Position numbers and translations under genes: made by a program | Notes under the pieces: generated by a model | What the model saw: the letters and a program-made list of their open reading frames with translations, nothing else | Told to the model about the DNA's origin: nothing | The model's database searches: none | NCBI GenBank assembly: GCA_029706075.1 | Contig: JAINUG010000037.1 | Coordinates: 6,815,666 to 6,879,665, forward strand | DNA length: 64,000 bases | Source: Aldrovandia affinis | Taxonomy: Eukaryota > Chordata > Actinopteri > Notacanthiformes > Halosauridae | Reading direction: 5' to 3' | Shown: piece after piece, positions 1 through 64,000 of the stretch | How the letters are laid out: every line of letters begins with the position of its first letter | Numbering within the stretch: position 1 is the stretch's first letter

Positions 1-2150
1 GTTTCATTTCAGGCAGAAAGCAATCACTGGGGCCTGCGTTGCCAAGCCCTCAAAGATCCGCCACCATCTTCCGCACAATAATGAATATGAACAAATATAT
101 GCAGAACTACTCTATTGATTGGGGGAGGAATGAAAAGGAGAATTGCAAACACTTGTTTTTCCTTCCCCCTCTCATTTAATAATAAAAATAATAATATCAA
201 GGACACAAAGAGATGAGAGGAAGGGTTCAACCAAATTTCTATAAATAAATCTTTTTTTGTCATTTTAATTACTGGATGAACGGAGCCCAAGATGAATGGT
301 ACACCCATCAATCTTTAATTAAAGTCATGCATTACAGATTTAGTGCGATCCGTGGCCTGATTGAAAAATAAGTGAAATGATATTTCCATTAGAGTTTGTT
401 TTATTAATAACATGTCAGACTTCTAAAAACATGTCCAAAGGAGGGCCTATCAAAGGGAAATGATAGACAGTCTGGAAATTTCCATCTAAGCAGCTGGAAT
501 TTTATGGCTTCTTATCATTAACCTGTTCCACTTCCACAGCTACTTGAAGACTGCTATGAGTGCCAAACTGAAATGGTGGGCTGACTTTGCTGTCACAAAA
601 AAAATAAGACTGAAAATAAAATTAAGTATTGTAGATACCGACCTCACACACAGATGCGCGCGGATAGGCAAACTCACAGGTGCACACATGCGCACATTCA
701 CGCGCTCACACACCAGCTGGACAAGCACGATGATCTAGCTAATTCAGAAGCACAAAAACAGCTCCCTCTTCAATGGCTCCACAGAGCGAATCATTTGTGA
801 AACGCCTGAAAACTCTGCACCTGACTCTGATGCACTCTTCAGGTAGTGACCCATTTCTATTATTCCTCTAATCTCCACGCGGCTTCCCACAATGCACCGG
901 GGCGGCACACAACCTCTTTCTCCAGCACCTGCAGGCTGGTTACCAGCTGCACAGGGACACAGAAACCTGGAACCGAGAGGGGGTGGGTGGGGCTGTCTGA
1001 TATTAGATGCCATGTCTAACGTCTGCTGAAATGTAACGTGTGAGGCGATACCTCAGCTCGGGGTTTATCCAGTATTAGGGAGTTAAAGTGAAACCTTCTG
1101 TGTTTTACCCAGCACTGATGTCTGGCGGAAGCCTAGTTACTTCTAACCTTCACCGGTTTTCTTTGTAAACCCCACTGCTGTGTCTCAAAGCTTCAGTTGT
1201 TTCACTCTGGTTACGTCGTGTTACCCTGGTTGCTGCTGCATTTTCCAAGATTAAAATAGAGCAAATGTCTGGGAAGAGGCGCCACACTCTACCCAACATA
1301 AACCTGGGACAGTGATGGATGGAGTCTGTTACTGGAAAAATTACATACAATTTGGACTTAAATAATTATGTTCACTTTTATGAAAATGTAATTAGTGTAA
1401 TTTTCCATGTAAGAAAACATTCGTGTTAAGATGAGGAACTGTGTGCATTTTAACTACTGTACTGTACCTATGTTCACATTTTTGGTGCCTAAAAAAAAAA
1501 AAAAAAAAAAGCTTGAAAATTTGAAAATGCTCTTGACCCCAATGCTACATGTTTGTTGTGTTAGGTTATTCTTCTTCCTCCCTCCCAAGATGAGCCCTCA
1601 GTTTATTTTTAAGTCATCAATTACTCAAACATCGCTGGGCTATCTCTCCCCTACCATCTGGGCTCCATACCTTATTTTAAAGCCTGCTCAAATAATGACA
1701 ACCTTCTTTTCGCCATTAATTTATGGGCCCGGGGAGCCGTATTTCATTTGTTATCACGCTCCTCCATTTGATCTCTCATATCTTTTTTCTGCATCTGCAA
1801 ACCAAAATGCATAAATCTTTCCGTCTCGCCTTGTCACGGTGCCAAAGATGTATAGGTAGAACCTCACATTCGTTCCATAAAACTGACCCCAAGTTCTAAA
1901 AATGGTATCAGATGTGAACAAAAGTGTGCTAAGGTGATTGGTTCTGATTTACTCTCCGTGGGTCATCCTCTGACTTTGGTCCTCTTGGGCGCGGTGGTGT
2001 ACCCTTACCTTGGCGGAAGACATAAGAGACACAGGACGCTGTGTGAATACTTATCCCCCAGCTTCGGGGCTAATCCCTGCCTCTGACTGGATGGTATTGA
2101 AAGATATAAACATACTTTTTATAGCAAGTGCTTTCGTTTTATTTACTGAT
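1..2150. other. Single-copy noncoding stretch
   Basis: No gene, RNA or transposon is recognisable. Base composition alternates between AT-rich blocks and mixed blocks. TAATTA-like homeodomain cores occur near 310-330 and a TCF/LEF-like ATCAAAGG near 449. A block at about 1640-1800, with a CCATTAATTTATGG core, looks like constrained regulatory sequence. A run of about 20 A lies at 1491-1510. The open frames here have no recognisable domain and overlap on both strands, so I do not call them genes. Confidence 0.6.
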
Positions 2151-2220
2151 GATTATCACGGGTGGAATTTTCCCGATGCACAGTAGCTGTTACTGGGTTT
2201 GGCTGTTATTTGGCCCTGAG

Positions 2221-2350
2221 AAAAACGACAAGAACAACAGCAACAATGGCAAGAACAGCACGGATAACAGCAACGGGAACATCTGAAACAGCAACAACCA
2301 AAAACGGCGGCAGTAAGAATGACAACAACAAAAGCAACAGCAACGTAAAT
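2221..2350. repeat. Cryptic AAC/AGC-rich simple sequence
   Basis: About 130 bases on the + strand consist mainly of imperfect AAC, AGC, ACA and AAG triplets with almost no T. This is a degenerate trinucleotide tract. It produces asymmetric open frames (Thr/Asn-rich on +, Val/Cys-rich on -) that are compositional artefacts rather than genes. Confidence 0.6.
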
Positions 2351-5300
2351 GAAAGAGAATACATTACCAAAAAGATATGGTACATTTTTTTGCGCACTGG
2401 GAGCTGTGATTCCACTTTGTGTAGAATCTATTTTCATCATTATTGTCTAGTATTTTGGTCGCGGCTGTGATATTCGCCACAATCACCAAAAACGCTGACA
2501 GTGGAGCAAGGCTGAAGTGAATCCTCTCAGGGTTTCTTTTAAAGGGAGAGATTTACTAATCACTTCTCACATTGTGTTGCTAGCTTCTGTGGCATGGTCC
2601 CTCAGTCTCAGTTTTGAACGGGGGCAGATATCGTCTTATTCTAATCTGGGCCAAGGGGTAATAAGCACAAACAATATTATAAACTTCTTTACAGTCCTTG
2701 CAGAGGATGTGGCAATATTTTCTTCCAAAATGACAGTTTAATTAAACAAATTACTTCGCCATGGGAGAAGGACCTTCAAGTGTTTGATAAAGGGGAACAG
2801 ATAAACCATATATGGTATGTTTATCAAGGACTGGGGTTTAAACCTTTAATAGGTAATTCGGAGATAAGTAGGCCTGGCGCTGAGACATTTCCAGAGTAGC
2901 TTATTGTGGGAAAAGACACGATCAAACCAGAGTCTTTTTGAATCAGTGATTAAGAGGAAATAATAAAAAAGTACAGAACCAGATACAATAGCGTTGACTT
3001 TCAGTATTTATAGACACCTTATATCGGTGCATATTTTCTTTCTTTAAGATGAAAGTCACTGGCTGTTGTGCTTTATTTAAGGATCAGCCTTTCCTTAAGA
3101 ATGCAGGCAGTTTGCACGGATTAACACGCGAGAGCGCCGTACATTTAAGAGCCTGTAACGAATGCGAAGCTAACTTCTTACTGGGCCTGGGTGAAAGTCA
3201 AAACGAAGGCAAACTATTTCTGCCTCGTCAACAGCCGTGCAAAATGCACTTTATTTAATTTGAGTTTACAGAGGAGCGATTTATAAATTTCCTGCTACTT
3301 GAAAAACATTGATAAGTCATATTAAAATATTTTTCTTTGGGAAAATATTACGTGTGAGCCTTTGATTTGTCGGGCGACCGTACCGTGCGCGTGAGTAGCT
3401 GGCTCTTTTGTGGGCCTGCACGTGCGTGCGGAAATGGAGACGGTATAACACGCTGTCGCGCTTGGCACTAACATTTATCTGCAGCTGAATGCTGGGATTG
3501 GTTCGGCACATGTCTGGAGGAGAGAAGTTCCCTCTCCCTGTCTCTCGTGTCAGTGTCAGTAGCCAGTTCTGCAGCGAGCGGGGACGTCTTCCAGCAGCTG
3601 ATTACTCATCGAGCGCAGAAATCTGGGTGGCATTTCCAGCTACTGAGCTGCTCTTTATCTGCTGTGCAACATATGCAAAATTTAGGTGAAATATACTCTC
3701 AGCATTCTGCATTCCGCTAAGGTACAGGCACGGGCGTTTACTCCTGGCTGTTCTCCCTCAGACGGCAAACATTGTTTTTGGAGGTTTATTGTTTTTTATT
3801 TATTTAAAAGGTTCTTTCCTTTTGCTGAAATCTTTTTTTTTGTTTTTGTTCCTTCACTGCAGCGTTTTGAACCTGCTTGGTGACTGGCCCCTTAAACAGA
3901 AGGCCGAGACACACCACATACACGCATGTGCCCTTTTTTTACATGGGAGCTTTTGCAGGAACATTTTTATTGAGGCCATTACATCATTCGCAATATCCTT
4001 TTCAGAGACCAAAAAAAAAAAAAAGAACGAGAAAAAGGAAAGAAAGGCAGTTATGATGTAATGATTATTCCACATTCTTGTAAATGTAGCCACACTTAAT
4101 TAGGAGTTACGGTGCTTTCAAAGCCGCGGTTTATTCCGTTATGAGTAACGGGAGCACATGTGGCTCGTGTTAGTTTAGCATGTGGCTGCAGCACTGAAAT
4201 GCTGTTAACCTATTTATATGTCGTCTGTTAGAGATTTGTCTCTGTAAAAAGACAGCACTGCGTTTCTTTGATGCCGATTCGGACTGAAACGGTTTCTCAG
4301 CGTGCAGGAACCACAACGCAGCTGACGAATCGACACAGCAAAGACCATAAAACCGTGGGGGTAAAAAAAAGATGACAAAAAAAGTATACCTCTGCATATT
4401 GCTTTCTTTACATGTCTGTTCTCCCGTTTCTCCCTTGAACCAGGTAATCCCTTCTCTGGATTCCATTACATGAGCGCGGACCACCGGCGACTGTGTTTAA
4501 AGAGCGTGTGAACGTGTGTGATAATGTGTCTCCAGGGCATTTATCCTAATGTTTTTATTATCCATAACCTGAACCCTGTTTGCCTCTTGATCTTCTACAG
4601 GGTTCAGGCCTTAAGTAAATCAGTTGAGGGAAGCAGAGAAAAAACACACACACAAAACATTGGATGACAACGTGTGTTTTGGAGTCACATGATCCATATC
4701 AGGCTTTGTTTTCAACTTTACTACAGAGGTCTACGGTTGCAGAATTTTTTTATATCACTTCAAACACTGCACAATATGAATGGCGGAAGGCTAGGGTCAT
4801 ACACAGGCTAGTTAAATGAATGTGAAAACGACTACATCCATTTAATATCTGTCAAGTGCTGTGTTCAGCTTTTTTGTGTGAAAAAAACATTGATTTTTCT
4901 TGTTTTCCATTGTACCACATCCATATTCAACCATATAATTTATCAAAATAAGTATAATTGGCCAGCATACAGAATGAAATGACAAAGATGAGGCATACGA
5001 AGGAACTGGTGAATTGCACATAATCCACAGTAAATCTCTGTATCCATATTGTTGTGTTCCTCTTTATTGAATGATGGCATTCTCAATGTCAGAGCACAAA
5101 GAATGAAATGAAAATGGCAATGTCCGGGTTTGGAAAGGGCAGGTTCATCCCAGACCTGGACGAGAGGACCTACATTCCCATCTGGTGGCCCGACACGAAT
5201 CTGGGAGCGTGCGATTCCCTAAAGGTGCCGAGGTCAGCCGAGGTGTAGGCGCCGCTTAGTTTCTGGCGTCTCCCTGACCGCGGTTGCTGTGTCGTCTCTG

Positions 5301-8227
5301 CCGCTGTCCCATTTTGACTGATGGGCGGCGAGGCTCGGAGGAGACGTGGGCCGAGGTGACATGCGAGGGGAAGTGATGTCATCTGGCCCCGCCCACCCTT
5401 GTCCCCAGGAGCCCGTTGGAGCCGAGCAGGCGGCAGCGTTCCTTCGGGCTCCCTCTCCTCACATCTTGTTTCCTGCAGGAGCATGAAAAAATGAAATTCA
5501 TACAGCTTCCCATGGGCCCCTCGTTGCATTACATTATCTGGGGCGACTTGCAGTACATGCCATTTTACATCTTGCGTACTCCGTAATCAATTCAAAAGGC
5601 TGGGCTTTTCACTGGACCAACAGAGGTGAAGCACCTCGTTTTAAAATGTACAATAGCGCCGCCCATCCTTATTCGAACCCCTCCCCCCCCCGGGCAAGAT
5701 ATCATCAGTATCTGCGCTTGGATGTTATATCTTCATCCAGCTGTGGTATTGTATTTCTTTCTCTTTTCCACTGACGAGGACCAATAAGAAAGCGCTTTCG
5801 GTGTCTGGTGACAACACAGATGCACGAGAATAATCAGTTCAGGGGGTGCGAGGCACCTTGCCCCCTGGCTCTGGAGGGAGGTGATGAACTGCAAACAGAA
5901 ATGTTTATCACTGTTAATGAGTTGTATTCCGCTCGCCGTCTTTGATACTGTAGGGGTCAGTTTGCCATTTGCGCTTAAAAGGCTCTAGGCCCATAGTACG
6001 AATGGGTTGATACATGACTAAATTACTGGCAAATAATAACAAAAACAGCCTGCCACTGTCTCGAAGGGATTAGGAGTCTGCTTTTGAAACGGCAGAACCA
6101 GATAAGCCACACTGCAGTAAAATATTTTTTTGGTTGCGCGGCAAATATTTTGACGAATTGTTATTATTATCAGGAAGAAAAAAAAAAAAGAAAAGGAATG
6201 TAGGTGAAACGGTAGGCGTCGCGTTAGTTAGCATTTTAGCATTTGGACTCTCGATCTCGTTTTTTCTCTTGGAAGCAGGTTCCGAAAGACTGTATTTCTT
6301 TCTTTCTCTTTTTTTGTGTGTGTTTGAAACACACCTCTTCTATTTTAACGGTCTCGAGTGGGTTCTCTCCTGGTACCCGGTACTGCATCAAGAATCTTCA
6401 GCCTCAGCCGCAACAGATCTCAGCCAGAGTAATTCACCCGCATCTGCCACTTTTCTTTTGGATAAGCAAGCATGAAATGTTTACTTTAACATATTTTTTG
6501 GGGAGCCGTGGAATACGAAATGGCACAAACTGCACAGGAGGTGCATGTGACAGCTGTATAAAATGAGGATGCTAAAGAAATAAATAAATTAGACCGGGAG
6601 CCACTTTGTATTGCAGGGCTGTGCGGCAAAGGTATTTCCACAGAGTGGGATAAATTCAACCTGATGTACCCGTCCTTTTGCCTTCAAAGCGTTGACATCG
6701 TTATGCCGTTCACGTCACGGGACAGACACACATTAACTGTCAAACCCTTCTTTCATCTCCCAACTTCAAAGAAAGCAATTGATTACTGTAAATGGTCATT
6801 ATCAAACATCCACCGCTGCTGAGTGAAAGGTGAGTGTCACAAGGAGGAATACAAAATCATTGCAATTGAGAGAGAAAAATACAATATAGAACAACAAATA
6901 TTGGATATTACCCCTGCACCTGTTGTCCAATCAGAATGTTGCTTATATTGCCTTGATAGAGAATGGCAAATCATATTTTCCTTTGATGGAGCAGTAAGTT
7001 CGATTTTAATTTTTAGCATGTAGTCTCGAGATAAAAGCAACTCAGTCCACCTTCATATTAAAAATGTCTGACCATGTGTTCACGCTTTTGTCTCTTATGT
7101 CCAATTAACTGTCCACAAAAAAAGCTATATATTTGTGTTTTCATACTCATTTCATTCTGGAAACTTGATATGTATTTATAGTCGCATTTGTAGTTGCATA
7201 TAGACACTGTCCTCCATAGGGTTAAACAGCCACAAAAACAGACTTCATTTTACAACACTGTTTCATGTTTATGTTACAACAGAAGGCTGATATCAATACA
7301 GCCGGATCAATAACGGGGGGAGAAACAGACCAGAGACAGACACAGACATGTAAACTCCTTAAACCCCATTACCCTGGCCCACTGCACACTGGATTGACTC
7401 GTTCCTGGTCAAGAGTGACGAGACATTAGCAAACAGAAATATCTGTTTCCCTCTCTGCAATTCCGAGGGTTCTGAACAATGTGTGTGTGTGTGTGCACGC
7501 GCATCTGTGTGTTTGAATGTTTTTTTATTCCCCCTTATTATTGCAGTTTGCAGCAGTGAGAAGGCTGTGATCGGTGATTCAAAGCACATGGTTCATCAGT
7601 GGGACATTTGCACAGCAGACGAGTGAGGAGCTGTCGGCCTCTTCAATCTCACTGACAGGGCAAAAATGCTGATTTATAGTAAATCATTAAAATCTGCTTA
7701 TTATTGCGCCCGCTCATTCCCCCTCTTCCTGCACTCCCCGCAGCACCGTGGGTCTGTAGCCAGATTCCTGCCGGTGATTTTACACAACACCAGGCACACA
7801 TTAACAAACACTGGGCGACTGCCTGGGCCGTCTTCATTTGGAGATTTGTGCTATAGAAACGGCCCTTTAATTAAGAATGCGTTAGCCCAGGTCTTGTCAG
7901 AAGCAATAGCTACATTCAGACAGCACATGTGCGCACGCACATAGTAATGATAATAGCGGCAGCAATAATGATGGAACATTTTTCGGGCCTTCACTGTCGA
8001 GCTGTGCATCAAATACGGTGGATGTGAGTGCGGGGCAATGACTATCAGTCAATTGTATTTTCTTTTTTACTTAGTATGCACCCCAGTTTAAAACATGCCG
8101 ACAGACTGTGGTGCTAATTATTTTCACATTATTTCAAATGTCATATAAATGTTTCCATTATACAGCCGGAATATCTCCACATTTCCATGTCTTCATTCCC
8201 AGCACCTCAAAATACACATGCGTGCAT

Positions 8228-8228
<1 letters not shown>
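2351..8228. other. Single-copy noncoding stretch
   Basis: No recognisable gene or mobile element. It includes an A-run at 4010-4024, a GC- and CpG-richer patch at about 5170-5460, a C-run at 5682-5690 and a long block at about 7630-7900 that resembles conserved regulatory DNA. Open frames reach at most about 120 codons, lack known domains and overlap on opposite strands. Functional elements are inferred from texture only. Confidence 0.55.

Positions 8229-8302
<74 letters not shown>
8229..8302. repeat. (CA)37 microsatellite
   Basis: An uninterrupted run of 37 CA dinucleotides, the longest perfect dinucleotide array in the window. Runs this long are usually length-polymorphic and can adopt Z-DNA. 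The poly-Thr/His and poly-Cys/Val open frames across it are artefacts. Confidence 0.97.
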
Positions 8303-8304
<2 letters not shown>

Positions 8305-9210
8305 ATCCCTGTCCAAAAGAATAACTTAGAGCAACGAGAACTTGCGATTCGGCCGAGATACCGTTCCTGCCATTTTGAAACAGATGGCGGAACGTATATT
8401 TTTTTCTCCCTCCCCCCACCCACCCAGCGTAAAGCCTGGGATACTAAAAACCCCATAAAAAATCAAAGTTGAACAGATAGAGCTAATAATATAATCATTC
8501 AAAACACCTGCAAACCGTGCAGATGGGCAATATCAGTCAGAGCGATCATCAGCGCGAGCACCCGCCTCCCCATATGGGGAGCTGCGGCGTCCTTGGACGT
8601 CTGTCCCGTTTCTTTAGACAACCTGCGACGAGCATATGTAGTCTTTTTATAGTGCGCCGGCTCACTAGCGGGTGTCACTGCCTATCCGTCCTCCTGCAGA
8701 ATCACCGCCAGTAGTGTCCCTCGCCAGAACTCTGCCAAAAATCTGTCAGGCCCCTGCGCTTGTGGGCTTCCTTCATCTCCCCCCTCACCACACCTCCCGC
8801 GTTTTTTAAAGGGAAATAACACTAGACGTGCACTGTCACGGAAGCCGCCCTCACTGACTCCAGCATCATTCCTCTGCATGCTAATGCCGGAGTGTGTGTG
8901 TGTGTATAAATTGTAATACCGAGAGTACACCGAGTACAAACTAGAGAGCCAAAATTTTGTCAATTTCTTAGCCTGCATGCTAGAGCATTTCATATAGCAT
9001 ATTAACACTAACAGGGTGATGGCTGCAATTTTATTCTGTCCCTGAGTAATTGCATAAAACAGTTTCAGTTACTTATGCCAGCAGGTAGCATTGCAGTCTA
9101 TACAATACACAAATAAATATAAGCTACCCAGCTACCAATACAAGAACATCTTGTACAAGATGTACTTTAGCTATTGAAATTTTATGTAAACAATGTAACT
9201 CACATGGGTA
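8303..9210. other. Single-copy noncoding stretch
   Basis: No gene or transposon recognised. The interval 8500-8880 is GC-richer than its surroundings, with several CpGs. The part after 8900 is AT-rich. A short (GT) run lies at 8892-8904. Confidence 0.5.
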
Positions 9211-9215
9211 TCGGT

Positions 9216-9466
9216 ATGGGAATCAGGGCTGGCAGTGTAGTGTAATGGTTAGGGAGCTGGGCTTGTAACTCAGAGGTTGCAGGTTCAATTCCCAGGTGGG
9301 CACTGCTGTTGTACCCTTGAGCAAGGTACTTAACCTGAATTGCTTCAGTAAAAAAAAAAATACTCCAGCTGTATAAATGGATGTGTAAAGAAATGTAAAC
9401 TGTGTAAGTCGCTCTGGATAAGAGCGTCTGCTAAATGCCTAAAATGTAAATGTAAATGTAATGTAT
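9216..9466 (+). mobile_element. tRNA-derived SINE with UnaL2-type 3' tail
   Basis: A nearly complete SINE. The 5' part is tRNA-like, with an A-box-like segment around AGTGTAATGG (about 9235) and a B-box-like GGTTCAATTCC (about 9279). The body carries CCTTGAGCAAGGTAC and an A-run at 9350-9360. The 3' tail at 9403-9445 holds the stem-loop GCTCT-GGATA-AGAGC (9411-9425), then CTGCTAAATG and a TGTAAA/TGTAA repeat end. Established knowledge: this hairpin is the 3' recognition structure shared by eel UnaL2 and its partner SINEs, so the SINE was probably moved by an L2-clade LINE. GTATCGG occurs both at 9209-9215 and just after the tail (from about 9463), a possible target duplication. A second copy lies at 42551-42750. 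Confidence 0.88.
9411..9425 (+). other. GGATA stem-loop in SINE tail
   Basis: A perfect 5-bp stem, GCTCT/AGAGC, closing a GGATA loop. It matches the hairpin known to be recognised by the UnaL2-type LINE reverse transcriptase. It is the best-preserved of the six copies in the window. Confidence 0.85.
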
Positions 9467-9930
9467 CGGAATTGTCTTTAGACAATTGATGTCAGCTAAG
9501 AGAGCCCAGCTGAGACGGACCATAAACAGCGACTACGATGGCGCCCCCTTCAGGCCTACCAGGACACAAGCCGGGGAGGTGCCATAAACAGCGACTACGA
9601 TGGCGCCCCCTTCAGGCCTACCAGGACACAAGCCGGGGAGGTGCCATAAAGAGCATATGGCCGATCCGGCAAGCCGGTGGGTAACAATACCCACTGTGCC
9701 AGGATGTGTCACAGCGGCGCCACCTCTGCAGGACACCTTTGTCGGCGACATCAAATGAAGGGGAATAGACCACAGGATACACCTCTCTCATGCATCACCA
9801 ATGCAAGGAAGTGGGTGTCAACCACATGACACACCCCTCACCTAAACAACCAAGCAGCGCTGGCCATCACCGGATATGGGGGAGCTGACATGACGGAGGT
9901 AGACTCACGTGGGGTAGGTGGACACAAGTT
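9467..9930. other. GC-rich insertion-like sequence, family unknown
   Basis: Richer in GC and CpG than both neighbours, beginning just after the SINE tail, and containing the 62-bp tandem duplication described separately. It looks like part of an older insertion, but I found no terminal repeats, LTR ends or coding similarity. The 73-codon minus-strand frame arises partly from the tandem duplication and shows no domain. Confidence 0.35.
9521..9650. repeat. Two-copy 62-bp tandem duplication
   Basis: The block beginning CATAAACAGCGACTACGATG at 9521 recurs at 9583 after 62 bases. A third partial copy (CATAAAGAGC) begins at 9645. The two full units are essentially identical, so the duplication is recent. 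Confidence 0.9.
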
Positions 9931-10888
9931 TTAGCTTCAAATGTAACCCAAAATATACAAACTTTGTCTCTGAACAGTGGGGTCACCTAGCTAATAATGA
10001 CCTGGACTCTGAACTGCCGGCTGCTGTTTCCCTAAAACTCTCGCCTGATCTATGAGACTTGACTTCAGCTCCACTTTAGTATTCCTTCCGAATGACCATC
10101 TCTGTTTTCCTGTGAGGTCTCCTGCTGCTGTTCATGTCACTCAAACAGGTTCATTTGTTTGTACCGAGTGGACTTCCTCTGTGCACACCTGGTCCAACAG
10201 ATTTGGACAACTTGCATGTCATCCATTCCACTGTATTACTCCAGGAGGAACTCCACCAACCAGCTGACCTGGGATCTGTGGACTGCCCGCCTGTTGGACC
10301 CGTCAAGTAAACCATAATTTCATTGATTCTTGCATGCCATCTACCATAGTTTTCATTGAAACATAGTGGTTAGGATAATGTTTTGTTGTTGTCCACTTAA
10401 CTGTTCAATAGCGTTATAAGGGAGTTTACCTGTTTATTTAACAGTCATTGCTCTTGTACCTTTATTTTTGTTTATTCTTTTTTCTTTCCTGTTTTTGTTT
10501 GCTGAAATTCTTTGAGTTGTTATTGTGTTTTTTTGGCTATATGGTATCGTAATTAGAATGAGTGGATTGATAGACTTCAGCAGTGATTATATTAATAATT
10601 ATATTAATAAACATTCTAATTAGTGATACGCTGGTTATCCTGTCTTTTGTTCAGAACAAATTTGGTTCCACTAGTTACGACCTCAAATAAATATTGAATA
10701 AATGTACATTGATGCTACCCATGTTAAAGTTACCACAACACAGCTATACATATTTAAATTTTGGTCACAACCATGATTAGATTTTATGCATTCATTGTTG
10801 ATAGCCAGATAGCAGTAGTTAAATGGCACTAGTACGTAAGTTAGCTAACTCGTGTTGCAGTTCCCTAATTAATGCTTAGCTTATGTTA
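9931..10888. other. AT-rich noncoding stretch, possible old element
   Basis: No gene recognised. The part at 10040-10320 is less AT-rich and reads like the 3' end of a decayed element, but no family could be assigned. A short direct duplication of ATTATATTAATA lies at about 10587-10611. The remainder is AT-rich with no feature I can name. Confidence 0.4.
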
Positions 10889-11802
10889 AAGGGCACCTGA
10901 AACATTGCCAAAGATAATTAAATCTATCAAGATACATCCTTGATAGTAGTATGATGTCTGTTTTTTCCCCACTTTGTGACAAGCCTTCCTCCTACTTCAT
11001 ACTGTATAACAACAGGGATTTGACGTAGAGTCGGGCATTTGTGAACATTCTAGCAATATGACTGGGTGGGAAAACGACTCCAATGTTGAGCTGTCATACA
11101 GTAAATACAAGACCGAAAATTTCCCAGTATGGGCACCAACACCAGGGCTTGCGCTGTCTCGGAGTCTGACATAAACTCAGAATTGGGGCCAGATATGTTG
11201 CTGCTACTCTTCCTCCATCAGATTCAGATCCCAATCGCCTCGCCAATACAGACTGGTATACAAGCTAGCTAGATTGCTAATGTGAAGTTCTAATTGGCAA
11301 GCTCATTGGGTACGTATAATATTTTGATTTTGAAAATTCCTATCAACTCACAGCTGAAGGGGGAGGTGAGACCATACTGTCATCAGTCACCTCTGTTGTA
11401 AGTCAGTCAGCGAATGAGTGTAGCAAGCAAGCCAAGCTACCTAGCTAGCTACATCACAGAGTGAGAATAGAAATGAAAAGCAGGATGTAATTTACAGGAC
11501 TCTATTGATTTAAGACAAGCTAGTCCATACTTCACCATAGATTGTTTGTTTCTGTGGCTAATCCATTTTTTTATGTACACTGTAGAATGTAAAGAATAAA
11601 GCTAAACTCAAAGGCACACAATACTGAGTTTCATCCAAATCCCTAAGATCAAACATATTCCCATCTCAGCCATAAGTCCTAAACATTGCCTTATTATACA
11701 GGATTGCAAAGAAGTTGCTCTTCAAAGTGGAAATATCAGAGCATAAATATCAAGTGCAAACCGCCAAATATACTTTTTTGGAGAATAGTCAGAGGTGCCC
11801 TT
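10889..11802. mobile_element. Non-autonomous TIR element, about 0.9 kb
   Basis: The left end begins AAGGGCACCTGAAAC and the right end is its near mirror, GTCAGAGGTGCCCTT, giving a perfect 10-bp terminal inverted repeat (AAGGGCACCT) 914 bp apart. TTAA precedes the AGGGCACC core on the left and TCAA follows on the right, so a TTAA target (piggyBac-like) is possible but not proven. The interior has no transposase frame and contains GCTAGC-rich sequence. The superfamily is unassigned. Confidence 0.55.
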
Positions 11803-12364
11803 CAATGTAATAATATTTGTTAATCAAAAACAATAAACACACAATACACCTTCATGAAATGTATGACGTGTAAGGATCAGTTGCATATTTAGCAGGTTTA
11901 CACTAGTGCTTTGTGGAGGATGATTCACCTAACTCTATAGCACACAATGTTCCCCTTTGAAAGTACTGCAGATAGAAAGCCAGAATAGCTAGTCATGTTC
12001 AACCGAAGCATGTTGTTCAATTGGTCCCAACAGAGCATCATGAATCAGTCATTTCTATATGTGCTATATACTGTACATCCCCCAAAGAACATGCACGCGT
12101 AAGCATTCCTGCACTTGTCTTAGTTTTCTCTATCTTGTCCATCATCTTTTTTAAACATTTAAATCAGTCTACAGTACTACAGGAGACCTAACATTAATCG
12201 AAGGAGAGTCTTAGTGACGACAGTCTGCCAGTCTGTGGGCACCTGGTGCTTCAATAAGAGGAACTAATGCTAGTTAGCATGAAGAACCTCACCAACTTGA
12301 GTCCATCCTACCTCTGAGAGGAAAAGGCCTTGCATCCTATTACTACTGCTGTTGGCTACTGACA
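11803..12364. other. Noncoding stretch, nothing recognised
   Basis: Moderately AT-rich sequence between the TIR element and the Tc1 fragment. I see no gene, RNA or repeat. Confidence 0.5.
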
Positions 12365-12762
12365 TACAGGTAACTGCCAAAATAAAGGAAACACTAACAT
12401 AAAGTGTCTTAATAGGGCACTGGGCCATCACAAGCCACCAGAACATCTTCAGTGCACCTGGGCATACATTCTATTGTACTCTGTACTCTACTGTACTCTA
12501 CACCATTCCTCAACAAGAAATCCCATCATTTGGTGTTTTTTTGATGGTGGTGGTGGAAAATGCCATCACAGGTGCCGCTCCAGAATCTCCCATAAGTGTT
12601 CAATTGGGTTGAGATTTGGTCTGAGATGGCATAATGTTTTACATCGTTTTCATGCTCATCAAACCATTCAGTGACCACTCGTGCCCTGTGGATCGGGGCA
12701 TTGTCATCCCGGAAGAGATCACTCCGATCAGGATAGAAATTCTTCACCATAGGGGGAACTGT
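12365..12762 (-). mobile_element. Truncated Tc1-family transposon (3' end portion)
   Basis: The right-hand TIR of a Tc1 element lies at 12367-12395, reading CAGGTAACTGCCAAAATAAA on the + strand and preceded by TA, the Tc1 target dinucleotide. Inside it, on the minus strand, is the C-terminal part of the transposase. The element stops near 12760, so the transposase N-terminus and the other TIR are missing. The sequence closely resembles the Tc1 families abundant in teleosts, including salmonids. A different piece of a similar element is at 22711-23756. Confidence 0.85.
12526..12750 (-). pseudogene. Tc1 transposase C-terminal fragment, broken
   Basis: The minus-strand frame starts MVKNFYPDRSDLFRDDNAPI and continues with HRARVVTEWFDEHE. 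The DDNAPIH segment holds the second catalytic aspartate of the DDE triad. Downstream the frame shifts: the expected WPSQSPDLNPIEHLW stretch with the catalytic glutamate is disrupted by a small deletion, and the NPIEHLW codons fall in another frame. The N-terminal helix-turn-helix domains and the first aspartate are absent. It cannot encode an active enzyme. Confidence 0.85.
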
Positions 12763-13670
12763 ATGTGTGGATCCCGTGACTTGTTATAAATGCACCATTA
12801 GATTTTGTTTGTGTGAACTAGCCATACATGGTGGGCAGCAGTGTGTCCCTTGGTATGACTTTAGTTATACATTTTCTGCAGGTGAATGCTATAGGTGAGT
12901 GAGGGTATTCTGGATGAACTTCCATTGGTTTTTATCCTTTGTATGTGGCATATTAAACTTCGGTCAGCCGAAAGCAACTTTGGCCATAGGTACTGTATGT
13001 CTACAAATGTAACTGCAGTACAGTGCATGTCTAATGATGTTAAAGGTAGGTTGGGTAAGGGGTGTTTATAAAATCTGTGTGTTTTGTCTGCCAGTAAAAA
13101 TAAAATGTTTGAGCAATTGAACCAAATGGCAAATCATCTTCATTTGTTGTAAAATAACTATAAAGACATCACATTTTCATTTGTTTGTCCGTCATGCACT
13201 GTGCAGTTTCACAGAAAACACTTATTCCGTCTTCCTCCCATTAGCCAGGTAGATTTCAAGCTGAACCTAACCCTCTTTCCAGCTGCTTTTCTGTGTTTCT
13301 CAACCCAGATGGTTAACCTGTTAATCTGTCATATAATTAGACTAATTTATTGTAGAATATAGACTTAGAATTTAATCCCAAATATGTGGTACACATTGAA
13401 AAGCCTCCTTAGGGGGAGTTTTGTTATTCAACAAACACTCAAAGCATTTGACACATACTTGTTCAGACTCTGGGCCAATCAGACTAAAATGCTTTCATTG
13501 ATTTTACAATGGGTTACATGAAAACCATCCATTAGCGCTTATGTTTAATGACAGGATTTTAACCCTTGTTCTACCGATCTATTGCTTTCAGCTACACCCT
13601 GAGTTTAAGGCAATCAACAATGGCAATGCCTTTTAACACTTTCTAAAGAGAGTGAAACTGTCCTACCTAA
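12763..13670. other. AT-rich noncoding stretch, nothing recognised
   Basis: No gene, structural RNA or transposon end is recognisable. Open frames are very short. Confidence 0.5.
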
Positions 13671-13679
13671 AGTACACTT

Positions 13680-15075
13680 GATTTACTAGGAGATCTATGA
13701 CTGACTGGAGTGCTATTGGATAGTGTGTGTTGAGGGGCTGATGCCCAATCATATTCTAAGCCCCTCTTGCTGCAACATCTGCTGTCAATTCGGGAGAGTG
13801 TAGACAAGCACGCACTGCACTCCCAAACACGTGATGTCAGCTGACACTTCTTTTCACACTGCAATCTACAAGTTAAGCCTGTACAGACATGAATTGGCCG
13901 CCCACAGTCTGCCCACAGTGTGCACAGCTTTATTCCAGCAGACTGTGGGTGCCCAATGGGCCAGCAGGGGTCACTGCTGTACAACGGGACAGGGACAACC
14001 CAGCCGGCTGAATCCCTCCCTCCCTGGGCGATGCTACTGCCAATTTTGCATCACGCTACGGGGCTGCTGGCCACAGTCGGCACTGGCATGGTCTAGATTT
14101 GATACCAGACCGTGGGGCTCATCCACACACTAGAACAGTGCCTTAACAGGATGCAGACCGTGAGGCTCATCCACACACTAGAACAGTGCCTTAACAGGAT
14201 GCAGACCGTGAGGCTCATCCACACACTAGAACAGTGCCTTAACAGGATGCAGACCGTGGGGCTCATCCACACACTAGAACAGTGCCTTAACAGGATGCAG
14301 ACCGCGGGGCTCATCCACACACTAGAACAGTGCCTTAACAGGATGCAGACCGTGGGGCTCATCCACACACTAGAACAGTGCCTTAACAGGATGCAGACCA
14401 TGGGGCTCATCCACACACTAGAACAGTGCCTTAACAGGATGCAGACCGTGGGGCTCATCCACACACTAGAACAGTGCCTTAACAGGATGCAGACCGCGGG
14501 GCTCATCCACACACTAGAACAGTGCCTTAACAGGATGCAGACCGTGGGGCTCATCCACACACTAGAACAGTGCCTTAACAGGATGCAGACTGTGGGGCTC
14601 ATCCACACACTAGAACAGTGCCTTAACAGGATGCAGACCGTGGGGCTCATCCACACACTAGAACAGTGCCTTAACAGGATGCAGACCGCAGGGCTCATCC
14701 ACACACTAGAACAGTGCCTTAACAGGATGCAGACCGCGGGGCTCATCCACACACTAGAACAGTGCCTTAACAGGATGCAGACCGTGGGGCTCATCCACAC
14801 ACTAGAACAGTGCCTTAACAGGATGCAGACCGCGGGGCTCATCCACACACTAGAACAGTGCCTTAACAGGATGCAGACCATGGGGCTCATCCACACACTA
14901 GAACAGTGCCTTAACAGGATGCAGACTGTGGGGCTCATCCACACACTAGAACAGTGCCTTAACAGGATGCAGACCGCGGGGCTCATCCACACACTAGAAC
15001 AGTGCCTTAACAGGATGCAGACCGCAGGGCTCATCCACACACTGCAGCCGATGCGCCACCCAGCAGCCTTCCATT
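13680..15075 (-). mobile_element. Reverse-oriented SINE-like repeat carrying an internal minisatellite
   Basis: The body at about 13680-14100 includes a CCCTCCCTGGGCG block (about 14020) and a CCAATTTTGCATCACGCTAC segment. Read on the minus strand, it ends in a tRNA-like head: a B-box-like GGTATCAAATC (complement of about 14096-14106) and, after the tandem array, an A-box-like segment at about 15045-15065 (GCGCCACCCAGCAGCC on +). The layout matches a common teleost tRNA-SINE in which AGTGCCTTAA and GCGCCAC(T/C)C lie in the reversed head. A diverged single-unit relative is at 20541-20690. The head has been interrupted by amplification of a 48-bp segment. Family assignment is from memory of the layout. 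Confidence 0.6.
14108..15043. repeat. 48-bp minisatellite, 19 full units plus a half unit
   Basis: Nineteen 48-bp units run from 14108 to 15019, followed by a 24-base partial unit to 15043. Nearly all positions are invariant. The differences sit in the first nine bases of each unit, which read GACCGCGGG, GACCGTGGG, GACCATGGG, GACTGTGGG, GACCGCAGG or GACCGTGAG. Because 48 is a multiple of three and the unit lacks stops in one frame on each strand, open frames of 322 (+) and 315 (-) codons with a 16-residue period result. These frames are products of the repeat and not evidence of a protein. Confidence 0.97.
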
Positions 15076-16565
15076 CATAATATTTGAGTGGTAGAGACTT
15101 TGCCAGAGCTCACCTGCCCACTCGAACCGTCTTTAGGCATACTGAGTAATTCTCCAAAATGAGGAATGCCATTTTTTGACAGGTCGCATCGCCATTTGTC
15201 TTTCGTCTAGTCTTCCTTTGAAATTGGCTTTAAAAGGCTGTTGCAAGTTAATCTTCTTCCGATCTCAGTGCTATTTGATTTATACCTTTATTTAATCATC
15301 TTAAAAAAAAAACAATTATGAGGTTGTTTTTCTGTCTCATGCAACCCCCCTCCACACACACACACACTCACGCGCACACACACACACGCCCACACATACA
15401 CATGCACAAAAGTTACTCCGGAAGAGTGCTCCTTTGAAGATATTAGTAGGAAGTGCACACAATTCAACGTTGGAGTCATTTTTATGGCATGACAATATTT
15501 TCTTTAAAGAGCAAAGAAGACACTGCTCACAGTCACTGTCACAATGTTATCACTTTGGAACGGTCTCAAGTGCATCTGCCATTGAAGAACACTTTTAAGG
15601 AAGGACCCTGGCAATTTACAGCCTCATCCTTGTATATCAAGTACTAACAGCCAATACATAAAGAATTTGCTGGGGATTACTGGACACTCTATGGTTGTAA
15701 CTAATAATATCCAGGTCAAAGAAAAAAAGAAAAAAACATTGTTAAATTGTAAAATCTCAAATGTCCTTTGCATGCAAAAGGGCTGTTCCTTAGTGGATTA
15801 AAACAAGCCTGGTGTCAAAAACGCATGTCACTATGGACAACAAATGAGGACTGAACAAACCCATTTTTTATAGCGTGTCTATCCATCTGTCTCTATCTCG
15901 CACTCACACTATATACAATACATACATATGTATATATTATAAATAGTGCTGAAATAAATGTTACATGATTACATCATAGGTTATTTATATAATGTATATT
16001 AATGAGATAATGTAACTACCTCATAAACAAATACACATATACGCATGCAGGCATACATATGCTCCTTTCCTTGAAACATATTTTTATCCCCACACAATGA
16101 GTGGCATACAAGAGATGAGCAATGCCTTGTCACAATGTTCAGTTTGTGAGACATTGATGGTCAGATGTGACATGGCCCTGTCGTTTATGGTCCTATGGCA
16201 GGTATAGCAGTCAAGGACAGGCTGTCTCTTCACATTAGGCGACGCGTAATTCCATGAGGGACAAGGGTTTCTATTTTGGATGGTTCAGCCTGACATACAT
16301 TGGCAAGGAAAAGCTCTCCTTCATTTCTCTCAGCAGTGCAATGTTGAAATATTCTGCACAGCTTGCCAATGTCTAAATGACAACTATCAGTCTGTACAGT
16401 GCCTTTGTTTGGTCTGAGGTATGTCTGCGGTATCTCTGTTTGGTCTGTGGTCCGTCCGCATGTGAACTTTGTTTTGTCTTTGAAACTGGAGAGTGTGCTT
16501 ATGTTTGTCACTCCTACTTTTATTTTCTACCGCTTTCTGCATGAAGGTCAGATTGGGCCTAATTA
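15076..16565. other. Noncoding stretch with CA-rich patch
   Basis: No gene recognised. Simple sequence, (CA)n interrupted by CT, CG and CC, lies at about 15353-15403. The interval 15890-16050 is AT-rich with TATATA and ACATA runs. Nothing else could be named. Confidence 0.5.
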
Positions 16566-16569
16566 CAAA

Positions 16570-16915
16570 GGAATACCTCAATCAATCAATCAACATGTAC
16601 TTGTATAGGGCATTTTACAAAACATTTCTCACAACATGCTTTTACAACAGACCCTGGCCTGAACTCCCTCAAAGGCCAGCCTAGTGGCAAGGAAAAACTC
16701 CCTACATGGAACAAATAGGAAGAACCCACCCTCAATAGAAGGAGCCCATCCTCCTCTGGCCGGCTCACCTGTGTAGAAAAGGGTAGAACCTGAAGGTGCC
16801 TGGGTATTGGGGCATCCCAGGCCATAGCATGGAGACTGTATCCTAGTCCAAACAGCCATACAGCCTCAACCAAAACCCTGAAGCCTCTCTCCAGTATCAA
16901 CTCCATCGGTATCTA
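16570..16915. repeat. Teleost interspersed repeat with AATC start
   Basis: Begins with tandem AATC (about 16581-16592), continues with ACTTGTATAGGGCATTTTAC, then AAGGAAAAACTCCCTA and a GGAAGAACCC/CCTCTGGCC region. I recognise this order from a repeat widespread in teleost genomes (short AATC run, TATTTGTATAGC-like sequence, then AGGAAAAACTCCCTA). It carries no coding capacity. I cannot name its class. Confidence 0.6.
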
Positions 16916-18990
16916 GGAGGAAGTGATATCACCAGCTGCCAGTCACTTTTATTAGGCCGATATATTCAATGTAACACCTGGGTAGAGAGTGGAGGGATGA
17001 GGCTTCAGTAGTGGTGGGCTCGACCAGCATGAGCGTGCTGACGCTCCTATCACCTAGGGCACTGCGTCATTGGCTGATGGTGCAAGCGCATGGCAACTCG
17101 CCATCTGTGATGTCATAGGCGATATTCTCATGCTCCTCTGAGCATTAACCCTAAGCTAGCGAAAAGAGAGGAGCACTCCTGAAAACACTTGACAGTCTGG
17201 GGGAAAAGACCCAGCCTTCAATGAACAGAAGTACGGATATGAGCACTGCTATACACTGAACGAACAAATGAACAACAGAATGTGCATTCAATGATCTCTC
17301 ACAACTCCACCATTAAGAGTAATACATGTGCACACATAGTTACGTACTGTAAGTCACAGTAAGTCACAATCATTGTGATAATATTACAATTCCTGATATG
17401 GAGATATATATATATATTTATATATATATAAAGGATATTATGAAAAAACAGCGCTCTGGTTACTGCACAAATCTTATTTGCAGGCTTTTGGAAGGAAAGA
17501 AATGCTCAACAAAGAAATAAAATGCAAAGAAAATAGAAATACAAATAAAAATAGCAAGAGCATGAAAACAAAATCCTAATAAATCAATAAAGTAATATAT
17601 CAACGAATAAGTGAATAAAAATGTATTTATTTCACTTTGTATTTATTGATTAATTTATTATTTGATGTATTTCTACTTGTATTCATTTGTTCCTATAATT
17701 ATTTCTACATTTTATTATTTGAAATTGGAAAGGGTTAATAGCACATTAACAGCATAGCACCCATTTTTCTAACAAAGGAGTGGGCAAAATAACCATAACT
17801 GATTATTACTCAGGGATTCATTTTTCACAAAAGCAATTGCAGTAAAGGCATGGTATTTAGAAATTGCTATGAAGTACAACTAAAATGTTCTTATATACAT
17901 GCAATGAATTATTAATTGTGTAGAGGAATCAATTCTGGAACTCTGAAGTATCTGAATTGCTATTAAATCCTTTAAAAAGGAGACCACTGTTTATGAATTA
18001 TCTAATTTGAAGGAAAATATGCAATATACCTCCTACATACTGGAATGACACAAGGGCTGAGACAATTATAAAATAAAACAACGAAAGACTTCATTGTCCC
18101 AAATTAAATTAATTAAATGCTGCTGCCTTACAAATATATGTATAAAAAGTTTCATAAAAAGTTAGTAAATACCGTAACTCATTTAGCTATAATGTGGAAA
18201 AAATTGCCTTGTGTGTGATAAAATGTTTTATTGTAATCAGCAGAAAGGCAGCTATTGTAACGTTTAAAATTAGACTTTAATATTTTATTAGTGTCAGAGG
18301 GTTTATTCTCATTAAACAATATTGTTTTTTTTCCTGTATCTGTAAATGTCAAGAGGGGAATGCATGGGTAAGAAAGGAGCTGTTTACTTTATCAATGCAG
18401 TGCTCATGCTGAGTTCTCACGTGTAATAACTCTATGCCTATAGTCCGAGGTGGGTCAAAATGGTTTTCCTATAGTGCCCCTCTCTGCCTATTTTCATGCA
18501 AATCAATGTGAAGATGTAAATTACGAAACATTTAAATTAAAAAGAAGATTAGTCCTAGAGTTTTCCATTGAGGAATAGTTGCAAATCATAACAATATTGT
18601 GATTACACATTGGACATGGGGGTGTTTGTGTACACTGTAAACCTTTTTATGACCAATGTGTTGTAAATATGTTTTGGAATGTCAATTGTTATTTGTACCC
18701 TGCACCCTGTGGAAGCTGTTATAATTTTAGGTTAGTGGACACGGATGGAAGTAACACAAAACTCAGAGCCATCTAGTAATTATAAATATGTCATGATTGG
18801 CCAATACTAATATTCTATTCATTTAAAAGAAAGTGTGGAGGAGACAGGACTGGATCACATGCAAGTGCAGCTCCAAACTATAAAGTGATGTAAGTACGAG
18901 ATTAAATTAAGTACATTATGAGATAATGATGTTCTCCTCTTCCAACACATTTGGCCAGTAAAACAGGTAGGCTCCAGTACAATTACAATT
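16916..18990. other. AT-rich noncoding stretch
   Basis: The part at 16940-17200 has mixed composition, with a run of inverted GAGC/GCTC words, and may belong to the preceding repeat. A (TA)n-like tract lies at 17403-17432. The rest is AT-rich, with no gene or repeat recognised. Confidence 0.5.
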
Positions 18991-19060
18991 AACAATTGTG
19001 TCATTTGGCAGAGGCTTTTATCCAAAGAGACTTAGTGCATTAAAATTGCGAGAGAAATAT
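18985..19060 (-). mobile_element. Decayed L2/SINE 3' tail
   Basis: Read on the minus strand, the sequence contains CTTTGGATAAAAG followed by CCTCTGCCAAATGAC, the typical end of teleost L2-clade LINEs and their SINEs. The 5-bp stem is weakened and the GGATA loop kept. Sequence to about 19190 may be part of the same element but is too diverged to assign. Confidence 0.6.
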
Positions 19061-20540
19061 TGCCAGAGCTATCGATCAGTAAGCTACAGTCCAATCGTTG
19101 TCGCCACAAAACCTGCGGTAGCAAAGCAAAGCAAAAACACAAAAGGTAGCAAAGCGCTGTATTCTGTCATCTTTTCAAAAGTGGCCACGATTTGAAGAAC
19201 CTGTTTCTTTAAAACAAATAAATAAATAACATAAAAAAACACTTTTTCTCATTTAACTATTTTGGGAATTAGTTATGTCCTCAGTGGAGCGGATAGTATG
19301 TTGGCCCACTCTTTTAGGAATAAATGTGCTTCAAGGCTAGCTAATCACAAAGAGGGCTTTTTAAAATACAGTCATCACTCTTGATGGTCACCAGGAAACA
19401 ATTATATGGGAATGAGATTATGATAATTAAACAAAAAAGAAAATCTATGAGCATTGTTTTGTTGCTTTGATTATTGTGGGTCTGGCTATACTTTGTGTGT
19501 CGCTGTGCATTAGATTACAAGTCAAATGGCAGAAGTGATCTCAACCAGACTGCAGATACAGTAGGTTCTCAGCATGGAGGGGAAGTGAGTGATTAGGGTG
19601 AATCCCCTCCATAATGTGGTTGAGAGTCAGTGGGTTTACTGACGTTAACCCCTCTAAAAGTGGAATCTAATGGTAGCATATCAAGCCCAGGCCACACCCG
19701 AATACCCCCCTCGTTTTAAATCGCTAGCTTTACCACCTCACCCCATACCATCACGTCTCATTCTTCTTCTTTAATTGTACCCTCACAATGTACAATACAA
19801 ATGTTGCTGTAGTCTAATTGGCTTCATGTTATCTTCATCCGACAAGGAAACATTTGAAAAATGTCAATAAACTGTAACTGCGAGTAGCAATGACCAAGGG
19901 CCCAAGCATGCATAGAATACATCCATCATTCATTACATAGTTCAGTTATATAATTTTTTTTGTAAAACCAGGAAAATTTCAATATTGCATCTGCACAATG
20001 TGACAGATAAACACCAAATTTAGTATGGTGACATGTCCCTTTGACCTATGAAATATGACATTTCTTCAATTGAATGCGGTTTAGTTATAATTCAAATTAA
20101 ACTACTTCAAAATTGATTGGCACATGGTGGTCATTTTAAAAAAATATATTATCTTCTCCTTTGTTATTAAAAGCACACTCCAGCAGTCCTACATACAAAA
20201 TATAATGCTTTCAAATTTGTGATTCTACTTGAGCATGTTAAACTATATTTGTATACACATGTGATATGTATATTTATTTGTAAATTTAATAAATTAAATG
20301 GCTTGTGATGGCCATATTGTTTTGTGAGGGAACTATTCTTTTGCAGAATAGATAAAACTTTGAACCAGGATTTACACATATCCCTTTTTTGCACCTCTCA
20401 GAATTATGGTCCATGTGTTGAGTTGAAGGCACGGTGCTTCACAGCTGAGCTGCACAGTCACTGCATCAGAGGACTACAATTCATGCACAATGTATGCATA
20501 CAATAACAATGAGATGAGGACAGACCCAGTGACAGAACCC
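19061..20540. other. AT-rich noncoding stretch
   Basis: No gene recognised. A short inverted repeat, ATGGAGGGG / CCCCTCCAT with a loop of about 20 bases, lies at about 19575-19611. Remaining sequence is AT-rich, with no repeat family identified. Confidence 0.5.
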
Positions 20541-20690
20541 TCCCTCCCTGGGTGAAACTATGACCGATTGATCATCCCGCAAAGATACACAGGCACGGTC
20601 AGGATTTCATGGGGCAGATCACTACACTCGAGCCCAGTGTCTTAGCAGCACGAGTCACCTGGCAGCCCTGGCTGCAGGTGTTTTTAAGCA
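20541..20690 (-). mobile_element. Diverged SINE-like repeat related to 13.7-15.1 kb
   Basis: Shares the ordered blocks CCCTCCCTGGG, CACGGTCAGGATTTCATGGG, AGTGTCTTAGCAGC and CACCTGGCAGCCCTGG with the element at 13680-15075, with a single copy of the segment that is expanded there. It supports the view that the 48-bp array arose inside this family's tRNA-like head. Confidence 0.45.
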
Positions 20691-21897
20691 GGTAAAGCTG
20701 CAACAACAATATTAAATTGCTATTACTACAAAATTCCTATAACCAGAGCAGTGCTGCAAACCTCTACAACTAACAGCTCTTTCAGATAGATAGGTTCTCC
20801 TAGAATTCTCATTCTTTGCTGTCATTTAAAAAAGTGGATATCAACATGAGTTGATTGACATGAATGAACATGAATTCCAATAATACCTATCATGACTCAT
20901 AATTACTTTCCCTGGTGTACCAAGCACAGGTATGCCATATTGTTCTTTCACCTTGATAAACATGTGATCATACAGTATTAGAAACTGACATACCACTCTA
21001 CACAAACTGTGTTTTTACACACATGCTCTTCATTGTGGAGCTCCTTCCCTCCCCCCACCAAAAGTGCTGTTTCGCTTAGGTTTATCAGAAGACCTCAGTG
21101 GTCACACTAATTAGAAAAGCTTGAGCATGCATTAGCAGTGTCCCGGCTAGTCCCAGATCCCCAATACAGCGTTTATTGTTTTCTAATCAGGAACCCCTGG
21201 TGCTCCGATCAGTCAGGAAATAATGGAGATGTCAATAATTTCAGCCTCGTGACTGGGGGACCAGCTCCCTCGCCCCCATAAAGCTACCCACTAATCATGC
21301 ATTACATTTAAAAGAGTTAAAACTGTCACGCGTCGAACATAACCTCCCTCTCCAAAGTGGCAGATGAACTGAAAACCCTCTCTGCAAATGAGGCCATTTT
21401 AATTGATTAGCACTTTGACTGAACTCTGGACCTGGAATTACTTTTCTAATTTTGCGGTGAATTATTTGTTGAAGCCAAACCAGCCGAAACAAATGCATAT
21501 CTCGCCTTGTGTGTGCCGCTCTCTGCCGCACAGCCCATGCCATTGGTCTCTACATAATGGATACTTTCACAGTCAAGAAATCCCAAGTACAGCCTACTTC
21601 ATGTTAAAGTTTGATCTCTACACTCATGTGAAATGCTGGGCCCTGAGGGGAGAGTGTGGGGGGCATGAGCTGAGCCTGTTACCTGGAGCAGTTCGCATTT
21701 ACATCCGTAACCTAAGATGTCTTGCAGACAGGGGGCTGTGCAGTTGAATGATGAGAACCGGCAGACTTACATTTCCAAGCCAGTTCTCTGTTTTTGGGTT
21801 ATGGTCAGCAGGGAACTGGTCAAACCCACGAAGGCCTCACATTATCCTGGAAAGGTCGGTTGTTCTCAGAGACACCATCTTCGGACAAAAACATTTT
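20691..21897. other. Noncoding stretch with regulatory-like block
   Basis: The block at about 21080-21330 contains several TAAT cores, a GTTTATTGTTTTC forkhead-like word and a TCAATAAT word in mixed-composition sequence. It looks like constrained noncoding DNA. The 114-codon + frame at 21403-21747 has no recognised domain. No transposon is visible. Confidence 0.45.
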
Positions 21898-22040
21898 ACA
21901 TTTACATTTTAGGCACCAACAGACTCTTATCCAGAGCAACTTACAATAAGTTAATTTAAAATGGTAAGAATAATCACAGCTAGAGCAAGAGATCAGTACA
22001 GCGACAATACAACAGATGCCACCAGACAGATGCACACCAT
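21898..22040 (-). mobile_element. L2-clade or SINE 3' end
   Basis: On the minus strand the order is body, TTGCTCTGGATAAGAGTCTG and ATGTAAA, ending at 21898. The hairpin GCTCT-GGATA-AGAGT is at 21923-21937, with one closing pair weakened. The adjacent 21940-22040 may be LINE or SINE body, but its boundary is unclear. Confidence 0.65.
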
Positions 22041-22640
22041 ACCTATAAAACAGGGAGAGAAAAAACCTGTCACAATTGACTGTATGAAAAAGTCATGCCA
22101 AACTAACATGTTTGTTCTCAACATCAGTTTTTATCCAGCTTTGTGAGTTACTGTTGGGGGTGATATATTGTTCACAAGATACCTCTTCCCCATTGAGGAA
22201 AGAAAGAATGAAATGCTAAATGTTCACCTCAATCATATCAGGAAACCAGAAACATTTTTAAAAAGTGCAGAGGAGTGGACCGGAAGTGGTGCAGCTATTA
22301 TTTTCCCATGTCAACCATTTTCTTTCATCTCAACAGTTCAAATAAGAGTCAGGCTTTAGCATGGACTGTTGTTTTGATTGGTCTCCCTCCATTTGGCAAG
22401 ATGTTGAGAAAAAAAAGATTAAATCTAATGGTGTCTTCCCAGCCTATCTCTGAGACTAATCTCTATCTATAATTAGTTAGTTCCCCACATCATGATTTCA
22501 TTAGTTGCCTGACTAACAAATGCATTGGGGGTATAGTTTTAACAGCACATCATTATCCTTCTTTCATTCCAATTCCACTCAGCATAAAATTGACTTGAAA
22601 AGCTCCTGACTAGAATAGAATACCTCTATTTCTACTTGAT
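22041..22640. other. Noncoding stretch, nothing recognised
   Basis: AT-rich sequence with short unrelated open frames. I see no gene or mobile element. Confidence 0.5.
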
Positions 22641-22646
22641 TTGAAG

Positions 22647-22649
<3 letters not shown>

Positions 22650-22688
<39 letters not shown>

Positions 22689-22708
22689 ACACATATACAT
22701 ATACATAC
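22650..22708. repeat. (CT)n-(CA)n-(TA)-rich microsatellite
   Basis: A compound simple repeat: a CT run, about 13 CA units, then CATA/TATA variants. It abuts the left terminal repeat of the Tc1 element that follows. Confidence 0.9.
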
Positions 22709-22710
22709 AC

Positions 22711-23756
22711 ATATATGGGTAACTGCCTGGATAATGGAAACAAAATAAACACTTCAGTAAATGAAGGGTTCTGGTGGCTCTGTTATGGCATGGGGTGCAT
22801 TTTCCTGGCATGGTAAACCCCAAAGGTTTCCTCATGGAAGAATGGTGTTGCATCCCTCTTGTAGGATATATGCCAAGGCACAAGTAACAAGGGAACAATG
22901 AGAAAAAGAAAACATTTGACAGATTATTAGTATTATAGCACAGGAAAACAACACCAACGGAGAAGAAGAAAAATTGGAGTGACATTACTAATGAAATAAA
23001 TCCATTAGGCCTAACAAAATGAACAGTAGATTATGTAAAGAAGACAAACAATAAGATAATTGTTCAAATTCAGAACTGCGTTTTTATACTGACTGCTAGC
23101 TGATTAATTTGAATGACTGCATCGTTTCATATTATTTTAATTTCAAGTTGTAGAAAATAATAGGATTTTATGCTATATAGAATATATATTTAAAATTCTG
23201 ACTTTGCTGCCTGTAGGTACAGGTATTCCTGAAAATAAAGCTATCGTAATATGAACCAGGGTACTTTGCAACAACATTTGTGTTCATTTGTTTTGCATCA
23301 CTTGGACAGTGACTAACACTTCAAGCTCAATACAAAATTGGAATTGTGAAATACGTAGACGATATCAGCACTCATGAAATATCGCCTGGTTTCAACAGTT
23401 CTTAAAATTATCACGCAAAGAGGAGCATCGCAATTAAGGCATGCTTTAGTGAATCAGACGGAATACTTAATCGACCTAATTTACAAAATCTCCACCCTGT
23501 TTTAGCGCCTTCACCCCAGATGTACATGTTCATGAGCAGATTTAACTATTTAATATCTAAAGGAAAGTCACAAAGTGACTTAACCCCATCAAATTAGATG
23601 CTAATAGCGATTTTACTCATTGCGATCATTTATTGAATCCGACGTAGATATTGCAACCTTGCATTGACTGCTTTTGCATTGAGAAAGCAGCCACAATCCT
23701 TTAGTAAATTTGGCCCTTTATGTTGGTGTTTCCTTTATTTTGGCAGTTACCTATAT
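22711..23756 (+). mobile_element. Deleted Tc1 element split by an insertion
   Basis: The left terminal repeat (GGTAACTGCCTGGATAATGG) and the right one (TTTCCTTTATTTTGGCAGTT with ACCTATAT) bound 1.05 kb. Next to the left end is a transposase remnant at about 22768-22815 reading GSGGSVMAWGAFSWH, which normally lies hundreds of bases inside, so the 5' two thirds are deleted. The Tc1-like sequence continues to about 22872 (ATGCCAAGGCA) and resumes at about 23718 (TTTATGTTGGTGTTTCC). In related elements these two points are under 100 bases apart, so about 840 bases look inserted. Confidence 0.75.
22873..23717. mobile_element. Probable insertion inside the Tc1 remnant
   Basis: This AT-rich interval has no Tc1 similarity and sits between adjacent parts of the Tc1 3' end. 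Its right end (TTTAGTAAATTTGGCCC) resembles the ends of some short teleost DNA transposons, and a partial echo, TTTAGTGAATCAG, occurs in opposite context near 23443. I could not define matching terminal repeats or a target duplication, so the exact limits and family are open. Confidence 0.4.
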
Positions 23757-26310
23757 ATTTATCCCCCTTTTCTCCAAGGTGTTAGTTGAGCAGCAGCATT
23801 AGAGTAGTGTGATCAGAACCATTTTTTATGGATTTGAGTAACAGAGGATGAAATCATTATTGGAGGATCACTGCTGCTCCATTTACCTGACTAGCACTAG
23901 TTAACATAAAGCTATACTAAGGAGTTATAGTACTGTATACACAGTATACCAATCAAGTATTGTAAAGCATTGCACATCAACCTGTATTAGGGCCTCTACA
24001 GGCCAAATAAATACAATAAATTGTGCTGTAGCTCTTGATATTAAAACACTCCTGTTACTCTGGACCGAATTCAATGTTCCCGAGATCAAACTCCACACAC
24101 AGTATGATTTGTTTTAAAATCAGCACGGATCAGGATTGGAATGCACAGACAGGAGCTGATATTTAATTGTAATTTTTATTAATGACTTTTTGAAAGTGAT
24201 TTTCTATTAAAGTAAAAATACCATATGTATGTATGCACTGAGAACATTTCATTAAATTCTAGGGGGGAAATGCTACTGCTCCCATTGGAATATTTGTATC
24301 CAATTTCAGCGTAGATTACAAGAGTGCCAGGCCCAAAGAGTCGTTCCAGTTGTATCCTGCTATGCGGAAATCCATTGGTTTTCTCACACGCCGTTATATT
24401 ACACCTCCAGACATAAATCAATGCGCCGTCCTGGAATACATCATTTAAGAGGGACACACAGTATTCTAATGAGTAACACGCAGAATGGATTTGCCACACC
24501 ACAGAGTGGTAGCATTTTTCCTGCACACACAATAGCACTGTGATGCAGTAACAGAATTCAAATTAATGACGTTGGGAGGAGGGGAAAAAAAAAGGAATCT
24601 AGTTGTCGATGTCCATGAAGTGTAAAGTTGCAGCGCCTCAACTGGCTCTACTTGGGGAAAAACTATCAAAAAAAGACGAAAGGGATAAAAAGAGGATGGC
24701 CTGTCGATACCTGTATGCATTCTCATGTTGATCACCCCATCTATCCATTTCGCCATCCATTTTGTGATCTTGTTAACAAGTCAAATGGATGCACTTGCTT
24801 TAATGGGATACAAAGCCAGCAGAAAATATTTTGCTTCATATGTCTCTGACTCAATATTCCTTTTTTTTTTTTTTGGCATATGTTGTGGGTGCTGTGGACG
24901 TACGCCTTAGCCAGTCGCAAAGACATTCTAAGGCCTCATTGCTCATGCTCTGGTAAAACATTTCTCACACCTCTTGATAAAGATCTCTGCATCTCCTTAC
25001 CCTTTAAACAAAAATGCTGCCGTTGTAACATGTTGCTGGGCGCTCGCTATGCATACCAAAAAGATGCACATGCACTCCTAAACTGTTTAAGTATGGAGGA
25101 AATACTGTCTAATAGCTTCAGGAAATAGAAAAATGTGATATTTCCCCCCGCGCTCACTTTCATGATGAGAGCGAGCTTGCTGACAGGTGAAGCAGAAAAG
25201 CCATTTTTCAAGTTAAATGCCAAGTGGTTATGTAGCAAAATATTCAGTCAAAATTAACCACCTCTCCTCCAGCTCTGTCAATGAGCCAGCAGTATACCAC
25301 ACTGCTCCCCCAGAGCTGAAATTTACCCCGGGTTCAGATAATGCTTGCCTACTGTAAACCGTTCCATTTCCCCCCTTTTCTATCGCCGCCATCTCAATAT
25401 GAACCTGTTCTGCTGCAGACCATCATTCTTCAACTGAAGATAAAAGCGTGACTGTGGTACAGTGAACTATCAGTTCTCAAAAAAAGACCTGTAATCTAAG
25501 AAATAACTGTTTGTTTCAGATAAAGCACAGCTGAAATTTGTAAAGTTTAAGTTCAAACATATGCCTACTGTGAGTGATGCACAATTATTAAACGGGTATG
25601 GCAGTCAGCTATCATTTTTTTGAGGGATGTCTTGATGTCCTATAGGACTACCTTATAGCCCTCCATAATCTTATAGGATTTTCATAGAATTTGAAAAAGC
25701 TTTGGTTCAGCCATATAATATATACATGTCCTATATGACAAATCTGTATGGGAAGCTGTATATAAACAATAGCAAACTTTGACACCACAGGGCATAGGGC
25801 AGAAAAATGCCATTGAGGCCTCATATGTTTCTGCTGTCTTTTTCCTAGACCAAAACAAGATAATTCCAAGTTTAAATGTAAGACATTCTAATGTCTTCCA
25901 TTTCATTGTTTTCACCCTTGAGAAACCACAAGCTAAACTTGCATTGTGTATTATACAAGAGGTACCATTTAAGTCTCCCAGAAATCTATCTAAAACATGT
26001 GTTTTTATCATGCACATCTCAAAATGAGAAGTCTGGGAGATCCCAGGAACTGATTTTCATCAGTTTTTCTTTATAAATCAAATAGAAAACAATATATTTA
26101 TTGATTTTGATTCAATGGGATATAATTACCATATGACCAGATATTTTACCTGTAATCCATTTGATAAATAAGAAGACAGTATGGGTATGGTATGGGGGCA
26201 ATTTATTAAATAAGCATCTATTATAGATGCAAACATCTAGACAGAACTTCTAAGATTGCTGTCTGAATAATAACGTAATAACAGGTTACAAGCGGTTTCC
26301 GAACAGCAGC
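23757..26310. other. Noncoding stretch with regulatory-like blocks
   Basis: No gene recognised. Blocks at about 24170-24480 and 24890-25240 resemble constrained single-copy DNA. The second contains the 10-mer TGACAGGTGA at 25181. A run of 16 T lies near 24859-24874. The interval 25480-26310 is AT-rich with no recognised feature. Confidence 0.45.
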
Positions 26311-26318
26311 CCTACCAT

Positions 26319-27771
26319 CAGGGCCGCGTTAAGCCTCCCCGGGGCCCAGGGCTAACACACCTCCCGGGGCCCTATGTCCACGATTTTCAACTGGAAAAGT
26401 AAAACCACATTGACGCGACCAGGCCTGGCAACGATAAAGACATGCCACAAATTCGACAAATAGGCCTATGACAAAGGATATCATAAGTAGATAGTGAATA
26501 TGTTACAGAATGAGACCTCCATTTGAAAACTTTGAACGTTGTAATGTATTAAAAGCCGTCAAAGAGTACCGACTCTTATATTACGTGCTCTCGAAATATT
26601 CACGTCTGTTACCCGAACACATGAGTTCAAGTTCAAGTCAACACCAACCTTGCCCAGCATGGCAGGATAATGAAAGGGAGTAGTAGCCTAGTGTACAAAG
26701 TAGGCCTACAAACCAGAAATTTGACCACAAATGACAATGCACAAAACAATACACTTACCGTTCAACCACTAGCACCAACAAAACAAGCATTGATATAAAT
26801 GATTTAATGTTACTCACCTATAGGACAAAGTATCATACTTTGTGTAAGTTAATTGAGCTACCGTTTTAATTTAAACACGTAGCATTAACACCTGCATCTA
26901 ATTATACAATAAATGCGAATGTATACAGCAAACTTGATATAATTTAAGTTTATACTAGCTTTTAAAAAATACTTTTGTCCAAACATTGCTACAAATTACA
27001 GGCCAACTTGCTAGAGAACATTAGGCTATTAAATTGCGTTGTTTTTGTTCAGCTAGCTAACGTTACTTACTTAGCAACACAACTAAGCTATTCAGTCATG
27101 CAAAATTAGCCCACTTCGTGTTCTTCAGTCGAACTCGAATTAAGATGAATTTATCTGAAATAGTTTGTTGACAGTTATAAAATGGTGGTTGCTTGGGGGG
27201 GGGAATAGGCTACAACATAGTTTTTTGCAGCGAAACCCGTTATAAATAGTAATTGTAATTTATTACTTTCTGGTTGGACATCTCAGGTTATAGCTCTAGT
27301 TAAGTGCGTTTCTCTCGCCAATTTCAGCAACTAAAGTATCAAAATGTTATCGCACCTGAAATTGACATAGGTCATTTTCTAATTTCACTAAAGCAGAATG
27401 ACAGCGGGCATACATGTAGCAACGTGATTGCGCCGCATGACAGGTTTACCTCTGCTCGTGACGCTACAGCAACAGATGAAAGTCCTCCGACACACCGAGT
27501 TGGACCGACGGTGATTTCTACTTGTAGAATCGAGCTCCGAGATAAAGCCGTCCTTATGCAAAAGGGAACTATACAAACACACTCTCACTGACACTGATTG
27601 TTGCGACAGGACAATGTGGACTACTACAGGTGGGAAAGTGGACCAAAATGTACAGTAACAGTCAAAACACCATAAACCCGCATTCAAAAATTCAATGTAG
27701 GCCTAAAGGCCCCCTAGTGGCCGGGGCCCTGGGCTGCAGCCCATGTTGCCCAATAGGTTAACGAGGGCCAG
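26319..27771. mobile_element. Non-autonomous hAT transposon, 1453 bp
   Basis: Bounded by imperfect terminal inverted repeats: CAGGGCCGCGTTAA on the left, and on the right a sequence whose complement is CTGGCCCTCGTTAA (11 of 14 match). It is flanked by an exact 8-bp target duplication, CCTACCAT, at 26311-26318 and 27772-27779. Eight-base duplications with CAG...CTG-like ends are diagnostic of the hAT superfamily. Both ends carry GGGGCCC-rich subterminal sequence. The longest interior frame, 95 codons at 27304-27591, has no zinc-finger BED or hAT dimerisation motif, so the element cannot supply its own transposase. Confidence 0.85.
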
Positions 27772-27779
27772 CCTACCAT

Positions 27780-28200
27780 AAATACCAGCTTTGTGAAGCT
27801 CACAATGTACAGCTTTTGTTTGAGACTGGGTCACGGAGGTGTAGATTCAGTTCTATGGTCATTTTTTAGGCTTTTGTTTTGTGGTTTTTAACTATCCTGT
27901 TAGATGTCTGTCTTTCCACGGCAGTGAGTTTTGACTAATGACCACTATTACTCTTTTCTGATGCAGTTTTTCCTTGTTTGGTCATGTGACGTCATGTTCA
28001 ACACTCTTCCCCTTGACACATGAAATAATTTTGGCATTTCTGTGTCTGACGCACCTGCAATTTGGGTACCAACTATTTTACCTCATTATTAGATATTTTG
28101 TGTTGTATTATAAACTCACAAGTGTTGATTTTAAAACTTCTTTCACAGCAGAATCATATTGGTAAATACTATTAATATGAAACACATGTGTACTTTTCTA
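27780..28200. other. Noncoding stretch, nothing recognised
   Basis: T-rich sequence to the right of the hAT element, with no gene or repeat recognised. Confidence 0.5.
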
Positions 28201-28490
28201 CATTTTTGTTTCAGATTTTCTCAGATTTTCTCCCAATTTGGTAGCCAATTACACCCGCTGTTTTCAAGTCAATCCCCCCCTTGTAATGTGAGTTCGCTGC
28301 CGTAGCCCTGTGACCGGTAGTGACGAAGGCAAAGTATCGTCTCCTCCAAGACAGCACTTGCCAGGCCGTCGACTGTAACCTGGTACTACAGAGCCACTCC
28401 TGTGCGTAGCGAACGTCCTGTCAGCTTCCCTCCCCCCTCCCTGGGGCGGACAGCCAATCGCCGTTCCAGACTCATTTTTAATTGTGATTT
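28201..28490. repeat. Unassigned GC-rich interspersed repeat
   Basis: A compact GC-rich block in AT-rich surroundings. It starts with TTTTCTCCCAATTTGGTAGC after a short duplication of TCAGATTTTC, and ends with CTCCCTGGGGCGGACAGCC. I recognise the segment order (CCCAATTTGG..., CCAATTACACCCGCT, TGTAATGTGAGTTCG, GTCAGCTTCCCTCCC) as a repeat seen in teleost genomes. It shares the CCCTCCCTGGG(G)CG...CCAAT block with the SINE-like repeats at 13.7 and 20.5 kb. No coding capacity. Confidence 0.5.
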
Positions 28491-30930
28491 AGTTACTTCA
28501 AAATATTTCATTTGAGTCCTTTTTCATTTGGTGTTTCCATTATTTTGTCTACGCCCTGTACATTTCATTGCCGTTTCTTAACTTGGGTCACACTTGTTAT
28601 TGATGGACCGATCAATAACACTTTTACATGCTAAGTCTGTCAATGCTGTTGTACAGCCAGTATTAAAAATGTACACAAAGAAAAGGACTATTCATTTTGC
28701 TTTGTGAAAACATCTGCAACTGCATTCAATATTATAGTCTTCTAACAAGTGAAGAATGTAAATTATTGTAGCCACATAGTCCTTGCTTTTATAAATGTGC
28801 ATCTCATGTGTTATTTTTAAGGTTGCCCAATATTTTAAAGCAACAGAAAGATAAACCTTCAGGCATGTCTGAGGAATTCAGAAAAAAGACTGTTATATTC
28901 AGCCATTGACAGATAGACACACAGTGCACAACTATATGCACAATGTTTTACAATAAATTGTTTATTTCTGAAAAGTGCTATATTTCCGGATGTCACGACA
29001 ACATCTACAGAATACCCATGCACATACACCTGCACCTCCATTCATTTACACATGCCTGATTATTATCAAATTCTGTGTGATCGTACTTCCTATATGTAAC
29101 TGCATTTTCTCGAATAAATCTCATTTTATTTCACGTCCCACTTCCACGCCGACAGCTGTTTTATGAGAAACAGATCAGAAATATTTAAGACTTAAGTGAG
29201 GCTTAAGTGAGGTAACCGATGATACTTGAGAGAAAAAAGACTATAATACAAGGCAGTATTATTATTATAGAGGGTAAGTACAAAGGGCGCTTTTCCTCTG
29301 CTTGTGCAGTATTGCATTCAGCAAACACCAGCCCTGCGTCAGCGTAGGCTTCTCTGGCGATGGCGAGAGAAATGGGCTGTCTGTGACACGTCCCTTAAAG
29401 GGTAGCGCGCTCTACATCACCACCGTAAGTGATACGCGGCATTAGTTAGCTTTCATACTCGCTTGTAACAAGTGACATTGGCTGTCAGAGGGTGAGGCTA
29501 ACCCCTAATTCAAGTCCTAAACCTATGATGGTTTATGTCATTTGTCATAAGCCTGTCTATCTGTGTAACGCTTATAGGCTGAGGTGTCATCAGAAGGGCG
29601 TAGCAATGCTTCTATTCTAACGGCGAGAGCCAGCACGCCCTGCTCGCCGAGGCACGGGAGGTCCACGGCTGCTGGAAGCGGGCCTCTGATCCGCCAGTGG
29701 AGCGGGCGGATCAATAGAGGAGTGCAGCTGCCTCCCCCATCCATTGCCTCTGTTTAATGACAGCCATAATTCACACTGCAAAATATTTCACTCCTGTGCT
29801 GTGACCTTTCTGTCTCCTCCCTGTCAGCTCGGGGAAAAAAAGGTGTCAATTAATGACATTTAGAAATTTCATATCACTCTCAATAACTCTGGGAGTTTTC
29901 CACAAACCTGGTGGGAAGTTGGAGCGAGCCGGCGGCCTTTGGGACGGGAGCCACGCTCCGCTCTGGGGCACCGCTCAGGATGTTTTAGGGGACGGGCCAT
30001 CATTAAAATCAAACGGATCGTTACGATCATCTCCTCCTGAAAAAAATATTATATATAAAACACATATATAAAACATAAAAATGTATATAGACCCCCCATT
30101 TAAATTGGATATGAAATCAAAATGGGTTCTGCATGTGGTAAAAATGAAAGAAAATATCAGTGCTTGTTAAAACTATGCTGGCGGATGTGATCAACTCTCT
30201 TATTTTACATCCACTGTAAATGTGAAGACCTCCTGCACTCTTGAATTATGACATTTATTCCACCCTCTCAATAACTATATACTGTATAGATACTGTGTGT
30301 GTGTGTGTGTCTGTGTGTGTGTGTATAAAGGTAACATTTGTGTCTACTCTAACCTGAGCTTTTACTGTCATCACTGCTACTTTAACACCAGTTGTTTAGT
30401 CTGCCATCGTTAGCACTGGTGTCTTAAATGGTGTGTGCATGTTAGTGGCAACGAGACAAAGTAATTTAAAGGAAACTGTGCCAAACTAACAGATAGCCTT
30501 CAGCTACACCTTGCAATCATGCTTATACTTTAAGCCCCTGACATAATTCTCCCTTTGTCATCGAATGCTACGTTCCATGTCACTGGCTTTCAGTAGAGTT
30601 GAATATCAGTCCTACTCGAATCGGCAGGAAAATAGCTGCGGGTGACATAACCTTTCATGTAGTACCACAGTGTACATATACAAATAATTGAAGCCCTTGA
30701 CCCTGCCTACCTACATACTACTGTAAGTACAAACTTGACATTTTGATACTGCTTCTAGCCTTTTCCAGTTGTTATTTTCTATTTCAATAATCTATGGCGG
30801 GTGGAAAAATGAAACAGAAAGGCATGAATGATTAATACTGTCAAGCTAAAATAATGTACCCAGAAAAGACTATAAATCTGTTTTTGTGACATTTTAAAAC
30901 TGAATGTGATACACTCCCTTACCAGGCGCC
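28491..30930. other. Single-copy noncoding stretch
   Basis: No gene recognised. The interval 29280-29480 is a GC-richer block. The interval 29740-29890, with GTTTAATGACAGCC and GTCAATTAATGACATTT, looks like regulatory DNA with homeodomain and TALE-type cores. Short (GT) runs lie at about 30295-30325. Confidence 0.5.
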
Positions 30931-30934
30931 TTTT

Positions 30935-30963
30935 GTTTATTTATTTATTTATTTATTTATTTA
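30935..30963. repeat. (TTTA)7 microsatellite
   Basis: About seven tandem TTTA units. It has no visible relation to a transposon tail. Confidence 0.9.
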
Positions 30964-33900
30964 GTATTTACCAGGCAGCCTTAGCCTTTTTAACAGCGCC
31001 TAGCCTGACTGCACAGCACAGTGGAGACTCTTATAGTGTTGTCCTTATGTAATGTGAACATGCAAAGAAGAGAAAGACACAATGGCCAATGAAACCAGTG
31101 TTGGAATTTGCTTGACGTGTAGTTACTAATGTAAAAAATACAACTGCGTAGATTGTCAACCATGGCTTTATACATGGCTTTTGTTTGCTCAAGGTATGGG
31201 CAATTTTGGTAAGAGTATGCCGTATGATTCTATGGGTTGAACAATGTGTTTGTATTCACGTTGACTGTGTACAGTTCAGTTGACGATTATCTCCCAGGAT
31301 TTCGTCTCATTCCAATCTCTGGCCTTATTTTACACTCGTGTTCTAATCACCAGGGCATGTTGGTTCGCTGTCACATCCAGGAATTTATACTCCCTCAGCA
31401 TCATTTGCATATTGCCTAATATGGACATTTCCAATTGAAGGTTTCGCTGATAGCCTACACATTTCATAGTCATTACCCAATACAATATACTGATAAGAGC
31501 AATGAAGTTAATTCTTGACCTTAAGGTGGAGTCATTGGCAAAGTCTGTGTTTTCTTCTTCTTTTAAATCCTGATCTGTGTTATAAACAAGTATCTTTTGT
31601 TTTTTTTGCTTTTCCTCCAATTAAATAATAATAAAATAAAACAAAATGTGATTTCTCCTCTCATTTCTCTTCCACTTGGAATTTATGGATAGCTGGCATT
31701 TAATGCAGGTCCAAAAATTAGCCCCATTGGCTTAGTAAAAACATTTTTAACATTTAAAATCCACTCAAGGTGACCACAAATCCACTTCAGGAAAACTATA
31801 GTGTGACAGCACAGGAAAAAAAAAAAGACCTGCAAATATTTTCACCAGAATTGTGAATGTGATCAAATACTTTTCGCCTAGATATATGCTGCCCTATGGA
31901 CCGCCGCATTTCCGTTAGAATAAAGCATCGCTGCCTTTCAGAGTGGAAATCTGGAGGTCCTTCTGATCATATTTAAATCTGCGTTGTTATGATACACAGC
32001 TGCCATCTGGGTGAAATATTAATGGTGGGGTGGAGGGGGGAGTGGGGGGGGTGATGTAGAATGTTGAGCGGTGTCATTCATTTGCCTTTTAATCTTCCGG
32101 CATGAAACGCAGAATCCCCTCTGAGTGTCAAACTCTCCACAAAGTCATTCACTTTCCTCACTTCCCCCAGCATTGACAGCTACATTTTGTGTGTCTTGTG
32201 TGGTCAGCCATGTGAGGGGAGAACTGAACATTTCAATATGTCATAAATTCATCGCATTAATAATGACACCGGCCTCCTAAATTTTTTGAGCAAAGGGAAA
32301 TTCTCAACTCAAAGAGCCGCAATCAAAATGCAGATGCCTCAAAGACTCACGCAAACATAAATAAGATAATGTTCTCCCTTTGAAGTGTAGCTCCAGTTTT
32401 GTCTTCTGACTTTGTTTGACAGTGTTTTATGTCCTGCAGTTATAAATTACATCATGTGTGCAGAGTTTAAGGGCTGTCAGTTGAAAGAAAGAAAAAAATC
32501 TGATATTTGTTTTAAATCTGTTTTCTGCTTTTGAAATTAATTAATGTATTTTTGTTGTTTTACCTTAAGACACAGTTTCTTAGCTTTTCTTTTGTTTTCA
32601 GAATACTCTTATGAAGAAAGTATACAAAACAAACAGCAAGCAAGGAAAACATATGATTAATGTGATTGCATATATAATTACATTTAATAACATTATTAAA
32701 ACCATTACATTAATCACCCTGACCCATTGACAACTGGAATGGTTGTGTGAATGTGATCATATTCAAATAAATATTAAGTAGCTACTAAATTGTATTCAAA
32801 ACCCACCGATAAGGTTGTACTCTACACAGATATCTGTCGAGGAAATAAAAGAGAAAGATTTATAACTGTATTAGTTTCCAAGAAAAAATATGCAGTTAAG
32901 ACTTTATATGCTCCTTGGTTTTGATTTTAATAAGGATATCTAATTAATATTTATGGCATAATTGCTTTTTGCCATTTTTGTTGAAAAAGGAATAACAAGG
33001 CCAAAATGCTGTTGTTGGTAATTAAGACAAATGCATTAATTATTAAAGATGCAAACATGTCAAGCAAGCATAACTAATTGTTTGAGCATGTTAACAGTTG
33101 TTTAATGTTAGCAGCCAATGAATTATTTAACGTGCGTGTGCCATTTTTGGATTGTTCGGAATTGAAAATGATAAACAGGGTGAGCAGGTCATGTTCTTTT
33201 TTGAGGGTGGGAGAATGTGTCTAAATATGCATGTATATTGGAAATTTGCAGGTACTGGTGTGGTTTGAACTAAGCAATAGTGTTAAATACATTTATTGTA
33301 ATTGATACCCTTTGGAAAGCTGTCGCACTGTTCTGAAAAGCTCCATAATCTTTTGTGCAGAGAGAATGTAATTAATGCTTAGAGGAACTTTTATTGTGCC
33401 ATCTTAGGTTACCCCTAAAATGTTACAAAGCTGGCCCAGCCAATGAAATAATAAACTGAAAATTTAACTGGGTCTCTCAAATCTTGATATTACTTTATTA
33501 GGCTGAAATGGGTTATATGAGATATTTTAATTGAAAAGAGTATCCTGTCCCATTATTCTATTTGTTTTATATATCTCATTATAATTGATTTGCCATGTAT
33601 ACATGTTCTCAACAAAACAATGACTGTTGTGTTGACGAAGCAGAATAAGTAAGAATTCCAAGCCACTCTAAGGTGACCTATGACATGACATGGCATTCCA
33701 GTGCTTTTCAAAATAGCACTGTACCCTATGCACTTTCGTTGTCAGGCTAATTATGCTCACCACTCAGCAGGTAATTGGGTTGAGTTACTGTGGATTGACA
33801 CATTCTTTCTAACAGCTTAAAACAGTAATACCTAATAGCAACACACAATTTCTTCTGGTCCGTCAACTTTTACTGTCACTTAAAGAAAATGTATCAAGAA

Positions 33901-34000
33901 TGTACTTGTAATGTTTTTGTACAGTAAAATAAACAATGTTTAATAGTTTTAAGCTACAAAATGATGGTGAACAATTTATCCAGATGGCAAGCGCTGATAG
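30964..34000. other. AT-rich single-copy stretch
   Basis: No gene or transposon recognised. The interval 31860-32460 mixes conserved-looking sequence with a G-rich tract. The interval 32500-33160 is dense in ATTAAT, TTAATTA and AATTAAT words, the texture of homeodomain-rich noncoding elements. An A-run lies at 31817-31827. Open frames are short and unremarkable. Confidence 0.5.
32026..32052 (+). other. G-rich tract, possible G-quadruplex
   Basis: Runs of 4, 6 and 8 G separated by TGGA and AGT. The 8-G run can supply two strands, so a four-strand quadruplex is possible on the + strand. Confidence 0.5.
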
Positions 34001-36180
34001 TCTACATACCATACACTAATTCTGAGTTTCAGAGGTTTAAAATCATTTTGCACCCACTGCCAAGTGACCCAAAAAGTTAATACATGCATGCAAACATGAT
34101 ACTATGCATTGACAAATTAATACAATGTTGCAAACCTTGTTTGTGGCAAGCAGTAAACTAACCCATAATTTTTCAGAATTTGGAGTCATGTAGCTACTGC
34201 AGACCATGAATATATTTTCATTTAGGTAAGCTCAAGTTCACTGGAATCTTCGATGGATCAGATTCTTTAAATAATTAATAATAAACTGCAGTTTCTAGTA
34301 TGACTAGCAATATAGCAATCAAATTAATGTTTGTAAAATATGTGTATTTTATGCAACAATTCTGTTACCTCATGTCTTAAATGTAATTATAAAGCTAGTC
34401 AGTTGATTTTTCACCTGTTGATGATTCTTTATAATATACCAATCTAGTTTGCTACAATTTAAGTTTAATGAAATCATATTCAATAGCTAGGTTACATGAT
34501 TTTTACCCTGATGACAATCTGGTGACCCTTGCCAGCCAGATAGCAGTCATCTTGTTTTAGCTTGCTTGTTAGTGAGCCACTATGTCAATGCGGATTGTAG
34601 CTAGCATGCACCTCATTGTAGTAACTGCAGTTAGCTATCATGCTTCTCATTTTATCAAACTAGCTGCATGCTTGTGCTATCCACAGCCACAATAAGCCTG
34701 AGCCAAAGTCTACTAGCTTGACAGATAGATAAAAGAGAAACTGCAGCATTAAGCATACATCACATTTCAGGCATGGTCATTTGTCTTTTTTAATGGAAGT
34801 TCAGTCTTGTTCAGTTGCGGGAACGTTTATTGACCACAGATCTCAGTTGCTGTTGAAAACAGCGGGGACACCTATAATGGAATGTTTCAATACAAAAGCC
34901 AAAACTTTGTCAAAATGCAACTGAGGCAAGGACACATACATAAAAATGAACGTGAATGAATAGGCATGTGAATAACAAAAACATCAAAATAAAATAAAGG
35001 TTATTAATCTTACAATTGTGGTTCCACAAAAAGGAAATAGCACATCCCATCACACAACATCTACAACTTTCACTTTGATTCAGGTATTAAGATGATTCCA
35101 CAAAAACATTTAGAATTCTTTATATTTTCCTTTCACTTTTTAAAATATTTTCTTTTAAACTAGGGAACTGATTATCGATCAAATTCAAGAAAAAATGTTT
35201 CCCATGACACACAGAAGATACCTAATTTCAGTCCATTTGATTGACAGGCTGTGGTAAAATACCATGAATACCATGCAAAATCACCTTCAACATTGAAATC
35301 ATATGCGCTGTGATATTAATAAATATGAATAAGGATATTCTTCAATCAGTAAAGTCACAATGTAATTAACTGAGACCTGACTGGATGCTGATTAGCAGAT
35401 AATCTCAAATGTGGATTTCAAACACAAAGCATGTATTCATTTTATCACTATGGATCAACATCTGCCTCAATACACCTACCATTTGGACAATTTTCCAAAT
35501 GCTGTTCATCAGATGATGTTTGAATTGCATGTAATATGGATTCACTAACTAACTTTTTCTTGTTAGTTTCATGTTTTTGAAGCAGTCTCTTTGTAAGAGA
35601 AAGAGAGAGAAAATTATGACAAAAGATATTGTAAAACTGAAATACATGCATTTCAATTATAAACTATGCAATGTCACAGTAACGTTGATGTGCTTATAAT
35701 GGAATTTGCCAGCAAACAAATGCCTATTCACCAAGAATGGCATTATCTGCAACTGTTATGATATGGTGTGCCACACATATGGAGTTGCTAAATTATTAGA
35801 CACTTGGTTTCACATTTGAATAAAGTTTTCATCATATTAAAACTAAAGTTTTAAGTCATATTAACCTCTATCCACGTGGGGAGGGGGAATCCTAAAGACA
35901 CAAACTAAACACACTTGATATGTGGTTCATGGAATGAATGCATACATATCAATAGAGGATCAGATCAAATTTCACAATTATAGTTTGGCCTTAGCGGCTC
36001 CCATTAACCATTGACCTTGACACTGCTGAAAGCAAGGACCCCCATGGCCCCCCAACCTCACCACCATGAACAAGCCCCCCCTGCTCCCACACACACACAT
36101 TTCACACAGTCTATATAAACAAAGCTAAGCAGTTGCAAGGGTTAAAACACCCCACACCTCTTCTTCCTCCCAATAGCCTC
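34001..36180. other. AT-rich noncoding stretch
   Basis: No gene recognised. The interval 34380-34720 has CTAGC/GCTAGC-rich text of the kind found in decayed teleost transposons, but no ends could be defined. A perfect ERR/NR5A-type half-site extension, TGACCTTGA, lies at 36012-36020, upstream of a C-rich block with TATATAAAC near 36113. This is not enough to call a promoter. Confidence 0.45.
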
Positions 36181-39100
36181 CCCCTACATGCTCCTCTGTG
36201 ATTTATGGTCTGATCTGAGCCTGTTGGGAGTTGACAGTCGCTTTCATTTTCTTATATATATTTTTTCCCTCCCTGCCAAGGTCACCGCGGAGCGAGAAGC
36301 GGGCCCTCCAAGTTTTCAGCGTTCGTCCTCCGTCACCCTTCCCCTGGCCAGGGGCCATGAATCATTCCGTCTTCGAATCGAGCTCCCTGACGCCTCCTTT
36401 CCAACAAACCTGCCCGACTTCCGCAATCTTTCTTCATTCTCACTAACAATTTGGTAATGAAATATTGATTTTTAGTTAGATTCAAATAGATGTTATTAAG
36501 TTTGCATTGATAAATCGTTCCCTCGCCCGGCCTGGAAGTACCTCAGTCAAACCTTAACTACGCAGTCATACCTGGTGATGTATTCGTTTGAGGTATGTGT
36601 CACCCCTCTCTGCCCGACTCACACTAAGACAAGGGTGTCTATCCTAATTGCTGCTACTCCGGGGACGAGATGTAATTTCAGCTGATTTATTCTCAAGGAA
36701 TTCCTCCCTTAAAAAGAAATATCCATTGTCAATGTGAACACGTTATGAGCTCCATTGTAGCCAACGTATAAAGAGAAAGCATTGGACTTGGCTCTCACCT
36801 AAAGGAGGCAACTTTAAGACATCAAAAAAGTGATTTCACTATGTTTTTTAATGGCCGAGTGCCACAGAGGAGCCGCTCCGTTCTTTTTCGGAATGTACCA
36901 GAACATTTAATGGCTCGCTGGCGGTGTCATGGGGTCTGTGTTAAATGTTATTGTTTACAACAGTGTGACCCCCCCGGTTCCCTTTACCAAGAGAGTAGCC
37001 AATCATTTTCAGATATCATATCATATCAATATCTTGTCTACTGGGGCCATCCGATCCTTGTAATTGTAGGTTCAAATGAATTCTCTCCTTTGGTTGTTTC
37101 TATTACACCGAGGGCAGTGGCGAAATATGACTGACAGAAATTTGTACCTGAACAAGGGGGCGGTCGGATCCTGTTTCGCTGTTTTAACATAATAATTACA
37201 GTACACCGTACAGAAGTTTAAAAAGTGTCTCAGTACTGTCCTCGTTCACTGCTAAGGCAGTCTGATTTCGGTAGCCATTGATAAGCTATTCTGGTGAATG
37301 AGCAGCATGCCTTACATGGCCTAATGTGAATAAAAATGAGTTCGAAATGTGGGGATGAACTGAAATGTAATTTCACATCGGCTGTTTTTGAACGTTGAAC
37401 ATTTTGTTTGAAATATTGACGTCATTTGGTCAAATTGGCTGGAAAACTGCTGGTCAGCTTTTTTTTTTTTTTATCAGTCGATTTTTGGTTGATAAGGCTC
37501 GTCCAAGCAAATGCTATGTGATCGTATTCATCGCGGACGACGATCCCATGGAAAAAGGGAAGAGAAAGCAAATGAAGTCCATGCAACTGAAAAAAAGGCT
37601 GGGGCTTCTTTTTAGTTGGGGACGTGCGGCTGTCTCTGGGGACAGCGCTTTCATCACGTGCCGGGGTCCCTCTGTCACATTGATTAATGTGCGGACACCC
37701 AAACAGACCACGGACATCAAGTTCCTCCGCTCTCGCCGACACGTGCACGACATCACCGCCGGCTCTGGCATAAGCCCGCCGCAACCCCGGGCTAAGAAAA
37801 CATCCATTTGACATATTCTAAACAAACACGTAGCCACACACACTCAGCCTAATGCACAGGAATGCTCATGAACTCCCATCCCCTAACAATCTGTCAGGCG
37901 TATTCGCATATCTGGTGGTAATACTTTCAACAATGTGAAACGTTGGACCGTTACCAATTTTTTTAGTTTTTTTTGTTACCTACCATAGAAGGTTAAATGA
38001 CATTGATCCTCTGCTAACTTGGAATATTCTAACTACCGGTTGAACCTAGTCAGGTGTAATATCCCTCAGCTGCTATCGCAGTCTCACACTGATGTGTTAG
38101 CGAAGGTCCCTCCGTATTATAACAACTGTATGGAAATGCTGTTCGCTGCGGTTTGTAACAAACCAGGGTTTTAGCGGGGGTGCATGCCATTTGCCTGTTC
38201 TTTACAAAGGTTGTTAGAGAATGGGGTGGGGGTAGGAGTTGGGAAGAGCATTGATTGTGGAGAGTGTGCTCGCCCCAATTAAATGCCTCAGCTTTGTCCT
38301 CTTACTGTGTTGCACTCTCGCGAAAAAGACCTGCCAATGCCTGGTTGATCTGCGGCCAACAGGGTAATTCGTTGTTAAGGATCAACGGTCATTTACCATC
38401 CCCCCCACCCCACCCCCCTTCGTCCTGACTGCTGCTGCAGACATCTAACTGAGCATTATCAAACAAACCGCATTAAAGTAAAATCGCACTATAATGATCT
38501 TATTGACGTCTGTGGATGTTGATAGTGTGCTTCCTTTTTTATAGAAATCTAAATCACCGGTTGATGTTTTCAAATTTAATGAAATAGTATCTCATATTTT
38601 TTTAAACAAATCATTGCCTTTAATTTTTGTAAAGCATAGGAATGTTAATAAAAATTCCTGCGGTGCATATACATCATAGCCATAGCAAATTGTGTAGACC
38701 TATATGAGGCTGTGACCTACATCAGCTTTTGCCACATCCGTTAGAGGTATGTAACCTTGCTCTCCTAGCTGCGTTGAGATTCTAGGACATATTAAATCTT
38801 GATACTGGGGACTGTATTGAGAAGAGCCTGTGTCTAGTGGTATACGTAGATAACCCATGTTATTAGCTACCTGATGGTCAATCAATAATTTACTTCCTCA
38901 GCAGAGTGGGCGAACCTCGCCTCTCCAGATGAGTATCTCTTTGTGCCACGGCAATAATTGGTAGCTTCTCAATCTGAGCTTTGTTGATGGAGTTTGCGCA
39001 TTAAAATAAAGGAGCCGCAGTCCATCTCCCTAAGAATGTAAATTTGATGTGCTCAAATTGATTGAGCTTTCATTCCAAAGTACTAAAAATAAAATGCATT

Positions 39101-40370
39101 TTCATGACATTTGGAGTCAAAGATAATTATTTTCCTTATTATATGAATTTGAAATGTAGATGCTTATCAGTTTTGAATTGGACTCAGCATCGGCGAAGTG
39201 CAAATTTGAATCCCCCCACGTCGATTTCTCAGCAGAACGTGATTATCTACAATGTATAGTTCCTGATGCCAACTGATTCCTGTGTGGTTGCATTTGAAGT
39301 GCAATAATGACGATGATGTCAAAACACATTCCCCCTCCCTCTATAGCCCCGTCTATCCAGATGGGGTAAAAGTGAATTAGAAACTACTGTATCATCGAGT
39401 ACAATTATACTGTGCATGTACAGATTTTGAGAAACTGACCTGTTCCCCTTAGTTCAGTTCATCTGCACTCATAATGTTAATCTTTAACTGTGATGGTAGG
39501 ATTATAATACTGATAACTGAAATTATACACAGCACTGCATTAGGAGGAAGTGGCTCATTAAGCCTTTGCCCCAATGATGCCCACAGGCAGAAATTAAGCA
39601 TTTCTACTCAGGGAAGTAAGTTGTGAAATGTGGGGTTGCCCTCTCTAAATGAAGATCAGAGGCACATTTAAAAGCGTAAAATGCATTGTGTTTATGAAAT
39701 GGCTACATTTCTGGAGTTTGGCTTAACTTGATGGGGTTTTTTTTGTTTTCAAAAAGTCCCCTTCTTAGATCAGGAGAAAAAAAGTGCACAAGATTTCTAC
39801 TGAAGCTGCATCGCAAATTGTATTGTACTGTTATATTTTTTCCTCTTTGCGTAGAGCAAAAAAGCTTGAAAATTCTCAGTAGAGGACCAAACATCAAATA
39901 TTGTCAATTTAATTTAAGCCCTCCATGCCACTCCCAAAATTACAAAGACACCTGAGTAAGCAGGGAAGTATGCTCATGCATTATTTTACCCTTGAATGTA
40001 TCCTTCCCATTCCTCTCTCAGCTTCCTGTGATATTATTCAAGAGATCTTCTCAGGCGAGCTTGAGGGAAGTATTCTGGCCAATGTTGTACAGAGCTGTCA
40101 GGAGGCACAAACTCCGTGAGAAGCAGCGAAGTTGACAGTCTTTAGAGCATCTGACCATCACAGCTTGTCCTGAGCGGTCTCGTTGGCGAGGCACCAGGGG
40201 ACAGGGGTAGGTTGGGGGGCGCCCGTTTCACCCGCACTGGCGGCTGTCAGAACCGGATCAGCGGGCTGGGCATTCTCGCTGGCACAGTTCAGCCACGGGC
40301 TCCGCTGGGAGGCCCTGCCAGAGGACCACTCAGAGCAGGGAGCCTGGCACTTCCTGGCCTTTCCCTCCCC
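36181..40370. other. Single-copy stretch with regulatory-like blocks
   Basis: No gene or transposon recognised. The interval 36181-36800 is mixed-composition sequence that ends with two same-orientation SOX-type CCATTGT words at 36723 and 36752. The interval 37640-37800 is GC- and CpG-rich. A C-rich tract at 38400-38418 could form a quadruplex on the minus strand. The interval 38880-39250 again looks constrained. The 130-138 codon frames at 37395-37814 overlap on opposite strands and have no domain. Confidence 0.5.
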
Positions 40371-40373
40371 CCC

Positions 40374-40377
40374 ACAC

Positions 40378-40413
<36 letters not shown>

Positions 40414-40495
40414 TCACTCACTCACACCCACACACTCACACACTCAAGGATACACGCATAAACGCAGACACTCACACGCACACGCACACACTTTA
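40374..40495. repeat. CA-rich compound microsatellite
   Basis: CA runs interrupted by CG, CT (ACTC tandem) and CC units. Open frames rich in Thr/His across it are artefacts. Confidence 0.9.
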
Positions 40496-40635
40496 CTTTA
40501 ATCAGAGGATAGACAACCGTCCAGGCTGGACCACCCCTCCATCACCTCGCTCAGGCTCCATAGTGACCGCATCCACAGAGGAGGAGCTGGTCCAGAGGGC
40601 CTGAAGTCAGGATGGCAGTAGAACCCTCTACCCTC

Positions 40636-40658
40636 GAGGTTAGGGGACCCCTAACCTC
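40636..40658. repeat. Perfect 11-bp palindrome with 1-base loop
   Basis: GAGGTTAGGGG, one A, then its exact complement CCCCTAACCTC. It lies 15 bases before the larger nested palindrome and has the same one-base-loop design. Confidence 0.95.
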
Positions 40659-40673
40659 AACACAGTATTACAC

Positions 40674-40812
40674 AGTATTACGTTTTGTATGCTTACACAC
40701 CTATTCCCAGAGGTGTGTCAGCATGCCCCTAATAGGGGTATACTGACACACCTCTGGGAATACCCGGGATCGCTGCAGGAAAAATAAACCTGTTCTCACA
40801 AAACGTAATACT
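40674..40812. mobile_element. Nested palindrome, MITE or foldback candidate
   Basis: Outer arms: AGTATTACGTTTTGT at 40674-40688 and its perfect complement at 40798-40812. Inner arms: 40702-40731 and 40733-40762, 30 bases each, 28 of 30 complementary, separated by a single base. Of the two mismatches, one would be a G-U pair in RNA. Outer arms 139 bp apart resemble the terminal repeats of a small MITE, with a core that is itself nearly a full palindrome. I found no clean target duplication (ACAGTATTAC is directly repeated at the left edge), so its class is unproven. Confidence 0.7.
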
Positions 40813-42548
40813 ATAACAAAACATGCAACTCAGCTGTGTTCATTACAGAAAGATGAGAGTTATGCTTTTTTCCTATTTTAAAGGCTATCCTTTCCCTCAG
40901 AAAAACCTGTACTTGTCAGTATGTTAGATTTTTTTTAAACTGCCAAGCAATTCTGAGGGCAACATTTCTGTTTAATAATGTATCAGCACGCAGCAGACAC
41001 ATTCTTCATCATAGTAGTAAGGAACAATGGCCCTTTAGGAAAAGGAACAATTACATAGATTAGGAAATCAAAGCATCCCAATTTCTCATTATTCAGTTTC
41101 CACATCCACATTTTTCAAAGGACAAACCTTTCACTAAAACGAAACGAACGCCTCGCATTCGTTTAACAACAGACACTTGAGAGACAACACCTCAATCAAT
41201 ATATTTCTCCACATTTTCTCTTTTCTCCTCTGCTAATGTTAATGTTCACCCAATCCTCCTCTTTAAAAGCCATTACCATCCCTCCATCTGGGATAATCCT
41301 CAAAGATCTGTCATTTCAGATAAATATATATCTATAAATATATATATATTTTCTTCTTCTTTGGAGGGAGGAGAAGTAGGAATATTTAGGGGCGGAACAT
41401 CAATCTTGCTGCGTTTTGCTTATCGGCGAGGTAATCAATGTGATGCGGGAGGGATTAGCCGGTAAAAAGTGGGCTCTGATGGCCAACCCACCGCCGCCAT
41501 GATTCATGAGCAAGGAGTGACACTTTAACGGCTCTCAAAACCAATAATCACACAGGTAGGGGCGCGCCGAGCCACGGCACTGATATTGCACTCAAGGTCA
41601 GGACAGAGGCCCGGAAACTGCTCAGACTTCTGATAAACATGCCTCTCCTCCGCACAGCTGCTCCTCGCCCACTTGCCGCGGCCCCACAGCCTCCCAAAAG
41701 CCAGGTGTCCATTTCCGGGCCCCTGGCCGGCCTACCAAATGCAGCGCTAAAGCGAGAGAGAGCGCGCGATGGAATACTAGCTTCTGATTTCATAAACCGC
41801 CTCAATCCCATTGTTTTATTTATTCTTTATTGATTCTTCTTTTTTAAATTATTCCCCTTTGGCAAATATTCAGGTTCCTCCCCAGTAAAAAATTGAGATG
41901 TCAGGCAGAATAAGTGCCTTGCAACCGGGGGGTTGGATTAGTACTTTCAGCCTCTGACACGTTCCTGTTTCTGGTCAGGGACCTGCCTCCTCCGCCGTCC
42001 CGTCACCTGTCAGTGGTAAGCCGCATCTCTCGGGCCACGTCAAACATCCGCTCAGTCAAACCCCTCTGCCTACATGTCTGTTCGATGCAAGGAAAGGAAA
42101 CCGTAAACGATTTGTCAGCACTAGATGCGCCACGCGTCCCTCAATTACCTGTAAATGCGATGATCTAATATGCAAAGCTTTGACAGACACAACGCGTTCG
42201 GAGGTCCTAAAGAGCTTTGCGAGATTAATATTGTAACGAGCTGAATGAGAACACTGTGAGTCACTGTTTTTGAACTGTCTGTTGGTTTCCTAAGGTCTCA
42301 GGGCCTTTTGAGCCATGTGTTTGAAATAAAGGCAGCCCAAATTTTATACCCAGTCAAAGTTCAGTCACTTGGCCATTTGGCCTGTTCCAAAATTCATGGA
42401 AAACCAGATCCTTTTTTATCCAAGTATTGAACTCCGCTCAAACTATGAATGCATATGACATTCTTTAGGAATTTAGGGAGTCTTGTAAAATGTCTTGTAA
42501 AATGCCACAAGGAAAAAACGTTTCCTTGTGGATGAACACAATTACTTA
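40813..42548. other. Single-copy stretch, regulatory-like
   Basis: No gene or transposon recognised. The interval 41270-41530 is notable: TATA-rich sequence, then a block with CTTATCGG, AGGTAATCAATGTGATG and GGGATTAGCC (an OTX-type GGATTA core). The interval 41540-41770 is CpG-rich. The motif TCACCTGTCA is at 42003-42012. Open frames here have no domain. Confidence 0.5.
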
Positions 42549-42550
42549 CT

Positions 42551-42752
42551 GGGCGGCAGTGTAGTATAATGGTTAGGGAACTGGACTTGTAACTCAGAGG
42601 TTGCTGTTTCGATTCTCAGGTGGGGCACTGCCGTGGTACCCTTGAGCAAGGTCTTTAACATGAATTGCTTCAGTAAAATATCCAGCTTAATAAATGGATT
42701 GTATGTAAACTGTGTGCGTCGCTCTGCATAAGAGCGTCAGGTAAAATGTACT
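42551..42752 (+). mobile_element. tRNA-derived SINE, second copy
   Basis: Same family and orientation as the copy at 9216-9466: GGCAGTGTAGTATAATGG, then TAACTCAGAGGTTGC, B-box-like GTTTCGATTCTC, CCTTGAGCAAGG, AATTGCTTCAGTAAAA and the tail. The 3' hairpin at 42721-42735 keeps its GCTCT/AGAGC stem, but its loop is GCATA instead of GGATA. The tail is shorter, without the CTGCTAAATG word, and ends GGTAAAATGTA. It is more diverged than the first copy, so probably older. Confidence 0.85.
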
Positions 42753-43930
42753 ACCATTTTGAACATTGTGGTGCACATACGCTAAAAGTAGTCTCATACA
42801 AATAGAAAACTTTCTATTATTCTTAATAGATAAAACATCAACATACACGCTGGCAATGAACAGGGGATATGTGCATGCACTGCACAGTTGGGGTAGCTAC
42901 TGTGAGTCGTATAGATTTTGAACCAGGGGAAGAATATGGCCTTTCACCGTGGCACTGAACCAACGCTGTGGAGAAACATCACTTTTATGAAGACATTGAT
43001 GGGGAACCAGCACACATGTTTTGTAAAGTTAAATGTGAATATTCCACTCTTGCTGTTCATATTGTTTAAATCAAGGTCAACTATTTGGGGGAGAGGTTTT
43101 GGCTCTCACTTTTTTAAAACAGAAGATGTTCCAAGATCTGTTAAATATTCAACAAAGCAACATATAAACAGGAAAAATATATTTGTGAAAGTAGCAAATT
43201 ATATATAAAAAAATTAAAACAGAGCAAAAACTAATGATTAAAGAATCAGTAATATTGTGTCTAGGGAAATTCCAAAGCTTTTCAATAAAATCTGCACATT
43301 TGTTTTTCGGCAACGTCTGTTGCACGTTATTTCCATTGTTACCGCCCCCTCCTCCCCGGGACACCTTGAAACGCGAAGGACTCAAGCTACCTAAACAAAC
43401 CAACAATCTGCCAGCAACAATCCTTTCAAACCTGGTTTCCTGCTCCACTGGCGCCCCCCTCCCCCGCCCTGCAGCCGTAGTCTGCCATGTAGGCAGCATC
43501 TAGAAGCGGCCGGCCACCCTTCTGCGGGGCCGTGATGGGTTGTTGTGATGGGCTGCAAGTCCATAAACCTGCCTGCTGTCTAGTGTCATGAGAAGAATCA
43601 GCTTTTGCCCGGGAAACGCCATTACTGGCTAATGAGCCATGCAGCTGAATATACCTTCTGCAGCCACTTGATGAAGGCCTCCTGACACACTACACCAGAA
43701 AGATTTTTTTTCGCTCTCTTTTTTTTCTTCCCCCCCGCGAGCGCGCACGTGTGTGTGTGTTCTTCCTTATTTTGTCCATCAATCACATCATTAGTCAAAG
43801 CAGACAGGGCTGTCAGCGGGGGCACCGGCGAGGACTGGCAGGAGACGAGCGGACAGGTGTTTGTGCTTCACCCAAAACGAGCGCCTCAGATAAGCCGCCC
43901 AGTCAAGGCCCATCTCAGGGGCAAGAATGT
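42753..43930. other. Noncoding stretch
   Basis: No gene recognised. The interval 43320-43560 is C- and CpG-richer and followed by a mixed block to 43690 that looks single-copy. Short T- and GT-runs lie at 43705-43760. Confidence 0.5.
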
Positions 43931-43933
43931 CAA

Positions 43934-44035
43934 TGAGAGGGAGGGAGAGAGGGAGAGGAAGAGAGACAGAGAGAGAGAGAGGGAGAGAGGGTGGGTGTGT
44001 GGGGAGGGGAGGGGAGGGGAGAGGAGGTGGGGGGC
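43934..44035. repeat. Polypurine GA/GGGA tract with G-quadruplex motif
   Basis: About 100 bases of nearly pure purine on the + strand, first GAGAGAGG-type then GGGGA-type. The exact motif GGGGAGGGGAGGGGAGGGG lies at 44001-44019: four runs of four G with single-base loops, a textbook parallel quadruplex. Purine-rich sequence resumes at 44080-44150. Confidence 0.9.
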
Positions 44036-47000
44036 GCGCTTTGCCAATAACCAAACAGCCCTCTTTAAAAAGCCTTTAATTAAAGGAGAGAGAGAGGGGG
44101 AGAAGAAAGACAGAAGAATAAGAGAAAACGGAAGAGGGAAAAAAACAAAACAACTCTCGGTTCCAGATCTGCTCGCACTGTTCAGTTTCATTAGGTTCGT
44201 TGGATCACAGCTGTAACTCCGAAACGCTCCGGCCATGACAACATCTGGCATGCCTCAACAGGGATCCAGCTATCGCTTTTTATATGGAGAGGAGGGAAGA
44301 CAACACGGTGGGGAGAAAATGAAAGCAGGGTTGGAGGGGGGTGAGGGGGGAATGCTGGCTTAATTAGACTTACAGGTGAACAGTGAATGACTCACAGGTG
44401 AAAGGAGAATAGATTGTTGTTGGTTGCTTTTATTTTTTATTTTCAAGGAAATTAGTTCCAATGAAAATTGCATAGAGTATACAGGGATAGTGCACACAGA
44501 CTTTTGGTGTTTTTGTTTTGCCAGCAGTGTGCACTTCCTTCTGTGTCGGTTGCCAAGGGCCCCCAGATACAAACATGCACAGATGCAGACGCACAGACAT
44601 CAAACTGTGTCACACTGGTACTGCGGGACTCCGAACAAGCCTTCAGGTTTGTGGAGTACTTTCGTCTCGCTCGCGAACCCCTAAAACCCGACTGCAGCTG
44701 TAGAGGACTTGTTTTCCGTCGTCCCCACAACTCCCACCTTCCACGGCACCCTCCCTACTTCCTGAGGAAATTTATCAAACTAATAGGTTTATTAATAATG
44801 TTTAATGTTCGAGAGCCTTTGAAATAATGAGCGAATACGTCCGTGCCAAGAATCTCTGCAACCAGCAGAGCTGTTTGCATGGCGCACGCATCGGTTAGAT
44901 ATAAATATATATATTTATTTTACTTTATTAACATGATTTAATGCTTCTTAAATCCCAGATGCCGTATTTCCTTCGTCCCGTCCTTTAGAGCCCTCTTAGT
45001 CTCCCTCCAATCTGTGCATTATTTTTCCTCTCTCTTTTTTTCCCCCCATTTAATGTTTTTTTCCCCTCTTTCTCCTTCTGGAGGAAACTGTCCCCCGATC
45101 AGCCCCTCCTGATCTATAACACAACAGCCATTCCCGCGCCCCTGAACAGTGTACATTTAAAAATATGCTGCTCATCTGTCTTCATTTGAGGACAGGGTTA
45201 AAAAATAAAACTAATGATTGCTATCAGGGAGAGGATGAGCAGCAGCACCAGTGAAAAGTAGCGCTGCCACATTTTGCCAAGGCTGCCATTTTTCACCCCC
45301 TTGGAAATGGCTGGATATACTTGTAAACATTATTAAAAATAATAACTTAATGTTTCCTCTCTTTGACTTGGCAGCATTAGTGAGGTATTTCCAATTAGTG
45401 TGAGCGTGTGTGTGTGTGTGTGTCTGTGTGTCCCACACCCCCCTCTATGTCTCTCTGGCATTGTGGATCATACACTTCAGTTTGTTTAAAAAAATAATCT
45501 TTCTAATGCAGCTCTTTACCCATTGTCATTCATTGAACTAAATATTGTGTTATGTGCTCCAACCATTACAGATGGCTCTTTGCAAATGTTTATTGGATTT
45601 TCCTTGGTTTAATAATGTGGCTAATAGGGCGAGTTGGGCCTTCATCTGTCCTCCCAGCTATGTTCAAATAGCAGGTGGGGACACCGCTGGCAACTCCAGT
45701 CTTCTGAGGTGTACCGATTTACGGAAAGGGGAAAATTACAATTACTCCATATTGTGCATTAATCTCACGCTTAATCACATCATCACTCTAGATTTTAAAT
45801 TTCAGTCATTGCTTTTATGTTGTAAAATGTTTTACTTGCACAAGTCCCTCCCACTTCTAAAGCGAATTAGGGAAAAGGGAGTGTGCAGTTGGCTTGTTTG
45901 CAGTTAACTTTCACTGTTTACCCACCGATGCCTATTTTCTTATTTCATATATATTTTCTCAAACTCATAATACCTGTCTGCTATGTGCGAAACCTTTATT
46001 TAATAGGTGGTTTTGAATTGGGAACAACTTGACTCAAAATGTAGCTGAGAACAGTCAAGCCCAATTCAGCCTGTCAACACTACTAAGAAAAATGCACCCA
46101 CTATATTTCAAATGTATACACTTACCGCACATACATCTTTTTTTATGCCAAAAATGTCCATAATCATACTTTATACGCATTAAAGACCACACGTGTTCAT
46201 ACAACAATGCAAAAAGAAATGTTTGCATCCCATGTTTTGTGTATTAAAGTTGATCTCCGAACAAAGTAGAACATGTTCCCCCTGTGGAAAGATAATTATA
46301 TCGAAAATAAAAGCTTGAAAGAAAGAAACAGACGGGGTATTGAGTGATGCTGCCAAATGCTTTGAGGGCCACCTGTCCATAAATATATAAATAGAGACAC
46401 AATCCCCATTTGTTTCTGAGGTAAACTAAGAAGGTTCATGCTTTCTGGTGAAATATTGTGCCTTCCCGTTAAACAAAGTATTACCTCTTCCAAGGCATCA
46501 TTTGTTCTCACCTTTTTTTAGCGTGGTGCGCGGTGACAAGTCGGAATGCACACGAGGTCAACTCCTGAATCTTGATTATGCTGTTTTTATTCCCCCGCGC
46601 CCAAGCCATTGATTTGTACATCTAGTTTACCTTGTTTTCTTATCCATTTGTGACATTCTACAACGGCCCCCATCGAAAAAAAGTGTCATACAAATAAATT
46701 ACAGCTCGGGACGTATGCATTAAATAATTTTATAAATGAACTTTAGAAAGGAGGGAAAGGCAGCGGGGGAGTGTGTGTGTGTGTGGGGGCTCGGACTTGG
46801 TTTACCGCGGCCGGTCGGCGGGATCATTTTGATCGTGTTGTCATGTGTAATGAAGCGGGGCCCCATCATTAATCAAAGGAACCGATCGGATAAGTAATTT
46901 AGGCAATACTACTTACCACAGGACATGCTGGTCACTGGGAATGCATGGAAATACCCAGAGATCAATAGCACTCCTCCGCACCCCAGCAGTTGAAAATCAG

Positions 47001-47384
47001 TTTCTAATTTGGCATATTAGAAACATAATAGCAGTTATGGGCCTCGTTCACGCAGGAAACAGGGGGGTTAATTAACACGATGCACTTGAAGTTTGAAGCG
47101 CTCGCACTCGCGCTCTGGCTTTAATTACCAGAGTAAAATTAAATGCTCATTTCAAGTATTGAGCAACAACATCAAGCCTGCATTCAGCAGATTCGGGGAG
47201 GCTACCCGACGCTATGCACAAAGAGCATAAACAAAGCGAGGACGTGCAGGTATTGGACATCGGCTCTAATGTCCGTTTTAAGGACCGTGAATCACGCCAA
47301 CCCCTACACCGTGTTCAATATTGTATCATTTATTTGCTAATCAGACGTTATTATCCGGGGTGAGTTACAGGACATATTGTTATT
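44036..47384. other. Single-copy stretch, regulatory-like
   Basis: No gene or transposon recognised. Blocks at 45220-45380, 45550-45890 and 46540-46920 look like constrained noncoding sequence. The last contains CATTAATCAAAGG (adjacent homeodomain and TCF/LEF cores at 46867-46879). A short (GT) run with TCT interruption lies at 45405-45430. The 120-codon + frame at 45545-45907 has no recognisable domain and lies in AT-rich sequence. Confidence 0.5.
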
Positions 47385-47515
47385 CTTTACCATGTTTACA
47401 ACTGTGCATTTAACAAATAATTTTCTGACTGGCAACCATGCTTAAGGGTACCATATCAGTGCTTAAAATGGGATTTAAACCTGCAACCTTCTGAGTTTGG
47501 AACCTGCAACCTTCT
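47385..47515 (-). mobile_element. Decayed tRNA-SINE head fragment
   Basis: On the minus strand a B-box-like region (complement of GGGATTTAAACCTGCAACC) lies next to remnants of the CCCTTGAGCA segment of the SINE family at 9.2 kb. The words AACCTGCAACCTTCTG occur twice, 24 bases apart, a small internal duplication. No 3' tail is visible. Confidence 0.4.
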
Positions 47516-48473
47516 GCAATCTCCAGACATATGTATTCGCTTGAAATAAAAAAAATAAAACCCAAGAGATGTGTGCAGTACTGTATGAAATGTGTGAAAT
47601 AGAAGCTACATTTTCACAAGTAAAAAGCTCCTGACCAACTGAAGCGCCAGCTACTGAAATATGGCCCCCCTCCTGGATACTGGAGTGTGTGGGATCCCCA
47701 TGCCTTCAGCTTCGTCTGTAAACACGCCGCAAACACAGAGGCAATGCACAGTGTTTTTCAGTATGTTCGGCGCGTGTTGCGGGGGAAATATCTGACACCG
47801 GCTGAGGCACAGCGACGCTGTTCACCCACCATAACTAGCTGTGCGATTTATTGATAGAGCGCAGAAGTGACAGAAGTCGCAGGATTGGAGGCGTCACGTC
47901 GGGCAGACAGCCTGCGAGGGGGACGAAGGAAGGAAGCGATCTTCTCACCGCCGAGATCAGCGCCGGCCCGCCCGCGTCAAAGTCAGCCGCCGCTCCCGCC
48001 TTCCTCCTGCGGGTCTCACGCTTCGAAACCCAACCCTGTTTTTCCAGGAAAACTGTCGGGAAATGTGTTGATTCTTCCCCGCGATCATTGTCAAGAATGG
48101 TTGAAAGCTTTTTAATTGGAGAGGGCGAGGCGGGTCTGATGGGCTTAATGTATGGTGCAGTCAAATCTTATAACGACCTCTCCAGGGACCGACGTCTCGC
48201 AAGCGCTTTTAATAGACAGGTGATTTTTTTAACATAGTGTTTGAGGCACGTTATATTCAAATGAGGGAGTTACAGGAAGGTAGCACTCATTTGGTGATAA
48301 GACGTTTTTAACGCGCTTGATTGAGATTACTGTCAGCTTCCGTTGCGAGCGTTGCCGTCTGTGATGAAAACCCTCATTTTAATAAGGAGCCGGTGGATCA
48401 CCCATCACCTGTCACGTGTCAGAACTGTAGAGGGTCTTATAAAACACGTCTGATAGACCATTATCCTGTTTTA

Positions 48474-48477
<4 letters not shown>

Positions 48478-48504
<27 letters not shown>
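48478..48504. repeat. (TA)n microsatellite
   Basis: An uninterrupted run of about 13 TA dinucleotides. Confidence 0.95.
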
Positions 48505-48507
<3 letters not shown>

Positions 48508-49729
48508 CAAACACATATATATTTATATCTATCTTGCGTTGCTAAAAACCCTCAACATTGCTTTTACAACTGCACTAATTATGTGTAATTTTTCATGCGC
48601 TAGCTCTGGCGGCGAGGAGCCGAGATTACGACGCAAAGTTGTGCGCCAGGATGATGATGCGGGATCATTTCATTTATTCTCATTAGAGTGGTTGTCATAT
48701 TGTTTCCTTAACTGATTCAGGTTCATCGGGTGTGCGCGACCTGCTTCTCCTTCCAGCACGGGCCTTCCTGGGGTTTCCGGGGGGCTGGAGTAGGAGCGTC
48801 CAATTTGCGAGAGAGATAATGAGGGGAGGGGAAAGCGAGCATCCTGGGACGGAGGGAGGTTTTCACGTTCGGACGAGAACTCGGGATCGTCAGACACGTC
48901 CCCGGAAGTCAGACTCTTGTTTTGTTTTCCACAACGATGTATGCGAGTCCCATCTAACTTAACGAAAGAAAAAAAAAGAAAACAAAACCAAACATGTCAG
49001 ACTGGGTACATTTGTTATTGTGACTGGTCCACCGTGACAATTGGTGGTCTACGTGTCGGTAATAGTGTTTGCTTGTTATGCGCTGGAGACAAGCTATTTA
49101 TGGAAAGGGAAAATGGAGATTAATAAACAAGGTAAACATCATAAAACCTCATTATAAATGGACAAGGTGAAGGGACATTTAATAGAAATGTTCGCGCATC
49201 GGCGTTCCACATTGCGTGTGGTTGTCAAAAACAATTAATCAAAATGCTAAACCCTGCAAACTGCGATGAGGATGTGACTTTAACGGAAAGATCTCAGCTC
49301 ACGTCATTTCTGTCCGCGTCAAAGAGCATATCGCGCGGAGATGATCCGCGAGGCGCTGGGGCTCTTATTTAAAGGCCGCAGGTAGCACGGGGGCCCTGTC
49401 ATTTGCGTGGGGTGCCATTCCGAACAAATTCGATATCTCTGTCATTGTCTCCTTTTACAATTAAACCCTCACTGCAAGACAGCGTGAGGAGATGACGGCT
49501 GCAACATTTATCATGATTAGGTGTAATTAATAAACCTGAAGCGTTCATTAAGCAAAATGCTTTAAAACTAATTCCACTTAATGAAGAGCATGGTGTGACA
49601 GGCCGGTGATTTATGCCAGGTGGGGAAGTGACAGTATTTATTTGAAGACACCGGTTTCCACCCCCCCCACCCCCACCCAGCAGAAAGTTTCCCCGGCCGG
49701 GCGCCGGGCCTGCTCTGTCTGCAGGGTAT

Positions 49730-49791
49730 TGACAGGTCTGACAGCTCTTTGATTATCCAGTCAGCGGGAGGCTGAGACCTGTCACCTGTCA
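49730..49791. promoter_or_regulatory. Cluster of four TGACAG (TALE-type) sites
   Basis: TGACAG at 49730 and 49739 on +, and its complement CTGTCA at 49779 and 49786, within 62 bases. TGACAG is the core bound by MEIS, PKNOX and TGIF homeodomain proteins. The right pair overlaps E-box words (CACCTG, CAGGTG). The motif composition is seen directly. Activity as an enhancer is inferred. Confidence 0.35.
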
Positions 49792-49949
49792 GGTGTGAGG
49801 GACCCGCCGCTGGGCTGATGAAACAATCGAGGGGAGACGGGGCTGAACGAGCGGGGGAGGAGGGGATCGGGGTCATCAGGCACATGACAATAAGCCGTCT
49901 CTCCGCACACAGCGAGGCCTGCTCTGAGGTTCAGTGTGTTGCTGATTAA

Positions 49950-50012
49950 CAGCAACCCCCCCCACACACACACACCGCCCACCCCCTACCCCCCACCCCC
50001 CCAGCACCCACC
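49950..50012 (-). other. C-rich tract, minus-strand quadruplex candidate
   Basis: Runs of 5-8 C separated by short TA, A or AG spacers, with a short CA run in the middle. The minus strand has more than four G-runs of at least four. Confidence 0.6.
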
Positions 50013-50036
50013 CTGCCAGTGTAAAAGCATGTACAC

Positions 50037-50190
50037 TAAAGCAATAAGGCACTCCAGTCCATGCTAAGCCATGAATATTGGCACGGCTAGGGGGGTTTCA
50101 GGGTTTCAGTTTTGCCTCATGCACCTAATGACGCCCCTAGCTGTGCCGATATTTATGGTGTACTGCAGCCTCGTGTGCTTTAATGCTTTA
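50037..50190. other. Long symmetric foldback (hairpin) sequence
   Basis: Inner arms 50069-50093 and 50134-50158 (25 bases each) match at 22 positions. All three differences would be G-U wobbles in RNA, so the inner stem can pair fully. An unpaired segment of 11 bases on each side follows. An outer stem then pairs 50037-50057 with 50170-50190 (17 of 21 matches). The loop is 40 bases (50094-50133) and contains GGTTTCAGGGTTTCAG. No open frame is associated. It may be a MITE, a foldback element or a hairpin-RNA precursor. No known family was recognised. Confidence 0.75.
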
Positions 50191-50292
50191 AAGACTCATT
50201 TTATTTTATTGTTTGCATTTTCTAAACCTTGAAAGACCCTTAAAAGTTTTTTTTTATTATTGTACTGTGCATATCAAACAATAAACTTATTT

Positions 50293-50651
50293 AAAGGAGA
50301 ATGTTACCCATGTTCAATTTTGTCCTTCATCTGTAATGTAGTACGAATTCAATAGTATATACTTTTGCATATAGAAGAATTATTCAAGCTAAAATGAAAA
50401 TATTTTATTTTCTGCCACTTCCTGTTCAGCTGGCAAACTACAATATCCCATAATGCATTGCTTTCTCTCATGCCTGTAACAATGCGAAAAATACACATTG
50501 CAGTCTGGGAAAATGAGGCAGTGGGGGTGGGGGAAACAAAATAATGTATCGTTCTGTCTTGTGTAAAATTTTACAAAATGTTGATGTCGTCATTGCGATG
50601 TAGGGTTGATGAAAAAATATTAAAATTCGATTTTTGGTTGAACTCACCTTT
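50293..50651. mobile_element. MITE-like element, about 360 bp
   Basis: The left end reads AAAGGAGAATGTTACC and the complement of the right end reads AAAGGTGAGTTCAACC, giving imperfect inverted termini. Internally the word AACTACAATATCCCATAATG resembles the 'aactacatttcccataatgc' signature frequent in teleost non-autonomous DNA transposons. No transposase sequence and no certain target duplication are seen. The superfamily is unassigned. Confidence 0.45.
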
Positions 50652-51734
50652 TAAACATTTAATTCATAGTTTATATCCATTGTTTTGGCTTTATTACTTT
50701 ATATTTTTGCCCATGTGTATGTAATGTATAGTTAGCCAGTTTGTGGTGCAGTTAACCAAACATTTAAAACCAATAATCCATTTAAAAGATGAAAACCTTT
50801 GAAATAATCTGACACTGAACATAAACAGTACATGTAGTTGGTGAACAAAATAACTGTTGCTACCTATATAACATTATATACTTGTTGAGCTCTTGTTAGC
50901 TTGTCGCTACTTTACATTTATCAGCGGTTGGAATTTTGAACACACCGTTTAAATTAATAACCAATATTCAAGCAAGCAGTAGGCAGGATCTCATTACAAT
51001 ATTAAGAAAATGTTGGCTTTCTGAACAATGCATCTCCGTTTAAGTGACCTGCTATGTATCTTTGGCCTCTTGTGAACTGTTTGATTTTGTTCTGGCTCTT
51101 TTTTAATATCCAACACAGTTGCAGTATACTAAGACAGGCCTCATATCTCATTTTGATAGCATTTCCCAGCCTTTTATTAATTAAAAGTGTGATTCATTTC
51201 CATTAAATTCTTGTCTTTTTGCGTGAGTGATAATGAAACAAATTAAATGTATGACTTTGATAATTAAGGACGTTGATAAGATAAGCAATTGTGTATTCTA
51301 CTTTCATGCCCCGTTCGTTCTCCACTCAGTCCGTAACTATGGGTTTTGCATCTTTGAGGTTCTACCATATATAAGGGCATGCCTTTTTCACCACCTCTGT
51401 CAGGAACCTGCAATTCCATCCTCCTACACCAAGAGGTCGATGGAAGACTTTCTGAAGGTACTTCAAGCAATCAACATATTACAATCTCAAGTAATCATTC
51501 AATTAGTACAAATGAGGTGCGTATTGCAGCATAGTAGACTAGTCAGCAGTTGGTGCTGTACACACCTATACGTAATCATACTGATTGATTTGTAAGTAGG
51601 CTACTGCTTTCAATTGTAAAAATATGTCTGTTGGACATATTATGCCCCTTCTTGAGAAAAGTCTAAAGGCAAAATAAAAATATAAAGACCAATACTGTTA
51701 TTGATGGGATGCCTTGATTTATAAATATATACAT
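50652..51734. other. AT-rich noncoding stretch, nothing recognised
   Basis: No gene or mobile element recognised. The 122-codon + frame at 51227-51595 has no recognisable domain and no supporting features. Confidence 0.45.
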
Positions 51735-52085
51735 AGCCGGACGGCCACCTCTAAGGAGAGTCATGGTTATTCCAAATTTTCATTTCACAAACCATTTCAT
51801 AATGATTGGGCCCACTGTGCTCCTGGGAACTTTCAATACTTTAGCAATGTTTTTATACCCTTCGCCAAATATATGCCTCAACACAATTCTATCTCATAGG
51901 CCTATGGAGAGTTCCTTGGACTTCGTAGCATGGTTTTTGCTCTGGCATGCATTGGGACTGTGGGACCTTATATAGACAGGTGTGTGCCTTTCTAAATCAT
52001 GTCCATTCAATTGAATTTGCCACAGGTGGACTACATTCAAGTTCTGGATACATCTCAAGGATGATCAAAGGAAACAGGATACATA
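51735..52085 (-). mobile_element. Tc1-family transposon 5' fragment
   Basis: Minus-strand sequence from about 52085 down to 51735 matches, in order, the untranslated leader and first transposase codons of a teleost Tc1 element (leader words TCCACCTGTGGCAAATTCAA and GGTCCCACAGTCC are on the minus strand). Both terminal repeats and the whole catalytic part are missing. The family differs from the pieces at 12.4 and 22.7 kb, judged by leader sequence. Confidence 0.75.
51768..51935 (-). pseudogene. Tc1 transposase N-terminal helix-turn-helix, broken
   Basis: A start-like ATG lies near 51933 on the minus strand, followed by MLRSPRNSP and a stop. After a small frameshift, the frame DRIVLRHIFGEGYKNIAKVL continues with KVPRSTVGPIIMKW, then another stop. 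This is the first paired-like DNA-binding helix-turn-helix of Tc1 transposases (GEGYxxIAxxLxVPxxTV pattern). Two stops and a frameshift in about 50 codons show an old inactive copy. Confidence 0.75.
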
Positions 52086-53628
52086 CATATAATACTTTAT
52101 ATTTTGGTGTTTAATCATTTTCAGATAATTTGTTTCATGACTTGTTGTAGAGGTGAAAAAACTTGTCCATAAGAGGAAACTCCCCTCTCTGAAAGAAATA
52201 TTTGTAGACTTGCACCAACACTCAGATTGGCACTTAATTGCATAATTGGTCATACTCATTTGAGTAATTGCTACTAATTACTGGAAATAGAGTGCCGACA
52301 GTGTTGCCTTGAGGATCAGAAAAGAACTGCAGCTTCTTGAGAGAGGTGATAAAAAATGCATTCCCTTAACCATATATCTAATGGTTGCTGCTCATTGTAT
52401 TTTAATTTATGTCTGTAAAGTTCAGTTGGCTACCATATCGACATGTTTCCCATTCCTGATTATTAACAGGGTTGCTTTAGCAAAACTCTTAAGCAAGTTG
52501 CTGTCTTCTAAGCCCCATATCTAGGTAGCTGACAATAAAGGACTTTCCTCTCCTTTGCCTTCTCTCTTTTGATTGATTTATATACACTCACCAACAACAA
52601 ATGTGTGGTCCTGTACAATCTTCAACTGAATGTGAATTAAATACACAGTGAGTGAATCTTGGCCAAAATGCCAGTGTTGTAGCCCTGCATCCATGGACAG
52701 TAAGGGAATTATTGTTTGCATTCTTCCCCTGGGTTCAGGGATCAAAGAACAGCAGACATATTAGCAATTTAGTTAGTGTGGCAGCTAAAATTTGTCTTGT
52801 TGTCAAAAAAGGTTTTTACACAAATGTGATATAATTAAAAAAGAAAAATACATGGCCATGTTTAATTGATAGTTCAGTAGTAAGAAATACTCATACAACC
52901 AGAATGTATTTAAAGCAGAAAGGTTATTGATATGTGGGAAATAGTATTTTAAACAGGTTGCGTTAAAGATTTGATTCTTGGGCTTAGAGTCAGGAGGCGG
53001 GATTGCACCTGGTCGTAGGACGAGGTTGTTGACCACCCCTACAGGACACCAACAATTAATTAAACAAATTAAAATGAAGGTTAACATGAAACAAGGGGGA
53101 GAAGGGGAGGCGGTGGGATGCCGAAAACAGCTTAGCATGATGGGAGAAAGGTACATGGTGATTTTATACCTGTTGTGAAATTAGTTTCAGCTGGTCGAGG
53201 GAATCATCAGAGGTTGTCTGATAATTTATCTCGCGAATCATAGTTTAAAAACTCCAATTAATGATCTCAAGCACAGATCACATTGTAATGAGACCAACAT
53301 GTTAAAACATTGTTGTTAAGCTTGTAATCTTTCATTTAAAACCAAAACCCAGTGCAGAGAATCTTTAATTTGCAAGAACAAGAACAACATAGCTTCAGTC
53401 ATAAAAATAAGAAAGTATTAAATAAACAGAGATAAGAATTATATAAATAATTTATAAGATTGGCATGTGATTCCTAAATCCTTGTTCAAATGTCTCAAAA
53501 GCTTGGTATCACATTGCAAAGATTTATATTTTAGAACGATGCAAGCAGCGCAGTAGTATTTTAATGATTTGAAAAATCTGCCTCCAAAAAACCTGATCTT
53601 AGTACAATTGTGCCTGAAATATCATATC
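52086..53628. other. Noncoding stretch, nothing firmly recognised
   Basis: AT-rich. The interval 52960-53180 is less AT-rich and may belong to an unidentified insertion, but I found no ends. Open frames are short and without domains. Confidence 0.45.
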
Positions 53629-53640
53629 TGATTGGGGTCA

Positions 53641-54002
53641 GAGGCGGCACGGTGGTGCAGTGGATAGCACTGTTGCCTCACAGCAAGAAGGTCTCGGTTC
53701 GAATCCAGGCCGGGGCCTTTCTGTGTGGAGTTTGCATGTTCTCCCCGTGTCGCGTGGGTTTCCTCCGGTAATCCGGTTTCTTCCCACAGTCCAAAGACAT
53801 GCACGTTAGGCTAATTGGAGAGTCTAAATTGCCCGTAGGTATGAGTGTGTGAGTGAATGGTGTATGTAGTGCCCTGCGATGGATTGGCGACCTGTCCAGG
53901 GTGTATTCCTGCCTCTCGCCCCAATGCATGCTGGGATAGGCTCCAGCCCCCCCGTGACCCTAACTAGGAATAAGCGGCTGAAGATGAGATGAGATGAGAT
54001 GA
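53641..54002 (+). mobile_element. V-SINE/DANA-type SINE, complete
   Basis: Full-length SINE with a tRNA-like head: A-box-like TGGTGCAGTGG (about 53653) and B-box GGTTCGAATCC (about 53696). The conserved middle follows: GTGTGGAGTTTGCATGTTCT, CGTGGGTTTCCTCCGG and CCACAGTCCAAAGACATGCA. The 3' body has CCCTGCGATGGATTGGCGAC, CTGGGATAGGCTCCAGC and a (GATGA)n tail. An exact 13-bp target duplication, TGATTGGGGTCAG, flanks it at 53629-53641 and 54003-54015 (its last base may coincide with the first SINE base). This layout is widespread in teleosts. Intact ends suggest a fairly young insertion. A hAT element sits directly in the right-hand duplication. Confidence 0.9.
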
Positions 54003-54016
54003 TGATTGGGGTCAGT

Positions 54017-54662
54017 CAGGGGCGGAGCTAAGGGGTGGCCAGGGGTGGCATGGCCACCCCAGCATGGCCACCCCTCTGGCCAACCCAGTGACGCAGAGCA
54101 AAACAGTCAAAGCAGAGGAAAAAAATCTGCTGTGAGTGCTTTTTTTTCTTTTTGGCAAGTGCGATTACCAATGTCCAATGACACGAAACTCAACAAATAT
54201 ATCTCGCTGTGATAGGCTAGTTTGAGTAGCGTAACGCTCAATACAACCTGCTCTGTGTCATTTCATTAATGTGCATCAAAGAGTATCATCACGTGCACAT
54301 GCAATGTCGTGCAAGAACTAACATTAGCTAGTTTATAGAAGTGAACAGAAGAGTCCCTGGCCTTGCCAGGCTTATTTGAATATGTATTTTTTTATTGTAT
54401 TTTATTATTTATTTAATTATTTTATCAGGGTGAACTTCCCAAAAATGAGTTCCGTGCCCACAATATATAGTTAGCCAAAGGCATACCTTGTTTCCATTGG
54501 GGCGTTAATTATTGTTACACCACATGTGCATAGGGTAAGTCACGTTTTAAGGGGCTGTCTCCAACAAACTGTCATCATTTTATTATCATTCTGTGGATGT
54601 GGAGAAGTTATTTTTCCCAACCTCAGTGTGCCACCCCAATAAAATCACTGGCTACGCCCCTG
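54017..54662. mobile_element. Non-autonomous hAT element, 646 bp
   Basis: Terminal inverted repeats CAGGGGCGGAGCTA and (complement of right end) CAGGGGCGTAGCCA match at 12 of 14 positions. The 8-bp target duplication GGGTCAGT is exact on both sides (54009-54016 and 54663-54670), as expected for hAT. GGGTGGCC/GGCCACCC words near the left end form an additional small hairpin. No transposase frame is present. The left duplication lies inside the right target duplication of the neighbouring SINE, which orders the events. Confidence 0.88.
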
Positions 54663-54670
54663 GGGTCAGT

Positions 54671-55511
54671 ACTTGATTGGGGGCGATTATTAAAATAAAA
54701 ATAAAAAAAGATTAATGTTGTGGAAAAATCCACACAAAGTTAATAATACAGTAACAATACAATATACTATCATATATTTTTTGTACAACAGTTATTCTAT
54801 GTTATATTTGCCAAAGTAAAAAATATATTGGTAAACATTGGATACAGCATACAAAAACATAAAAATACAGCACACAAATGATTATATAATTATTTGATTA
54901 TAATTCAGTAATTCCTATCCCTCATAAAGATCAATGCAGTCCTGCGGGCAAATATAAGGTAGCCTACACAGGTAGAGCAATAGGTGAATAGCAGGGAGAG
55001 AGGGTCATCCAGTGAAACTCTGAGACATATTCTATATAGTGACACAAGAGCAAACTATGTGATTATCTATACAAACCATTCACACTTATTAAAATCTATT
55101 TTAATGCCATTTTTCAAATAATTTGGCATTCCTAATTGCATTCTTAAATCATTTTCTTTGTTGCAAGGCACATTGTCATTTAAGAACATCATCAAACATG
55201 CACAAAGGTTGTGTCAAATTCAACATCATGTAGACTTGGTGTCAAAGTCAGCTAAACATCACTCAGACACACATCCGCCATTCAGACTTGGTATCATATT
55301 CAGACAAACCAAAGTCATTCGGACATGGTATGCATCATACTTGATTCAGATAAGCAGGGGTCAGCTGGATTTTTTTTTCACAACTTTTTTTTCCACACAT
55401 ACACCAATCATCACACTCTTCTCGGAAGCATACTCTGCAGTCCATCAGCTGAGCTGCGCAGTCATTGCACAATTGTTGCAGGCAGGCAATTATGTGTACA
55501 AAACCCCAAAC
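54671..55511. other. AT-rich noncoding stretch
   Basis: No gene recognised. The interval 55200-55330 repeats words such as AGACTTGGT and CAAA(G)TCA in an irregular way. The 141-codon + frame at 55158-55583 has no recognised domain and ends inside a SINE tail. Confidence 0.45.
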
Positions 55512-55515
55512 AGGG

Positions 55516-55620
55516 AACATTTACATTTTAAACATTTAGCAGACGCTCTTATCCAGAGCAATAAGATGAGCACAAAAACATGAGCTGCACAACCATAGCT
55601 AGGCTTGTTCGCTGCGACAG
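55516..55620 (-). mobile_element. SINE/LINE 3' tail, minus orientation
   Basis: Ends (minus strand) with TTGCTCTGGATAAGAGCGTC, TGCTAAATG and TTTAAAATGTAAATG. The hairpin GCTCT-GGATA-AGAGC is perfect at 55545-55559. The sequence preceding it on the minus strand (55560-55620) may be body, but I cannot see a tRNA head, so it is probably 5'-truncated. Confidence 0.75.
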
Positions 55621-55699
55621 GCTTAATGTTACTTAGTTATTTAATAAATGTCGGTACACAAATTTTAAAAAATGTATTTCTTTCACATAGATCATATAC

Positions 55700-56220
55700 A
55701 ACAGCATACCATTATTTTTTAGTACAACTATGAATAACACATAGCTTTCAATTACAATAGGTAGTTTACAGATGACGTCACATCTCTTCGCTGCAGTGGC
55801 ACAAACTCCATATGGTGGTCAAGTAAACACAAGAGTAGTGGAGTCGAGGCATAGTCACACACAAACTATGCAAAAAATGTATGCTTGCGTTGTTTATGGT
55901 TGTTCGAATTGATCTAACCAAGAAATAATCTTTTTTTTAAATCGAGTACCAAAGGTTATTCTTCATAAAGGGGAAAATGTGTTTTTTTTAACTACAAGAA
56001 AATACTGAAAGATATGGCTGGCAAACCTGAACCTTTACCCTGGAAAGTATTCAACTTGTATTTAACTTTCCTTTATTCTGTACAGTTTTTTGTTGTAGCT
56101 TTGTTTCCCTGGAACTGAACAACAGTACGAAACACCGGGGATCAGTTGACGTGTTATGTTGTGCTGTTAGTTGTTGCTGATGTTAGTTGCTAGTTGTTGC
56201 TATGTTAGCTAGTTGTTGAT
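55700..56220 (+). mobile_element. Decayed THAP-domain transposon remnant (P-element-like?)
   Basis: The interval around a broken THAP domain, with a palindromic TGACGTCA upstream at about 55772 and, downstream, an irregular TTAGTTGTTGCT repeat (56160-56220). In teleosts, THAP domains outside host THAP genes belong mostly to P-like and related DNA transposons. Outer boundaries and superfamily are not established. Confidence 0.4.
55877..56040 (+). pseudogene. Broken THAP zinc-finger domain
   Basis: The frame opens MYACVVYGCSN, giving the first two zinc cysteines with C-x4-C spacing, then a stop. It continues with SNQEIIFFLNRVPKVILHKG, where the conserved FP-type proline falls about 25 residues in, as in THAP domains. 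The tryptophan expected further on appears as KIWLANLN after another stop. The distal C-x2-H pair was not found. The domain binds DNA in host THAP proteins and in P-element-like transposases. Here it is inactivated by at least two stops. Confidence 0.5.
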
Positions 56221-57755
56221 ATGCTCAAAGATGTTTATATTTTACTAATCTCACAAACCGTTTTGCGATCCCTATGGCTAAATGCGTTTCCATTTACTCT
56301 ATGTAAGCAATGTCGTGTTGTTTCATTTGCTTTTCGGTCAGCTCAGACTTCCAGTTCAGACTTCAAGTTCAATGATGGCGAGGCTCCAATGCATGGCCAC
56401 TTTAGGGTTTGCATCCGAACTGTAATCAATACGTAACATAAACACAAAAAGCCAACAAAATGAAAAGGTGCTTCAATATTTGGTGGTGGATCAAGAAAAC
56501 AATGTCTGTAGAACTAATAGTTAGCTATATCCACAGATTCGACAGCGGGCAAATTTTTCATTTATTGTGAGAAATCATTCCTTTTCATAAAATACGGATC
56601 TCTTCCATCACATTTGTAGATCTTTATCTCTCTCAAGCATTGGCTTCTAAACTGTTTACATATACCGGGTACTGCTCGTGGCCTCCTTCCATGATTTCAC
56701 TTCTTGACCACCAACTGAGGGAGCGCGTAACCTACTTATAGTCATTACATGTGAATTCCTACAATAATTTTACAATACCATATAGCTATCTTTATTATTA
56801 TTCACCCTTGTAGTTATGACCTTTAACTAGCTCTACCAGTTGTAGCTTCAATGACATTAGCCAGCTATTTAGTATTAGCACACTTAGCACCCATAACATA
56901 AGTTACACCCATAGATAATTAGCTTTCCACAAAACTGCTGGCTCAATGGTGGTTGTGACACAAATGTCTTCATAATATATATTTACAGTTCTCTCCCTAC
57001 TATGATCATAACTTGCAAACTTGCGATCTACACATCTTTGTGTCCAGCAAGATAGGTATCGGGCTAACTAGGTTAACTATATAGTTGATTAATGGGATTG
57101 AAACCATTCAATACGACTAGCAAGCTATAGTTGAAATGCATGCTAATGAGCAGGCTGGTCAAAAGTTAGCAAATTAGTCAAGTTCGAGTCACCACTAGTT
57201 GAGTTCCAAGTTGAGTAAAGAGTCATGAAAGTCCTGGACTTGAATATTACAACACTGGGCACTGGAACGATCTGTATTTACCTGACTGCGATGTGCACTA
57301 CACAGCAGAACCCACTGATATGGCAGGATGAGCAACCCGCCAGCTGTATAGAATATACGTGCTGACTGTAAATTAACTAAAGACATTACAGACGATGTCC
57401 GAGAGTCAGGACCTGTATGTAAATCTATGATCCAAGAATTGTTACGGAGACTGTAGTATACTGTAATTCCAGTACTGTATCTAACTGCATAGTACACAGT
57501 AAGCTCCACCTCCCTCTATAACTGGTTTCTGGGACTGTGCTTGTTGCCTTTCTACACTTACAACAGAAATCACTCAATAGCACCATTTATGTGAAGAGTA
57601 AGGGTGTACTTTAAATGTTCTCATGGATTGTAATGCGAAATGCTGAATAACATCTGAGTTCATCCTGGCTAAATCTAAACCCCCTAACATCCTTTCAGAG
57701 GGAGGACTCTCTGTATGGGTGGCATGTCACGTGATATTCGCACGGTTGAAGCCAT
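56221..57755. other. AT-rich noncoding stretch
   Basis: Rich in GCTAGC/TAGCTA words, as in decayed teleost transposons, but no ends or coding pieces could be assigned. No gene recognised. Confidence 0.45.
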
Positions 57756-57830
57756 ACATTGTACCGCATGTTGCAAGTCGCTCTGGATAAGAGCGTCTGC
57801 AAAATACCAAAAAATTTCTAATGTAATGTA
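57755..57830 (+). mobile_element. Orphan SINE/LINE 3' tail
   Basis: Contains AAGTCGCTCTGGATAAGAGC, GTCTGCAAAATACC and TCTAATGTAATGTA. The hairpin GCTCT-GGATA-AGAGC is perfect at 57780-57794. No SINE head is visible upstream, so this is a severely 5'-truncated copy. Confidence 0.75.
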
Positions 57831-58848
57831 CCCACAACTTTAAAATGCCAAACTTTCAATCACTGGCTGTCAGTAGCACATTATGGTATTGAGTAGGTGT
57901 TTGGACAAGTTGAGTGGTACACTAAAATACAGCTCCCGCTTTATGAAGAACTGCCTATTGGGAGATTTATGTTTTATTTTAAGTATTTTATTTCATTCAA
58001 AACCATGTCCAGGACAAGTTTATCACATATATAACATTAAATAGAATATATAAGTAAGCAGACAAATCAATGTATAACAGCATCAGTAAAATACAGCGTA
58101 CATGTCAAGAACACATTAATGAATAACCCGTACTTGCATCATTAATAAGGAATTGCACTAATTTAAAAGGAAAACTGCATTTGCAAAATAGGGCTAATGC
58201 AGTGTTCTCACTTTCACTCTGGCAGACCTACCACTGACTTCAAAGCTGCACGAGCTGCTGCTGATCAGGATCTGTCAAGTTTGGCTCTGAAGCAAACAAG
58301 GTCCCGCCTTCCAAAGAGTTGAAGTTCTTAATCATCCACTCTTAAAAGTGCAAATGAGGACTGACACTCGGATCTGCCCAATCAGCCGCAGACCTGACTG
58401 ACACACCACAAAAGGCAATTATGAGATGATTATTATCAATTAAGAGCAGTGTGTAGCCCTGAACTCTTAATCAAGGAACCAGTAGTCCTGACAGAGACTA
58501 AATAGGCTGGGTGTTAACTACGTCTTTGCTGGAGGGTAAAGTTGGTTCTCAAGATAAATATTCAGGTTCCGCCTGTCAAATGCACCATTTTGCCGTTTAT
58601 CATTCCATATCTCTCATTTGACTTTTATGCTCCACGGGAACATAGTCATATGCTAAGCCAGAAACCATGTTTCTTTTTCTTTTTTTTAAGGCACAGCTGA
58701 CACAGGATGCCTTCTTATGGATATATCAACACAGACATGGCGTGGATCATGACTCAAGGCTGGAGGTAGCCTGGTGGCAGGCGCTGACGACAGGACATGA
58801 TGGCAGGGCAGCGATTTTGGAAGGGCCCCTGGACAGAGCCGATCCCTC
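57831..58848. other. Single-copy noncoding stretch
   Basis: No gene or transposon recognised. The block at 58200-58640 has mixed composition and resembles constrained regulatory sequence. Confidence 0.5.
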
Positions 58849-58902
58849 TGTGTGTGTGTGTGTGTGTGCATTTGTTTGTGTGTGTGTGTGTGCGCGCGTG
58901 TG
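58849..58902. repeat. (GT)n compound microsatellite
   Basis: GT runs interrupted by CATTT and CGCG. Thr/His-rich minus frames across it are artefacts. Confidence 0.9.
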
Positions 58903-61900
58903 GTTGGACGAGCCATTGGAGAAGAGAGTGAGAAGGCACTTGGCTGACACTCACTCGGCCCCCGGATAAATGATAGCTCGTGCTGGAAGTACATGTTTCT
59001 CAAGGACCTCTGATGAGCAGCGATAATAAAAGTGATGTCGGCCCATGGAGAAGTGTTTTCTCTTCCCCTCCCCTGTCATAATCTCAGCCCTCCCCAGCCT
59101 ATTATCCCACGCGCCACACAGACCGAGCCGGAATGGCTCAGAGGGAGCCCGGTGGTTATCGCGTGCTGCATATTTCGCTTGCCATGAATATTGAATCGCC
59201 GCAATTTGTCAGCTCTCAGCAACAGCAGCATGTAAATATGGTCAAGCTCGTGAGTCGCCTTCTGCTTCCCCAGCGCGGCATTCGTGCTATGCAGCTTTAG
59301 CATCTCACGGCTAGCGAGACTGCCTTATGGGCGTGCCCCAGAAGGCTTCTGAACAACAGGGGGGCTGAGCGGTTCAAACAGGGATATAGGCACACACACA
59401 CATATCCCATAGAATTGTCACATTTGACACTATGTAAGTCTTTGTTGACAACTTACACGCTATGCTAATGTACGTTTTAGAATTAGCGTGGTCGTCGTTA
59501 TGTCATGATAATGATAATGTTATGTGTGTATGCATTTTGGCTGTATCTGCACGCACATCAGTGTCTACGTGGTATCTTTGTGTATTATGTGTGTATGTGT
59601 AACCCATGAGAGGGATGAGGCAGCTCCACAGTGCCAGGAGAGAAGGCCTCCCAGGGGGAACAGAAACAGGTCAGTGGATGGGAGGGAGGGAGGAGCGGCG
59701 GGGGATCTGAGCGCTGGTCCAAACCCGTGGAGGATAGAGCTGGCAGAGCCGGGGCTCAGAGAGGGGCTGTGTGGGACCACGAGCCAAATGTGTAGACTCT
59801 CCTCTGGTACGCGTGGGTCAAAAATCCCATTGTGGCTCTTTTACAGAGGGCAAAGTTCTCCTTAAACACCATCTCCGAGCGTGACAGAAGGCCCGCCGCG
59901 GCAGCGCATGTTTGTGCAGATATTAGTGAGCTTTGCCAGTTTCCATTCTCTCTCCAGTCTCTCCCGCTGTCTCCCTGCGAGTATGTACATGCATGTAAAG
60001 CAGAAGTGTGCATTTTAAATATTAATCAAAGAACAGAATGTGCAAATGGATGTCGAGCTAAATATATTAGCCATCATTGTCTTGTAATTGATTTTTTTGT
60101 AAAAGCAAAACAAAATTTAATTTGGAGCCTGGAACGCTGAACCGAACACACGTGCGCGCACACACATGCACGCACACACACACACATATACACACACACA
60201 TACTGTACATGCACAAGCACACCACAAAGGCCCTCCCTGTGCCATATCCTTCAGTTTCAGGTTCAGTTTGTGCTTCTAATAAAATGATAGATTCATTGTG
60301 GATAGGGGATTTCATTGTGGTTTTCATAAACCCTGTGCCAGGCAAATTCCTATTGCTGACACGAATGCAGCTCTGTAATTGTCATTAATATCACTTAAAA
60401 TGGGGGATTGAAAAAATAATTAAATGTGATCCATTTCTGGAGAGGGACGAAGAATAAATAACACTAGCTCTCATTATTAAGTTTTAGATAAAGCCAAACC
60501 AACCGCCTGCTTGTCTAAAACACAAAAACAGAATCCAAATGGAAAATGGAAACACAAATTTTCTGTTATTAGCATTTTTTCAATTATGTATAAGACAGAG
60601 ATATGCACATTAAAGATGAAACTAAAACACTCATTAAATTTACATAGAAGGGCATCTAAACAGTGTGTACATAAATAGTTTAATGGAATCTGATAAAACT
60701 GCATTAAAAATCAAGAGCCGGAGTATCTGTGTTCGCAGAAAAAAAACACTTTATCTAGCTGAATCACCCTTCAAAACCAAAATTAATATAATTGACTTTT
60801 AATTAATCCCCTTGATATTTGCATCAGCGAATCTTAGCAACAGGTGTTCTGTTTTGAAGTGTTGCATTATTAAACAGGTATTAAAATGGCTGGTGATTAA
60901 GGTGTTATTTCTCTGCCGCTGCGTCTGAAGAGAAAGTTAAATGCAAGGTGTAGGTTGCCTTTTAGATTGCTCAGTGGATAACTGTGTTCCCCAGCGGTAT
61001 GGCAGAAGGGGAAAAGGAGATGCAGGATTACCTTTGGAGATATAAAGGCAAGCTTAAGAGTGCTACTAATTTGGTGGTAATTCTCCCCAGCTATATGAGT
61101 GTGGAAGTTTTATCTTCCCTCTGAGGTTTTGAGCACGTTAAAATAGAGGAGAGCAACCAGAGTGAAGGAGGAACTTGTACTCCGGGAGCTAAGGCCTTCA
61201 CAGTGTCACCTCCAAGTCTTCGCCCTTTTTCTCTTTAGGGGATTGAATTCCCACTCTGATTGTCTGTCCGTGGCCCTGTGCGCGTCTAACAACCGTGCGA
61301 TCGATTCCAGGCAAGGCTCCCTGTTATCTCCCACCCTCTCTCGTGGGGCCGAAAGCCTAGGCGGAGGCTGTGTGCCTCTCTACACGCACGAACCCCACCC
61401 CGCCTGTGACACGAGGCCCCCACGCCTGCCACGTGCTCCTGCAGAACACGGTCCCGCAGTGACATGGGCGATTTTAGAGGTGAAGTGATGACAGCTCAGG
61501 GCGCGGGGACACAGGTAATGTGGACACACTGGATTTCAGTGCCGAGAGGACAAACAAACAAAATGCTGAGGGGGGGAGAATGCGGACGGAGCAGGGGACC
61601 TCAAAATTAAAACGTAACCTGTCCGATGCTCCAGAGCACAGATGAACATAGTCATTTCTTTGAGGGGGGGGTGCTTTTAATACAGAGGGTAGGAGGGGGA
61701 AAATAAGGATAAGAATGCACCGCGGCACATTGAGTGAGGAAGCCGGAGAGCCGGAGCTTTGACAGACACGTCTCAGCTGGGCTGACAGCTCTGTCAATAG
61801 CCTGGGGACGGCCGGCTGATTGGCAGCTAGCAGGTGGCGGCTGAATGAAGTTGTCAGCTCGGCTGCTGATCAGCTGCGCGTCGCCGTAACAACAGCGGAA

Positions 61901-62139
61901 GGCTGCACAGCTGCCCAAGGTGATCTCTTGTTTTACAAGAGAAACATTACAGAACACCCACTGTTCCCGAGCGCACCAGCTTACCACCAGGAGCCCCGCA
62001 CTAGGAGATGTCTTTAGATTGGCTTTCATATCTGCAGGAGAGGGACGGCACCTCTCCCGCTGAAATGGAGGACTCCTGTCTCTTTTCTCCTTGTTCTGTA
62101 AAATCCAGAATCAAAGGCAAATTTGTACGGTTCACTGTT
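58903..62139. other. Single-copy stretch, regulatory-like
   Basis: No gene recognised. Blocks at 59060-59260, 60390-60720 and 60840-61150 look constrained. The intervals 61160-61500 and 61740-61920 are GC- and CpG-richer. A CA/TA microsatellite lies at 60150-60205. Open frames of up to 125 codons overlap each other in several frames and contain no recognisable domain. Confidence 0.5.
61760..61796. promoter_or_regulatory. Cluster of three TGACAG (TALE-type) sites
   Basis: TGACAG at 61760 and 61783 and CTGTCA at 61791, within 37 bases, followed at 61851-61856 by TTGTCA. MEIS/PKNOX/TGIF-type binding is known for this core. Function here is inference. Confidence 0.3.
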
Positions 62140-62166
62140 GAATGAGAGGAGAGAGATAGAGAGAGG

Positions 62167-62210
<44 letters not shown>

Positions 62211-62222
62211 GAGAGAGAGACA
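62140..62222. repeat. (GA)n microsatellite
   Basis: About 80 bases of GA with GGGA and TA interruptions, purine on the + strand. Ser/Leu-rich minus frames across it are artefacts. Confidence 0.95.
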
Positions 62223-64000
62223 TACCTAACATGCTGCAGTAGGGCCAGTGCTGAAACACCCACATTCAACACAATGCAGGAGCTGGATATCGGATTGAGC
62301 CCAGTGTTTGTCAAAGGTGATCTTGAAGCATCATCGCTGCAGTTTAGTGCTACAAAAATGCCCACAGGGCATTTCCATTTGCCATAGCATTAAACCGGTT
62401 CATTGTAGGATTGTTCAATATCTGATTGGACATTTGTGTTTAAGGATGTTTTTTTGTTTAATTTATGAATGATGCCACTGTGTATTGGGTTTCAGGATGA
62501 CATAGCATCATTGCTAAAGAGAGGTGTTCCACAAACCAATGTCAGAACATTTTTGAAAACAATTAAGCTGTTTTATCTTTTGTTCCTCACGCAAATTGAT
62601 GTTTTGATACGCGAACGGGAAACAGACTTTTTTCTAATGACAGTAATTGGGACTGCAAACTTGAATTTCATGTCTGCCTCTATTAGATGAGTTAACTAGT
62701 TTCATAATGAGTGCATAATTGCATATTAATTATCGGTACTTAAGAAAGTCATAGTTACATCTGTTTTAATTACTGTGCATAATCATATGATAGGGGATCT
62801 TCCTGGCTCTGTATGCAAATTGTGTTACGTTTTTTCAGCTTTATCTTGAGATATTGTCGTGGTGCAGTAGGTACTGACTGTTTCCCTCAGGAAGGCTGAG
62901 AGCACACAGGAATATTTTGTGGGGGTTGTATGTTTGGCTTAACAGGGGACACTCTGTGGGGTGCCTTGTGTTTTATAATGCTAGCTAATAATGTTGTGGA
63001 GTCATTAATATTATTCTTAGATTTCCACAGAAGATACTATTGACCTGAACAATTGAATATAATTAGATTTCACATCTCACAACTTTTGAGCAACTGAGAC
63101 AAAGTAGGGCACAGCAGTCTTTCCTAAACACATGTATGTCCCTATCCACAACTTTCCTGACCTTTGACCTTTCCCAGATTCATTTGAGTATGTTTGGCAA
63201 AGAACTTCCTCTACAGGTGAAATACATTGACAGCTATGACCAGAATTGGAGATTTAGGTTATTCAGCAATAAAAATAAGACATTACGGATGCCTTACACA
63301 ATATTCAAGGTTAGTGGGGATATTTCCATGAAGATAACTACTTAATAGAATAATGCAAATAATTATCTCAAACATTCATTTCTGTAAGCCTGCTTGCCAT
63401 CATATTTCATCTTCAACTTTAGAATTTGAATTAAATATTTGACATGGTACTTATGGTAAAATGTGTTATTTGCAATATTGTAATTTACTTTATGTCTTTC
63501 TTGAGGTCTTCCAGTTTCCGTTCTTGTGTACTGTAGCTTAATTTATTATTTTTTCTCATAGTAAATATTTGAATTCTTATGTAAGCACTTTTTCTGTTTT
63601 ATGTTACTCTGCACATGACTCATCTGTGTTTTTTGGACATTTCACATTAAATTCCTGTCATTTTTTTTCCATTAGAGAGTTAATGTGATATTTGGCATGG
63701 CACCACCCTATAAATTATCCAGTTGTTGATACACTCTGTTATTTGTTCCAATTCGCAAACAAATCCTAAAGATGTATAAAAAATCTCTGAATATATTTGT
63801 ACATAATGAGGGTGCAATTCATTTGTAAATGATAGTCTTTTGTGTGCAATCTGTCCTTATAGATTGATGACACAGCCAATAATAGTGAATGTATACACAC
63901 GACTAACCTCCTATACCTTTCACATAACATGCTTATACAATTCCCATGTACAGATACCATTACCTACTCGAAGGAACAATGTACATTTTTCATATCATAT
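62223..64000. other. Single-copy noncoding stretch to window end
   Basis: No gene or transposon recognised. The interval 62400-62780 looks like a constrained block, with TAATTGCATATTAATTATC at about 62714. The remainder is AT-rich with T-runs, and nothing further can be named. Confidence 0.5.

What the first reader, a model, noticed from the sequence alone, without database searches (positions are those of the whole stretch)
14108..15043. Minisatellite whose unit differences sit almost only at two CpG sites
Nineteen 48-bp units are identical outside their first nine bases. Inside them the variants CGCG, CGTG, CATG, TGTG and CGCA are what C-to-T deamination on either strand would make from an ancestral ACCGCGGG. 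The only other change is a G-to-A in units 2 and 3. This suggests a recently expanded or homogenised array that is methylated in the germ line and decaying only at CpG, a natural clock and methylation record. Unit order shows mixed variants, so expansion and deamination overlapped in time.
Basis: partly seen in the sequence, partly recalled or inferred. Interest (0 to 1): 0.7.

Follow-up and report, generated by a model that had tools for sequence, protein, structure and literature searches.

The report
Minisatellite grown inside a fish SINE
A short stretch inside what looks like an old mobile element (probably in a fish genome) has been copied about twenty times in a row, and its few differences are better explained by a handful of mutations being copied around than by a methylation clock, so it is a fairly ordinary repeat.

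Summary
At 14106-15043 there are 19 full 48-bp units and a 26-bp matching stretch of a 20th, without indels, differing only at five adjacent positions. Six types occur and five mutations explain them. Independent CpG decay of an identical CGCG array would need about 19 CpG events against one non-CpG change. At a 5-20-fold CpG excess, the published vertebrate range, P is 4e-4 or less. A 13:2 strand asymmetry (p = 0.007) and unequal loss of the two CpGs (p = 0.001) also argue against it. So it is not a clock: a few mutations, mostly at CpG, were spread by tandem duplication or conversion. The packing of changes at the CpGs stays mildly surprising under either model (about 1% at 10-fold). New here: exactly one unit fits between the flanks as the interior of a tRNA-type SINE head on the minus strand, between A-box-like and B-box-like motifs, with a SINE-like body downstream. 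This rests on a fish SINE recalled from memory, and default tRNA detection is negative. Closest known: SINE-derived satellites of reptiles (PMC10702118). Germ-line methylation could not be tested.

The parts
14106..15043 (-). Tandem array: 19 full 48-bp units and the 26-bp matching part of a 20th
   Evidence: strand given for the SINE reading
14107..15018 (-). The same 19 full units in the SINE phase (minus-strand unit runs from GCATC to GGTCT)
   Evidence: 19 x 48 = 912 bases
15019..15054 (-). Terminal 20th unit, 36 bp, 12 bp shorter than a full unit, type CGCA
15048..15058 (-). A-box-like motif TGGCGCATCGG, straddling the outer border of the array
   Evidence: consensus recalled
14096..14106 (-). 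B-box-like motif GGTATCAAATC (fits the recalled consensus with one extra base), directly abutting unit 1; lies in a 7-bp stem
   Evidence: consensus recalled
15060..15068 (-). 5' arm of a 9-bp inverted repeat bracketing the putative head
14062..14070 (-). 3' arm of the same inverted repeat
14014..14080 (-). SINE-body-like stretch, the best match in the window to a recalled fish SINE (66.7% over 69 columns, E = 0.009)

Best explanation
A non-coding minisatellite that arose inside an old tRNA-derived SINE copy lying on the minus strand, probably in a fish genome. A 48-bp piece of the SINE head, from inside its A box to just before its B box, was duplicated in tandem and grown to about 20 copies by unequal exchange or slippage. 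A few point mutations, mostly CpG transitions, arose in single units and were copied to other units by further duplication or conversion, giving interspersed variants as in classical minisatellites. It has no evident function; the stretched distance between A and B motifs (about 950 bp) should have silenced the SINE promoter. Shown: the array, the five-site variation, and the fit of exactly one unit between the flanks. Inferred: SINE identity, host group, order of events, spread by exchange, promoter loss.
For: Six types need only five mutations (types and counts). Recurrent decay is rejected at realistic CpG excess: P(1 or fewer non-CpG events) = 8e-17, 3e-8 and 4e-4 at 5-, 10- and 20-fold. 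The vertebrate CpG>T to CpH>T ratio is 5-20-fold, fish low (PMC12994199 passages); nine-spined stickleback per-site rates outside CpG islands give about 4.8-fold (PMC10503787 passages). In simulation, the pattern with one dominant site came up only with turnover (0.3% of runs at 20-fold, 0.9% at 50-fold) and in 0 of 1500 of each best-fitting star setting. SINE reading: right flank + one unit + left flank aligns colinearly with a recalled fish tRNA-SINE (score 20.5; best of 500 shuffles 16.5), the head alone reached by 8 of 1000 shuffles; the recalled sequence's best place in the window is here; 9-bp inverted arms bracket the head. Fish: two UnaL2 LINE 3' ends (host range recalled).
Against: ARAGORN with default settings finds 0 tRNAs in three joined heads; its relaxed calls mean nothing, since 75 of 100 shuffles also give one. 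Rfam gives no tRNA match in 13700-14260 at E up to 10, but that stretch lacks the A-box flank. No convincing target-site duplication and no second copy in the window beyond short weak matches. A+B-box pairs are not rare: 12 in the window by the loose pattern, 3 of 300 shuffled heads. A block repeat at lag 7 (p = 0.013) does not survive correction for 14 lags (p = 0.15). At 10-fold CpG excess neither model makes '4 CpG bases and at most 1 other site' likely (about 1%), and with the dominant site added the turnover model too gave 0 of 1500 at 5- and 10-fold.
Confidence: 0.68

Rival explanations
1. One reading: an array homogenised to CGCG, methylated in the germ line, then decaying independently in each unit at CpG only, so that unit variants record time.
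For: Four of the five variable sites are the four bases of two CpGs, and their changes are all of the deamination type if CGCG is ancestral. The window is CpG-depleted with TpG/CpA excess.
Against: Needs about 19 CpG events against 1 non-CpG event: P = 4e-4 at 20-fold excess and 0.09 only at 50-fold. C8T:G9A is 13:2 (p = 0.007) although deamination on either strand should be equal. CpG 1 is lost in 4 of 20 units and CpG 2 in 15 of 20 (p = 0.001).
Confidence: 0.07
2. Local hypermutation or conversion tract: the five adjacent variable bases are a hot stretch (recombination joint or hairpin edge) regardless of CpG, and CGTG is ancestral.
For: The five variable sites are adjacent (3e-5 for random placement, ignoring CpG), including the non-CpG site G10. 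CGTG is commonest and is unit 1.
Against: Four of five sites are CpG bases in at least one type, which explains most of the clustering without a new process. No mechanism or second locus was found.
Confidence: 0.12
3. The array is a plain minisatellite in unique DNA; the SINE likeness is chance.
For: tRNA detection at default settings is negative; no convincing target-site duplication and no second copy in the window.
Against: One unit fits exactly between the flanks. The recalled SINE scores 20.5 on the joined sequence, above 500 of 500 shuffles, and above 300 of 300 shuffles and 289 or 290 sampled window pieces for each of two other joins.
Confidence: 0.2
4. A coding repeat: 16-residue repeats in a gene.
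For: 48 is a multiple of 3 and one frame on each strand is open (322 and 315 aa). Whole-protein Pfam scores pass the curated cut-off for 13 of 15 listed families on the + frame and 1 of 1 on the - frame.
Against: Those Pfam families are unrelated to each other; for 14 of the 15 and for the one on the - frame no single stretch passes, and the one that does (Fibrinogen_BP) is far below its cut-off: sums over repeats. No match in solved structures for the + frame. About 2.8 of six frames of a random 48-bp unit would be open by chance (hand calculation). In the + frame the variants change residues (V, A, M; G to R).
Confidence: 0.02

Closest known systems
SINE-derived satellites (sSats) of squamate reptiles, PMC10702118 (abstract, passages and Discussion read)
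   Same: Tandem units cut from part of a tRNA-related SINE, with SINE sequence continuing at the ends of the array; in snakes a 67-nt unit from the head including box B and part of the body.
   Different: Here the unit is 48 bp, from the head only and without box B; one locus; probably a fish; SINE family not established.
Alu-derived tandem repeats of primates (PMC3389668, passages read)
   Same: In-place expansion of a transposable-element segment, e.g. 17 repeats of 52 bp from AluJo.
   Different: Other SINE family and host.
Minisatellites with interspersed variant repeats (MVR loci such as human MS32; recalled)
   Same: A few point variants of the unit interspersed along the array.
   Different: Here nearly all variant sites sit at the CpGs of the unit; allele diversity unknown.

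Membership tests
Minisatellite | Tandem head-to-tail units of about 10-100 bp | tested here: met
   48 bp x 19.5
Minisatellite | Length or variant polymorphism between individuals | not testable with these tools
   one assembly only; the genome search did not complete
SINE-derived satellite | Unit is part of a SINE and SINE sequence continues at the array ends | tested here: inconclusive
   colinear fit to a recalled SINE, score 20.5 against 16.5 for the best of 500 shuffles; no dispersed copies available
tRNA-derived SINE | tRNA-like head recognised by tRNA models | tested here: not met
   ARAGORN default 0 in three joined heads; no tRNA in Rfam for 13700-14260, which holds only part of the head. 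So it is not filed as a proven member
tRNA-derived SINE | A and B boxes | tested here: inconclusive
   pair present by a loose pattern; 3 of 300 shuffled heads also have one, 12 pairs in the window
tRNA-derived SINE | Target-site duplication | tested here: inconclusive
   six probes with up to 2 mismatches in 12601-14060 gave one match, a 10-mer of chance quality; the 3' end of the element is not defined
CpG-decay clock array | Independent, strand-symmetric CpG transitions per unit | tested here: not met
   13:2 asymmetry p = 0.007; CpG 1 vs CpG 2 p = 0.001; event ratio
CpG-decay clock array | Germ-line methylation of the array | not testable with these tools
   no methylation data; only CpG o/e 0.52 of the window

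The most novel reading that the evidence does not exclude
The array's CpGs mutate far more often (50-fold or more) than other bases, above the 5-20-fold known for vertebrates, because the tandem array is itself heavily methylated, so that exchange and CpG mutation together write a readable history of the array.
Probability: 0.1. Interest if true: 0.5.

Novelty: new member of a known kind. Interest (0 to 1): 0.2.

Why it matters
It gives a clear warning about reading repeat-unit variants as a methylation clock: the same pattern follows from a few mutations copied along the array. If the SINE reading holds, it adds a candidate from a probable fish, with both SINE flanks kept, to the SINE-derived tandem repeats whose authors said it is uncertain whether they are restricted to squamates (PMC10702118 Discussion).

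Tried and rejected
Coding repeat: no support beyond repeat-summed Pfam scores. tRNA or other known RNA at the array: negative at default or gathering settings. Other copies of unit or flank in the window: none for the unit; for the flank only short weak matches, best 82.5% over 40 columns at 20518-20555, E = 0.03; none in the self-comparison. Collections: 0 matches in viral contigs for four patterns and ten loci for one short degenerate pattern, not read; 0 in genome contigs for two patterns. These collections hold viruses and prokaryotes, so this says little about fish. Metagenome contigs, phages, plasmids and E. coli records were not searched. Four sequence strings of a recalled SINE in the paper library: 0 papers. 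Higher-order block repeat of units: lag 7 not significant after correction. The 62-bp repeat at 9520 as a control for CpG decay: its two copies are identical, so no information. Literature: six searches listed 7 of 7, 5 of 5, 12 of 78, 1 of 1, 10 of 148 and 7 of 7 papers; in the titles and abstract beginnings I saw no CpG-decay minisatellite and no SINE-born minisatellite of fish. Most listed papers were not opened, and subscription papers are not held. The passages seen on three-spined stickleback (PMC12218844) report raised mutation rates at CpG outside CpG islands, not significant in one test there; not used for numbers.

Full report
The array is real. It holds 19 complete 48-bp units and the first 26 bp of a 20th at 14106-15043, with no indels. 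A 45-bp pattern of the unit matches 19 places in the 64-kb window, all within the array, and shuffles give 0. The window carries two UnaL2 LINE 3' elements and a CpG o/e of 0.52, which suggests a fish (host range of UnaL2 recalled). The species was not identified, and the tool for the host genome did not answer in seven tries.

What the variants say. Six types occur: CGTG 7, CGTG with A10 2, CGCG 5, CATG 2, TGTG 2, CGCA 2 of 20 units. Each is one step from CGTG or CGCG, so five mutations explain all. If instead an identical CGCG array had decayed unit by unit, 19 CpG events would be needed, while only one change was seen among 858 non-CpG bases. The expected number of non-CpG events is 40.8, 20.4 and 10.2 at 5-, 10- and 20-fold CpG excess, with P(1 or fewer) of 8e-17, 3e-8 and 4e-4; at 50-fold it is 0.09. 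The published CpG>T to CpH>T ratio is 5-20-fold in vertebrates, with fish low (PMC12994199, passages); this ratio is not defined exactly as mine, which sets a CpG base against any other base. The nine-spined stickleback per-site rates outside CpG islands, 1.85e-8 for CpG and 3.83e-9 for non-CpG, are closer to mine and give 4.8-fold (PMC10503787, passages). Strand symmetry also fails (13:2, p = 0.007), and so does equality of the two CpGs (4 against 15 of 20 lost, p = 0.001). These two tests treat units as independent, which is exactly the model under test.

So the variants were most likely spread by duplication or conversion. A small simulation (1500 runs per setting, the best of four mutation rates reported) found the summary 'all four CpG bases variable, at most one other site' in 0.2, 1.1, 5.8 and 20% of star runs and 0.1, 0.9, 5.5 and 16% of turnover runs at 5-, 10-, 20- and 50-fold. 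This summary alone does not separate the two models. The added feature of one dominant site occurred only with turnover, in 0.3% at 20-fold and 0.9% at 50-fold; it came up in 0 of 1500 for turnover at 5- and 10-fold, and in 0 of 1500 of each reported star setting. Cautions: no model with modest CpG excess makes the whole pattern likely; the rate was chosen on the first summary only; and the star model's best rate was the lowest of its grid. In the unique-event count, 4 or more of 5 at CpG bases has P = 0.04, 0.16 and 0.42 at 5-, 10- and 20-fold. The concentration on CpG is thus mildly surprising, not extraordinary.

The ancestral type is open. CGTG is commonest, is carried by unit 1, and has the smallest summed distance to the units (15 against 21 for CGCG); if it is ancestral, position 8 changed T to C. 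CGCG as ancestor explains the clustering at CpG better. The unit order shows no proven block structure: the best lag is 7 (5 of 13 pairs equal, p = 0.013), but p = 0.15 after allowing for 14 lags.

Where the unit comes from. Read on the minus strand, the right flank has TGGCGCATCGG (A-box-like) and the left flank GGTATCAAATC (B-box-like, one extra base), abutting unit 1. The flanks joined through exactly one unit give a continuous sequence that aligns with a recalled fish tRNA-SINE from the head's first bases into the body (score 20.5; mean 9.5 and maximum 16.5 in 500 shuffles); the head part alone scores 9.0, reached by 8 of 1000 shuffles. With two other joins the same score stands against maxima of 17.5 and 16.5 in 300 shuffles each and 16.0 in 289 and 290 window pieces. 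The body part is the best place for the recalled head piece in the whole window (E = 0.009; next 0.48). A 9-bp perfect inverted repeat (15060-15068 and 14062-14070) brackets the head, and GGTCTGG/CTAGACC forms a 7-bp stem like a T arm.

Against this, ARAGORN at default settings sees no tRNA in three joined forms; relaxed settings do give calls, but 75 of 100 shuffles give one too. Rfam shows no tRNA in 13700-14260, a stretch that holds only part of the head. A second recalled stretch (the tail) does not match, no convincing target-site duplication was found, and the A/B pattern is not rare (12 pairs in the window, 3 of 300 shuffled heads). The SINE reading is therefore likely, not proven; the relative is from memory and was confirmed by no database.

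If it is right, the 48-bp unit runs from inside the A box to just before the B box, and the terminal unit at 15019-15054 lacks 12 bp. The distance between A and B motifs grew from 52 to 952 bp, which should disable the promoter (inference).

Comparison. SINE-derived tandem repeats are known in squamates: arrays of SINE pieces, mostly with SINE sequence continuing at one end and, in minor variants, at both or neither. The authors call it uncertain whether they are restricted to squamates (PMC10702118, abstract, passages and Discussion). Tandem repeats from Alu are known too (PMC3389668, passages). The present array works like these. It is a new member of a known kind, with an unusual but small-number concentration of variants at CpG.

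Noticed in passing
9391-9444 and 57760-57813 (+): Two UnaL2 LINE 3' elements (Rfam RF00436); 9226-9435 is 82% like 42551-42745.
   Followed up: partly
9520-9654: A 62-bp unit, two identical copies plus a remnant, shortly downstream of the UnaL2 3' end at 9391-9444.
   Followed up: partly
12529-12783 (-): Open frame that reads like a piece of a Tc1/mariner transposase (recalled; no Pfam match).
   Followed up: partly
13893-13957: 20-nt inverted repeat (90%) whose arms contain GCAGACTGTGGG, the same 12 letters as in the TGTG unit type.
   Followed up: no
53646-53717 (+): ARAGORN reports a tRNA of undetermined type; not confirmed by Rfam at gathering score.
   Followed up: no
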